Source of the DNA: Symbiodinium sp. CCMP2592
Lineage: Eukaryota > Sar > Dinophyceae > Suessiales > Symbiodiniaceae
Direction of reading: 5' to 3'
Length of the DNA stretch: 64,000 nucleotides
Assembly: GCA_905221615.1 (NCBI GenBank)
Contig: CAJNDT010003446.1
Coordinates: forward strand, 1,582,800 to 1,646,799
The notes beneath the pieces were generated by a model. It worked only from the letters and a program-made list of their open reading frames with translations, ran no database searches and had not been told where the DNA came from. This document shows, piece by piece, positions 1-64,000 of this stretch; the first letter of the stretch is position 1; each line of letters opens with the position of its first letter. The position numbers were made by a program, and so were the translations under genes.

Positions 1-383
1 GTTCACTTCTGAAGACATGTCTTCATCCCAACACCCTAATATGTAACACCCCACGTCCTACAAACAAATCTAACAGAAGAAACAAACCATTCCTACTGTT
101 CGTGGCCATCAACATCACTGCATTTATTTGTGGCGTGGCACCCGTTCCCAAATGTTAGGTCACACCAGCCCCCCGATCACTAGGTCGACGCAGACCTTAG
201 GTTTAGGTCAGATCGGACTTGACCCCAACCGTTAGGTCACACCCGGGCCCGACTGTGGTTTCTGCGGGATTTCTGGGAATCTATATATGTTTACATTAGG
301 GCTGGCATTTAATATCACACAGTGGGGTTGATTTCCAGGAGTGCGCTGAAGTGAAGTGTTTCTCACTCAGACAGAAGTCACCA

Positions 384-1052
384 TTATGCGACGAAGTTTC
401 CGAAAGGATGGCAGAGCCAAGCGGACCTCGCAATTGCTGCAGACATTGCAGCTCGGAGATTTGTCACAAGGAGCTCGCTGGATGGAAGAGCAATTGGCGC
501 AACTTTCGGTAGGGTGCAGCCAAAACTAGTTGCACGTCTCCCTCCAGAGAACATGGCCTTAAAGTAGATCCAGGTTTAACATGCAGACATGTTCACCTGC
601 AGGCGGCCTCTCGTTTTGCCTTCCAGAAGCCCGGCGTCCTTTCACTGTGTTTCGACGCAGCGGCCATCGGCAAACCAAGCAAAGATGTCCTGCTTTTGTG
701 CCAATGGTCCCTGACGGCTTCTTGCGGCTTGGTCCTCCCTCCGCAAGAGTTAAAGGTCAAGCGGGCAGACATTGAGAAGGCCGAGAAGATGCAACCACCA
801 ATCCTCTTCGTGGACAATCCGTTAGAGGAGTACCTGGCCCATCCCGGTCAAGCGCCTGAGGAGCGTAAAGTGAACCTCGAGTACCTCATAGCAGTGGATT
901 CGGCGTTGTCACGGAGCAACAACTTTGGTCTCTCAGCCTTTCTTCCCACGCGCACGGTGGGTGGGCTTCCGCTGGGGGCAAAGCGCTACTTCGTGTTGCA
1001 AGAGTGCAAGTTCAGTGGCCATCCACGACACCGAGAGCCTCAGCTGATTTAA
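384..1052 (+). CDS. possible upstream exons of the dinoflagellate multicopy gene
   Basis: Two open stretches look coding. One opens at an ATG at 384 and reads through to about 526 (MRRSFRKDGRAKRTSQ..., then a Gln/Leu-rich helix). The other runs from about 708 to 1050 and reads KVKRADIEKAEKMQPPIL followed by a charged, well-balanced segment ending near 1050. Neither matches a family I can name. They lie on the same strand just upstream of the better supported exons from 1.3 kb, so they may be its 5' exons. Splice sites were not fixed. They could also belong to a separate broken gene. Confidence 0.3.
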
Positions 1053-1055
1053 ATT

Positions 1056-1165
1056 ATGCGGTTGATGGACAAAATCCTGCATGACCTTTAGGACTTTAGG
1101 ACCCTTTAGGCCCTAAACTATGGAAGCGATGGCATATTCCTTGTAATGGGTAATGCAGGAAAACA
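1056..1165. mobile_element. MITE family B, truncated copy
   Basis: The segment begins CGGTTGATG, then has AAATCCTGCA, a run of CTTTAGGACCCT, TAAACTATGG, GATGGCATATTCCTT and GGGTAATGCAGGA. The same ordered blocks occur at 43990-44186, where they form an element with inverted ends. The closing CATCAACCG end is not found here, so this copy looks truncated. Confidence 0.6.
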
Positions 1166-1299
1166 GTGAGCGGCATGGTTGTCATCTGATAAGTCTCACA
1201 CAAAACAAACCGGAAGTAGTGACAGCAACAAGTACATGATGATGTTCATGATCATCATCATCATCGTCTGGTGACTAGCCTGTCGAAGCTGGCCACATT

Positions 1300-4200
1300 T
1301 TGCTTGGAGTTAGATGCATGCATGAAGAATTTAACAGACTAACCAAGGCCTGCGTTGAGTTGCAAGACAAGACCAGGTTCTATGAGGTGCCTTTGAGGAT
1401 GGAGGGAAAGGAGGTCATCCGGCCTACTCTTCATCTTTGTCAGGACTGTCGACCCCTTAAAAACAACTATAGGATCAATTGTTTCTTGTGGATGTAGAAA
1501 AATGCAGTGCAGTATGTGGCACACGAAGGACATGGGTGCATCCGGGTGGTACGCAGGCATCTTTCTCATGAACGGAATGAAGATCCGGGGAACCGTGTCC
1601 TTTGACATTTTCCACCGCCTTCAATGTGACGTTCAAGATGCTGCTGCAGAGGCTGGTCTGGAGCTTGCCCGTCTGGAAGCGGCGGCAGTGTGTGCGGTGC
1701 GACGTGGCCCGTACCCTGTCCTTCATTGAACCATGTACTGGTTTCAGTTTATCGTAAACAGGATTTGAACATTCATTAACTGGCGTAGGACACCCTCTAT
1801 TAACCGTCGTGTTCCAAGAGGCCATGTGGAAATCGAAGATGCAAAGATGCCACACACACACAAGCTCGGCCCAGGTACGCCACTGATGGCCATCACCAGA
1901 CGCTGCTCCAGGCCTCTCGCGATCTCGCTGCAGTGCCCGTGCCCAACTCGTTCCTCAACATCTTCTATGGTTGCACAGCTGCACATGACGACACAGGGTT
2001 GTACTGAACTATGTGGAGCCATGTGGCATGGTTTGGGTTGAGGCTCTAGTTCATGGCCTCTGCTGTTGTTCTGGATTGTAGATCAGGTCTACACTGTGTC
2101 AGTTAGCTTAGGCGATCTCTGCTGTGACTTCCGACTGGTGCCACAGGGCACTGAGGAACACAGGATGTGGGTCTGGAAACAGATGTTGAGCAATCTCTTG
2201 CACCTTGTTTGCCATTGGAATTTGTGAGATGTTTTAGACTTTCCCTTGAGATTTCGCATGGCAACTGAGGCACGCTTCCCTTGGCGATGCTCCAAAGCGT
2301 GGCCGGTGGTGGGCACTGGAAGGCCTCTCCCGTCACCAGCGCCCAATGCGAACGGCCAACCTCATACTTTTGTTGTATCTGGGCTTCCAGAGGGGCTACT
2401 GGAAAACATGGGACGAGACACCACTGCTCAAGGCCAATCCAGAGGAATCCGGGGCCGCTCCCACAGACCCACCGGCAGCCTCTGCTGCTGCTGGTCCTGA
2501 GGCTGCACCCGAGGCAGCGGAAGATGTCGAGCCAGACACGAAAAAGCGCAAGATGAGCACAAGCTCGGCTCGGGCAGAGCTCCGGAAGCGCAAAGCAGAT
2601 GCAGGCAGCCAATTCCGGCCCCTCAGCTGCTGACCCAGCGAACTGAGACTTTGGGTCGGGCATCAGGGAAAGCCTGTAATTTCCATTTCCTGCCCTTGAT
2701 TCAATGCTGCCCTTGGGGTGTCCTGTTGTTTTGAATAGGATCCTATATTGATCTCTCAACCGGGCCCTCCACCGGGGTTTCTTAGTTCAGGTAGAGGGGG
2801 TTACTAATGGAGTTGTGGGGCTGGGGTTGCTTAAGTGAGAGGGGGTTTATGAATCTGAAGTCAAATTTGTGGGGCTGGGGCTACTCCACAGGGCGTCTAT
2901 CAATCTGAAGTCAACATTAACATGGAATTTGGCCGCTCAGGCATGTGGCGTGGGTCCTGGCCTCTCGCGAAACTATGAATTTCATGGACGGGATGGAGCT
3001 GGTGACTCGCAAGCTGGAGCACATGTTTCTTGGGGCGATGGCCAAGGTCAAAACGAAGCTCGTCACAACATAATCCGTGACCCGAATAGAAAACAACCCC
3101 CAGAACCAAAAAAAAAAAGTGTATCCTTATCACTAAGCTGGGTGTCAGGGTTCAGGGTTTCACAGGCATGGTCCACAGAGGGTTGCTTGTTGAGCCCAGC
3201 CCCCTCCGTTTGAAGGCGAAGGGGCACTGCACATTTCATGGAAGAGCTTGTGCTGGGTGGCCTGATTCCGGCCATCACCGCATGCTTCTCTGCCTTGGTG
3301 TCCAATGACTTTGTGCGGGAATTGGGCCTGGAAGACGGCTTTGTCAATGGGGAGACATTAACAACGTTATATGTCTTTGCTGTCTCTCTTGCTGGCTTCT
3401 TGTCTGTGACACAGGCTAATTACTGGATGCCACCACGCAGCTTCCTCAAGTTGATATCGAAGGACGCTCCTGCCAGAGCCCAGGGTCTCTCTGAGCACAA
3501 GGACATGTTCACGGCCGTGGAACGCCTGGAAAGCACACCTGCTGACTCGCCCGACTATGGCAAAGTCCGTCGACTTTTGACAGACATGGAGTGGCCGAAC
3601 CAGGTTTGGGTCAGGGAGAATTTCAGCTTCCTGGCTGAAACTGGTTTTCGGGAGGTGCCACCCTTGCTCGAGGTCGACCTGACAAAGTATTCACAGGCCC
3701 ATCACTGCACATTGATGCTCGAGAATCTTTTCAATGATGCTCGCAGGGCAGCCAAATCGAGCGACAGGGGTCGGCTGGAACAACGTGGTGTTTGGCATGC
3801 AACAGTTACGCAGCCGACAGTAGAGCTTGTGTGTTTACATACCGTTCCAGTGTAGAAGCCAAAAGCGACCGGACCCTGTATTGGATGAATAAGGCTTTGG
3901 CGACCAACACCATCAAAGACTTTGACCGGCCTCTCCCTGGGCCTGTTCCTTCATCAACTCACACCACGAAGAAGCTGCCGGCCAAATTTTTTGAGCCATC
4001 CAAGGCAGGATCAGTCCAAACGTACTTGTTGCACGTAATGTTGATTTGTGACAGCCTCTGTATCGTATGTAATCATGTAACTAAGACAATCCATCCCTGT
4101 GAGGAGTTGCTGACATTGGAGCAGGCCCAGATTGAGTCCCTCACATCATCCCGTCCAACATGGCCCAACCACAATGCCAAGTACCACAAAGAGACAGCCT

Positions 4201-6306
4201 TGGCCACTCTGAACATGACATCCTGTGGCGGGAATTTCGCTGACATGAGCAAGGCATGGCTATCACTGTTGTTGGTGCCAGGCAGCTTCTGAGATGTTTG
4301 TTTGAGCAAACTTGTTTTTTTCGGGCAGCTGGAGTGCCTCTGATCAGGTTTTCTTGTTTCATGCCCAGCGGTTCCCATGTTTCAGTGAGGTTTGGTCTCT
4401 GACCACAAGAAGCGTGGCCTGGTCCTCTACACCAGCTGCCATGGATATCTGGCGCTCACCTGTGTATTCGAGGGCGAGAAGAAGAAGCGCAAGTTGAATC
4501 TGCAAGACTTTGGGGACAGCCCTGCCACAAAGCAGCATTTATGTATCTGGCACTTGCGTTTCCTTCTCACCAAATTCTGGAATTTGGCCCGGGGGATGGC
4601 TTTGAAACCTAAGCCCTATATCCTAAACCCAAAACCCTGTAATTAATGCTATCGACCCCAACCTGGTTTGTGGTGGGTCTGGACTTAAAACACGCGGGGG
4701 AGGGAGCGGCAGTTGGTTTAGTATATGTTAGATGCGCTCATTTTGCATGATTTGAAGAACAGGTCTGGTTTGATAAGATCCTGGATTACACTCAGTGGCG
4801 GTGCTCGGACGTCCAGATTGTCCCTCCGAGTCAATCTGGCCAGACAGTTCAGTTCAAGGATGGTTCTCAGAAAGGCCATTTGCTGAAGTTTCATGGCTTC
4901 TGATTTCAGAACTTTTTAACAGTACCACCTTAATCTGCACTCCTAATATTAAATTACCTTTCCCCGCTCTCAACATCAAACGTACATTCCAGGAAATCCA
5001 CCCCAAAACACCCTAAGGAAGGTCCAAAACTAAACTACGACCACGAGAAACAGTAGGGATAAGAGTACCCTTTAATACGAGAAATAGGCTTCTATTGTCT
5101 ATTAGAAACCCCCCCACCTAAGTTGAAGGTTTAGTAGAGGCTGCTGTGAAGGTTTCTGGTTTAGGGGGCTTTGGGCTTCGGGTTTGGAGTTAGGGGCCTA
5201 ACATGTAGGGTTTAACTGTTGTTTTCAGGTGTGGGTTGGTTCATCGCGTAGGGTTTTGGCTTGACATGTTGGTGTGACTTTGTTACTGTGAGGTTCTCAA
5301 TTCAGCATGGGTGCCCGCAGATGACCGTGTACTACCTGCGCAAACTGGTCTCTCATCTCTCGCTGCGGGTCCCTCAACCAGCGACTGAGATCAATCTAAT
5401 GCGAACTCTGGCCCGTCATGCGTTGGGGGACGCATTCACCGAAGACAAGTTCCGTGAGATCTTTTCAAGGAGGTTGAAGCTTCATGAGGCCCAGAGTGGG
5501 TTTCCGCATTTATTTGTAGTTTTCTATTGATGTTTCAAAAGTGTCAGCTATGCCATGAGAATGGCATTGTTCCGGCTCGGGGGCCAAGTAGGGCTTGCAG
5601 ATGCAGCCACAGGACCTGGCCAAGCCCTCCACTACTCTCAACCGTGTCGAGGAGGCTTTGGCGGACGAGGAATATTTTGACTGGGAGGACTTGGAGCTGC
5701 AGGAGGTCGTTTATGCGAAAAAGAGGCGTCGCGAGGCTGCCCTTGCAAAGCTCGCTGCGGCCTCTCAGTCTCCACCAAGGTTGCTCGGTCAAGTTGAGGC
5801 ATTGAACCCTGACCTGACCCCTAATGGGGTCGGCCCATGTAACCTTTCAACCAGGTCCTCCACCGGGGTTTCCTAATTGAAGGGGCTTCGAAGTTTGTAA
5901 ATAGTGAATTGATTTCCAGCGCTGGAGCTTCTGAACTGCAGGGGGTTTACAAATCTGAAGATAACATCCGTTGACCAAAGCTCCTGTACCCAGGCCACCA
6001 CAACCTGAGGACGCTCCCACGCAGCGCCGCAAAGCGGTGGTTTTTGCTCAGGAGGGCATGAGCCAGCCAGAGGCAAAGAGACTCCTGCCTCCGGAGTGCA
6101 CCATCTCGAAAGAGCGGGAATGGCATCATCGCTGGAAGCTCAAATGGGCCGCATCACCGGCTTTAAATTTAAATGTACAGTTCTCTTCTGCTGCAGAGTG
6201 CAACGAGGCCCTCAAGCATGTCTTGGTGTATGCCTGGTCAATCCACAAACAAAGGACCGGCGAAGACTGCCCATGGCAGTTTGACAGTGAGATTTTGCCA
6301 CCATAG
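1300..6306 (+). CDS. dinoflagellate multicopy protein of unknown function, multi-exon
   Basis: Coding-like exons follow one another on the + strand at about 1500-1725, 2346-2633, 3220-3800, 3870-4040, 4150-4290, 4395-4560, 5310-5490, 5595-5790 and 5975-6306. Readable motifs are an FHRLQ helix (GTVSFDIFHRLQCDVQ), LGFQRGYWKTWDETPLL followed by an Ala/Pro/Ser linker and a basic patch (TKKRKM), a long helical core with YWMPPRSFLKLISKDAP and RRLLTDMEWPNQVWVREN, a SSDRGRLEQRGVWH block, GNFADMSKAWLSLLLVPGSF, and a C-terminal block with AKRLLPPECTISKEREWHHR and GEDCPWQFDSE. The order of blocks matches, from memory and unchecked, a hypothetical protein family repeated many times in Symbiodinium-type genomes. 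No function is known to me. The gene ends at the TAG at about 6304-6306. Several exons need frame changes, so either introns or decay separates them. Confidence 0.5.
2755..2915 (+). repeat. intronic dispersed repeat, copy 1 (introner-like)
   Basis: It contains CTCAACCGGGCCCTCCACCG then GGGTTTCTTAG, and ends with AGGGGGTTTATGAATCTGAAG. The same two blocks in the same order and at similar spacing occur at 5840-5970. Both copies lie between exons of the same gene. The copy also repeats TGTGGGGCTGGGG internally. Confidence 0.6.
5840..5970 (+). repeat. intronic dispersed repeat, copy 2 (introner-like)
   Basis: It contains TTCAACCAGGTCCTCCACCG then GGGTTTCCTAA, and ends with AGGGGGTTTACAAATCTGAAG, matching copy 1 at 2755-2915. 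CTCCACCGGGGTTTC is identical in both. It fills most of the gap between the exon ending near 5790 and the exon starting near 5975. Confidence 0.6.
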
Positions 6307-8160
6307 AGTGTGGACTCTCTTTGCCAGGCACCTTTAGGCCAATCAGCACGTTGCACAGGTCTCTCATCAGAGAATCCACACAGCCGAGGGAGGCACTGCC
6401 GGGGCGTTCCACACAAAAAGCTCAGAGCCGCATCACTGGTTTTTGCTCCAGACATTGTGCACATTTGCCTTGCCTGCCACGTTGTGAGCATTCCTGCCCG
6501 CGAGGCCCGGCAGCCGTGGACAAGAACAGCATCAGTCAGTCATGCGCTGGATCAAAAAAGGGGGCCCTGTTTATGAGCTGCGGGGTACTTTGGTAAAGGT
6601 CTAAAGCATCGCTCTTCAGCCCTAAACCCTAAACAATATACCCTGAACTCCCAACCCTACAAGTCTTGGTATGCCTAGGACAAAGGTACCCTTTTGCAAG
6701 GGTCCCCTCTGGCACTCCCCGAAAGTAGCGGAAAGAGCCAGACCATGTGTATCAAGCTAGAGAGAGGACTGCCCTCATCCTGCAGAAAGCCCGCTTGCAA
6801 GCCAACAAAAACCCCCGTGAATATCCCTGTACAACAAATCAACCCCTAAGCCCTGCAGCCTGAAGCCTCGAACTTCAAGGCGTAGGCCAGAAGCCCTACA
6901 GATCCTTCAATCCTTCGCCCTGAGCCCCGAGTCCGACGCCCTAGCTCTGGCAGGCAAAGACTGATCGCCGTGCCAGATGTCCCGAGCTCCTTGCAGACTG
7001 AGGCCTTCGCAGGTTTTAGACACAAAGTCCGTGCTTAGGAAGTTGGAAATCGGAGATTGTGAGGTTACATGTGCTGGGGGCAGGGATTCGTTGACGTGCC
7101 AGGACTCAGGCATCCTGATCCACGATGTGTCGAAAACGCGCAGCATGCAGACCTCCGGAGACGGGGGAATTGTTATTATCTATTACTATTGCAGCGGCAT
7201 TTGCTGTTCGCATACGCCTGTGACACTAAGCAGAGCGACATAATCCCTTTGGGACCGTGCAATGTTTTTGAATTGATTTTGCATCGTGCTTGGGCCAAGT
7301 TATTCTGTTGGTTGAGCCTACCAGCTTAAGCGTGGAGGTATGAGATGCTTCCTTTCGTCTGCCCGAGCCGCAAGTGCATCAAGCAGTCTTCGGCCAATCA
7401 GCGTGTGCCCGCTACTGGTGCCGCGACACCTTTTCCTCATGTTATATAGGCTTGATGAGGGGTGGAGCTTGAGGCATATTCAGGAATACCCGGCTTGAAA
7501 CTATTGGTGTCTTCCAGACTCACCCCTTGGACGGCCTCGGCTGAGTAGCGTATGCCGTGCTGAGAACACCGAGGCTGGACTCGGAAGCCCAAACTATCTG
7601 CCAAACAGACGCAGTTTGGGATCGAGCTTCCTGAATTTCACAGATCCTGAGGATGCGGCCAGTCGGGCAAGGCATTGGCCAGTGAGGGAAGGTCTGCCGA
7701 CCACCTTGCCTGTCATCATCCAACCGAGCTGGACTGAAGTTCTGTTAATCATCCCTTCAAAGCCTTGAGCTCCCCTTGCAGTGCCTGATTGGCTCCAAAG
7801 GTGCTCCTCCTAGCTGAAGCCCGGGGTGGTGAGACTCTAGTAACTGTAGCCTGCCGCATGAAGGAGCAATGCACATGTAGCGGAAGTTGCTAAGTCCGAA
7901 CTATAGGGGTCTTAATAATTAGAATAGGGCCCACTATAATCATTATAAAAAGAAGCCCAAACTTGTATAGGTAATTTTTACTATGGAGCAGCAGGGAGGT
8001 TCTCTCCCCACCCCGGACTTGGAGTTGATAGCTTCGTTTTGCTGGATGCCAGATCAGTGACGGGCAAGTTGTTGGACTTGCCGTCGCATCCGATCGACAG
8101 ACTGAGACAGTGCAGATAATGCACAAGAGAAAGAGAAGAGCCGCTTCCTACACCCTCGCG
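6307..8160. other. intergenic, no gene recognised
   Basis: Only short frames without recognisable domains are present. A telomere-like stretch (CCCTAAACCCTAAAC, then decayed repeats) lies at 6621-6660, with further weak CCCTAA-type words up to about 6860. An AT-rich patch lies at 7900-7980. Confidence 0.5.
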
Positions 8161-10330
8161 ACCTAATACCCTCCGAGATGGCCCCAGAAGTCTGTGGTGC
8201 CTCAGCTTCGGGACATCAAGGCCAAGACCCCCCCCCCCAAAATCCGAAGGTGTCGTGCCATCCAGCGCCACCGAAGCTTTGCTCCGAGGCCTCCGCCTTT
8301 CTGCAGCGCAGGCAGGCGCAGCAGAGGTGGGCCCAGCCCCGCTTGCAGCTTGCAGAGGTAGAGATGACCCCAGTATGACTTGGCCAGGCTCCTGTTTGGC
8401 CTATGGGTCCGACATCACGGGGAGGGCAGGCGCCGTAGACACCACGCAGAGGCACAAGAGGGCTCTACTGATCAAGACCATGGAGTCGGATATGCGTTTC
8501 CGCCAAGTCTATGGTTGTCAGTCACTCGATCTGCTCCGGACAGGCTTTGCACCGTCGGTCGTCGGAGCTTCGGGCGAGCCAGGCAGGTTTTTCCGGGCAG
8601 TCCACGCCTCCTTGGTTGAAATGGTCTAGATTCTAGATTTTAAAGGAAGAGCTTGCACAAACTAAGCTGCTGGCGCACAGCACGGGTTGCTAAGTCTAGA
8701 TCAGCTTGTCCTGCAAGTTCGCAGGCCATACAGCGGTGGATGGCTCGAGGCCGGCGCAGGGCCGGAACTGCGCGGGTGGTTGAGATCCTGGCCACAGCCT
8801 CGGCTGGGCAAGCCAGAACCAGGGTGCGAGCCCTTCTGGTGCTCATAGCGGATTCACGCGAGCTAAAAACCCAGTCTAAGCATGAGCTGAAGGCACGTGC
8901 CGACCGCCGCTGGCTCACTGAAGAGGAGCTTTCGATTGCCTCCGCCAGTCTCGATTACCTTGACATCTTGGGCCCACAGGATTGGATGCGCCGGGCCTTG
9001 TCAGACAGCGGTCTTCAAGCCATGTTCTACCGTTTTGCCGAGGCCGCTGAGCTTTGAGCTTTTTCTTCCTTCTGGTCGGTCAGAGGGATTTGCTGCCGTC
9101 CTCTTTGCTTGCCGCGCCAGGCTCTGGACCAGCACCGATCTCGCCGAGAGTCCTCGCAGGTACCGAAGTTTCAAAAACATGCTGAACTCATGTGTAGTGT
9201 GGTCCACGCCATGCAGAGATATGCCGACGCGCTGGGGACCAGTAGTTTCCCAGGGTGGAAGCTTGCTGCTCCGTGGCAGCTTTCAGTCGGTGGTGGGCTT
9301 CGTCTGGGTGCCTCAGCTGAAGTGGAAAGCCGTACAGTTTGTGCAATCCGGCAACATCGAAAAACGTAGACAGCACCAGATGAAAGAAAAGTTAGGGACT
9401 CCGAATCCCAATGCGCAATCGCATAAGCTCGGAGGCATGCGAGCACATTTGCCTATTTTCATGCTCCCGAGACGAAATTCGCATCGCTACTCTGTCATCG
9501 GAGTTGACGGTGACAGGCACGCCAGCAGCTGTCGGTGGTGCTCGGGAGGCACTTGGCTGCATGTTTAGCCAGAGCAAAGCCGTAAAGCTGTGCGCACCGA
9601 CAGTTAGATGTTGCAAGGTTGCGGGGCTACCACCAGCCCTGGTTCCTGGGGTTTTGGGCCGCGGGACCCTGGCCTTTGCTGGCACCCTCGGACCCGTATT
9701 TCCTGCAGGCCGCCCGTGCCCCGGAGGTGAAGAGCAGAGCAGAATGTTCCGTTTCGCAGGACTTTTTGAGAGTGCTCTGAGGAGATCCGCCTTCGTGTGA
9801 TGATCTCAAAGCTGGAGGCCGAGCGAGCACAGGACAGGGACAAGCCTGCCGACGATAACCTGGTCTGCATGTGCTTGGTTGTTGCCAGGAGTATGTGCCA
9901 TCTGCCTTTCGTATGATGCGAAGCGACAGCGAGGCAAACACGTGCGCTCCTCAGCCTCCTCCTCCGCAAGGCTTGCACAAGTTTTGAGCTGCAGCGAATC
10001 CTTTGATCGCCAGGCCGATGCAGCAGCGCCAGCTGTTGTGGCAGGCAGGATCTGAGTTTATCAGAGCGAGCCAAGTCGTTTTGCTGCGACTGTGGGCCAT
10101 CGCTACCGGCCTTCTCTGCCAGGCCCTGGCCGACCTGCTCGTCGTTCATCACCCAGGCTTCCGGAAACCTCCCGCCTCCCACACGCTCAGACAGGAGCCA
10201 AGAAAGGAACAAAATGGCAATTTTCTAGCATGGCCCTGCAGGTTGGCCGAGCCAGCCGCCTCGGCGCGAAGCAGCCGAGCCCATGACTCCCGTGAAAGGC
10301 CACGAGGGCTGAGAGATGCTCGTAACGGCT
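8160..10330 (+). CDS. weak, unrecognised exons
   Basis: Several stretches have coding-like composition on the + strand: about 8480-8625 (DLLRTGFAPSVVGASGEPGR), 8880-9057 (RADRRWLTEEELSIASASLD, ending in a TGA at 9055-9057), and 9775-9860 (SEEIRLRVMISKLEAERAQD, likely a coiled coil). They do not match a family I know, and no set of splice joints could be fixed between them. They may be one gene or several decayed pieces. Confidence 0.25.
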
Positions 10331-11581
10331 GCCGTTCCGCAGGCCGCAGGTACCTACACATACATCGCATGCACATTGCATCCCCACGCACATGCACGGA
10401 CGGCATAAACTAAACCGGCCGAGTTGCGAGAGTTCGTCACAAGTCTTGCCTGGTTCTGATGGCTGGCGCAGATGTAAGCCCATGGCTCTTAAAGGTTTCT
10501 TGAGCGACTGGGCTCGCAACCTGCTGCTGAAGTGTTGTAGATATGCTGCAGCAGGACTTTGATGCGATCAGGGTTCACGCATTGCGACTCTGATGCTCAT
10601 GATCGGGTTTCAGTGAGTCTCGCATCTCCACTTGCCATTGCCCTAAGTACCGTAGCTCTTGCCAACATGAAGGTGGCTCTCCTTGTCGGCCCCTTGTCGT
10701 ACCAACCCCTTCCGTTTCTGTCGCAAAGCTGGAGTAGTCTAGCTAGCCAAATCGATTGACAGTTTCTGCCATGTACATCGGCTCGTTTCTAGGTTTCCGG
10801 GTTGTACAGCAGAGAAATGCATCTGCCCAGCCAGCAGGCCCTACCAGTTCGCACTTCCCACACTTTGGTGCGGAGACGACGAGGTGCTGGGGCCGGGATT
10901 CTGGGTAGCATGATTCTGCGTAGTGACAACGCAACGATGAGGATGGCCCGGATCTGCAGACCGATTGCACTGACTTCTCAAACTAGGTTTCGCGTGCCGC
11001 TTGGATCGTGATGCATGATGGCTTCCAGTAGCATCGTACCCTCCTTCAGCCCGGTGCCGGTGAAGCACCCACTCCAGAACTCCCACCCTCTGAAACTGCG
11101 CTATATACCACACAAACTATGTCCAGAAAAGCGTCGCCATATAAACGAATGTAAACGACAACACATAAGACTCTAACTAGGGACCAATCATTATTTACTT
11201 GAATCTTGTGGGAGCGCAGTGTGTAATAAAGCACTACAAAACACTACTGTTCGTAAAACTCTACAAGCCATGTCCTGCTGGAGCTGTCTACCGGCCAAAG
11301 CTGGTCTTTCCCTACTGGTGGGCACGCGCGACCGTGGCAAAGGCCGAGGTCGGCTCTACGACAATGCTCCTTGGCAGCTACCTAGAGGCTCCATAGTAGT
11401 TTCTTCTTTTGTGGCTTATGTGTAGGATCCTAGAAGGTAATCCCAAGAAGGAACTACAATGGAGCCTATGGGTACTAGTATGTGCTGATCGTGCAGTAGT
11501 AGGGTGAGAGTGGGAACGGAACTGGGATTGATTGGCTACCGTTCGTATTGTTTCCCCTTGACAGACTGCGGTGACATCCAG
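10331..11581. other. no gene recognised; should hold the 5' end of cysteine synthase
   Basis: No exon with a recognisable domain was found. The cysteine synthase downstream begins in mid-protein at an AG^G acceptor, so its start codon and any targeting peptide should lie here or further upstream. I could not identify them. Confidence 0.4.
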
Positions 11582-14500
11582 GTCACCCAGACCGTCGGAG
11601 ACACTCCCTGCATCCGAATCTCAAAGGCCATTTGCCCTACAGGCCGGAATTTGCTTCTGCGTTGTTGTGGCGCTTATCTTGTTTTTCCTGCTGTTATCAC
11701 CATCACTGTCATGACTTGACTAGTTCGTGATATCTGTATTTTAACTATGCCTTGTTATATCGCTGTTTCACGTTGGGGCAGTCGCGCCCCAATGTGCCTT
11801 CTATCCCATTTGCGCACAAGCACATACAAGCTGGCCGGCCACATGCTACAGCAGAGACAGCGGGTCCGGTCACCGCTGGCTGTCCATCTTAGGCAAAGTT
11901 GGCACTTCATCGGGCGGCCATACTGACTGCGTTCACGACACAACTGATGGACGAGCCATCCTGTTTTTGCAGGAACACTGCCCTCAAGACAAAAGCACAA
12001 ATAGAGCTGCCAGCTCCTGATCCCTCCAAAATCAGGTAGGACGATCTATGCCAAGCTCGAGTACTTCAACCCGCTTTCGAGCGTCAAGGACACAGTTTTG
12101 TGCTGAATGAATTCACTGCCTCATCACTCATGCAAATACGAGGACCGGCTGGCTTGCGGCGTTATTGAGGATGCTGAGCGAATCCTGGCATGAATGTAGC
12201 GCTTGCTTCATCTTCGTCTCCGCACACGGCTCATCTCTGAAGCAGTGTACGGGGGCTTTGTGGCAACTACACAGCCAGCGACACCAGTTCGTTTTCGTCA
12301 TGCCTTGCCTGCCTTGCCGAGGCAGAGGACTCCTCAAACCCGGAGACACCGTGATAGAAGCGACCTCCGGAAACACAGGCCGATTCCTGTCTAGCTTCGC
12401 GGTTGCGGGTGCTGCATGGCTCTGGTTGTGGTAGTGTTAGTCGCAGCTTGGCACTGAGGGAGGTCATCCCTTGTATCCAGCAGGGTAGAAGCTGACGACT
12501 CTCAAGACGGACTCTTCAAGCGTCGAGCCACTCAATCGACCGTGCAAAGGCATCGCCTTGGCCATGGTGTGTGCGCAGCGGGGCTACAAGTGCGTTCACG
12601 CCTCAGACACCAGAGTGTGGGCGTCTCAGATGTTTGCAACCCTGCTTCCACCACGTTGTGAAGCTTGATACGAAGGGCCCATGTTCAGCTCTCAGCGCCG
12701 TGAATTGCTAACTCAAGCCGAGGAAGCTTTCGGACTTTTACCTACTTCATCTGGGACTCGATCAGAGGTAAGAAGCATGATAGAGGATGGTAGCTAATGA
12801 TTGAAGGAAATGTCTCACTGGGGTTCACGAAGAGACCGAGCCCACCTCGGCAAATGGAAATTTTGAAAACGCGGCGCCGCAGCACCATCTCGTTAAGCTT
12901 AAAGGGTTCTCCCTCAAGAGTACACTGCAGTATATCTGGTATCATTTTGTTGTGTCACATCCCAATATCAATATACACTACGTTATGTCATTTGCAGTTG
13001 ATACTCTATCTATGGTTGATTTGAAGTATGGTTACATAGGCACCAAATAGCCCTCTGCAGCTTTGCGAAGAGAAACGCAAGCGAGCCCCGCCCCGAACAG
13101 GCACCCCGAGAGCCTGGACCAAAAGCACCGAAGTGTTATATCAATGGATATCTGGCTATAGGTATCTGGATACAGATATAGGTATAAAGGCTATAGGTAG
13201 GTAGCTATACAGAGGAGGCAAGACAGCAACGAAGCCGAAACCGTGTGACTCGTATAGCCCCGGCAAGTGTAAGTTGGGCTTTTTCTTGCCCTTTTTGAGG
13301 TTATTACCATGGCTGAGTCCTTCTCCTTGGAAAGGCGATGCTTGGATGACTTGGATGAAGGTTTACGGAGAGGGTCGGGTTGCTAAGTCGCCGAAGCTCA
13401 TGAATGGAGATGCTACAGGTATCTTGAAGTAGCTTCGCATCTTAGATAGATGGGAGCAATCCTCAGGCTCCTTGCCAAACGAAAGAAGTGTTCCCGTGTT
13501 GAGCTGTAGCAGCTTCGGCTGTACAGATCCTAGGTAGCCGAGCTTGTTGAAGTCTCACTCCATATCCCAAACCGCCCGAGGAAAGCTGATGCGCTATCTG
13601 GGAGCTCGGGTCATCGTCACGCCGCGGGCTGGCAAAGGTACCGGCATGGTGGTCAAAGCTCAGGAGCTCGCAGCCTGGCCATGTTGCAGTTGCGTTAGGT
13701 GAAGTGGTATCTTCTGGGAACAACAGGGTTGTTCTAGGTGTAGTGGAGCCATGACCGTCAGACCATTGGAGTGCAGCTGCATTTGTGACCGGTTGGGTGA
13801 GCCGTAGCTGAACGGACTGAGGCCAAAAAGCACGGGTGGTTTTTGTGTCATCAGTTCGAAAGCTCGGCGAACTACGAGTTTCACTACAACACAACTGGGC
13901 TGGAGATACTTAGCGACTTCGAAGATGCACAGCTGGACTACTTCGTTTTGGGCTATGGGACTGGTGGAACATTCGTGGGGGCGGGAAGGCGGTTGCGAGA
14001 ACACCGACCTGAGGTCTGAGTCATAGTTGGGGAACATTTTGCATTTTTGTGGGTACTTAAACCCCAAAACGGCCATACGCATTAATTAAGTCATTAAGAT
14101 TATGAATCCCATCCCAACCATGAACTAGAGGTGAAGATCTGTCTTGCAGAGCCCGCGGAGGCGCCTCTGTTGGCTTCCGGCCAGAAAAGTGAGCGGAGAG
14201 CCGATGGCTCCGCCACAGGCTCCCACGCCTTCTTCGCTCCTCATCCCATTCAAGGATGGACTCCTGATTTTATTGCCAAGATTGTCGAGGATGGTGTGGA
14301 GGGTTCGCCAGGGTATGACGAGTACATGGCCGTGCCAGGCTCGGCTGCGGTGAACATGTCGCAGATGCTCGCAAAGACGCAGGGCATCTTCACGGGCATA
14401 TCCGGAGGGGCCTCCATGCATGCCGCGGTCGAGTTGGCCAAGAAGGCACCTGAAGGGTCTGTTTTGCTGGTCCTGCTTGCGGATACTGGCGAGCGATACT

Positions 14501-14589
14501 TTTCGACCCCTCTCTTTGCCAACATCAACGAAAGCATGAACGACGAAGAGCTGGTGATTTCCAGATCCACTCCGAATTTTCAGATGTGA
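11582..14589 (+). CDS. cysteine synthase (O-acetylserine thiol-lyase), 9 visible exons
   Basis: PLP enzyme making cysteine from O-acetylserine and sulfide. Exons by frame and homology: 11582-11646, 12040-12088, 12143-12179, 12328-12378, 12550-12593, 13300-13336, 13581-13669, 13822-14013, 14131-14589. Every joint keeps the frame, giving 340 codons and a TGA, close to the usual family length. Motifs in order: TVGDTPCIRISKAICPTG, LEYFNPLSSVKD (PLP lysine), GDTVIEATSGNTG (substrate loop), ITMAESFSLERR, KLMRYLGARVIVTP, HGWFLCHQFE, YNTTGLEI, GYGTGGTF (phosphate-binding glycines) and GIFTGISGGAS. Introns start with GA (1, 2, 3, 6), GC (4, 7) or GT (5, 8), and all end AG followed by G. Intron 2 is only 54 bp. 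The N-terminal exon or exons were not found, so compartment cannot be judged. Intron 3 has a competing joint. Confidence 0.93.
13140..13215. repeat. AT-rich TATAGGTA-type low-complexity patch in an intron
   Basis: Repeated GGATATCTGG, TATAGGTAT and GGCTATAGGTA words inside intron 5 of cysteine synthase. This is simple sequence with no sign of coding. Confidence 0.5.
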
Positions 14590-17500
14590 GCCGTTTCACG
14601 CAGTCACCAGCCAAGTTTACAAGTTGGCCCACTAGAAATGGAGGTTGCCTGCCGTCGCTCGTTGGTCTGGCCAGCGAGTGCGCTGACTCTTTGCAAAATG
14701 GCCAGCCAAATTCGGGTTCTGAGTTTCAGAAAATGCCAGAGTCTACCCGAACGAGAGCAGTGCTGTCCAAGCAGCTTTTCCATCCTCCAACGTGTGCATG
14801 AGAGTATGAACGAGTGTCACCTCTGGTAACCCCAGTGGTGATGAGGAGTTGCTCGATACTGCTCAAGGTGCTGTGCCAGTCTTCAAGAGAATGCGCCCAG
14901 CATGTTTCTAGCACACTTGCCTTCCATAACTTCGTGTCCGGAGTGCAGCAACCTAGATGGTACAACTACGGTTGTCAGTTTGCTGTCGTGGTCAGTTAGT
15001 TTGGCTTGGAGAGGCTTTGTGGCTTGCAATTACTTCTCTCATACTCTAGCTGTAGATTTGATCTGGCTTGCTCGGATTCCGTTCACCGACGGTTTCCGAT
15101 GCCGCAGGCACAGGATGCATTTTGCCTTCATGGCATTGCATCCAGGGCAGTTGTTCCGCTAAGTTTCACAGGACAGAGACTCGCGAGCCAAAACAGGGGA
15201 AGGGGGTCGAAGGTCTGGCATGAGTGGAAAGGCTTCGCCAAAGGAAAGTTCAAGAAATGTATGCTGAACAGAAGCGTCGCAGGGCTGGTTGTCACGAAAG
15301 CTGTCGCTGCTTTGGAGGGCTCGGACGACTGCTGTGGGGAACCAGTGGGATGCAAAGGAGAGCGAAACGTCAACGGCTAAATGAAAATGTGTAATGCCAT
15401 GCCTTAGGGATCTACAGGGTTCCTGATCATGAGTCTACTAGACGGTACCACCCCCCATAAAAAGAACAAAAACACATCTTCTAACTAACAAGGCCTGCTT
15501 ATGTCGGCAGAACATCCGCGAGGGATGAAGTAGAGCCAAACTCTGGGTTATTAGGTGGTCTGGCTCATGTGAGCTCAAAATACTGCCTCGCAGATGCACT
15601 GACCAAACATTCGGCCCAACCGGATGAGCTTTGAGCAGTGCAGGGCGCACAGGGCTTTCACGAATGATGATAATCTGCGTGATAGCAATACTGATAAGAA
15701 GACCGACGATGATAATCAGAGAATTCAGAATTATAAGAAACAGTGATGCATCTGACAGGCTTCATTTCGCAAAGCAGCAGCGTGCCTGGCTTCTTGGCAT
15801 GCATCTGTGCTCGGATCCGGCAGGGAGCAAATGAAGGGAGCAGCGCCCGAAATAGCCAAGTTCAAGACCGTTGTGAGTCGATGGGCCTCATGTGCACTCG
15901 CAGCGTTACCCAGACTTGTCCTGAAACCTTGCCTGCCTTGTGCCAGGTGTGAGAGTCGAAGCCTGCTGGGAGCAGCATTTAAGTAATCCGTAGTTTCGAG
16001 CAACAAACACCAGCACAGCGCCAGACGAGATCACCAGCAACGCTCCGTGTCCAACCTGCCTTCCACCAGCAGATGACACAGGTTGCTTCCTTTCAGCGCT
16101 TGCCTGGGGCTGAGGCTGTCGTGTTTGCCTTGCTTCCGAATTGCTGTATGCTCCCACGAAAAGCAGTTAAAATGCAACAGCTGCTGGGCGACTCGGCGCA
16201 CGGATCTTCAGAACTGCAACAATGGGTTGCGCCAAAAGATGTGCCGGTTCTCGGCTTCAGGACAAGGCATCAGCAGCGAGGAGTGCTAGGTACTTGTGGA
16301 ACGAATGTTCGGACGGTACGCCACAGTCAGGACCCCGCCTCTCTGCGGAGTGCAGTGAGCAAGGGGAGGCGAAGGTTCCATGTGCGGCTAAAGCAGGTTG
16401 GCGTGTCTGCCTCTTGTGTGTGCGCTTGTGGGTCGGGGCGGGGCCAGACGGGGGGAGCCTGTGTTATTACGTCGAAGCTTTCGGGAATCTTACACCTCAA
16501 TCCTCCGTGAATTTGTTACTGAAGCCAGTGAAGTCCAAGTCCAAGGTGGGGATGCTGCCGGGGGTGGCCCACTCTCCTGGAGCCACGATGAGGACGCTGC
16601 ATATCAGATGAGGGGGAAGTCGCATGCGGTTACAGTTTACAAGTTCTATTTTCTGGCCCTTGCAGTTGTTTGCTCGGGGACAGGGAGGAAATCCTAACCA
16701 GGCTGACAATGGCAGGCACGAAAGCACCACAGTCGCTCTCCAAGCGGCACTGTACCAAACGGCTGTCCAGGAATCCAGTCCTCAGAGCACTCCCAGCTTT
16801 GGGACCCCGGCTGCGAGCTAAGGGGCTTGACGAAGCCGGGAGAAGCCTGCAGACGGAAGGAGTGTCTGGATTTGTGGGCGCCTGTGTGGGCAAAGCAGCT
16901 GAGGCGTTTGGAAGTGGAGATCAGGCAGTGCAGAGCATCAGTGCACCAGTTGGATTTGAATTGCTCCATTTTCAGTTGGAGGGCTGACCTGCAGATGCAT
17001 GGACATGCCAGTGCACCTGGCTCGACCGTGAAGCCGTTTCGCCATGGCAAACACTTCCAGTCTCTGGGGTTGAGGCTGTGGCCGCGGCCACGGTAGATGC
17101 CTCTGGCGTCAACTCCATAACAGTGCTGCTCGCCCGACATGAGTAGTAATAGTCACAGTAGCAGTAGCAGCAATAGTAATACTAATGGCAGTCTTGATGC
17201 ACGGTGGCAGAACGGACCCATGGCACTCAGGCAGCCTTCGGCCATGGGACTTCAATCGGAAGATTCTGGAAGGACACCGGCTGGCACTTAGCACTTAAGG
17301 CCCACTCGAGCATGCCGTTGATGTTGGGCGAGCCGGTATCTGGTTTTGATCCTGACAGCACCTTTCGCTGCCAGGTTTGTCGCTTTCAACATGCATCCAC
17401 TGCCGAAGCATGCCTACACGCGCCTACTAGACGATTGAGGACATGCCGATTCATCAAAGAGATTCGGGTGTTCACTTGTAGGGCCCTGGACATGTTGTTG

Positions 17501-17655
17501 CAGTCTTGATGTGAGTTCACTCCGCAGCCATTCCAATCAGTGCCAACCGCCTTGAGCTTTTGCACTTCCAAGAGCAGCACTGCGGTAGCTTGGCTGCAAG
17601 GAGGCGTCCTGCCTCGATTGATCTGTTGTGCTCAGGGTTGGTTGGTCGCTGGGTC
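14590..17655. other. intergenic, no gene recognised
   Basis: Open frames of up to about 150 codons occur on both strands, but none shows a domain, a repeat-free conserved block or a consistent exon chain. A small AT-rich patch lies at 15660-15745. Nothing else of note was seen. Confidence 0.4.
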
Positions 17656-17768
17656 TGCTTCTGCTGTTGCTCTTGCTCTTGCTCTTGCTCTTGCTGTTGT
17701 TGCTGTTGCTGCTGTTGCTGCTGCTGCTGTTGTTGTTGTTGTTGCTGTTGCTGTTGCTGTTTCTGTTG
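17656..17768 (+). repeat. CTG/TTG trinucleotide array
   Basis: Nearly uninterrupted GCTCTT, GCTGTT and GCTGCT units. It creates long frames (poly-Gln on the minus strand, poly-Ala/Val or poly-Cys on the plus strand) that are by-products of the repeat. It lies about 200 bp upstream of the KH-domain gene's likely start. Confidence 0.85.
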
Positions 17769-17960
17769 GTGTCGTGATGGTGGTCGTGGTTGTCGGTTGT
17801 TGGTTGTTTTGTGGTTGCAGTTATGAGCGTTGTTGTGGTTGTGGGTGGTCGTCGTCGTCATCGTCGTTGTGAATGTGGCAATCTCAGCTTCTGCATCTGC
17901 CAGGCCTTCACCTTCGCCGTGGATCGAGATGACCTTTGCTTCAGCCGCATTTTGTGCAAA

Positions 17961-18960
17961 GATGGAGATGCAAGAGCCTTTGAAGGTGGACATCGGATGC
18001 CTGCTGAGTGCCTTCCCCAATCTACTTCCTCGTCAATTCGACAGATCTATGACCAGGAGTTCAGCTTCCACAGGTGAAGGCAGTGCCAGTGACGATGCAT
18101 GGGATGCCAGTTCCAGTTACACCGAGCAAGAGCGCACAGAGAGCCCATGCAGCAAGCTGCCTCCAATTGGCCCTCCTCCGGGCCTCGAACACCTTGGACC
18201 TGCCACCCTTGGTTGCCAGGCCTTGAAGACCTCAAAGCCTCGCGAAGCACTCTCGAAACGTGAAGTGGTGCAGAATATGCCAAAAACACCCGGTTCTCAG
18301 CCGCAAAGACAGGTCGAAAGAGAGGTGCGACCATCTTTGTCACGTAAGGGGTCCGACGGCACTGCTCGCCGCTCAGCGAAGAACGCCAAGTCTAAGCACA
18401 GCAAGAACTGCAAGAGCCAGGACGCCTATCAGATTCAGATTCTCTTCACGGGATATGACCCGGAAAAGCATGCGGACTTCGACCTCGTGCCACGGCTGAT
18501 CGGCCGAAAGGGCTGCAACATGGTCCCCATCTTTTCCACAGGGGCGAAGGCCCGGGTGCGGGGTGCCGGCAGTGGCCACTTCGACTCCACCAGCCCGAAT
18601 GGCGAGCCGGCGGAAGCCGATCTCATGCTCCAGCTCGTTATCTCAAGCCCGACGCAGCTCAGCGGCACGTGGCAAGTGATGTGCACTGATGCAGCACGTG
18701 ACATGCTACAATCCACGGGAAGAAAGAGCACAGACGTTAGACGTTGTCGGTGGGATGCATTTTACGCGAGGACGGCTGTAAGTATTTCCGATGCCCCGCT
18801 TGGTCTGGTTTTGCTGACCCCTGCCGTCCGATCCGCGTCAGGAAGAACGTCCAGGATGCGGCTCTGCGCAGTGCCGAAGTGCTGCTGGACGATATTTCGT
18901 TCCACTTTGGCCGTTACTGTGGTGGCTTGGCCGAGATTGATGCTTTGTCAGAATGCTTTG
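17961..18960 (+). CDS. KH-domain RNA-binding protein
   Basis: The likely start is the ATG at 17961 (MEMQEPLKVDIGCLLSAFPN), since the open frame upstream runs into repeat sequence. After a Ser/Glu-rich stretch comes LPPIGPPPGLEHLG, the PPPGLE motif frequent in dinoflagellate proteins, then a basic linker. Positions 18430-18650 encode a KH fold: QIQILFTGYDP, then DFDLVPRLIGRKGCNM with the GxxG loop (GRKG), then AKARVRGAGSGHFDS and LMLQLVISS. The last helix lies in a second exon at about 18840 (after GCGTCAG): KNVQDAALRSAEVLLDDI, in a different frame, so an intron of roughly 150-200 bp separates them. The first donor and the C-terminus are not fixed. KH domains bind single-stranded RNA or DNA; a target cannot be inferred. 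Confidence 0.75.
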
Positions 18961-18996
18961 GGTTCGCATGTGCAGCAGGTTGCACCTGTGGTTTAA

Positions 18997-21900
18997 GCCC
19001 AAGACAGCGAACGAAGCTATCCACAAGGCAAGAAGCGCCTGCCATGCCCAACACTCTACAGCATCGCCTGATGATGCTGGAGTCGACGAGCATCTAGGCA
19101 ACCAGGATTTGTAGATGGTTTTTTTGTTCTCAGTTGCATCAGACAGTACTGGTAGATGCAGTGGGGATGCGACCGCGCATGGATTCAAGCAGTGCTTGCA
19201 GATGCCACGACTTGCCACGTAGCTGGCTGGATTTCATTTGGCACCACCCGACTTGAGCACACACGCAAGACAAACATAGGCACCGTCACCGTCTTGTGAT
19301 GCCCGGAGGCGAAGCCGCCGACCGTGAAGCTGTGCGGATTCCTAGTTGCAGAATTCAATCTGACGATGGCCGACCCTTCGAAGCCCCAATTAGAGTCTTA
19401 GAGCCTCTTGAATTCTCAGAAGTGTTGCCTTCATTGGCGACTTTCTGCCATCGTCACAGGTCTCTCTCATCGCAGCATTTATGTGCAAGGAGCTGTGACA
19501 GAAAGTTAGCGGGAGGCTGGGAGCCTCACCGCCCTTTGGTCACGTTTCTGTCAGTGCAACGGTTCAACGGAGCCTTTGACGCGTGTGTGTTGTGCTTGTT
19601 GTGGTGATGTGTCAGAGCTCAGAGGCCCATTTCTTGCGCAGAGGTGGCGCGTCGCCATTATGCGGGCACGAAAAGGGCGAATTCAAGTGATCCCCGCATG
19701 TTCAGGTCAAGCACCTTCCTCTTCTGCCATTGATTCAATGTGTCTTTGTCTAGCGATGCCCTAGTCTCGGAGTGCTTGAACTCAAGGGGACTGTATCATG
19801 ATATGTGATCTATTGATCCACCTCTTTGTTGGCCGCCCAACAACAGCTGGGGCTTGTTTCAAATGAGGTTCCCTGCAGAGCACGTCGATATACCTGGTCT
19901 AGTGATAACGACCGATACAAATTCAGTCAAGCTCTCGCTACTCGTAGGGGGAACGCCCAGCTCCCAAGCAAAGAGATTGCACTCGATGCTGCCGAAACGA
20001 CGGATTGAGCCCGGGAAGAAACCCACTCAGACACTCCAAGTTTAGTTTCCCATGCTCTGAACCCGAAACTTGCGGCAGACACCCTAAACCCTAAACCCTA
20101 AGTTGCGAGAGCGTAAACCCTAAAGCGAACCTAGAAGGCTCGTGGAAGCCCTCGGGCCTACTGCCCCTAGGGCCGAGCCCTGCTCGCAGAAGGGAACCCT
20201 GGAAAAGCCCGGCCCCAGCGAAGTCTTTACTTTGAGGCATTGCTCAGCTGCTTAGAGGGCCGCTCTGAGGGGTGCTGGGCCTTGTAGGTTTCACATGTTT
20301 TCGGCCTTGAGGATGTGGGGGCTTGGGGTTTAGGGCGCCCATGTGCAAGCTGAAGATGCCCCTCTCGAATTGGTGCCAGCCATCCACCAGCACAGGGTGG
20401 TCTTGGCACAGGCAAACCAAGGAACAGGGCTCGGCTGGAGTTCAGATTCAGAGGTGCGGTTAGCTGCTGCATCCATCTTCGTCTTGCTCCTGGTGTTACT
20501 AGAGTTGATCGTATGTCCCTCCACGGCCGTTGAAGTGTTGATCTTGCTCCAGAAAATGGCCAGAGCCGATTGTGCTGGAACTTGGGCACATGAACCCGGT
20601 GAATGACTGCAGAGGATAGGGCGACCCCATTCCTGAGACAAGAAACATGTCGCACAGCCTCGCGGGCCTTTGCCAATATTGCAAAGGCCATGAGACTTCT
20701 GGTGAGTTGACCAAAACGTATCATGTAGGCACGCGATGTAGTGTTTATAGTGTGTATAAGCACTTGGGCCCTTGCTTTCGACACCTGGCATGCCCTGTCA
20801 GGTCATGATTCTTGTCAAGATTCTGGGTTGTCAGCCTCTGGTCGATGACTAATTTGGTGTCAGACTGCAATCGAACGGTTTGCGCTTGTCGTCCTCCATA
20901 ACGAGGTTGCATGTCGAGGATCCGTGAAGCAAGCCACTGCGGTTTGAACTGTTGTTAAGGCGAGTTAGTAGCAAGCACATTGCGCGCTAGATTTCCTTTT
21001 CGCAGGGTGAATCTTCAGGACATGTCAGGACTCGGGACACAGACCCTCGACCGCGTTTCAGTTCCTCCTTTTTGCGAGCGCTTTCCGACGGATAAGGGAG
21101 CATCAGCATGTCAGTGAACGTCCATCGTGCTGGTCCAGTACTGGGAACTGCCGCTTGTACTGAGCAGCTTCCCTGCATTCACCACACGGTGTGTTAGCCG
21201 ATGAGATTCACTGAAAGTTGGCACTGCAACCGGCTTCCTAGTGCTTCTTCTCAGAGAGACTGAAACCTCAGGGCTAGCTGACACAAGGAAGCCATTGCAG
21301 ACCAACTTGGTAGACATGCGCACCCGCTTTTGCCACATCCCTTGCAGCTTTACCAGCTTGGGCCATAAACACTCTCCGTTGAAGTCATGACGAAGCACCG
21401 AACAACGCTACTCTTACATGCTGCTGTATGGGAGGTCTCCAGTGCGGAACAGCATTCCATCCCGACCTTGTCTACTCTTGCCCAAGCTGGCAATCGAGGC
21501 AAAAGCTGTCTCAGTGCAGTGAGGAGTCTTTGGGGCAATGCCCATCATGAATTGAATCCCACTCTACAGCCCCCCCCCCCAGCTCTGCAGAAGAGACCAC
21601 CACAGTTACCGTGGGAAGCCCCATGGACTCCTCGGACACTGGGCCTGGGGCATTGGACGGTCCAATGCACAATGCAAGCCGACGTGGCAACATCGAGTGA
21701 AGTGCGGCCGTCAGGGATGCAGCGAAATCACTCCTAGAAGCGATCCACTGTTAAGGCGTGTGCCCTGATGCCACATGCAGGACGTGGGAGTTTGCCATGG
21801 ATGCCCTGCTGGGGTGGTATGCTGTCCAGGCGCTACGAATGCGAGCTTGCTTGGCTTGCTCCACTCCACTCGTCTGTGTGCAAGGGGGATGAGTCCTGCG

Positions 21901-22301
21901 GCGACAGAGCCGAGATCTTCTGTTTCCGAACCGCGAGTGCTCCGCCGCAGCCTCATTGCCAGTACGAGGTCTATATAGACTATAGAACTATATAGGGTTG
22001 ATTAGGTCTAGGTCGTCTAGGTATCCCTTCCAAGTGCAGATAGTTAACTAAGGTGTGAAGGAGACATGAGGAAACACGCAGCAAGAGAAGCTGCTTCGGA
22101 ATTCTTCAGATCTTTCCCTCCACCTATGGAAGTTGATGTTTGTCGGATTCACTGTATAAAGGTAACAGTCAACGGTCGGAGCGTTCGCCTGTCTCCCAAT
22201 TCCCTAGTGCTTACAGTGAAGTATGTCCAATTCCCATGCCGTCTTTGGCCCAAGAGACTACCAACTTTCCGCCGAGATCCGGCATCCGCGCATGAAGGGC
22301 G
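18997..22301. other. intergenic, no gene recognised
   Basis: No domain was recognised on either strand. It holds the telomere-repeat-bracketed segment at 20073-20340 and a short CTATATAGACTATAG patch near 21970. Confidence 0.4.
20073..20340. repeat. segment bracketed by inverted telomere-like repeats
   Basis: The left edge reads CACCCTAAACCCTAAACCC and the right edge CTTGGGGTTTAGGGCG, so CCCTAAA and TTTAGGG face each other across about 270 bp. Further CGTAAACCCTAAAG words lie just inside the left edge. Similar brackets occur at 36360-36655 and 51786-51955. Confidence 0.5.
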
Positions 22302-25277
22302 ATGCAGCTTGCGGCGCGCTGTTCGCTGTCGGGATGGAGCATGTTGGTTCTTCTGGCGGGTGTGGCCGCACAGCAAGCGCAGGACCCGTTGGCTCAGTGG
22401 TTGGATGACCTGAAGTTCAATCTGCAGGACGTGACACAGGAGAAGGCGGGCATTACTTTCCATGTCACAGACCTTGTCTGTCAGAACTTAGAACTAACAG
22501 GCATCCAGTCAGCAGTTCAGGGAGTGGGCTTGTCCGTGACGCTTGGCGGTTTGGGTATCCAGTGCTCCGGGCACTTTACCTACCATGGCTACGCAATCCT
22601 CAGTGGGTCTGGCGGCTTGAAAGCCGTGGTCTCCAGCATGCCAACCTCCTCCGCGACAGTCGTTCTTGAAGGCAGCGGCTTTGAGAAGAGCCTCCCCTGG
22701 GCTGTGGACGTGAGTAGCTGCTCTGCCAGTTTGGATTTCAAGCTGACGCTCAGTGGTTCCATTGTGGACTACATCGTGAACTTGTTTTCTGGACCGATCT
22801 CAGCTTTGATCGAAAGGCAAGCAGTCCAGCAGGCATGTGAGAAGCTCAAGCAGCTTGCATCTGGGCCTCTCTCCCGCAAGCTGGCGGCCTTTAATCGCCT
22901 TATGCTCCCTCCGGGCTTTCGGGGAGCAGAGGGCTCCGCTGAGCCTCCAAGCAGCGGCAGTAGCGTGCTGGATGCTTTGCAGTTGACGGTGGGCGGTTTT
23001 GCGGCTCAAGTGCTGGCGGAGTCCGCGAAACCCGCCGTGGCGGAAAGCACGCTGAGAGCAAGTTGGGTGCAACGCCGGCTCTCAGAAGCGGAGGGGACCG
23101 TGGATTGGCAGAAGGACAAGTTGCTTCACTGGCTTTCCTGGTTGCTGGATGATGTACTTGGACCTGAGCGCCTAGACGAGGCACTTCGGTGGGCCTGGAA
23201 GGGCCAAGCGATGACCATCCCAGGTCCAGCCCAGGCATTGTTAACAAGCACTATCCAGCAAGCAGACGCCGGCTTGAAGCTGAAGCTCGATGTCTTCTTG
23301 GTGGAGGCTGTGGTCGACGGAGCCGATGGCATGTCGTCCTTCTCTCCGGTGGAAGCAGTCGGACCCGAGGACCTCCGCTTCGAGGTTGCTTGGGGTGCCG
23401 CCCTCGGCCTCGGCGTCGAAGTGAAAGTGAACATGGAAGCGATTGACCTGGCGACTGGACAGTCTCAGGGTTCAGTCGTGCAGGAGATGAGTCTACACCT
23501 CGGCCTCATGCAGCCTTCACTGGGCGTCACTGCTCAAGCGCTCGTCCTGGCAGACCAATGGCCAGGGCGACACACCTTGGCGCAGCTGCTCCTGGAGCCT
23601 CGAGCATGTCTTACCAGTATCTTCCAGTCTGCACCCCAAGTCCAAGCCCTCGAAGCGAAGTTCTCGACGCTTGCTGCTCCTTTGAGCTTCGAGGTGGAAT
23701 GTTTCAAAAGTGTCTTGCGCTGATGCACCTTGCGCTTATAGCGTAGTAAAAAAGCAGAAGCGTGTTCTTCCTTGTCTTGGAGTAGTAGTACAGTAGTACA
23801 GTAGTAGTACGATAATAGTACAGTAGTACAATAGTAGCTCCTATGTTTCTCGACCTTGACGGCTTGGAGAGGCCAAGACCACAGGCGCTTTGGAGGCCTC
23901 CATCTCCTCTTTACTCAACCACTTTGTGGTGCTCTTCAACCAGGTTTACGAGCCTCTGCTGCCTGGAGCAATCCAGCGGGCCGCCTCATCAAAACTTCTT
24001 CTGTCGAAGTTGAATGAGGCTCTGAAAGCGCAGATGCAGCCTGGAGGATGCATTGATCCCTCTATTGCCTCCCAGAAGATTCGCGCGCAAGTGCCTCAGA
24101 ACTACAGCAACTGGCCGCCTCTCTTCGACACTGCCTTCCGGAGTCGGTTGAACAATTTCATTGATGGCTTTCTCGCGCAGAACACATCAGTCTTGGGCCA
24201 GTGCTTCTCCGACGTACCAAGCCTAAGGCTTCCATTAGATGCCGAGTTCACCATAAAGCAGCTGAGTGCCGAGGGCACGGACCAGGTCAGCAACCTCCGA
24301 GTGCTGATCCCCGAGACCCAGCCCAGTTTGCTGGGCATGAGCGTTGCAGTGAAGTGCCCGGAGCCTGCAGCGGCATGGCGGCCGAGTCTGGGCATCAACG
24401 GATCTTTGCAGGCTGGGGGCTTTCAAGGTAGTGGCCTGGCAAGTGTCGTAGTGCCTTGCGGTGCAGCCGGCGCAGAAATGGAAGTTGTGCTTGATCTTTG
24501 GAGCCTTCTGGATTTGCAGCTTCCGTCCAGCCCAGCTTGCCTTATGGCATCTGCATTTGCGAAGCTGGATTTTAAGGGCATCAATGCGACCTGGGATGAT
24601 GGTGGTGACTTCCAGGTGACGCCAAGCAACGGTTTGCCGCAGGAGCCTTTCAAGGAACTTTGCGAGATGCACCCTCAAGTCTGCAGATTGGCTGTGAAGT
24701 TCCGCCAGTACCTCGCGGCGAGACTTGGCACCACCGGCGTGTTCCAGCATTTTCGCGATGCAATGCTCAAGCAATGCACTCAGACGCCCTCGACCTTGCA
24801 GGCACCGCGGGGCGTGGACAGGGATTCCGGTGGCTACTGGTACGTCCCTGCCAGCAGCCTCTGGCTCTGGCTGATCAGCGGGCTTGCAGTGCTGGGATTG
24901 TCTCTAACATACGGCTTCTGTGCCCAGTTCGGTGAACTCCGGCATCCGGAGAGCTGTGCAGACTCTCGAACCGCGCCAGTGCCCTTGGCGAGTGTTTGCT
25001 GGTTTGGCGTGCAAAGCTGGCCCGGCTTGCCCTGCTCGGGAAAGTCTGGCACTGTTGCGGTGAGCATCCTCATGTCTGCTGGGTTGGTTGCGAGGATTCT
25101 TGCCTGCTTCTGCCTTCCAGTTGCTTCAAGCGGCATTGAGATCATGCACGGCAGCAGCAGCATCTTCAAGGAGCCGTGGGTCTGCAGTGCAATCTAGCTA
25201 TGAGAGTTGGAATTGGGCGGAGTAATTTCGTGGATATTGCGGACATGCGGCGAAGTGCATAGAGACACATATGTATA

Positions 25278-25328
<51 letters not shown>

Positions 25329-26405
25329 ATTATATAGGCGGGAGCCAAAAATATGTAGAGTTTGTCTCCCCCGAAGCCGAGTCCAAGTTGGGGGTGCCAG
25401 GATGAAACCCTACTTCTGTTTACCTTCTTCGGCACTGGCGTTCAGTTTGGACTTGGCGGGTCGCTGTACTGCGAGTTCCTGTGGTTCTTTATGTCGCTTG
25501 TGGCGTCATTGGTTTGTCACGCCATCCTCTTCCTGGTGTGGATGACTCCTTTTCTCGCGAAGCACCGAAGGCAGTTGCTCCTTGTGGCAGTAGTCCTGGG
25601 ACGATTTCCGCTCTCCGAGATCGAGACCACCAGCAACACCATTTTGATCCTGAGCAATCGAGTGTCACTCCCTTTGGGGCTCTCGCAGTCTCTCGGACTT
25701 AGCCTGCAAGCAGGGGCCTATGTCTCCTGGTTCTCATCGGTCAGCACGCTGCTGGCAATCCTGATGCTGCTGATGCTGCTTCCACGGGAAGTGAAGACGA
25801 GAGACTGGGCGGCAGGGAAGGCACCTGTCAAAGTGATGGCCCTACAAGGCATGGCGGCTGCAATCATGACTGCAGGAATCTGTGTGTGGTGGTTCTGTGA
25901 CTATTTATATGCTGAAACCGGTGGCATCGCCGGAGCGTTAATTGATCCAGCTTCCTACAGTGCCAGCCAGCTTGGTGCGTCAGATACAGCCTTGCGGACG
26001 ATGATTGTCCTCATGGCTGTCGTTTGTCCACTGTGTCACGTTGTAGCTTTTGGCCTGGGATTGTGGGGAAAGGCACCGGCTGCAGCAAGAAAACTAGCTG
26101 GCTTCGCTGCTACATTCTGTTTGCTGGACCTTTTCACGATCGGCTACCTGATCAGCTTCATTGAAGGCGTAGGAGGCTTCGCCTCCTCATCAATTCACGG
26201 CCTGGCCCCAAAGATATGCGACCTGAGCCAGGAGAGCGTTGATGAAGACTGTTTGACGATTCGTACTCGAGTGCTCCCGCTTGGCACTGCTGGCTTGGTC
26301 GTAGCAGCGGCAGCGTGGGCCTCCATGTGCAGCTTTCAGGTCTTAGGTGCTGGCCAGGGCCAGGACCCTCGAAGGGAAGACGCCGCCACAGCTGTTGCAG
26401 CTTGA
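22302..26405 (+). CDS. TULIP (BPI/LBP-like) lipid-binding protein with multi-pass, PqiA-like C-terminus
   Basis: Three exons: 22302-23709, 23885-25179 and 25401-26405, joined by GT-AG^G introns of 175 and 221 bp that keep the frame, giving about 1235 residues. It opens with a signal peptide (MLVLLAGVAAQQA). The first domain has the BPI/LBP pattern: FHVTDLVCQNLELTG, WAVDVSSCSASLDFKLTLSG, then a helix ending VQQACEKLKQL. A second, similar unit starts at the exon 1/2 joint (SISSLLNHFVVLFNQVYEPL). A membrane segment follows (LWLWLISGLAVLGLSLTYGF), and then several more hydrophobic spans in exon 3 (LYCEFLWFFMSLVASLVCH, RRQLLLVAVVLGRFPLSEIE, STLLAILMLLMLLP and others), whose layout resembles PqiA. 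It probably binds or moves lipid at a membrane. The TULIP call is firm in pattern; the PqiA likeness is inference. The start could be either of two in-frame ATGs. Confidence 0.7.
23781..23837 (+). repeat. AGT/ACAGT microsatellite in an intron
   Basis: AGTAGTAGTACAGTAGTAC units inside the first intron of the TULIP gene. Confidence 0.85.
25281..25326. repeat. (TA)n microsatellite in an intron
   Basis: Uninterrupted TA dinucleotides inside the second intron of the TULIP gene. Confidence 0.9.
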
Positions 26406-28810
26406 TTTTGTATCAAAGTTTTGTCGAAACTCGCTGGCCGTGACGCTGGCCACAAGTAGCATCAGCAAAGCGGCAGACGCGAGTGAAGACATGCCTAAAG
26501 AGGCTAGAGGCAGAACCTGACAGGCACACCTGAGATCGGTGAGCATGCTGGATTGCAGCTGCTCATGATCTACTTTAGAGATTGTGGAACGGACAATCAC
26601 AGGTTGGAAAGCCGCCCGAAAAGCTTTAACATGTTGAGCACGAGATCCTGTTCAGGCGTGTAACTTCGGATCCTACTTTGCCTTCAGGATGGATCCATGT
26701 TCTGAGTTCCTCTGCTGTGGGGGCAGTTTCGCACTCCCACCCTGGACCCCGGGTGACGATCTGCTTTTTGCAATCTGCCGCAAGCTGACAAGGCTCCTGG
26801 TTGCTGGGCGGCCGCAAGTGCAACATTTTCGATGATCAGGGGCTGATCTGCACTCCCGACGGCAGTTGAAAGACGATACCCACGATACCCCCAGCGATAC
26901 AACATGAAGTGGGGCTACTGCGTGGCTGTGTTTGAAGAGAGAGAGTCAGAGTGGCGAACACCCAGACGTCTCATGTGTCCAGGCGAAGATTCGACGGCCT
27001 GATTGTGTTCTGATTCCGGCGTGCTGCAAACGTCTCATGTAGTTAGGGACCGGAGGACGAGTGACGAGTCTCGACGCGCAGCGAAACGCATGCACATGAG
27101 CTCGTTCGCCGAAAGGCTATAGACTATGAGGGCTTCACACGCTGTTCATGAGCCTGCAGCAGGCGGCGGGTATACTGTTGGCTTCCTCCTGAAGTGCGAG
27201 ATTGCACAGGCCAGGGTCATGTTGCAGCCTAAACCCGCAGCTCCTGCACTGGCTCGTGTAACCTGGAATCAATGAAACTCGTCCAAGGGGATTCGGCATA
27301 CGCAAAACGGACCATCGTGCTCAGACGGCTCGCATGGAAGTGCTCCAGCTGTGAGAGTCGTAAACCACCCTACTTGGAGGTTCATGGGTTATAAGTCGGG
27401 TAACTATGGTTATAAGCTGTATTAGGGGACTTCTAACCCCGCTTATAACTACCCATGAACCTCCAAGTATGCCCTAGACTCGATTCTCCACATCTCTTCT
27501 TGGCTCCTCCCTGCCCTGGCGAGGTCATGGTGCTGCGGAGGGTGCGTTGCTAGCTTGAGCCGCATGTACCTTAAGTCAACCCAAGTTTGACATCAAATCC
27601 GGACCTCCATGGTCTATGACCTTTCTGACAGATTCAGAGATTCAGTTGGGCTGGTTCTTGCACTGGACCTAGATGTCAGACCTGGATGTCCGGTAATTCA
27701 TCACTAGAGGATGCACATAGCGCACGCACGTCCTGCCAGAGCTGCAGAGCTGCGGCCTGGGTGGACATTATGCAGTTTGCGAACTCACGAAATGTACAAA
27801 TGACAAACATGAACCTAAAGAAACGGTCATGCTTTACTATTTGCACATCCAGATAGCCAGACCCATGTACGGACATTCACACAGACAATCACAGGCACAT
27901 AGGTCCGTTTGTGTGCATTTACAAGTCTCTAAGCATGTAGAGCTTTGCCTATATAGCTATCTGGAATGGACATACGCCACACGACACAAGCCCGCAAGCC
28001 TTCGTGAAAGCACCCTCTCTTGCTTATGACTTCGTCGCTTATCGAGAAAGTGCGGTGTCCATCGCATGCTCAAGCAGAAGATGCTGCTGAACTCGGAGAG
28101 CACAGAAAGCTTGTTGCACCTCCGGGTAGCTGCTCCTTGGCTTCGGCTTGGTTCAGCATTTGCGCAAGCTACAACACAGGTTCTATAGAGCATCATGTTC
28201 TTTTGAAATGAGCATCCAGAGCATCACGACAACAGTAGCCGAAGCAATACTCAGTCAGCAACTGCATTTTTGAAGCCGGCACATCGTGCGTGATCTTCGC
28301 CTCGGGGAACTTCGTCGTATACATCCATGGGCACCTTGCCAGCATGTCTGCTAAAAAACCTGGCTTGTAATCACTCTGGGCACTGCAACCGGACTCGGAG
28401 CCATCGGAGAATCGTGGGTTTGGGTTGTTGAGAGTGCGATGCTCCGGTGCAAAAGACGCCTCAACGCTGAGGTGAAACATGTGTCATTGTTCACATGCCA
28501 AAGCATCAAAGATTCTCAGTGCGTAAGAGTTTGCTTGAGAAAGCCACGTCGTCATCAACTTGGCGACACAACTTTTCCGAGACCCAGGCGAAGTTTCCTT
28601 TGATGCCGTGGTGACCGCTCCGGCTGTGGCCGACGACGATAGCCCGGATGCCGCAACCTGTCCGCTAAGCCACTCTTGATGTCATTATGAGTCAGTATGG
28701 TCATGATCGGTTGGCACCTGTCCTGGCTACGAGCCTTGCTGCAGTCACCGGGGGCGATGCAGAAGCTTGCCATGTTAACTGCTTGTAGGACACGGCCGTC
28801 ATGTGAGTCG
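26406..28810. other. intergenic, no clear gene
   Basis: It contains one MITE (27371-27469). A minus-strand frame at 28193-28480 (95 codons, reading KFPEAKITHDVPASKMQLL) has coding-like composition but no recognised family. Nothing else stands out. Confidence 0.4.
27371..27469. mobile_element. MITE family A, copy 1
   Basis: The body at 27373-27467 starts CTTGGAGGTTCATGGGT and ends with its exact reverse complement ACCCATGAACCTCCAAG. It is flanked by TA on both sides (target duplication). The interior carries TTATAA words in both orientations. There is no coding capacity. Confidence 0.85.
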
Positions 28811-28814
28811 ATGC

Positions 28815-31800
28815 GGGGTTGACAGTTGCCCAAGGAAAGGATCAAAGGCATCTTTCGTCGCTACGACCTGAACGGGGATGGCTCCATCAGTCGAACGGAC
28901 CCTTGTCTAGTCTGCGGTCAGCAACCAGGCTAGACAATATCGTTATTGCTCTTGTTATTATTCGTGTTCTTCTTCTTAGATTAATACTATGCTTTCCGTG
29001 ATTATGGCAATTGCCATTACCACTGTTACTTTAACAGTTACTTCGTAATGCTACTACGATTCATATATTGTCACCATGCGGGGAGAGTGTGTAGTTCACT
29101 GCTTGCTTTGGGAAGTCCTTGAGGAGCTCTCACAGGTGCTGCGGGCACTCTGTGCGTCGGTTTCAGAGGACGAGGCTACTTGATCCTGCAAGAGTCTCTT
29201 CGTAGACGGGATCATGTTATGGGATATCGGGGTAAGGTAGTATATTGTCGCATATGTCAGAATATTTTGTGGTGCATTATACAATGCATCTACACCGTCC
29301 ACGTGAAGATGTCCAACCATCCTCTGCATGCGCATGCTCGGACTCGTGTCTTCATCTGCTGCTGTCCCGCCAGCAACACGCATTCGCACGCTCAGTCAGA
29401 CTCTGTTGCCCCGACTCAACCAGCAGTTGATGGCAGGTATTTGTTTCATGACTCGAGGGAAGTGGCACAGTTGTAAAACACGTTCAGCTCATGCAAGTCG
29501 GAGCTTAGTATGATTATGACCCACTTAGCCGGCCAGAGCCTGGAAATCCTGGATTCAATTTCTTTGCAGCTGTCATGCAGCTTTTATGCAGATTGGTTTT
29601 GCAGAAAAGTTGCAGAAAAGTTGCAGCAAAAATGCAGCAAAATTGCAAAACAAAACCAAGAAAATATGTATGAGTTCTTGACAGACCTGAGGGTGTCAAC
29701 CGGCCTGCACCACGCAACAAACGCCCCAGGAAACTCGGCGACGAAGCCAAACCAGACTCCGAAAGAACCCACGCTTGTATGCATGCTGCTCTTGTCAGCT
29801 TGTTGATGCCAGCTACATGAGAACTAGACGACGATTCCGGTTTGTGAAGCATCAGGGCTTGACGTTGAATCGCTGACGGAGTGGGGACATCCAAAGCCAT
29901 TGCGAGGTTGGTCATGTCCCTTACATTAGAAGCAACCTGGATAAGCAAACACCTGTGAATTTATGTGCCAAAAGTTTGCCGACTGTTTGACTTTGTCCCT
30001 CCGAATCGCTCCGACCTCTATCAATACTGACAAATAGCCGTGGTTGCCTTCCACCAGCACGCACTCCTTGCGTTACAGCAAGAGTGCAAAAACTGCAATG
30101 CATAGTTGCTTGTTAAGTTGAGCTAGAAAGACTCTTTCTGCCCTTCGTTGTTTCGCACGGTGTTTTGATCTTAGAGCTGAAGGGCAAGCAGAGGCCTCCC
30201 TTTGAGTCGCGTGGAACGTAGATCTAGCTTGAAGCCTTCTTCAGGTTTTTGTAGGCTCAGTAGTTGCCCGACAGTTCCTACTCATCTATTGGCCCATGCA
30301 GTTGTGGCGCCATCGCTGTTTTCTGCAATGCAGCTGTCGGGCGACTTGAGTCCCTGTCGGAGACGGGATGTCACCAAGGTCAGCCGCTTGTTCATCAAGA
30401 TGGACACCAACAAGGATCAGAGGCAAACGCATAGCATAACCCAGATTCCATCTCAGTGCAGAGACCGTAATGCCGTCATCACCACTTTTTCTGAGCTCCT
30501 ACTGGGCTCCTACTGCAGGATTCAAATCGAGGAGTTCGCCGGACACTGAGCCGGCTTCTGCACTTTATGCGACCCTTCTTCAGTTATATTACCGATACTA
30601 TAGTGGCACTATTACGGGTATGACTGGTAGCATGGCAGGCCAGGAGATCCCCAAGCTGTCTAGGTTGACCGCGACAAAGGAGTACATAAAGGAGAGTTGT
30701 TCAATATCAACGTCCCCATTGGTTCGAAAATCGAACTCTTGATTCAGAAATCAGTCACCAATTGAGGTAGACTTCATCTTCACCTTTGCCGACATGTCTG
30801 ATCGCGCTGCGCCATGCCAGCAGTTCAGTCAGGGTTCCCTCGAAGAGGTTCTGTTTTATCAGATGGACGGATCGGCCAAGCGCTTCATGGGATTCTGGAG
30901 TCGGCTTCTCCGCCTGGTCCGTAACGCAACTGTTCAATAGACGCTGTGCTGAATAAGGGCCGATTGAGCAGAAGGACACAGTGCAAAGCAACCCCAACCG
31001 GTTCGTAGAAGTTGTTACGAAGGGACGGCTGGCACGGCCTCATTCGGCATCCAGTATTGGTCTTGGAGCGCGTTCCGCAATTCACGATCGAGTACAGGAA
31101 ATGAGTTGATGAGCTATGTAGCGTGTTGGAATTTCTGATAGCTTCACTTCGGCTGCCTGCGAACTTGCGTCTAACCACACCTAAGCCGGAGACCATGCGG
31201 AAGCCAACACCAAGCCCACAACCTTCAAGTAGCTGGGCTGAGGAGATGGCATTGCGGGAAAAGAGTGGGGAGCTGCGAGAGGGTGAGGTGGACCGGACTG
31301 CAGGGCGCTACAGGACCGATGCTTAAACTCAGTTTGCAGTTTGATTCCTTGTTTGTCGAAACCGCTCCTTGTGCAAACAATTGTCTTCTCACGAATGGTA
31401 AGCAGAGGAATTGCATCCGTGAGGGCGTAAGGCCACAATGATTGCATGTGCATCACAGACCCGGTGCTTGCCGGCGCCTACAGCTCAGGCCGGAGGTTGA
31501 TGCTGGATTGGACATCTCAGACTGCGACTTCAATCTGAAAGGCAGCGTGAGAAGGGCTAGCTCATAAATATGTCTGAGAAACTTGTATTGGAGAATGTTA
31601 AATAGAGCCTTGTCTACTTCATTCACGACCCGTTGCACAAACACAATTCTTTAAGTGCTGTCAAATATGTGTATGTCGTGACCTGGTAGATTGTACATGA
31701 CAGTACTTGGAGGTTCATGGGTAGCTATATGTAAAGTTATAAGTAGGATAATGGTGATTATAGCCTGCATTAAGGGACTTATAACCCCGCTTTTAACTAC

Positions 31801-33858
31801 CCGTGAACCTCCAAGTAGAGAGGCGAGGAGCCGGACTTGCCGGGGGTGGCCCGCGGCCTTCAGTTGCTGAACGCCCAGGCGCTGCGCGAGGCACAGGAGT
31901 TTCGTTCCCACTGTCCCTGTCCTCAAAGTTGATGGTTCAGGGCAGGGTATAGCAACAAAGGCAACAAATCTCGCCTTTGACAACTGCGTTTTTCAGCAAT
32001 GCAGGAGGCAACAGAACTTTCGCAGTTGCACCGGTTGCATCTCGGAGTCTACTTGCACCTAGTCGCAAAATGTTGCATGCCTGCCCTCTTGACCAGTTCG
32101 TGCTCTGGCGGCATTGCAGGTTTTCCAGAAAGCCGACGTGAACAAGCGTGGATTCCTGCGGTTGGCAGATATCAGGCCGGTCACTCGTGGCCATGTCACC
32201 ACGTCGAAGAGTCCTTCTCCGGGTTCCGAGTGGGGCGGTTTGACTCCAGCCATGGAAGTGGCATGAGGCGGCCTAAGGGAAGGTGCATCCCGCTGGTATG
32301 GTATGTTCTGGCGGCATGTTGAGGGCTTTCGCTGTTCACGAAGCATGGAGTGGCCAGTTCATGGCTCGCAGAGGCGAATTCTGTTCCCGGACTCTTCGGA
32401 CTCCTTGGACAACGGCCTGGCAGTAGTGTGTTCTGGCTGCAACATCTTGCGAAAGAGGAGTGTAGAAGAATGTGTAGAAGAATGTGCAGTGCGCCGCATG
32501 CAAGTGACGAGTCTACGAGGAAAGTCTTCGCCCAGATGGACAAAAACAGCGACGGCAAGATTCACTGCGGGGAATTCGCGGCTTGGCCTCAAGTGCACCA
32601 TCGCATTTGTATCTGCCATGTGTCCGTGGTCGCAGCATGCAGAGGGGATATGTGAGCGTGCCAGTAAGACGGAAGATCGCATGTGTCCCACAGCTGAAAT
32701 TCATATCCTATGGACCCTCGAACCCAGCCTAGAAGCCGCACAGTTTTCGGAATGCAGAGAAGGTGGGGAATTGTGGGGTGCGCGACTGTGCAAACAAGCG
32801 ACGCCAGCAAGGTGTCCTACATCATGAACACGAAACGCCTCTGGGATGCATCACGATGATCTTCTCTTCAGCAAGTGCGAGCTGGTGCTGTGTGCTTGGT
32901 GAGTTCGTCCTGGCACAGGCCGTCTTTCTACCACGGCATCAAGCGCCGAGAAGCGCCAGGCCCTGCAGTGGATGCCACTTCGATACTTCACGTGGACTCG
33001 TCCCAGAAAAGACCGTCTTACCACCAAAGCGGAGAACACCCTGATGTCTTGCATGAGTTTGTCAGATTGCCACGGCCTTCTCGGCCGCAGATGCCGATGC
33101 CAATGGCAGCATCAGCATGGAGGCAGCCGTGCCTGCCTCTCACCCAACCTGCCGCAGCATCTTTGTGAATGGCATGTTCGGTATCTGCGTATCTTCCGAC
33201 ACTTTTCGCACCTGGTTTGCATGCGGCTCTGTGCATGTTTGCAACGAGGAGTTCGAGCATCTGTTCGGTGCTAACACGGCGACCGACCAGCAGATGCTGC
33301 AGAAGGCTTTTGATGCCGTGGACAAGAACAAGGCAGGCATGGGAAGTGAACGAAGACCCTTTAGAATCGTTAAGGACCAGGCTCACCAGACATTGCTGAG
33401 AAACGCAGTTGAGATGCAGATGGCGGGGAGAGACGGTTACGGTCAGTGACAGTTTTGCCCGCGGCAAGGATGGTACCGTCTCCGTGGCTGAGCTCGCAAA
33501 GGTGTATGGCAAGGCAGCTCTTGCAAACCCATGTTTTTCAGCACAGTTGAGCAGTTGCAGATGCCAGAGACTGGTGTGGGCTATGCTCTCGGCTCTTGAT
33601 TGGGACCTGTAGCAGCCTTTGAAGGAGCTGGTGCAGGAGGCCAAAGGACTTGATGTCTCCGGCAGCATGGATGCAGGCAAGTCGTTTCGGCTCCGTCATG
33701 GCAGTTTTGTTTGCATTGACATGCCTCTGCACGGCCTTGTAGCGTACGTAGGAGCATGGGCTTGCAGGGTACTGAGGGCAGCCACACATTCCCGTGCTAA
33801 AAATGCAATCGTTATGTCCAACCCCGCAGGTAACGACGAAAGCGAGGAGGAGTCGTGA
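28815..33858 (+). CDS. EF-hand calcium-binding protein, multi-exon
   Basis: Calcium loops appear in order on the + strand: GIFRRYDLNGDGSISR (about 28842-28890), LFIKMDTNK, cut after K (30390-30413), VFAQMDKNSDGKIHCGEF (exon from 32520), AFSAADADANGSISME (to 33122) and AFDAVDKNK (to 33332). Two introns fall inside loops and can be fixed by frame. 33123-33248 (GC-AG) splits DADANGSISME^E. 33333-33468 (GC-AG) splits DKNK^DGTVSVAE, and removing it restores a perfect 12-residue loop. The exon between them is 28 codons. The tail is acidic (GNDESEEES) and ends at the TGA at 33856-33858. No kinase or other catalytic domain was found, so it is probably a calcium sensor or buffer. The exons between 28.9 and 32.5 kb are incompletely resolved, and two genes are possible. 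Confidence 0.65.
31704..31817. mobile_element. MITE family A, copy 2
   Basis: The body at 31706-31815 starts CTTGGAGGTTCATGGGTAG and ends CTACCCGTGAACCTCCAAG, with TA on both flanks. The ends are nearly identical to copy 1. It lies between exons of the EF-hand gene. Confidence 0.85.
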
Positions 33859-34970
33859 GTTTCTGCTTCTGCAACGCTCAAAAAGTGGCGCTTCAAACCG
33901 ATGCATTCCGTACGTCCCAACTTTATCATACGTTGGCGAGGCAGTTGCTGAAACTGCGTCATGTAAGCACATTGAGCTAGCTGCGAAAGACGGAGCTCCA
34001 TTTGCTGCGGCTTCACCCTAAAGGGGCGTCACGGAGCGATGCCAAAAGGCATCGCGAGAATTGCGGGAGCGAAAGGTAGCAGGAGCGTGGACGTTTTCTT
34101 TGCGCCTGCCGGCTAGGTTGCGAGTTCCCCTGCAGCACGTGACACTAGGCACTGGATCTGTACCATGATGCTGTGACAAAGGGAAGGCAGCCAGCTCGAG
34201 GTTTACCTGCCTGCCCGATCTCTCTTGCCATGCAGGTTCACTAAGCAGGGGGGTAAACAGAGGCTCCGGGCACCTGGGACCCGAAGCCCTGAACCGAACC
34301 CTAAGCCAGCCCCCTTCACAACCCAACTCCGCAGCCCAGCACAACTGTCAACTGCGACTCAGACCGAGCCCCTGCCACCTCCTTGGCGGGCGGTGCAGCC
34401 CTGTCACAGCCACCCCACCTCAGCCAACAACTCACGAAAAGGGACGCCCGGGTGCTGCTGAGCTGTAGGGAATGGCCTGCAGCCGCACCGAGATGGGTAG
34501 GCCAGGCTTAGTTTGTGTAGTTCGTCCTGTAGCTATACGGTTTGTCTTAGTCGCACTTGCTGGATAGGCCAGACCATATCATGCCATATCAGATGCGCAT
34601 ACATGCAAACCTGCACATTGACAGATCTCGCTTCACTGTATTGAACAGAATTGTAGTCATAGTAGGGCATGATGCCGTAAAGGATACCGTAGTCTGGTGA
34701 CCGCTAACCTTGCACGGTTCCGCCAGTGCTGTCAGGCCGCGCGATCACACCAAGGACGCCACCTGAGAATGATCTACGACAAGGCTAAGTCGGTCAGCCG
34801 AGCAGGTCTTGCACTCAGACGGGTCAGTGTCACTTGGGCCTTGGGCTGTCTGACCAAGGCTGTGTTGGCGTAGAGTAAAGATTTTGCTGCTTACTGGTGC
34901 CGCCGCCATCAATGACAAGCACCCGGCGAGTACAACAGCAGTGCCGCTATTTATTGCTCTTACTTGGAGG

Positions 34971-35062
34971 ATCAGGATAACCTTAATTTGGGTTATAAGT
35001 AGTTATAAGTAGAGTTACCCTAATTATAACCCTAGGGAAAAAGTCCCATGACCCTTTAAGTA
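34971..35062. mobile_element. MITE family A, diverged copy 3
   Basis: It starts TACTTGGAGGATCAGG and ends GTCCCATGACCCTTTAAGTA, with TA at both borders. Interior TTATAAGTAGTTATAAGTAG and related words are shared with the other copies. The right end is more diverged (CCCTTTAAG instead of CCTCCAAG). Confidence 0.65.
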
Positions 35063-36359
35063 CTCCTGTTGCGGCGGCAGCAACTGCCCTGGCCCCAGGC
35101 ACCCTCTCGCTCACCTCGCCGCTGGGACGGCCGCTCCTGGTTGGCACTTGGTGTGGGGATCTTTGTTTAAAAAAATGAAAAATATATTGTATAATCATAC
35201 TAATTCATATGATATACCGAGATAGATATATAGTCTCCTGGGTTCAGGGGTTGCGGATTTTTGGAGTAAAGGGCTTGGGTGGTTTCCTGATCATATCCTA
35301 AGACAATCTACACTTCAAGGGCCATAAGCACTTCATGGTCTCCGAGTCGGGCTGTCCGACTGACGAGGACGTGAATGGGGTATGGGCACGGGGAGCAGAG
35401 TCCCGGCAAGTAGAGACTTTGCCTCCTTGACGTCTTGCTGTATGAGTGGCTTTCGCATTTAGGAAGTTGGTGTAGTGCAAGTATATTAGCTTTCCGTTCT
35501 TGTTCGTAGATCGACCGCTTGAGTTCGAGTCTGTTTGAATGTCTGTGTGTGCTTTGTGCTGGCATAGTCGTTCCTAGTCATTCTGACCTTTGGTGTTGGG
35601 TCCAGAGCTGCTGTTGATCTCTTTGTGCAATCGAGGGCGCGAGGCGCCAGGCCTGTTGGGATGCGCTGCTGGGTTCGCTGGGGTATGTGACGACTAAGTC
35701 ACTACGGTTAACATCTGGCTCTCGGGACAGTTGAGCAATGCTTGTCCGCAGAATCTATATGTGTCAACGGATCGTAGCTTCCGGAGAGTGTTTGATTGGT
35801 ATTCCAGAGTTCAGGTTTTTTGTTGGTATATTGGTAATGTCTTTGGTTTCTTCGCACGTGTTGTCATCTTTGCATCTGTGGGCGTGGTTTCATAAGCTGT
35901 TTCTTATACTCAAACGGAGCTCTTTTACTTTTACTACTTACTAGTGTCGACATGAGTACTGGATTGCCTACCACGGCGCTATTTCTACTCCTCCTGGCGC
36001 TTATCGCTACTACGGCCATCTCAATCGCGTCTGTGACTGTGACTATCCGAGTTATTGCTGTGGTTGGATGTAGAGTACAGGTTTTTCTGCGTTTTGGTAC
36101 TGTTACTGCTGCTGGCATGCCGCTAGGCAGCGACTTTTTGGGTGATTCTGCGAATGGTGGTGGTGGTGCTGGTGGTGTCGCCTTCATGGGTACCCCTACC
36201 TTATAATGGGCTATAGAATGGGTATATAATAGCAAAATTCAGGGTATATAATAGCTATATTAAGGGTTCTCCCCTTCCGGTCCTCATCACTTTGCATGTG
36301 ATTTCCTATAATACCTCGCCTGTGGACATTGATGCCAGCCATGCGAGAGGGAAAAAAAA

Positions 36360-36655
36360 CCCTGAACCCAAAACCCTAAACCCCTAAACCCTACACCTGG
36401 CCAGGGCCGCTAGAAAGACTACCGGCCCCGGGGGTGACTCCGTCGGGCTAAGAGCAGTCCAAGAGCAGAGGAAGCAGGCACGAAGCTTCGTGTGCTTAAG
36501 GGAGCATGGGACTTAGTAACCCCAATTAAGATACTTATAACCTTACTTACTAAGTCCCATGATCCTCCAAGTGCCGGTTTGGATGTGTGTTTGGCAGAAA
36601 TTCTCGCGAAATGATTTCGGGAGTGTTGGGGCGTAGGGCTTAGGGCGTAGGGTTT
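36360..36655. repeat. segment bracketed by inverted telomere-like repeats, with a nested MITE
   Basis: The left edge reads AACCCTAAACCCCTAAACCC and the right edge TAGGGCTTAGGGCGTAGGG. A complete family A MITE (36493-36573) sits inside, so the bracketed segment is older than that insertion. Confidence 0.5.
36493..36573. mobile_element. MITE family A, copy 4
   Basis: The body at 36495-36571 starts CTTAAGGGAGCATGGGACTT and ends AAGTCCCATGATCCTCCAAG, with TG on both sides as target duplication. It shares the CATGGGACTTAGTAA end with copy 5. Confidence 0.8.
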
Positions 36656-38072
36656 CCGATTCGATCTTTAAATATGTTTGACTGGACACGCTGGAGGTAC
36701 TAGAGTTTCTTCAAGAGGTTGGTTATATGCTCGATCCATTCGTCGACAATTCGTCATTGGCAGGCGACATCTCTGATTTCGATGATTTTTGCTGTTGGCA
36801 GGAAGATGAGACGCGCGGGTATTCTACGGGGACCGCACCGAGGGGTGCGTGTATATCTTGATTACAGCCGTCATGCTGCCAGTTTGGCTTTGGCACTGTT
36901 TCGGACCGGAACACCAGATGTGACTGCTGAAACTCGAGGCATCTCACATGGAGGGAATCAGTGGTCTGAGCCCATCTGCAGATGTGAAGTCGCATGTAGG
37001 GAAATTTGCTACACTTGTCTCTACCTTGCCATGAGTGTCGAAAGCTCAGCGGCCCTGCGAAGGAGTGATGAGGTCGAGTGCTGCTCCAAATGCTCCGAAG
37101 CTGCATGACGCTGCTTTTAGCCGGTAGCCGGCTTCCACTGACAGATTCGGTCCACTTTGTGATTAGGAGATCAGAGGCACTAGAAGAAATCCAGTGTGCT
37201 CTTTGCAGGTTCTTGCTTCGAGACCATGACATTGAGGGCTATTGACACTTGGGCAAGCAAGAGCACCTGATGTGGCTCTTTGTGTCAACTTGTGCCAACC
37301 TCCCCTGCTTCTGCTGACGACCCGTCGTTGCGAACCGAGAACTTCAATGACCTGGCAAACTCGAAGTTTCCCGGCACCCTGGCAGTTCTTGTGCTCTCAG
37401 TACTCGGCAGCAGGGGAGTGCATGATGCTGCGGCAGACGGTCGCAATACGTAGTCATACAGCTTCATTCGAGATGCCGATCCATGCAGACTTGACCAAAA
37501 TAGGCCCGGAGCGGGTCAAGTGAATCACGCTGTCAGGCAAGGTGTGGAACGAAGTGCCCATTGCCGACCAGGCAAATCAATTTCCCTTTCACATCATGCC
37601 GCTTTCATTGCTGACAGCAGTAAGCACCGGATTACCATCAGAGTCATCAGAGTGATGTCGCTGAACCTTCACAGGTGGAGTTGCTGAGGGACGCGCTTAA
37701 AGCGCGAATATACGCTGCTTGGCTGTGGACTGATGCCCGGGTTCGGGAGGCTTTCGGGGCGTTGTGTCTCACCCTGGCAAAAGAAACAGCCCAAGGCCAA
37801 ACGCCGCTTTCGGAGACCTCAGCTGAAGTTCGGTTTTTGCTCAGGTCATAGATCCCCACTCCACCTACATGAGACTATGGGACTTTATACTCGCTGCTCG
37901 GCTTGACCAGATGAAGTGCTGGTGAAGTGGTTGAGAAGTTTGTGGCTGCACTCGCCGTTTCAGCGGAGTAACAGAAGCAAGTGTTGCAAACATGGCACGC
38001 ATCCAGGAAATAGTGGCATTTTGAGGATCGAGGTTGAAGGAGTGTCAACGTGCTTAGGGGAACATGGCTGAG

Positions 38073-41000
38073 GTCTTCTGTCTGGTTTACACTGCCCTTG
38101 TCACACCCTACGAAATCGCGTTCATCCCTGACCGCGACAGTATTCTGCTCGTGACTTGGATGCAGCCCTTGCGAGGCATTAGGAGCTTCTGTTCCACATA
38201 CCCAGGGCCTGTGCCACGCAGCGATGCCAGCTCTCGATATCATCGGGATATACATGCTGTAAAGCCGATGTTTCAACCGAACGGCGACTCCTTAGGTTAT
38301 CAATCGACTAGTCCGCGCCTCAGTGGTTGTCCAAGCCACGCCTTGTGCTGATTTGCTGAGCGAGTGTCACTTCCCTAACAAGATTGCTTTTTCCGAACTA
38401 GCAGATGCTCGAGCAAATTTTGTACTGGGCTTTGCTTGAAACAGGTTGACATTGTGTTCATCAAGGACATGGCAGCTTGCTTGCATCGGCTGGGCTCCGG
38501 CTGTAAACAGATTCTTGTGCACGCGTAGCTGATGTAGCTGTGTCGTTCTCTCCCGAAGCTGCTGTGCCACCCAGATCATGCAGTTTTTCATGAAAGTGGA
38601 GCGCAACACAAGGCCGCCCGATCTGCATCCAGTTGTTTGCACTGATTCTTCAACATTTACTGAAGTGGAAGTTAACGCAACGAGGTTTGTGCAAGCCTAC
38701 TGTGCGCATCCTCAGCACCCCAGTCACCCAACCTGATCGCAGGCAAGGGAAGATCTGGGTGCGGGATCGCCGCAAAGTGGCGCTGCTGTACGTGAAAACC
38801 TGGTTTCTGTGCCCTGGCTCCGCACCGGTTGGTAGGGTGATGCGGCAAATTGGCTTGAGGGGCGGGGAATTCGATCCAGCTGCAGTCCATCATCTTCTGG
38901 TTCCCTCAAGCAGAACATGTTCTGATCATGATCGCCGGAGAACGAATCAATCAGTACGAATACAGATAGAATATCTCATTTCTTATGTTTACGACCACTC
39001 TTGGACTTGTGGCTGTGTCACCTTGCCTTGCCGGTGACCCAGAGATACTTCTTACATTGAAGCCATTTGAAGCGAAAAGCAGTCCGATTTGTTTTGCCAC
39101 CTGCCATGACCTCAGGATAGACTTGGCTTCTGTGCTTCCCTACGATGACTTCACAGACTTGCTGCAAGAGAGCGCTGATGGCCACCCGGTTAGACTCGTG
39201 ACACCGCACTATTGTGGCAGCTTCGGTGGTAAAGTTTTCCCATGTCACAATTCCCCTCAAGTCAACAGCTTTGTGGTTTCGCTGTCGCTGCATGTCGCTG
39301 CAAGGTATACAGAGCGTGAAGATCCTGAGAACAATCAGGGCCGCTTGCCTCCAACACGTCGCGTGAGACGTAGGCTCTAACCTCTCTGCTCACAGCTTTA
39401 CGAGTGAATGAAGGCCAGTCACTGGTAGAACAGCAACTGAGGTGCTTCGACTCGTCAAGCTTCTGCGGATTCTCAAGGCCACGGTCTGTGGTGTGTCATC
39501 CAATGCTAGAAGGCTTCTTTGCACCTTCCGAAGCAGACTCTAGTTCCGCCTGCTGTAAGATTTGCGCGGACTTTTGTTGCGTCTCTGTAGCTTTCAGGCC
39601 AGCCGAATGGTGAAACGCTGGGAGAATCGCATAGCGCTGAAGAGTACGACTCTTTGATGATGTTGATGTACCATGATGTACCCATGGCATCCATCCCAAT
39701 TCCACGCAGTCACAGCTGTACTTGTAGCAGTCCTTGATTACTCGCAGAGTGCAGTCTCGACAGTGGCCAAGTATCTTTAATGAGGTGCTCGTCTCGTAAG
39801 GCTTTGTCCAAGCAGGTCGTCGCTTTCTTTGTGGGACTGCTGCGTCATGACACACATGACCGGAAGCTCAAAGCAGGAGCGGTAGCGGCAGCTTCATTTC
39901 AACAGGCGAAAGGTGTTGGATAGATTTCACAGCATTTGCTCATGTCGTTTTGAACTTGAGCACAGTCTTTGAATTCGGCTCTCTCGTCGTGAGGGTGGTA
40001 TGCAACACCAATACCGGGGCGGCCCAGAACAACAAGGGAGATACCGGGAAAACGGTTGTGTGCAAACGTGCGACACGAATCTGTGCAAGCGGCCCGCCCA
40101 CAGACCATGAAGTAGGCTGTTGGGTCGGGCACGGGATGCTTCGCCATCCCGAAACACCGAGGACCCGAGAATAGTCCAGCAGAGCCGTGAGGGCTCCGGC
40201 AGGGGCGGGATGATAGAACAGCAGAGAGGCAGCAAACGTCCTCCTAGAGCAGCCAAGGAGCCTGTACTTGATAAAGTTCGCGGTGTTGATCATCCTCTCG
40301 TGCCACTGGATGGTTGCTTTGCCTGCAATGCTTGAGGTGACCCTGAGCTAAATCTCCAAAACCACATCTGGCGCAGTCCGAGCTGTGAGTGTGCACTCCC
40401 CGTTGCTGGTTGAGTGGATTGTGAGAGTCTTAGTGGAAGTACAAGGCCAAGTAAGTTGAGAAAGTGCCTCTGACTTGAGCTTGTATTCAGTTATAGTCAG
40501 CATATTTGGCTGGTCTATGTGGTGGTATTTTAAGTTGCTGAGTTGGCGTGAGTTCTTGCGTGGTGGTGCCGAGGGGCTCGAAACACTAAACCCTGCGCGA
40601 ACTTCAGTCGATACATGATGAAACCCTCTGATGGTTTCAACTCACAGAAAGGACCTCGCCCGAAGTGTGCCAGCATGAGGGTCGAAGCTCCTGGAAACCA
40701 TGAAACAAACTCTTAAGACTCTCGCCTACTGTAGCTTATCCCGAATGAGAGCACGACACCTGCTTAAAGGATCATGGGACTTAGTAACTAGGGTTGTAAT
40801 TAGGGTAGCTCTACTTATAGCTACTTATAGCCCAAATTAAGGTACTTATAACCTTACCTACTAAGTCCCATGATCCTCCATGTGCGCATCAGGCTTGTGT
40901 CTGGGGGTTCCTGGGACTGCTTGAAGGAAGCATGCTGCTGCTTGGATACAGACGGGGGAAGGCGTTGCAGGTCTAGGTCTCGGGCTGTTCACTTAGGGTG

Positions 41001-44000
41001 CAGGTTCTAAGTCAGGTTCAGGATTTGAGGGTTTATTTCGACCAGACACCTCAGATTGCGGGCCCTGCGTGGGGAGATTGAATCCCGAGGGGTTGCAGAT
41101 GCTCCATGTTTTTCTGAGCAGAAGACGGACAGGGCAGAGGGCATTGCTCAGCGCCACCTCACTGGGCGAGCTGAGGAAATGTAAAGAAGAGCTGCCACTT
41201 AGCTGCAACTGCTGGGAGCATATTCTGATTTGGATGAGAAGCATCCGTGCCTTGCAGCGCCAGTGCCTCGTGTCACAGAGCCAGCTATCGCTCTTTGCAT
41301 GAATGTTGGTGTCCGGAGGCTACGTGATGGAGATCCAGACGGGCTGATGGCAGCAAACCCCGATGCGTATTACTTTTTCGAAGAGCGCACAGGCATTCCG
41401 ATGTTTGTAGTCCCACTTGTTTGTAGTCCCACTTGCATGCTGGATGCTGTGCCTTGTCTCGTCATGCACCTCGTGCAGGCGATGCCTACAATCCATCTCA
41501 GTGGTTTGGCGACAGCTGGGTGGCCGCTTGGTGTGTTCTGGTAATTTCTGGTAGCTCAGCTCGCCAGGAATTGGTATCCCTACTGCAACCTGCAGACCCG
41601 TCGAGCGTTTGCCGAACAGACGCTTTTGATGAGCGGTGCCCAGGGTGCCAACAAAAGCCCCTTGCTCGTAACTTTCCTCTTTCGAGCTTCCCAAGTTCGT
41701 GAAGCTCACAGGGCCCACAGGCAGGCTTGACAGCAACGGTCGCCAACAGCGGAAAGCAACCTCCTGCAAGTCGAGTCCTGCCGAAAGTCAAGCGCGTCGA
41801 GTGGGATGTCGGCGTCCATCAGTCCACCCTTATCCGCCTCTTTCGTAGAGTCTAACTGATTGCTTTGCTCCGAGCTAAGGTGAGGTGGGCAGCTGGTCGT
41901 GCGGCAAACTCTCCAACCAATCCCTGTGACACCGGCATCCCGCAGTGCAAGCTGAGGGAACGTGGGATAAGGAGTGAGTTAAGCGGTGTTCCAGAATCGA
42001 CTTTTCGACGGCTTCAAGCGGGCATTGTAAATTCCCTGCTGTTGCTGCCATTGCCAATGACTGAGGCAATGTTTACATTGCAGCCCTTTACTGGTCAGGA
42101 ACCCAGGCTGTTTGTCGCTGTCTCGCTGATGCTATCCGTGGACATGGGCTTAATCATTACGATGCTATGTCTGGTCAAAGCCATTTGTTTTTATCATGAC
42201 TGCCCTTATTGCTCCGAGCCACCTCTGTGGGGCCACCTCTGTGTATGGTCATCATCGCTAGACAAGCGGAGCAAGAGCAACAGTAGCGCAGCATGCCCAA
42301 TATCGGAGTTTTGCGCTGCGGCTCACGGGTTTAGCGGTTTGCTCGCAAGCACATCGAAGTAGATCGATCCCGCGGCCTACGGCTTTGTGACAGTCACAAG
42401 AGCTTCCGATGAGATTCGGACTAATTTCGCCTGCTGTCTTGTTGGTGTACACCATTGGCAGTATCCTCAAGTATCGCAATGTGGACTTGTCGATACTTGT
42501 CGCAATGGAGCTGAGCAGAACCTTATTGGGCAACATGCGACTTACCACTCCATCCTGGCGCCAACGATCGTGCTCCACGACGTGGTGTCCGTGGTAATGA
42601 CTCTGTTATTGGTACACCAATTCGTGAGATCACCATTCCAAAACAAGGAGGCCCACAAAAGTGTGGGTATGATGTTGTTTGCCGACATTTTGCAACTGGA
42701 GGTGCTGTCGGGATTTATAGTGATGTTTGGCAGGATTTGGACGCAGCCCTCGTCCAAAAGGCCATCAGGACATCAATATGGAGGTTTCTGATGCCTTGGC
42801 CCGGGCTGTTCAACATCTTCGCGGTGCTCAACGCCATGCTCTGCATCAGGCCCTCATGGCGAAAGTACACATCGCCGATGATCGTGGTGCATGTCCTTGG
42901 TTTGCTGTATGGCTTTGGTGTGATAGCTCGCCACCTGGTTAGCAACATCATGTCGTTGGAGGCCTACAATGCGCATTGGGAACAGAGCATCGAGTACTTG
43001 ATCTGGCCATTTTGGGCCATCACCTTTGATGCCACCAATTTGCTGCTGTTCACTGGCCGCTTGTGCGCCGGAGGCTCGTGGAAGCAGATGGATCATGTGC
43101 GTGTTCATCAGATCAATATGCAGTTGCTGACTGCAGTCGCCGTTGTTGGAACATGGACTACCGTCTTTACTCACCTCCGCTTTCTGTGGGAACTCACGCT
43201 GATCACCAACATGTCGGTGCAGTTCTCTGCGGGGACGCACGCTGATCACCAAGATGTCGGTGCAGTTTGGCGATTCTTTCGCCTCTGTGCCGTGAGGTAA
43301 TGCGCAAAGCTTGCTGTGCCGCTCCAGTACCTGAACTGTTTCCAGCCGCTGCACGAGTTTGTGAAGGTCAGTTCGAGTAGTCTTCGTCGTGTTTTGTTCG
43401 AAGAGTGCTGCTTCCCATCAGGAGCCTCGGCTTCAGCGCAGGTTCAGAAAAGAGGTGGCTGCTGATTCTATGTAGATTCCTGTGTCTCTACTGCAAGGGC
43501 CAGCGACGGAGCTGTTTGAGTATAGCACCCTGCGAGAAACAAGGTCTGTGATGACTATGACATCCGAGCCTTGTCAGAAACAGGTTTGTGCAGCTCTGGG
43601 CTCTGGGTCCAAGTCTCTTGTCGCAGCGCACAGGATTGTTAAGTGTCGCGTTTGTCGTTCCTGCCTTTGGTTGATGCTGTTATGCCGTGTAGCGAGAGCG
43701 GGAGGGAGAGGCCGCTGTTCAAAAAAGGTCGGCTATGGAGATGTCCTCCCGTACACCCCAGCGGAGTACCTGGTGTGCACCTCCTGCCTGGCCCTCGGTG
43801 TGACCTGATCTTGAGGTCTAATCTGCAACTCTGAATTCCGGACTAGGCATGATGATCAGCTCCATTGTCTGGGCCTACATCATCGGCGCGGCCTGTGCCG
43901 TGATGTCGAAAATGGCCCCTCCGGCTGCAGGGCCTTCGGCTGTGCAGGGGTAGGGATGATCGGATGGGGGTAGCGCCTGTTTCAATGCTACGGTTGATGT

Positions 44001-46512
44001 AAATCCTGCATTCCTTAAGGACCCTAAACTATGGGAGTTAGATGGCATATTCCTTATTGTGGGTAGTGCAGGATTTATATGGGAGTTTCCTACCTTATTT
44101 TGGGGTCCTTATAATAAGGATCCTACTATATAGGGTACTATATTAGGGTCCCCTATTTTCGGAAACTCCCATATATCATCAACCGTATTGGCGTTCAACT
44201 CTTCGGCCCTGTAGCCGAGGACCCTGAGCTGAGCGAATTTGAGCGGAGGCCGCTCTCCTCCGATCACCGGGGATTTCGGATTTCGGTGCAGTGCAGGGTT
44301 TAGGGTTTAGGGTTTCGGTGAATCATGGTGACATGGAAGGGAGTGCGTGACACTCCGACTCCTTGTGCAGGATTGACGACTTCAATGCCATGGCTCACGA
44401 CCAGGACTTCGCAGCACCATGCAATGCATGATCGGAAGCGTTTGCATGTGATCGATGAGTATGATAGGGTACTCGGTAGTAGTAGAGCATACAAATACAT
44501 ATCATGGTGTTGCTGTTGATGAGGGTCGTTAACGATTGCCACCAGCATCATGATTTCAGTATGTTCGTACTGTTGTGATTGCAATTGCTGTTTCTGCGCT
44601 GCTAGTATGCAGCAGCCATCACTTTACGTCATCTGCATCATTTCACGGAAGTTGCAGTGACAGGTGTTGTTGGTCTTATCATGTCGCGTGATCTGGTTCC
44701 TGTTGTGGCCAGTAGTCCTCGCACCTTGTCTCTAAATCAGCGAGGACGAGGGTGGCTCTGGCTATTAGTCATCATTATTTTTTCAGAGAGAATCCGTTGA
44801 TGTAACGTGTCACGCCGGCTGTGCACCTCAGAACCTCGCCCTGGCGAGAGCGCCATCATCATCATTATTATTGCTATGCTTAGTCTTATTATACTACTGT
44901 TATTAGCATTACTGTCGCTGTCAGAGTTACTATGACAATATTATTACTATTAATCATGCTTCTGGGGTTCCTGCATGTAGCCTCCGCCATAAAGAATGCT
45001 CGGAGGATCTCCCGGGCCACATCCGCTGGCGTGGACGGGAGTTCATTCGATGCCAGGCTGCACGGTTGAGGGGTTTAGGGTTTCGGGTTTAGGATAGTGA
45101 GATGATTGTGGGTCGTAGACTGGCTAGACTTGAGTCCAGTGGCTAGATTTTATCTACCTTGGGGATGGCACGGCGGAGAGATATTATCTACCGTTTCTCC
45201 AAAGGCATATACATGGGTAGATGCATTTGTGCGTGTGTCCGTGTTATTTAGACAACGACCGCTTCAGATCGCGCTTCAGATGGCTCACTGCTGACCAAGG
45301 AGAGCAGCGATTTCACATGCACTACCTGCGAAATATCGTGGCTTGGGCATGTTGCATTTTCAACTCTGAGCCTGTGGAGCTGGGTGTGACATACCGAAGT
45401 CATGGCTTCTCCTTGCCACAATGATAGCAATAGTAATAGTAACAATAATGATAGCAATAATAATCGTAACAAAAATCAGTTTGAGCCAGGATGCTTGGGA
45501 AGGGCTCGGAGCTGACCTGCGGGGCACTGTGGCGCGACAGATGGCGTGGCTCGGCGATCTCGCACTATTATTAATACTATTACTATTATGATTTTTGTTA
45601 CGATGATTAAGGCTATCATTATTGTTACTATTACTATTGCTATTATTGTTATTATTGTTACTACTATATTATGACTATTAATCAGAGCCTGGGTTCAACA
45701 AAATACTATTAATGAAGACCAGGCTCCTCTAAGCCATCGGATGTTTGAAGCGTTCTCTGCTCTGCCAATGAGGTCGCACTACATCAACCACATTTGGTTC
45801 TTCAAAGGCGGCCCTCGCGGAACACTTTTGCATACCGGAAGCTGGAAAAGTCAACATTTCTCTGAAGAGTTGGGGTAGCTGCAGACTCCTAGATTCCTAG
45901 ATGTCCCATCCGAAGCACCAAGAGCTTGTCATCCAGAAAGGAAGCGGTAGACGTAAATTTGCTTATGTCTTCCGAATGATGCAGCGGCAGCACGGTGCCA
46001 GGAACCAAAGCCCAATTTCGGGAGGACTGTGCCAAGAACTTTGCCACTCCCTCGCAGCGTAATGAACATTTTGACTAGGTCGTTTGGCATTTCGGTACTT
46101 GGCGTGGGCCTGCCCGCCAAGGTGCCCATGTTCTACGAGCGCCGTGAGGTCATAGAAAAGCCCCAGCAGCTTTGGCCTCAGCTGCGCTGGAGATCAGCGC
46201 AGGCTGTGCTCACATGCCTAAGTTCAGCGATTACAAGTTCAAGTTTAGGTCTTTCACTAGGAATCCAAGATGTGTTGCTGAGGAATCTTACGAGAATATG
46301 CCATTAGTAGTACTAGAACCGTTTTACAAAGTCGATTCAAAGTGCACCCTGGAGTCCAGAACCGATGCCGACTCTTGAAGCGAGGCTGAACGTGGTCGAG
46401 CGTGGAGCTGTGGGGCGTCTTGGGCGAATTCTGGTGCCTTGGGGCTACTGGGGCGAGGCCCCGACCTTGGGCTTCGCTGCCCTGAGTGTTTCTGAGTGTA
46501 TCTATCGTCACT
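38073..46512 (+). CDS. voltage-gated, cyclic-nucleotide-type K+ channel, multi-exon
   Basis: Exons in the right order: S1 at 38073 (VFCLVYTALVTPYEIAFIPD); S2 at 38445 (VDIVFIKDM); S2-S3 linker near 38755 (WVRDRRKVALLYVKTWF); S3 at 39116 (IDLASVLPYDDF); pore at 43728-43797, opening exactly on the selectivity filter (VGYGDVLPYTPAEY); S6 at 43847 (MMISSIVWAYIIGAACAVMS); post-S6 at 44371 (IDDFNAMAHDQDF); C-linker near 45760 (MRSHYINHIWFFKGG); and a cyclic-nucleotide-binding fold at about 46380-46510 (LNVVERGAVGRLGRIL, WGYWGEAPTLGFAALS). Acceptors are AG^G. The intron between pore and S6 is only 49 bp (43798-43846, GT-AG). It should conduct K+ across a membrane under voltage and possibly nucleotide control. 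S4, S5 and the pore helix were not identified, so the gene may be broken or those exons missed. Confidence 0.7.
40761..40884. mobile_element. MITE family A, copy 5
   Basis: The body at 40763-40882 starts CTTAAAGGATCATGGGACTT and ends AAGTCCCATGATCCTCCATG, with TG duplicated at the borders. It lies inside the channel gene, in the long interval between S3 and pore exons. Confidence 0.8.
42056..43300 (+). CDS. multi-pass membrane protein of unknown family, frame disturbed
   Basis: Hydrophobic segments follow one another on the + strand: LFVAVSLMLSVDMGLIITML (about 42110), PAVLLVYTIGSIL (42430), ILAPTIVLHDVVSVVMTLLL (42555), GMMLFADILQLEVLSGFIVM (42665), MPWPGLFNIFAVLNAMLCI (42790), IVVHVLGLLYGFGVIARHL (42880) and IEYLIWPFWAITFDATNLLL (42990). 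The frame changes near 42530 and near 42730, and a 43-bp tandem duplication at 43195-43280 shifts it again. I do not recognise the family. It lies between S3 and pore exons of the channel gene on the same strand, so it could be a gene nested in an intron, a decayed insertion, or, less likely, missing channel segments. Confidence 0.4.
43195..43280 (+). repeat. 43-bp tandem duplication
   Basis: CACGCTGATCACCAACATGT at 43195 recurs as CACGCTGATCACCAAGATGT at 43238. The period of 43 is not a multiple of three and changes the frame of the membrane-protein reading frame. Confidence 0.8.
43989..44187. mobile_element. MITE family B, full copy
   Basis: It starts TACGGTTGATG and ends CATCAACCGTA. Interior blocks (AAATCCTGCA, ACCCTAAACTATGG, GATGGCATATTCCTTAT, GTGCAGGATTT) match 1056-1165. 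TATGGGAGTTTCC and GGAAACTCCCATA form an inner inverted pair. It lies in an intron after the S6 exon of the channel. Confidence 0.75.
44260..44320 (+). repeat. telomere-like TTTAGGG repeats
   Basis: GGTTTAGGGTTTAGGGTTTC at about 44299-44318, next to CGGATTTCGGTG words. A related GGGGTTTAGGGTTTCGGG stretch lies at 45071-45090. Both are intronic to the channel gene. Confidence 0.7.
45419..45648. mobile_element. fold-back element with 60-nt arms
   Basis: The left arm 45419-45478 and the reverse complement of the right arm 45589-45648 agree at 56 of 60 positions by eye. Shared words include AATAGTAATAGTAACAATAA and CGTAACAAAAATCA. A 110-bp GC-richer spacer separates them. The arms are AT-rich but the match goes well beyond what a shared trinucleotide motif gives. 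It lies in an intron of the channel gene. Confidence 0.75.
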
Positions 46513-48690
46513 GTGCAGCCGAAGCAAGGATTCGCATGATCGGCAAGCAGTATAGTTCTTTCCCTTCTCAGTACACTGCTGGTGTGGTGTCGAAATCCGG
46601 CCGCGTCGGCCCTGACAAAAGCTGACATTGCGAGGACATGCTGATCCGAATGGCAATGCTTCGTCAGGACGGGGGTGTGTATCTGCACTTCTGACTAGGA
46701 GTGAAAGACACGAGAACACAGGAATAGGAAGCTCGTGCCATCTTGGGCCGGGAAAGATATGCAAGATAGGTGCAAACGGGGGTGGGAGGGGGGGGGCGGC
46801 AACTGTAGCGGTCAGCGGAATTACATCACTCCTTACGCGATTGCAGGACAGCTCCGCCATGGCTCTCACATACACCGCTACCGGGCCGGAATTCAGAGAC
46901 TGCTCCTGTGCCCAGAGCAAGAGCGGGCTGCCAAGCGCACTCAGCTCAGGAAATTATGTCCCTCAGCCGCGACTCGCTGTCGCACGTCCTCTTGGACTTC
47001 CCGGAGGTGGCATCGCATTTACGAAGTCATAGCGACTGAAGCAGTGCTGCCAGCGTGTCCCTGTTGGCCTGCCTGAGAATGGAGATTGTGGTAGTTGTCC
47101 TGTATGTGACATCTGTGACTTGGTTGGCTTTCCCCGAAGTTACGTGAAGCGAGGCCAGCTAGGCACGCAGCCAAACCAACCGCAGACACCATCGCCACCT
47201 TCCTGGAGAAATCGTTCGAATGATGATAGCAGCAAACACTGCTTCCTTATGTAGATGTGGGCAGCGACTTCATGCAGGAACAGATGCGCTTCCGAAAAGC
47301 AGCGACGTTGATGGTGACAGCCCAAGTACTCACAGCATGTCCTCAAGTTTCGCAGGACTTTCAGCGTGTTGAGCCACCTAGCACGTACAGACGCATGCGT
47401 GTGTCAAAATGTCTGTCTGTCCGTCTGCCGATCTGTCTGTATGGATGTATTGCAGGTATGTCTGTGTTGTCTGCCAGTCTGCCTGCCTGTCTGCATGTAT
47501 GCATGTTTGTATGTATGTACTTATGGATGTATATATGTACGGATGTACGTACGTATGCATGTCTGTATCGTATGTACGGAAGCATATATGCATGTATGTA
47601 TGTAGGTCATAACGGTTCGTGGTCAGAATTACTATAGTTATGCATGCTCATTAAATACATGCATATGTACGTGCATGATCATGTTGCTGGAGCAATCGTG
47701 GTGATATGTGTAGCAAGTCCAAACTATGCCTATCGCAGAACAATGATATGACTAACACTGTAAAGTGTGACGATAGCGACAGTTCCGGATGTACAGATTC
47801 CATGCAAAAGTGCATCGTAGGTTCTACTGCAGGAATCACGGGGAGTTGGTCATCATCTCATGTCACGGCGGATCTTGACAATGTCTAATTTCGACTGCAC
47901 GGATGTTACACATGAAGCAAGGATGTCAGACAGCGTGATGCTTGGTTGCTCCGAGGCTCTCTTCGCAGTTGCAAAGATTTACCGGGTGGAGCTCTCCGCA
48001 GACGCAGAGGAACGAGATCCTCATAACCGTGTGAGCCTCAAGCAAGCTCAACGTCTCGTTCAACGAAGGAAATTCCAGGTTAGATGTAGCGTACAACTCT
48101 TCCTCTTGCAGCTATCGACAGAGAAACGCTGAGGGATGTCGTGTGGGGCAGGTGCGGGAGAACCCCTGCAGATGGTTTCATTCGCAAGGTTGGATCCATG
48201 ACGTCTTTGAGACGGCCCGCAAGGTTGGACTGGAGGACGACGGGACGTGGAGTGCTTTTCCTCCGTTCAAAGATGTCGAACGAAGATTGGATTAGAGGTA
48301 CTTGCAATGCATGTCATTGGTCACACATTCACTTCCCACATATTTCAGCGAATTCCAGTGCAAAAGAAGGAGGTGCAATAATGCTTATAAGGCTGGCCAT
48401 GGCCATCGTTGTTTGTCACCATGGTTTGCACGAATTCTTGCGGGACCCACGGCTCGGCCGATGGGCCCTGAGTTGGAGGAGCTCACGCCGATGAAAGCTG
48501 AGCAGATCATGCACAACTTGCACCATGGTTGTAACAGTTTTCAGTGACTCCTAGGTTTCCGGGTCGGCGTGTAAGGGGTTTGCAATTTTTACCTGGAGTG
48601 TTTCTTTTTATGGATACACAGACTTCCTCACAACGCAGCGTTTGTTGATACGTTATGTTTTCCCAGGGCACATGTTCAGTTCAGGGTTCG
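46513..48690. other. no clear gene; tetranucleotide repeat
   Basis: A degenerate TGTA/TGTC repeat runs from about 47400 to 47610. Possible + strand exons lie at 47940-48060 (ALFAVAKIYRVELSADAEER) and 48200-48290, in positions that would suit the 3' end of the channel gene, but no domain can be assigned. Confidence 0.35.
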
Positions 48691-48694
48691 TCTG

Positions 48695-48738
48695 AGTGGG
48701 AGCAGGAGTAGGAGGAGGAGGAGTGGTAGGAGTAGTAG

Positions 48739-48797
<59 letters not shown>

Positions 48798-49020
48798 ACA
48801 GTAGTAGTAGGAGGAGGAGGAGTAGTAGGAGTATGTAGTGGGGGTATGTGGGGGTAGTGGGAGTAGGGCTAGGAGTAATAGTGGTGTCAGCAGCAGTAGA
48901 AGCAGGAGCAGGAGCAGGAGCGCGAGCAGTAAGCAGCAGTGCTAGTAGTCGTCGTCGTAGTAGTAGTAGTAGTTGTTGTTGTGGTCGTGGTGCTGGTGGT
49001 GGCGGTGGTCGTGGTCGTGA
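48695..49020 (+). repeat. AGT/AGG trinucleotide array
   Basis: AGT units, nearly pure at 48750-48795, grade into AGG, GTAGT, GCAGGA and finally TCGTCG/TGGTGG units. The long poly-Leu, poly-Val and poly-Ser frames here come from the repeat. Confidence 0.85.
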
Positions 49021-50270
49021 TTGTCGTCGACTTCTCCCCGTCGTCGCCAACATGCTTTTAGCCGGTGCCAGGTGGCACTGGCAGCAATCAAGCTGCGATT
49101 TGCATGTGTGCGAGTAGGAGCACTGCATTCACTAGTATGCTGTTTGGACGAATCACAGCACCATCAGCAAAATGCTCAAGGCAGTCGAAAGCTAGCCGCC
49201 GTTTGATTTTGCACCTTACACGTAGGTGCCTATGCCCGAGAACCTCATTCAAACCCTGTCATACCGACTCAGGCGAGTGTCTGAAGCTTGGACCGAGCGC
49301 ATGCTCGAGGAGGAACAGGCCAGCCAATTCAGGTTCCGAGGTTACTGAGAAACAGGTGTTTCGGAGTCACATTTCAGGATCCAGGTCAGGTGATAATGAC
49401 TTGTTTATACTGCTTTCAACGCCATGTGTGCCTTGTGCTGAGGGTTTTGACTGTGCACTCCCGAGAATACGCATCACTAGTCGCCAGTCGACTCCTGCAT
49501 GCAGCTAGGGAAGAAGGACGCAACTTGAGGCTGAGCCAACCCTGGTCTCTTAAACTACGCTCCAATTGAGTCGAAAATGCCAAAGACATACGCCTCGCCT
49601 GGCTTGTCAGAGTTGTGGCGGCCGAAAGCCTGCTAACATCGCTTTGCAGTCTCCTGGAGCGCTCGGAGAGCTGGCTCTGACGTCCGAGCAGAAGATCGAC
49701 TCCTGGCAGAAGCTGGAGGTCATAAGACTCACACGAAGCCTAGACTGCCTCTACAAACAAACAAACACACACACACACAGACACAGAGGGCGGGCAGGCA
49801 AGCCGACATAGAGCTGATTAAGTGGGCAGCCAGAGGGACCCATAGTGACAGACGCCAGACAAGTCTCACAAGGACTTCCTTGCGTTGGGTAGACGGGGTT
49901 TAACGTAGAGCGAGCAAGTGTGAACACGGCTGTCCTTCAGTGCCGATGCGAGCCGACGGGAAGGAGGGAAGGAAAGCAGGAAGCGACCCTTGGAGACGAG
50001 CACTTATAGAGATTTAGAATAGAGAGAGCGAGAGCGACAGAGAGAGCCTCTGGCCACAAAGAAAGATGTCAGACAGACAGAGAGAAAGAGTCGAAGTAAA
50101 AAAGACAAGGAGAGGGAAAGGGAGTGAAGAAGCGAAAGACAAGAGGGCACACACTAACCGCTTTCTGCACCCATCACGGCCGGCTTCGTGCAGCTGAGGA
50201 TTACATGGTGAAGGCACGACCACCGGTGAACCCGCAGTAGCTCTGTAAGCAACGGTGGCGTCAGCTGCTG
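49021..50270. other. no gene recognised
   Basis: A short CA array lies at 49764-49780, and purine-rich GAGA words run from 49960 to 50150. No coding block was identified. Confidence 0.4.
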
Positions 50271-50277
50271 CGGCTAC

Positions 50278-50516
50278 GGCTACTACTACTGCCAATTCTA
50301 CTGATACTGCTGCTATTTTGCTTTCTACTACTACTACTACCACCACCACCACCACTACTACCCACTACTACCACCACTACCAGTACCACTGCCACTGCCA
50401 CTGCCGCGGCCACTGCCACTCCTCCTCCTCTATTACTACTACTACTACTGCTACTACTACTACTACTACTACTACTCCTACTGCTACTGCTACTGCTACT
50501 GCTACTGCTACTGCTG

Positions 50517-50555
<39 letters not shown>

Positions 50556-50569
50556 GTACTACTAGTATT
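50278..50569 (+). repeat. ACT/ACC trinucleotide array
   Basis: CTACTACTACTAC runs with CCACCACC and CTGCTACTG variants, abutting the fold-back element at 50570. Open frames across it on both strands are low-complexity poly-Thr, poly-Val and poly-Ser. Confidence 0.85.
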
Positions 50570-50829
50570 AGTACTAGTACTACGGTGGATGGAGGAAATC
50601 TTGCACCACCTACACACAGTGTTTCGAGTACACATCCAAGCAACAACCCCGCGCCCCCTTTTTAGCATTGACGACAGATGTCTTGTCTCCGTGCAAGATT
50701 TCTGTCATTGGAACGATTTTGCAAAACTCTGTGTTCATAGCAATGTTAAGAAGGGGGCGAGGGGTGAAGCTACATAACATATTTAAAAAGCGGTGCAAGA
50801 TTTCCTCCATCCACAGTAGTACTAGTACT
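50570..50829. mobile_element. fold-back element with 38-nt ends
   Basis: The left end 50570-50607 and the reverse complement of the right end 50792-50829 differ at one of 38 positions (GTGGATGGAGGAAATCTTGC is shared). A second, inner inverted pair (CGCGCCCCCTTTTTAGCATTG against CAATGTTAAGAAGGGGGCGAG) lies at about 50650-50672 and 50741-50761. The word GTGCAAGATTTC occurs three times, once inverted. The outer ends begin with AGTACTAGTACTAC, resembling the adjoining trinucleotide array. Confidence 0.8.
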
Positions 50830-51121
50830 CCTCCCCCTCCTTCGGCCCTGCAGCTAGTGCTCCTGCTGCTTCTACTCCTGTTGCTGCTCCTGCTCCGCCT
50901 ACTACTACGACCACGACTACTCAAACGACTGAGTACTAGTACGAGTAGTCCTGTACTGTTACTAGCAATCCTAGCAGTCCTACTACATCGACTGTGACGT
51001 CGAGTGTGGCGACGACGGCGACTACTTGTTCTACTCATGCTGCCGCTATGCCCATCCTGCACTACTGTCTTTGCAATGTTCGGCCCCATGCTCTTTTGTG
51101 GACATCGCGTGAGTTTCTCTT

Positions 51122-51679
51122 TTGGCATCGTCTGCCAGGAGATCTACAGCAATGTGCAGACTGCAACTGGCGCTAGAGGTATCCCAAGGAGGACCGGTGA
51201 CGAAGAAGACGAACCTGATTTCAATAGGTTTCCACATCGGAGGAGCTGCAAAGATCGATGTGAGGGCAATTTTCGCGAGACATGTCGCTGCTGACAGGAG
51301 TTCGTCGAAAGACTCGTCAGTGCCATCCAAGCCAGCGGATTCCACTGCCGACCCTTCCTCGGCCACGATTTTTGAACTTCTTACACGTCTCATGCTTGCG
51401 GAGGTGCTCACTGCATGTATCACCTCCTCGTTCATTCTCAGAACTTCCCAAAGATTTCTACGAAGTTTTGGCGCCATGCATTGTTACACACACATCAAAA
51501 CTGAAATCGTACAAGTGGCCGAGCAACTGGTTAGCTTGGTTCATGATGAGGTTCTGCAGCGACTAGACCGCATCGAGCAACAGCTGGAGCGTCCGGGGCC
51601 AAGCGTTGAAACACACACTACGTGGCCATTGTGCATTAATGTGTTTTCCTTATATGTTAACGGTCAAAGTATTGCGTGA
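51122..51679 (+). CDS. unrecognised open frame, 185 codons
   Basis: A mostly non-repetitive frame with a plausible amphipathic coiled coil near its end (EQLVSLVHDEVLQRLDRIEQ). Its annotated first codon is not an ATG-defined start with support, and no family is recognised. It may be an exon or chance. Confidence 0.25.
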   Translation: MASSARRSTAMCRLQLALEVSQGGPVTKKTNLISIGFHIGGAAKIDVRAIFARHVAADRSSSKDSSVPSKPADSTADPSSATIFELLTRLMLAEVLTACITSSFILRTSQRFLRSFGAMHCYTHIKTEIVQVAEQLVSLVHDEVLQRLDRIEQQLERPGPSVETHTTWPLCINVFSLYVNGQSIA

Positions 51680-51785
51680 TGTGGTATGTTGTTCTTGACT
51701 GTAGGAGAATCTCCATTCCTGGTCTGCTTGGTTTTGATGTTCTGATCGGAGCTTTTCTGCATGTGTGGCTCTTCCATTATCCTTT

Positions 51786-51955
51786 CAGGAAGCCCTAAAC
51801 CCTAAACCCTTTTCTTGCGATGCCTTGCTGTTGAGGTCTGATAAGCAGCAGCTCACACTGGCAAGGCTCAGGCCGACTAGTGCCAAGCAACGTCGGCCGG
51901 TGGGGTTCGCGAAGACGTAGAGTTTAGGGCTTGGGGTTCAGGCGCAGGGTTATGC
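51786..51955. repeat. segment bracketed by inverted telomere-like repeats
   Basis: The left edge reads AAGCCCTAAACCCTAAACCC and the right edge AGAGTTTAGGGCTTGGGGTT, about 170 bp apart overall. Confidence 0.5.
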
Positions 51956-52296
51956 CAGCATTGCACCCACCGTCCTGGTTGTCAGGTTTCTGCCTTGCAT
52001 AATTAGTCTAGCTTCCATCAAGCGAGTGATTCGCAGCGCACCTGCCTGCAGGAGTCAACGGAGCTCTACGCTCAGAGTTGTCCAGACATGTCCAGACACT
52101 TCTCAGGATGCACCAGAATCTCCAGATGTCATAGCAAAAATGTACAGTGTCAGGTGCGGCTTGCACTCTGTCGCAGTTCAACAGCTCCGTTCATCGCACC
52201 AAGGATGGCTTGAACGGTTTCGCCAGGTGGGCAGTTTGTACAAGCAGTGTAGACATGCAAGCATAACATGCATGCGCTCATGCATGCATGCCGTTC

Positions 52297-52297
<1 letters not shown>

Positions 52298-52374
<77 letters not shown>
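52298..52374. repeat. TA/CA microsatellite, left flank of the transposon
   Basis: A (TA)n-(CA)n-(TA)n array ends directly at the transposon's left end. A similar TA array continues from 57996 on the other side, so the 5.6 kb unit appears to have split one microsatellite. Confidence 0.85.
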
Positions 52375-52376
<2 letters not shown>

Positions 52377-52411
52377 TACCCCCCCCCCGGGTTATCCACC
52401 CGTTTTGGGGG
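52375..52411 (+). repeat. left terminal inverted repeat of the transposon
   Basis: GCTA, a ten-C run, and GGGTTATCCACCCGTTTTGG. The GTTATCCAC core is shared with the right end at 57957-57995 in opposite orientation. Confidence 0.85.
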
Positions 52412-52446
52412 CGAGGGAGGAGTTTGGACCGAAAGGTCCGTTTGGC

Positions 52447-52800
52447 GGGCCGCGGTGCGGAGCACAGCCATGCCTGCTCTCGCACCCGCCCGTTCTACGT
52501 GGGGTCCTCCCACACGCAGCCTCGTGTTGATCCTTTCCCGGGCCGCGGTGCGGAGCACAGCCATGCCTGCTCTCGCACCCGCCCGCTCTACGTGGGGTCC
52601 TCCCACACGCAGCCTCGTGTTGATCCTTTCCCGGGCCGCGGTGCGGAGCACAGCCATGCCTGCTCTCGCACCCGCCCGCTCTACGTGGGGTCCTCCCACA
52701 CGCAGCCTCGTGTTGATCCTTTCCCGGGCCGCGGTGCGGAGCATAGCCATGCCTGCTCTCGCACCCGCCCGCTCTACGTGGGGTCCTCCCACACGCAGCC
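52447..52800 (+). repeat. 93-bp tandem repeat, 3.8 copies, subterminal
   Basis: Units start at 52447, 52540, 52633 and 52726 with GGGCCGCGGTGCGGAGCA and are nearly identical (for example one T/C and one C/T difference). The fourth is cut short at about 52800. Because 93 is divisible by three, the array stays open in several frames and gives repeated 31-residue translations, which I take as artefact. It lies only at the transposase-gene end and could serve as transposase or ATPase binding sites. Confidence 0.9.
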
Positions 52801-53129
52801 ATAACCCAGCAGATAAGATATGACGGCAGCAATGGGCCATTCGCAGTTTCGCTATGCAACACGCAATCTTGCAGACTTCACCATACGAGGATACATCACC
52901 ACACATGAACAGAGGCCCCAGGCATTGTGGTATTTGTGTCCTCTAGATGACATGGGTGGGTATGTGGCTTCTCGTTCAATTGAATGCGCGGCAGACCGAG
53001 AGAAAGAACAAGATGTCATGAGCATCCGGCTTTTGTGTGTTAGAGGCAGCGAAAGCGTGTGATTCCGTCAAAATTGCGTCCTCGGCCTGCGACAGGCTCT
53101 TCCTGGATTGGCCCTAGTGGCTGTGCATC

Positions 53130-54386
53130 TCAGAACTTCTCCGTGATGTTGCTCATGTACCATGTGAAGAGCTCCCCGGTGCTGGCCCAAGCATCCTTGC
53201 CTCTCTGCCAATACTCAAATTGAGCGGAGCGTATCTTCGCCTGCAGAAGGGTGGAATTGCATTTCACGTTCTGGTTAATCTTGAGGCGATCTTTGATGAA
53301 CCGCCACGCACGATCCACCACCTGAGTTCCTGCTTTCAAAGTGAGCTTGCGGCCATCAGGGAGTCTGTGCTTGGCGAGGCGCACAAAGGTAGGAGGCTTC
53401 CAAATCCATTTCCCACCTTTCCACACACGCTTCTTCTGATGGACCACGGCGTCATGGAGAACTCCTGCCACCTTGGCCTTGTAACTCCGAGCGCTATCGG
53501 TGTGGAGTATGATGTTGCGGCCCTTGAGCCAGGTATTGGCGATCTTCGTCCAATGCACTTTCTTGATGGCGCCCGGGCCTGGCGCTCTCTTGCGTGTGCT
53601 CACGCAGGGCAATCGGAGCAAGACCAACGACGACGGCTTGCCGCGGACGACCATGCCGAGCCACTGCTCCCATTTGATCTTGCTGCCTCGCACAGGCGAA
53701 TCTTCTGCTGGAACAAGCATTTTGTCGAACACTGCCTCGTCTGCCTCTACCTCCGTCCACTTCTTGCCCTTCGGGTTTCCAAAGGTCATAGACCTCTGGT
53801 GAGCTTCGACGTATGCCTTACGGGTGAAGGCTAGGCCCTTCTCAATACGTTCGATGGCCTTGTGGTTCATATCCAGCAGAATGTGGATGCTGGAAAGCGG
53901 GACGCCGGCAAGCCGCAGGAGTAGAGCACAGCCTTGCACGGCAAGAGAGTGTCCTTCTGACCCTTTGGCGGAAGTGAACACGGGATGAAGATGATGTGGC
54001 AAGATGAACTTGTGGCAGTTCCTGTTGCGGCACCGGTACCGCGGTGGAAGCCCATCGCGCTTCTGGAGCGTGGACACTGCACTCTTGTTGCAGAACGGGC
54101 ATTTCATCTTGCTCCAATCTGGCAAGAATCCATCTTCGGTAAGGATCTTCACCATGCGATCCTCGTCCGCGTTGAGCAAATCCTTTAGATTTCGCTTCCA
54201 TTTCATGCGGTCCATGCGGAGCACGCAGCCGTCGCGAACGTAGGGGACCTTCTGCCACAGTTTGGTCTGGGAGCTTTGGCCGACGGGCTTCTTGGTCAAG
54301 TTGGTCTTGAGAAGGAGCCTGGTCTTCCCCTTCTTCGCACAAGGAAAGATGGCGGAAGGCTTCTTGCTCGGCAACTGCTTCCCCAT
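53130..54386 (-). CDS. IS1595/Merlin-type DDE transposase with zinc ribbon
   Basis: 418 residues, no introns, starting at an ATG on the minus strand (MGKQLPSKKP). A basic N-terminus is followed by a zinc ribbon: CPFC (C96, C99) and YRCRNRNC (C119, C124), the layout of the IS1595 zinc-ribbon domain. Then comes a helix-turn-helix-like stretch (GVPLSSIHILLDMNHKAIER). The catalytic core has VEADEAVFDK (D216), ILHTDSARSYK (D297) and AGTQVVDRAWRFIKDRL (D358). These match the family's first and second aspartates and the final acidic helix, here Asp rather than the usual Glu, so a DDD variant. It should cut the element's ends and join them to target DNA. No stop or frameshift interrupts it. It lies 720 bp inside the left end, and the ATPase gene is upstream on the same strand. 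Confidence 0.88.
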   Translation of the reverse strand: MGKQLPSKKPSAIFPCAKKGKTRLLLKTNLTKKPVGQSSQTKLWQKVPYVRDGCVLRMDRMKWKRNLKDLLNADEDRMVKILTEDGFLPDWSKMKCPFCNKSAVSTLQKRDGLPPRYRCRNRNCHKFILPHHLHPVFTSAKGSEGHSLAVQGCALLLRLAGVPLSSIHILLDMNHKAIERIEKGLAFTRKAYVEAHQRSMTFGNPKGKKWTEVEADEAVFDKMLVPAEDSPVRGSKIKWEQWLGMVVRGKPSSLVLLRLPCVSTRKRAPGPGAIKKVHWTKIANTWLKGRNIILHTDSARSYKAKVAGVLHDAVVHQKKRVWKGGKWIWKPPTFVRLAKHRLPDGRKLTLKAGTQVVDRAWRFIKDRLKINQNVKCNSTLLQAKIRSAQFEYWQRGKDAWASTGELFTWYMSNITEKF

Positions 54387-54688
54387 GGCGTGTCAACCCG
54401 AGGTCCTACACTGGTCCACAGTGTCTAGGAGTCTAGGCGCTAAGACTGCTGCTTCCAGCATATACATCGGAAAGACGCGACGATCAGATAGAGGAAGCAG
54501 TGCCTGCAAGACGCGGGAAGTGCAACCCACAGCAACCGATGCGAGCAATTATTTTGCATTCGGCTCGCCGATAGAGAGATGTCAAAACTACCACCGGGCA
54601 CGTCAAGACAAGACCATTGGTCTATACTCGCCCGGAAGTCCATTGGGTTTATTCTACCGCAGCCGCGCTGGCTACTCCTCTGCTCAGG
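54387..54688. other. spacer between ATPase and transposase genes
   Basis: About 300 bp without a convincing frame. It would carry the 3' end of the ATPase message and the start of the transposase message. No obvious promoter motif was seen. Confidence 0.5.
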
Positions 54689-56596
54689 TCACTGGTCATG
54701 CATGGCAAGGGCGGCCTCTTCGTCCGGATCCATTGCTCGCACGAGTGTCTCCTGTTCATCCGGACACAAGGGCGCTGACGAAGCGGAGGCGGTCTCGGGA
54801 ACGGGAGACTTACCACGGATTCTGCGAGCTTTGCTTGCAGAGGGATTTGGAATGTTGAACGAGGCGCGGTCCACCCGATTAGGTTTGGGTCCGGTGCCAA
54901 TGTACAGTGAGAGGCGAAGGTCACCTGCTGCTTGTTCCCCAGTCTGCTGAGGCGATTCAGGCGAGTCTGGAAGAACGCGAACAGGGCGAAGCCATGTCTG
55001 CAGGGTGTTGTTGCAATCCTGGATGTAGTTCTTGACATTGGGGAAGCTAGCCATGTAATCTGCACGCTCGTCGATCATGGCCTGCTCTCGCTCCACTTCA
55101 GCTGCATAAGTGGCGGTGTAGACTGTCAAGCCATTCTTGTAAGTGTTGTAGTGGGGCTTGTCTTTCTCGGCCAGCAGATCCTTCTGGATGTCGCCCTTGC
55201 TGATTCGGTGGACTATAGCATCCGGGCGTTCAGAGGGCAGGCGGAGATACAAGGCAGAATCTGTGAACGCGAATGTAGTGCATCTCTTCAGAACTGCAAG
55301 TATGTCCTTCTTATGGGCGTCGGCAAAAAGAGGACCAAGGAGTTTGATGAAGGCCTCGGGGTCGAGAGTCGTGTCTGCTGGTAGAACGCCTGCAGGTTCA
55401 TCGCCTGTGTCGTTGGAGGCCAGAGCCCTGAATTGATTGCGCGTCAGGCGAGCGTCGTTGTAGCGGCCGCTTACAGTGCCGTCTTCATCGGTCGTGACAA
55501 AAGACTTCAGGTCGGCCATGTCCAGGCGTCGCCCTGAAGGGTCGTCCAAGAAAAGTGCTTCCTGGATCTGAGGCGATCTCTGCCTAAAGTTGTCAAGAGA
55601 TTTCCCTCGTCTCCAGCCAGGCTTTGCTCCGTGTAGACCCAGGCGTCGGACGTGGTAGCGTCCGATGGCCATGGCCATGGCGATGATGGCCGGCGTCTTG
55701 CCGACTCCTGGATTCCCGACCATGATGATGGCCGCGCTCAAGAGGAGGGGGTATACCAGTGGCAGAATGTGCTCCGCGAAGGTGACGTTAAGGCTGGAAG
55801 TCGTCAGCGGGAACTCAGTCATGGGAACGGACCCGGAAACACCACGGGACTTGTTTTGGCACATGCTCCTGACTTTGATTTCTGGCCAACCTGCCAAGGG
55901 GGTACCGGAGTCTGGCTTGATGTTGGTCAAGATCCAGTATGTCTGCTGATTGAGAGCGTCGCAGTCAGGAGCGAAGGTGTTGATGTAGCGAATGCCCTCA
56001 GCAAGCTCGTCATTCTCCGGCGACCACAGGTTGGATGATGATTTGTGCAAGGTGTCCTGCGACTTGTCTTCTAGTTTGTGCCAGTGCACATGATGTCCAC
56101 GCACCCTTGCCAACGCCCACTGGAAAGCCTTCTTTATAGCATGAGGCCCGTTGCGGAACACCGGCACGAAGGGTTTCCCGCTGCACATGGACAAAGCTGC
56201 AGCCGAGGAAATGGACTTTTCAAGGTATATGACTTTGATCACATTCCAGCAGCCGTCACTCATGTTCTGGATGATGATGTCGACTTTGCTCGTTTCCGGC
56301 GGGATGGTGGGAAATCGGAGGGGAAGAGGTAGTTGGCCTAAATCGCCTATCGCAACATGGTTTCCAATGGTGTTGGCGCTGCCGCATTCCGTAATGCCTA
56401 CGTGGGCATCGACGATGACGGATGCAGATTTGACGTCCTTAGTATCCAAAGGGCGACAGACACCCGCCAAGAAGTCTGGGATCGAGAACTGATCGGCCGA
56501 GTCCTTCGTGAAGACGTCGGGCTCGGCCAGCATTCGCACCTGGAAGTTGCGACCCCCTACTGACGCAATGCCTTCGTCCATAATTTTGCCTGTCAT
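54689..56596 (-). CDS. P-loop ATPase, SF3-helicase-like, transposon-encoded
   Basis: 635 residues without introns. The first 270 residues have no domain I recognise. The ATPase core has IIMVGNPGVGKTPAI (Walker A, residues 294-301), ALFLDDPSG (Walker B, 348-352), a SFVTTDEDGTVSGRYNDARL stretch in the place of the SF3 B' motif, and FRALASND (391-396) with the asparagine of SF3 motif C or AAA+ sensor 1. The compact spacing, about 100 residues from Walker A to the Asn, fits superfamily 3 helicases of Rep type. A generic AAA+ regulator like those of Tn7 or IS21 is the alternative. The C-terminal third is Pro/Ser-rich and acidic at the end (MDPDEEAALAMHDQ). It lies between two other genes of the element on the same strand, which implies a role in transposition or element replication. 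Confidence 0.75.
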   Translation of the reverse strand: MTGKIMDEGIASVGGRNFQVRMLAEPDVFTKDSADQFSIPDFLAGVCRPLDTKDVKSASVIVDAHVGITECGSANTIGNHVAIGDLGQLPLPLRFPTIPPETSKVDIIIQNMSDGCWNVIKVIYLEKSISSAAALSMCSGKPFVPVFRNGPHAIKKAFQWALARVRGHHVHWHKLEDKSQDTLHKSSSNLWSPENDELAEGIRYINTFAPDCDALNQQTYWILTNIKPDSGTPLAGWPEIKVRSMCQNKSRGVSGSVPMTEFPLTTSSLNVTFAEHILPLVYPLLLSAAIIMVGNPGVGKTPAIIAMAMAIGRYHVRRLGLHGAKPGWRRGKSLDNFRQRSPQIQEALFLDDPSGRRLDMADLKSFVTTDEDGTVSGRYNDARLTRNQFRALASNDTGDEPAGVLPADTTLDPEAFIKLLGPLFADAHKKDILAVLKRCTTFAFTDSALYLRLPSERPDAIVHRISKGDIQKDLLAEKDKPHYNTYKNGLTVYTATYAAEVEREQAMIDERADYMASFPNVKNYIQDCNNTLQTWLRPVRVLPDSPESPQQTGEQAAGDLRLSLYIGTGPKPNRVDRASFNIPNPSASKARRIRGKSPVPETASASSAPLCPDEQETLVRAMDPDEEAALAMHDQ

Positions 56597-56906
56597 GGTT
56601 GAGTGTTGCCCTGGAAGACGACGACGATGAAGCCGAGGACGCAGCAGAGGAATGACAAGTCAGAGACCCTGATCCACTGCGTGGCAAATGCATACGAAGA
56701 CAAGAATTCATTTCGTGGTTACATATGCACCTATGCGCGTCTCTGTGTGTGTAACCTGTCTGTACACGCTCGGTGCTGTATACTCATGTCCATGCGGCTT
56801 TCCCTTGCACATCACAAAAGCAGCTGGCTACTGGCGAGAGTATTTTTCGCGTGGTGCCAACGCGATGCTTGCTGTGGTGGGACTGCACAGTCGCCACTGC
56901 AAAGAC
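56597..56906. other. spacer between acidic protein and ATPase genes
   Basis: About 310 bp with no supported gene and no repeat of note. Confidence 0.5.
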
Positions 56907-57827
56907 TTACACGTTCAGGCCGAGGGCTTCGTTCGCCGCCCACAGGTCCTGCGTCACATCTTCCAGCATGCTCTTAAGGTGACGCACTCGGCGGCGCAAT
57001 GCGCTCTTATGTGTGGAAGAGGAGCTTGAGCTTGAGCTGGAGGAACTCGAACTTGCACCATCGACGTCCATGGTCTGGGCCTCCTCTCCCGGGTTGTTCT
57101 GACCGCTGTTGTCGATGATGTTGCCGATGGGCTCGGGGACGTGTGCGTCGGAGTTCGTCTGTTCCAGAACATCGTCGTTGTCGATGGGCTCGGGGACGTG
57201 TGTGTCGGAGTTCGTCTGTTCCATATCATCGTCGTGTTCACCATCATCTTCCGCCGGCTTGTCTTTGATGGCCAGGAGTTTGTCGGCATCCTTGATGTGG
57301 TTTCCTTTGGCATAAGGCTTCTTGCTGGAGGCCAAAAGCCGAAGAAGCCGCAAGTCAGCTTCTACGCTCCAACCACCATTGGCCCCAACTTTCAAAGAGA
57401 GTGCACGTTGAATATTGTTCATGGCGACCTGCAACGTCTTCTTCGTCATGGGATCACGAGTGGGGTGGATGAAGGCTTTCCCATCCATGATGGCTTCATG
57501 GATCTTGTCGTCGCACCGGATGTTGGAAGCTGGCCAGGGCACCCTTGTCGCTGTCGGCGTAGCCGGAGGTGGCGTCGTGTTGGGATTGGTCGGCACCAGG
57601 CGGAGATGTGCGGCACCTTCCTCGAACGACACGACTCCGGAGACGTGCATACCGGCCATGAGGAACGGCACGAATGGGAGGATGCACGGGCGCTGAGAAT
57701 CGCGAAGGCTGCGAGGCAGGAGGCTACGTTTAGTAGGCAATTGCATGGAAGTTGATTGCGGGGTATTGAAGTTCAATCCGCGGCATTGAACTTCAATCCT
57801 CCGTCTGTCAGGGTTGTGCAAAGACAA
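56907..57827 (-). CDS. acidic, Ser-rich protein of unknown function, transposon-encoded
   Basis: 306 residues without introns. The start may instead be the Met at residue 28 (MQLPTKRSLLPR). The N-terminal half has a possible folded part (SGVVSFEEGAAHLRLVPTNP, then helices around MTKKTLQVAMNNIQRAL). The middle is strongly acidic and contains a tandem 19-residue duplication, EQTNSDTHVPEPI and EQTNSDAHVPEPI (57-bp period, DNA copies at 57126 and 57183). A run of about 13 Ser and a basic, coiled-coil-like C-terminus (LRRRVRHLKSMLEDVTQDLW) follow. No family is recognised. As the gene nearest the right end it could be a DNA-end or adaptor protein, but that is only context. Confidence 0.6.
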   Translation of the reverse strand: MSLHNPDRRRIEVQCRGLNFNTPQSTSMQLPTKRSLLPRSLRDSQRPCILPFVPFLMAGMHVSGVVSFEEGAAHLRLVPTNPNTTPPPATPTATRVPWPASNIRCDDKIHEAIMDGKAFIHPTRDPMTKKTLQVAMNNIQRALSLKVGANGGWSVEADLRLLRLLASSKKPYAKGNHIKDADKLLAIKDKPAEDDGEHDDDMEQTNSDTHVPEPIDNDDVLEQTNSDAHVPEPIGNIIDNSGQNNPGEEAQTMDVDGASSSSSSSSSSSSSTHKSALRRRVRHLKSMLEDVTQDLWAANEALGLNV

Positions 57828-57956
57828 TGTGTTCTAGCATCGTGTGCTCGTGCGTTAGTACTGCACATGCAATAAGGCTCGGAGTGTGCACGTACATGGA
57901 TACAGACTACAGATGCTTGAATAATGAGGGGTCAAGGGCAACATGGACAGGATCTA

Positions 57957-57995
57957 CCCCAAAAAGCGTGGATAACTCGGGGGGGGGGGGGTACC
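57957..57995 (-). repeat. right terminal inverted repeat of the transposon
   Basis: CCCCAAAAAGCGTGGATAAC, then TC, thirteen G and TACC, the inverted counterpart of 52375-52411. It is followed directly by (AT)n. Confidence 0.85.
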
Positions 57996-58188
57996 ATATA
58001 TATATATATATATATATGTATACGTAAATTCTATATGTATACATATATATATATACATACATACATATATACACAGATGTATACACATGTCTGCATACAT
58101 ATATGAGTTCATTCGATTGGTATAATGTTCATATCATCAACATGAGTATGTATATACATAGAGGCACGGCCAACAATGTATACACACG

Positions 58189-58240
<52 letters not shown>

Positions 58241-58455
58241 CATACACATGCATAATTATATAGTAATATCAGTTCAAGTGTATGTATGTAGTTTTGTTTG
58301 CGTGTATGTATGCATGTATGTAGTTATGTATGTACCTGCATGTCTGTATGTATGCATGTATGTATGTTCCTATGTATGTATGTATGTATGTACGTATTTA
58401 TGTCTGTATGTATGTACGCATGTATGTTTGTATGTACGCATGTATGTGTGGATGC
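57996..58455. repeat. TA, CA and TGTA microsatellites
   Basis: (AT)n at 57996-58017, ATATACATACATAC words to 58100, (CA)n-(TA)n at 58187-58240, then degenerate TGTA units at 58285-58450. Frames across the TGTA part are repeat artefacts. Confidence 0.85.
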
Positions 58456-61400
58456 ATTTAATACATCCCATGCTGACTTTGTGCGTGTATTCGTATGACT
58501 TCACTGCCTGAGCCACCGAGCCCTTGTCCTTCTGATCCGTGTTGGTTTCGTTTTGGCTTTCACAGGCCGGCGATTTCAGAGTGAGGCGCCCAGGAGTATC
58601 ACACCATCGGTGGAGGCTGCAACAGATTCGTTGGTGTATGTTGGTGCGTCATTTCAGCTTCTGCCAGACTGAAAGGTTCGCGGGCTCTGTCAGGATCGTT
58701 CAGTCTCACGTTCGCTGCAAGTACGTCGGACAAAGTCTTGCAAGCTGCGTCTAGAACCAGCGAACACCAAGGGGGTGGAAGCCCAACGCTACAGCTGCCG
58801 AAGCGCCTTGGTTCATCATACCGTCGATCAGAATCGGCAGGAACCACTATTGCGTGAACGTAGTTGCTGGCAGCAAGCTCCGGTGCGCGTATGCGTTCAC
58901 ACATCCAGCGCATGAGTGCTTGTTTGGTCAAGGTTAGTAAGGTAGCGCTTTCTTGCGGCGGGTTACCCAATCCAATTCCACGCACCTTGAGGCAGAGTCA
59001 CGGATACCAGGAGCGCTGTTTCTGCATGGTTTGCTTGAGTTCCGCTCTGGCCCATCGAGATAGCGAGCCAACTGTAGCACAGTGACGGAGGACCCCCCGA
59101 GCATCCCTTGCGAATGCCGCGCGGTGACACGGGTAAGCTGCTGCTGGAAGCTTAAAATCAGCCAGATGGAGTCCAAAGGGAGCTGGCCAAAATCTTAAAA
59201 TCTTGTTCGAGCTATCCAGAGCATCCTGCAGTGGTTCGCAGACGAAGCTGAGGCCGGAGTGTTGCACAATAACTGGCTCTGGTGTGCCAGAGCCCAAGGG
59301 TCTTCGACTTCGAGACGTCCCGACAAAGTGCAGCCAGTGCAGCACAGAGCTTGTATGAGCTCCTTTGAGGCCGCAGCGGGTGCAAAAACGCCCAACGCCC
59401 CTGCGAAGCAGGCCGACTTCACAAGTTCTTTACATGGATCTGTTGGTGAGAGGCTTCTTCGATTACAGTCTCTTGCACTTGTAAGTCAGCGGCGAGGAGT
59501 AAATCACCTGGCCGTGTGGACGGAGCACAAATGGCGCAAGGCCTGCACTGCGCTTTTGGAAAGACTCGGTCGGATTCAAGCAATCTATAAAATCGCATCG
59601 TAGGTTCGTCCTAGCCTGCAGGTGCTTCTGCTTCCCTGGTCTCACGTGTTTAGGAAGCCCACTGATGTGGGACAGGACTGAGGGAGCAGTCGGGGAATCA
59701 TTAGCGAAAGGCTTGGCAGCATGCCACTGATAGTTTCTTGCTGTTCTGATGTCTCTCGTCATTCCTGCTTCTTCTCATCCAGACAAGTCGTGTGCATGTT
59801 CAACCTCGTCAAGTTCACAACTTCTACACGCGCACCATCATTGTCATTTTACCTTAGTCTTGGCCGGTTTCATTGTCATACTTGTTATGTGGTTGATGTT
59901 CTCACGAGTCGTGCTGTGAGCAGTACGGAGAGCCAGTCTTTCAAATTTGGCTTCATGGGATGTTTCATACGCGCACGGAGGTCACTGGTAGCATTGTGTT
60001 TGTTACGGATCTATGTCGGCATGCTTCCTGTATCCCGTCATTGTAAGTTCCTGTAGCGCTGTACTACAATCCAGGCAAAGGAGGTGCCAGGCAGATTGCT
60101 GCGCGATCTGGAAAGCCTTACTTGGACTTGCTAGCCACAGCCAAGAGCTAATGATTCTCGCTAGTTGAACTCGATCAGCGCCCTTTAGCACGGAGTGCTT
60201 GCTGCGCTGTGAGGGTGCAGGGTGTTCAGCAGGGCAAGATGGTTGCTGGCAGTTATGCCGTCATGAAGGCCTGGGTTCCGATCAGGTAAGATCGGAGGAA
60301 GAATCGAGCAGCGAAGAACAGCTGCATAGACTTATACCAAAACCTAAAAACCACTGTAGTATGTTCTAGTATATTGGTTGTATAATTTTGATATAAAACC
60401 TCAAAGCCACTAGCTGTTGATGTAAATTCTTGCAACTTTCCCGCTGGGATGCCGCTGCGGCCCGGAGTCTTCATTGTGACGACGAGTGGAACTCCGAGTA
60501 TGGACAAAGGGCCATCGCTGGATGGGAGGGGCTCCGGGCTCTTTGTGTTAAAACGAGGTCTAAACTTAGGGGGTACGTAGAATAATTTGTATAATTTTTG
60601 GTTATTGTTATACTAAGTTCAGTATAGTAAAGAGCACCGGGAACCCCAAACTATGGCAAAACCGAAGCCGTGTTTAGAGCTTTCCGGCAGCTCATCGCTG
60701 AACCCTCCCAGCCGAGGCAAACTTTTTTTCGCAGAACAGTTTCAGATCAGCCAAGACCGAGCCACGGACCATGCATGCTGCAATCCTGTGCAGCTGCATC
60801 CAGGGATACTTCTTCAAAGGTGTTTGCAACTCCATGCAGCTCAATTGCATGTCCGGTGCGTTCCGTCTGCTGGACTGCATTGATACCTCTTTCCGGCCGG
60901 ATGAAGGGAGCTCTGACAACCTGCAAGACAGGACCGAAGCCACCGTTGGAACATCACTCTCCCCCGACCCGAAAGCTGAAGGATGTCGCTCTGCCTAGTG
61001 AGCATAGTGGAGTGCGCCTTCAAAGAAACCAAAGCCTGGAGTGGGAGAAGGAGTGCCATGTGTCCCGCTGCCTATTTTCCACGTTGTGAGCCTCTCGTTT
61101 GTTGTGCGTGATGTGGCTACTTCGAACTTCGAAAAGCTGAAGTGCGATTCGGGTTATCAGGTAGAGTCAGAGTTAAGTAGTACAAAAATGGATGTAGGGC
61201 GTGGTGTCTTGTCAGACCATCCCTTGGCGGAACTTACGACTACGGACGAAGTCCCGGTCGTACTTACCACGCAACTTGAAACCCTGTAGTGGGTAAGTGG
61301 AGCAGACTTCGCGAGGAAGCCCTTTCTTTTTCCTACGGCGCATCATGCCCTCATTTACTAAGATTTACTAAGGGAGTTGACCATGACTACAGCTCCTGTT

Positions 61401-61930
61401 TGACACGAGGTTTGCAGACTGTCGGTCTGGAAAAACGGGCTTTCTCCCAGGTAGACTATGCCAGAGTTTCACCTCCATGTCCAACACCGTTTGTTTCATA
61501 TTTTGACGTGAATGTTAAGGCGGAGAGGTAATGGTGCATTTTCGGTCAATTCATTCTGATCAGGGCATCCTGCGTGCTTGCTCGACAACTTCATGGTGCA
61601 GTGTGCGTAGGAGGAGTTTTCAAAACTAGGGGATTCAACTGGAGGTACCTGTTTGCATGGCCTGCTACTGTAGAGGAATTCACGAGCATACTTCGGACGA
61701 CTTTTTGATGATGGCTGCCCAAAGCACTCATCGCCACTGCAACCAGAACCCAACTCGTTGCACGGTTTCGCATTCACTTTCGAAGGCAACCTTTCTGTTT
61801 GGTGTGGACACGGGACATGGACTCGCGCGGAGGGACGATCGCACCGCGGTCGACGCAACTCCGCTGCAGTGAGTGACTCGCGCGAAAATGGTCGGACTGT
61901 TGCCTCTGACGAAGTGCTGCTTGCTCATCA
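58456..61930. other. intergenic, no gene recognised
   Basis: Many short frames on both strands, none with a recognisable domain or an exon chain. AT-rich patches lie near 60350-60420 and 60570-60630. Confidence 0.4.
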
Positions 61931-61943
61931 TCGGCTGCTTCAC

Positions 61944-62400
61944 GGCAGAGAGAGGGAGCGAGAGAGAGAGAGAGCCTGCAGACGGGCTGCTCCCGCGGAG
62001 GCATGCCCTCAAGCCTGGGGAAAGAAAGAGAGCCTACAGACAGACCGCCGCCGATGGCAAGATGGCGGGAAGTGGCATGTACCTGTTGGCTATCGGTCGT
62101 ATTGCTGACTGCTGTTTGAAACACCTGCGCACCCAGCCCATCCTTTTGTGAAGCAATTGTGTGGCCGGGATGAAGGGCCAGAACACGGGTGAGCAGAACA
62201 CCTGCCAGTACAACTCCTGACCAGGCAAATCTTCACCCTGTTGGTATTTCTCATGTGTCGTGTTATTTAAAAAGTCGGGGTGATGTTGCGGAAAACACCT
62301 CGCTTACCTCCAACCAACAGGCGTCTCCCACGAAGGTGCGCCTTCAAGCCTGGTGAGAGAAAAGAAAGCGAGCGAGAGAGGGAAAGTGAGTGGGCTGCAC
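61944..62400. repeat. two related GAGA-containing repeats
   Basis: 61944-62045 and 62320-62400 share the order CTCAAGCCTGGGGAAAGAAAG / TTCAAGCCTGGTGAGAGAAAA with a nearby GAGCGAGAGAG tract and CCTGC(A)G words. They look like diverged copies of one short dispersed repeat. Confidence 0.45.
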
Positions 62401-64000
62401 GGACTGCCTGCAGCTCACACCCCGAGCAAGTAAGTGGGCCTCCGTAGGTAGCACATGTATATCTACACACGCATGTGTATGTAAATATATGTAAATATAG
62501 ACATCTTGTATGTATACCGTACATATATATATATACATATAATAGTTTGTCTCTACAATTCTGCACACACACATATACATGTATTTACATACTGTAGAAC
62601 GCGCAGGCGCATTCCAGTAATATTCAGAGCGAAAATCGCGCGGCGATGCTGAAGCTGAATGGACAGCGAAAGATCGTAAGTACCAGTTAGTCAGGTGGTA
62701 GGGAGTCTGAACCACAGACTCTCTTGACACATGTTTCGGGCAATTCGATGTATCCATTTGCTTTCCCTGCACTTTCTCTTTTCAACGGGATAGGATGCGG
62801 CTGGAGCTGCCCGTTAAGGAGCATGAAGTGGTTTCCAAGTTTCAATTTGTTTTGTTTGTTTCATGAAGCCAACACTGTAGAATCAACTATGCAACAAAGG
62901 ACAACTTAGACTTTGCCGTAAATCGCAAAGAGTCCTTTTCCACTGCCATACGTCTGGCAGTCTCTGGTCGTCTGGTGCATGACGTGTTGAGGTCGACTCG
63001 AGAAATGGACCAAGCTGCGGAGCAAGCTTTAGAGGACTGTAATTAAAGACCGCATTCTTTTGCGTAGGCAGGTGTACCGAACAGCCGGCAGAAATCGGCA
63101 CTTTAGATCCGGCCTCTGCGCGCGCATACAGTATCTACATGGATTGTAAAGCCTATTCCACATGGTGCCGAACGGAGAAAGTAAAGGCTTCAACTGATTT
63201 GTGTTCTTCGGAGAAGCGCTCCCATAGCTTAGCTTGCGCGATGCTCGCCTGTGCGGCGGCTCTGGAGAACCTCCATGTCTGCCGAGGAGCGATCTTCAAT
63301 GTGATAAGCATTGTAGCGATGTTGATGTAGCAAACCCCGACACGAATCCTTGCCTGCCTCGTGCGAGTGTGCGTGTCGAAATGGTGATCAAAATCCTCTG
63401 GCAGCAAGAGCAACGAGCGGAAATGGTGATAAACGCATGGCCTCGCCGCACTGAGCTAGAGCAGCCGGCAAGCTCGGTTCCTCCAGGGGAGTGGCAGGTT
63501 GCGGCGCTTCACTACTTGGTAGCACCCCCCGACAACAGGAAGCAGTCGCGCTCGGAACATGCAGCCGGTCTTGCGAGCTGAGCCAGCGAGTGGCGAAGCA
63601 TCCAGCATCCGGACAGCATGTTGTCACCTGTCCGTGTACTGTTTGACACATGATCTGCATGCCGCTGCCGTCTTGTGAGTGACGGCTAAGACAAGCTGCC
63701 AAGCTGCAGACTCAGGTTCCATGGCCTCGCACAGTAAAGCATGGGTCATCGCTGCAACTCAACTGCATTTGTGATCGACTTGATTTCACCCTGACCAACC
63801 CGCCCACCCACCCACCCACCCACATCTTTGGTTTTTTCTGCCTCGGTTTTACCATGTGAAGCAACATGTCCGCGAACGTGTTGCGATAGAAAGAATAACA
63901 CGTGAAAGGTTTTGTGCAGCATACTTGGGGCGATCAGACGTACTGACAGAATGCCCCAGCCTGCAGGCGCACAGGCCCAAATGTGGTTGCATAGTCGTAT
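62401..64000. other. intergenic, no gene recognised
   Basis: An AT-rich ATGTAAATATATG patch lies at 62455-62590 and a (CCCA)n array at 63801-63823. No gene could be supported. Confidence 0.4.

Follow-up and report, generated by a model that had tools for sequence, protein, structure and literature searches.

An autonomous three-gene DNA transposon of Symbiodinium whose P3-ATPase module is found with different transposases

The window analysed here, a 64,000-nucleotide stretch of contig CAJNDT010003446.1 of Symbiodinium sp. CCMP2592, contains a complete DNA transposon of 5,621 bp at positions 52375-57995, the limits of which were obtained by comparing the window copy (C3446) with two other copies, C902 and C630. 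It is almost certainly an autonomous DDE-type transposon organized as a three-gene unit, which encodes a transposase, a P-loop ATPase, and a third protein, P3. P3 and the ATPase form an exchangeable module found with at least two transposases of no detected similarity, a conclusion that we hold with high confidence. As the best explanation overall, the ATPase and P3 of this autonomous transposon probably choose AT targets and activate the transposase. In most descriptions of eukaryotic DDE transposons, the transposase is the sole protein or is accompanied by a DNA-binding helper. The features of the element are as follows.

52375..57995, minus strand (5' end in gene orientation, 57995): transposon, from comparison of three copies
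52367..52374, no strand: target-site duplication ATATATAT, left copy, 8 bp set by C630, C5253, C4667, and C902
57996..58003, no strand: target-site duplication ATATATAT, right copy, 8 bp set by the other copies
52375..52410, no strand: transposase-proximal terminal inverted repeat, GCTA-C10-GGGTTATCCACCCGTTTTGGGG
57957..57995, no strand: P3-proximal terminal inverted repeat, reverse complement GGTA-C13-GAGTTATCCACGCTTTTTGGGG
52446..52800, no strand: subterminal 93-bp tandem repeat, 3.8 copies
57743..57799, no strand: 20-bp imperfect repeat (GCATTGAAGTTCAATCCGCG) upstream of P3
53130..54386, minus strand: transposase, 418 aa, with zinc ribbon C96, C99, C119, C124 and presumed catalytic D216, D297, D358
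54689..56596, minus strand: P-loop ATPase, 635 aa, with Walker A GNPGVGKT (294-301) and Walker B-like FLDDP (349-353)
56907..57746, minus strand: P3, 279 aa, with a conserved N-terminal part and the motif GGW..A..LL..L

A 32-nt inverted repeat (52379-52410 versus 57957-57988) is 91% complementary, and the comparison of copies pushed the ends outward to GCTACC at 52375 and GGTACC at 57995. The transposase-side end is GCTACC in the window copy, C902, and C630, and the P3-side end, GGTACC, is GGTATC in C4667. An AT microsatellite flanks the window copy on both sides. A first-pass annotation had described a complete transposon with inverted ends at exactly these two positions, carrying three genes, all intact, intronless, and on the same strand, and lying inside a microsatellite, and all of this was borne out. 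The third protein was given there as 306 residues; this does not correspond to an ATG-started protein, because the stop-free frame of 308 codons counts the whole run without a stop, and P3 is 279 aa from its ATG. Its N-terminal part is followed by a serine-rich linker and a leucine-rich C-terminus of low complexity. Sequences with the composition of 52801-57978 were simulated 500 times under a first-order Markov model, and no run without a stop exceeded 315 codons, the maximum reached. The frames of the transposase and ATPase (420 and 656 codons) are therefore not due to chance; 308 codons was attained in 3 of the 500 simulations.

Clear 8-bp target duplications were found in four copies: ATAAGTAT, AAATAAAT, ATACATAT, and ATATATAT (C630, C5253, C4667, C902). 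The length of the window duplication is ambiguous inside the repeat, and 8 bp was taken from these four; the window copy and C871 are compatible with an 8-bp duplication but ambiguous. Duplications at non-TA sites, which the first-pass annotation had proposed to look for, are present, with 8-bp duplications outside plain TA repeats. A 2-bp TA duplication, as suggested by the microsatellite, was ruled out by the 8 bp in C630, C5253, and C4667. No matching duplication was present in the internally deleted C1446, both ends of which were read, and no clean one was found in C519 or the first C4897 copy. The three-prime end pattern, which itself required a GCTACC end, was detected in 22 of 41 stretches examined (23 ends), and each of the 23 matches was followed by an octamer of at least 75% A+T. 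The location in a microsatellite therefore fits a target preference. Among the 19 stretches lacking the pattern, 8 carry the KDZ-type transposase described below, and 3 or more break off before the element end is reached. A recognizable end was absent from five of eight five-prime flanks, for which 0.7-0.9 kb was read (C3591, C5200, C13, C1136, C2090).

All copy checks were carried out within the window's own assembly (1.1 Gb). Besides the window copy, two near-identical copies were found, making three sites altogether: C902 is intact with all three genes, and C630 has all three, with a frameshifted ATPase and an approximately 10-kb insertion before the transposase. Copies sharing all three genes, for which the first-pass annotation had suggested a search, are thus present in the same assembly. 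In the family, the usual unit is P3, ATPase, and transposase, in that order, and recognized ends enclose the three genes, not all with unbroken frames, in C3446, C902, C630, C5253, C4667, and C871. An ATPase match adjoins the transposase at 26 of 30 excised loci. At the other four, the ATPase lies beyond the insertion (C630) or no ATPase match was found (C519, C1446, C861); C519 and C1446 look internally deleted, and the absence in C861 refers to the approximately 1.5 kb seen upstream. The arrangement held to contradict a single unit, with ends around the transposase only and the ATPase always elsewhere, was accordingly not seen. A P3 match lies upstream of 26 of 28 excised ATPase copies, being absent in C255 and a shortened C4897 copy; the ATPase and P3 profiles behind these counts were built from the same loci. 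Neighbouring copies on the same strand occur at C4897 and C2347.

Divergence was estimated from copies intact in a single frame and taken from one stop to the next (18 transposases, 15 ATPases, and 15 P3). Synonymous sites are saturated between families, with a dS that is infinite or at least 2 for 139 of 153 transposase pairs, 98 of 105 ATPase pairs, and 88 of 105 P3 pairs, yet frames and motifs are kept. Among recent copies, dN/dS values lay between 0 and 0.93 and frequently between 0.5 and 0.9, apart from a single value of 1.79; all come from small counts. The distances of transposase and ATPase correlate weakly (r=0.29, attained in 23 of 5000 permutations), and the two trees conflict on the placement of the window copy. 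The family is old and diverse, with P3-ATPase-transposase as its unit.

The four zinc-ribbon cysteines and the three presumed catalytic residues of the transposase are invariant across 13 aligned family members, and the third catalytic position, aligned by motif and assigned by eye, is D358 in all 13. The window transposase matched NCBIfam transpos_IS1595 (NF033547) with E=3.3e-6 and 27.1 bits, the cut-off being 75, and this model matched 3 of the 13 members. Pfam DDE_Tnp_IS1595 gave no match for the window protein at E<=1, and matched three of the 13 members below its cut-off (best E=0.022). The zinc ribbon of the annotated "zinc-ribbon DDE(D)" transposase thus stands, and its triad is DDD, not DDE; likewise, the IS1595 side of the "IS1595/Merlin-like" label retains a remote signal, whereas the defining features of Merlin are lacking. 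Merlins have a DDE triad, GG at both ends, and the transposase as sole gene; the present element has DDD in the 13 aligned members, GG on the P3 side and GC on the transposase side, and three genes. It shares with Merlin, which makes 8- or 9-bp duplications, a duplication of 8 bp. Imperfect inverted repeats together with tandem repeats, reported for Symbiodinium Merlins in the available portion of PMC8101967, are common to both, and according to the same portion all described Merlins are without the IS1595 zinc domain. None of 23 Pfam-positive (PF12762) Merlin places had a listed ATPase place less than 5 kb away, and none overlapped a listed place of the window transposase family. Membership in Merlin was ruled out by the DDD triad, the zinc ribbon, the extra genes, the GC end, and the below-cut-off IS1595 match. 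Most IS1595 groups have an N-terminal zinc ribbon, as here, but the transposase falls below the curated cut-offs tested. Judged from its sequence, it is not a proper Merlin and is probably a remote IS1595 relative.

The P-loop, DD, and N of the ATPase are conserved in an alignment of 14 family ATPases, three of which deviate from the Walker A consensus; R378 and N395 are conserved beyond the Walker motifs. DD lies about 50 residues after the P-loop and N about 43 after DD, an order and spacing that we take to be compatible with SF3 as well. The window protein had no match in Pfam, NCBIfam, or PADLOC, nothing significant in PHROGs (best E=0.22, unknown function), and nothing significant by sequence in PDB (best E=0.16; a profile gave none). 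Among the 14 members, Pfam matched one to AAA (E=0.25) and two to nSTAND3 (best 0.081). Two single-sequence structure predictions had mean pLDDT of only 35 and 41. No significant match to IstB or TnsC was obtained in sequence searches of Pfam, NCBIfam, and PDB. Of the earlier "SF3/AAA-like ATPase", the P-loop GNPGVGKT is present and the class has no significant library match; from its motifs, the protein is a putative AAA+ or SF3 ATPase.

At 27 of 61 listed ATPase places, an IS1595-type transposase lies downstream within 3.5 kb on the same strand; at 15, a KDZ-type transposase takes this position instead; and 19 have neither transposase of the lists used. The linked transposase is downstream and on the same strand in all 42 linked places, against approximately 0.0003 chance neighbours expected per ATPase place; many of the 42 are near copies of each other, and the independent cases are therefore fewer. 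Tallies used all 115 transposase, 73 ATPase, and 23 Merlin rows, 49 of 107 KDZ-type rows, and 66 of 72 P3 rows, the excluded ones being second pieces, on contigs without a listed ATPase, or far away, as judged by eye. After merging, these rows correspond to 94 transposase, 61 ATPase, 47 KDZ-type, 65 P3, and 23 Merlin places. Since the own-assembly lists score part of the first-look candidates (transposase 100/322, ATPase 69/277, P3 139/152, KDZ-type 91/168), all tallies are lower bounds. The alternative transposase is of a zinc-cysteine type with no detected similarity to the IS1595 type. It is identified as KDZ, Zisupton type, by the Pfam cut-off (26.6) in 2 of the 15 places, the ATPase-adjacent C5196 (29.3 bits) and C5273 (28.8 bits); the C3702, C2347, and C3990 members had no Pfam KDZ match, and C580 reached only E=0.12. 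One KDZ-type element spans about C3702:261946-267855 outside a microsatellite, with the target duplication TAATTTTA; its end and duplication, which were set by eye while the ends were allowed to slide, are moderately supported. The stretches read around C3702 and C2347 showed no (TA)n run; one starts approximately 0.26 kb (C580) and 0.11 kb (C3990) past the last gene. As the clearest KDZ-type element lies outside a microsatellite, there is no proof that the elements share AT repeats as a target. The KDZ-type loci rule out that the ATPase is exclusive to the IS1595-type transposase. Since ATPase places have different downstream transposases, P3 and ATPase constitute a stable, recombinable module. 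A third transposase-like ORF is present at one further locus. Candidate recruits of the module are the IS1595-like, the KDZ, and perhaps a third zinc-ribbon type.

In the mechanism that we propose, the transposase would bind the TTATCCAC-containing ends and cut and join through its DDD triad. Partnered by P3 as adaptor or DNA-binding protein, the ATPase would mark AT-alternating target DNA and recruit or activate the transposase, like IstB of IS21 and TnsC of Tn7; this would explain how one module serves different transposases. A role of the ATPase and P3 in transposition itself is, in our judgement, somewhat favoured; that they set the AT target is a more tentative proposal. P3 and the ATPase could instead be passengers for anti-silencing or expression control, with the transposase acting alone. 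The occurrence of one pair with different transposases, like the TET/JBP genes that, as described in part of PMC12730594, are carried by many fungal transposon lineages, would agree with this, as would the low-complexity, leucine-rich P3; however, the fixed order and strand at every linked place and the ATPase at 26 of 30 transposase loci resemble a nearly obligatory part rather than an occasional passenger, and we regard passengers as unlikely. Slightly less likely still, the transposase sets the AT target, or AT repeats are merely tolerated, and the ATPase aids strand transfer only. MuTAnT, described in the available text of PMC4486113 with a transposase ORF only, can target TA microsatellites, and the surroundings of C3702 and C2347 point the same way; the (TA)n runs near C580 and C3990 argue weakly against it, their distance being measured from the last gene and not from the element end. 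An improbable alternative makes the ATPase a replicative helicase of the SF3 type, and the element a virus- or plasmid-like replicon, or a descendant of one, that integrates with a borrowed transposase. One core with different transposases and the neighbouring same-strand copies would fit this, as would the SF3-compatible motifs; on the other hand, no polymerase, nuclease, or capsid was recognized among the three genes, the 8-bp duplications are normal, four scans of viral contigs gave no related loci, and PHROGs gave no significant match. That separate genes merely came to lie together by chance or by nested insertion is refuted by the linkage counts and the recognized ends around all three genes in six copies, and the probability of this is negligible.

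We thus favour an ATPase-P3 module acting with the transposase, a part-swapping design best known from bacterial elements such as Tn7. IS21 (IstA/IstB) and Tn7-like elements (TnsC) likewise have an ATPase dedicated to their DDE transposase, but their hosts are bacterial and the present one is a eukaryote; no sequence link between the ATPases was found, and we infer the role of the ATPase here. Exchangeable targeting parts in these bacterial elements are reported in the portions available of PMC11208146 and PMC10293859. The second partner of the module passes the KDZ cut-off, whereas the window transposase is not KDZ. Zisupton makes 8-bp duplications, and the gene accompanying KDZ encodes a TET/JBP dioxygenase rather than an ATPase in the same part of PMC12730594. 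MuTAnT has a Mutator-type transposase and, in that text, no mention of an ATPase, compared with IS1595-like plus ATPase here; other TA-microsatellite elements are known (PMC8449440, in part). No element of this three-gene make-up was found in the literature searched. The helicase and transposase of AcademH are, as far as is known, different from those of the present element. AcademH is comparable as a lineage of eukaryotic DNA transposons with a helicase gene of their own, but its duplications are 9 or 10 bp versus 8 here (excerpts of PMC10045372). Searches for relatives gave no related loci in viral contigs, no phage relatives with the ATPase, no plasmid match for the transposase and a single one (E=0.9) for the ATPase, and nothing significant in PDB by sequence; in prokaryote genome contigs, 177 pattern matches to the transposase alignment were obtained, and none was confirmed.

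It is possible, although we lean slightly the other way, that this is a eukaryotic Tn7-like logic, in which a P3-ATPase module recruited at least two, perhaps three transposases and steers them into alternating AT. With such a module, it becomes possible to test whether target choice lies with the transposase or with an ATPase module that is separate and exchangeable. If true, an ATPase module common to different transposases would mean that the principle by which Tn7 and IS21 are mainly controlled extends to eukaryotes, and could supply new targetable systems for integration; it would also account for insertion into microsatellites, where little harm is done.

The window contains a discrete transposon whose features are as follows.

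52375-57995, 5,621 bp: transposon
One end: GCTA-C(10)-GGGTTATCCAC
Other end, opposite strand: GGTA-C(13)-GAGTTATCCAC
Minus strand, without introns: P3 (279 aa, first gene), a P-loop protein (635 aa, ATPase), and a zinc-ribbon transposase (418 aa)

The inverted ends and three intact, intronless genes on one strand described in the first-pass annotation were seen here as a terminal inverted repeat of 32 nt (91% complementary) and the frames of P3, the ATPase, and the transposase. The frame lengths of the ATPase and the transposase were each reached in 0 of 500 Markov simulations. The P3 frame (308 codons) was equalled in 3 of 500, and the reality of P3 therefore depends on its relatives. Further long plus-strand frames with a host-gene look (389, 475, 445, and 348 aa) are located at 17827-18996 and 22296-26405.

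Two near-identical further copies were found in the 1.098-Gb assembly containing the window, on contigs C902 and C630 (C plus a number denotes a contig of this assembly). Over 4,888 bp the C902 copy matches the window copy at 99.7% identity, and its other long pieces match at above 99%; small indels occur, and a palindromic stretch lying upstream of P3 is replaced. In the C630 copy, the ATPase is frameshifted, and ca. 10 kb of foreign DNA (ca. 108375-118453, read at its two ends) lies between the ATPase and the transposase. The flanking DNA is not alike among these copies, and each has its own 8-bp duplication. Target duplications, whose search the first-pass annotation had proposed, were clear at four loci.

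C630: ATAAGTAT
C902: ATATATAT
C5253 (related family): AAATAAAT
C4667 (related family): ATACATAT

The duplications of the window and C871 copies are compatible with ATATATAT, yet ambiguous inside the repeat. C1446, an internally deleted copy, had no matching duplication. No clean one was seen either at C519 or at the first C4897 copy (of two), both of which adjoin other end sequences. When eight more flanks on the P3 side were examined, the five-prime end was recognised in C871, C5253, and C4667, and was not seen within 0.7-0.9 kb in C3591, C5200, C13, C1136, and C2090. The three-prime end, GGGGTAGC, is common to families whose transposases are just ca. 41-52% identical; it occurred 23 times in 22 of the 41 stretches examined, and the octamer following it was at least 75% A+T in all 23 cases. 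These results suggest that microsatellites are the favoured target type, in agreement with the earlier placement of the element inside a microsatellite. At C519:140803-144369 and C1446:1280025-1283567, relatives with a partial transposase have their ends near each other, and in C519 the transposase-side end is present in both orientations, in a fold-back-like manner. Neighbouring copies on the same strand were observed at C4897:44881-56183 and C2347:55830-66875; in C4897, one element ends and the following one begins with TATAT alone between them.

Copies sharing all three genes were also found. Thirty loci centred on the best-scoring transposases were searched with an ATPase profile made from these same loci, and in the sequence examined the ATPase was located upstream of the transposase in 26 of 30 (two of the 26 matches being weak, E ~1e-6); an ATPase always found elsewhere, the pattern taken to contradict the unit, was thus not seen. 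Outside this count, the ATPase of C630 sits past the insertion; C519 and C1446, apparently internally deleted, and C861 had no ATPase match. P3 was located upstream of the ATPase in 26 of 28 ATPase copies; it was not found at C255 or at the shortened copy on C4897. Synonymous sites are saturated between families while the frames of all three genes are kept, which indicates long purifying selection on P3, ATPase, and transposase. Among recent copies, dN/dS (frames taken stop to stop) was mixed, from 0 to 0.93, plus a single 1.79 on seven changes. At C119:247098-248705, the P3 and ATPase matches have the same open-frame length (599 aa), possibly a single fused gene.

The P3-ATPase pair is very probably a module exchangeable between transposases. 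Eight ATPase loci (C3702, C147, C358, C5241, two on C2347, C5218, and C4778) have no downstream transposase of the window's kind (IS1595-type); at its position they carry a different zinc-cysteine protein, with frames broken or truncated in some. A search with this protein gave at least 107 matches in the assembly. The Pfam KDZ model gave 25 places above cut-off, 13 of which coincide with listed zinc-cysteine matches, and two of the 13 (C5196 and C5273) lie ca. 0.5 kb downstream of an ATPase. Other members of this type had no Pfam KDZ match of their own, and their KDZ label is therefore transitive. A KDZ-type transposase lies directly 3' of the P3-ATPase pair on C3702, C2347, C580, C5196, C5273, and others.

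C3702, ca. 261946-267855: KDZ-type element, imperfect 33-nt ends and 8-bp TAATTTTA, both placed by eye

Among the matches listed, 27 of 61 ATPase places were accompanied by an IS1595-type transposase, 15 by a KDZ-type, and none by both, with identical orientation and order in all 42 transposase-linked places. The other 19 had neither type among the matches listed; C630 and C153 possess an IS1595-type gene on other evidence, C698 is internally deleted, and one of two C734 places has a third transposase-like ORF downstream. This ORF (897-2201 of L082, a stretch from C734) has a zinc ribbon and DDE-like blocks by eye, is open at the sequence end, and had no match in the libraries used. The C734 ATPase is divergent, and similar ATPases occur at C413, C317, C3550, C2090:714748, C359, and C1441. 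C3990, outside the 61, has the apparent order ATPase, KDZ-type transposase, P3, its ATPase call being a weak match to the ATPase C-terminus (E=1.7e-6). At C191:263303, C857, C1369, C1513, C2779, C3990, C4929, C5144, C1332, and C1702, P3 comes after a KDZ-type transposase, and the listed ATPase places include none close by.

In the trees, KDZ-partnered ATPases formed a single clade (7 tips, support 1.0), as did the P3s from KDZ-type loci (6 tips, support 0.998). The window transposase grouped with C297, C255, and C2090, and the window ATPase with C871 and C4897. The distance correlations were weak: r=0.29 between transposase and ATPase (reached by 23 of 5,000 permutations), r=0.26 between ATPase and P3 (171 of 5,000), and r=0.56 between transposase and P3 (21 of 5,000). 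The tree conflict and weak correlations indicate that parts were exchanged also within IS1595-type families. Pfam-positive Merlin/IS1595 transposases were found at 23 places in the assembly, including C4623, C686, and C4996; none of the 23 had any of the listed ATPase places within 5 kb.

In 13 aligned transposases, the zinc ribbon and D216, D297, and D358, the putative catalytic residues by motif, are invariant. For the "IS1595/Merlin-like" transposase of the first-pass annotation, the sole significant library link was to NCBIfam IS1595 (E=3.3e-6), far under the curated cut-off. Of its "SF3/AAA-like ATPase", the P-loop, DD pair, and conserved asparagine stood, with a spacing that we take to be AAA+/SF3-like, but no significant family match was found in the libraries searched; Pfam AAA was reached by one of 14 members (E=0.25), and two structure predictions of the fold were too poor for use. 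The N-terminal part of P3 is conserved and contains a GGW..A..LL..L motif, by eye presumably a Myb-like candidate; a linker rich in serine and a leucine-rich tail follow.

No account of this three-gene element was found among the top results from the literature searched, mostly open-access journals without bioRxiv preprints. Published Symbiodinium Merlin elements, in excerpts of PMC8101967, encode a transposase, start 5'-GG at their ends, and make duplications of 8 bp, and some contain tandem repeats; one family has an additional overlapping ORF on the opposite strand, judged by those authors to be due to chance. A helicase-carrying transposon of eukaryotes has a precedent in AcademH (PMC10045372, in part).

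Most likely, we infer, the transposase would act on the element ends, and the target would be handled by the ATPase and P3. P3 would perhaps choose the site; the ATPase would assemble there, on AT-alternating DNA, and pass the target DNA to the transposase. This scheme would parallel IS21 and Tn7 (PMC11208146, PMC10293859). The strongest points against it are that no usable fold prediction was obtained for the ATPase, that TET/JBP genes in fungi are a precedent for passengers (PMC12730594, in part), and that the KDZ-type copy on C3702 lies at TAATTTTA, not in a microsatellite. A separate target module of ATPase and P3 would account for a single module serving different transposases. Dinoflagellates have spliced-leader trans-splicing (PMC6027434, in part), and the intronless gene trio on one strand would suit such a host.
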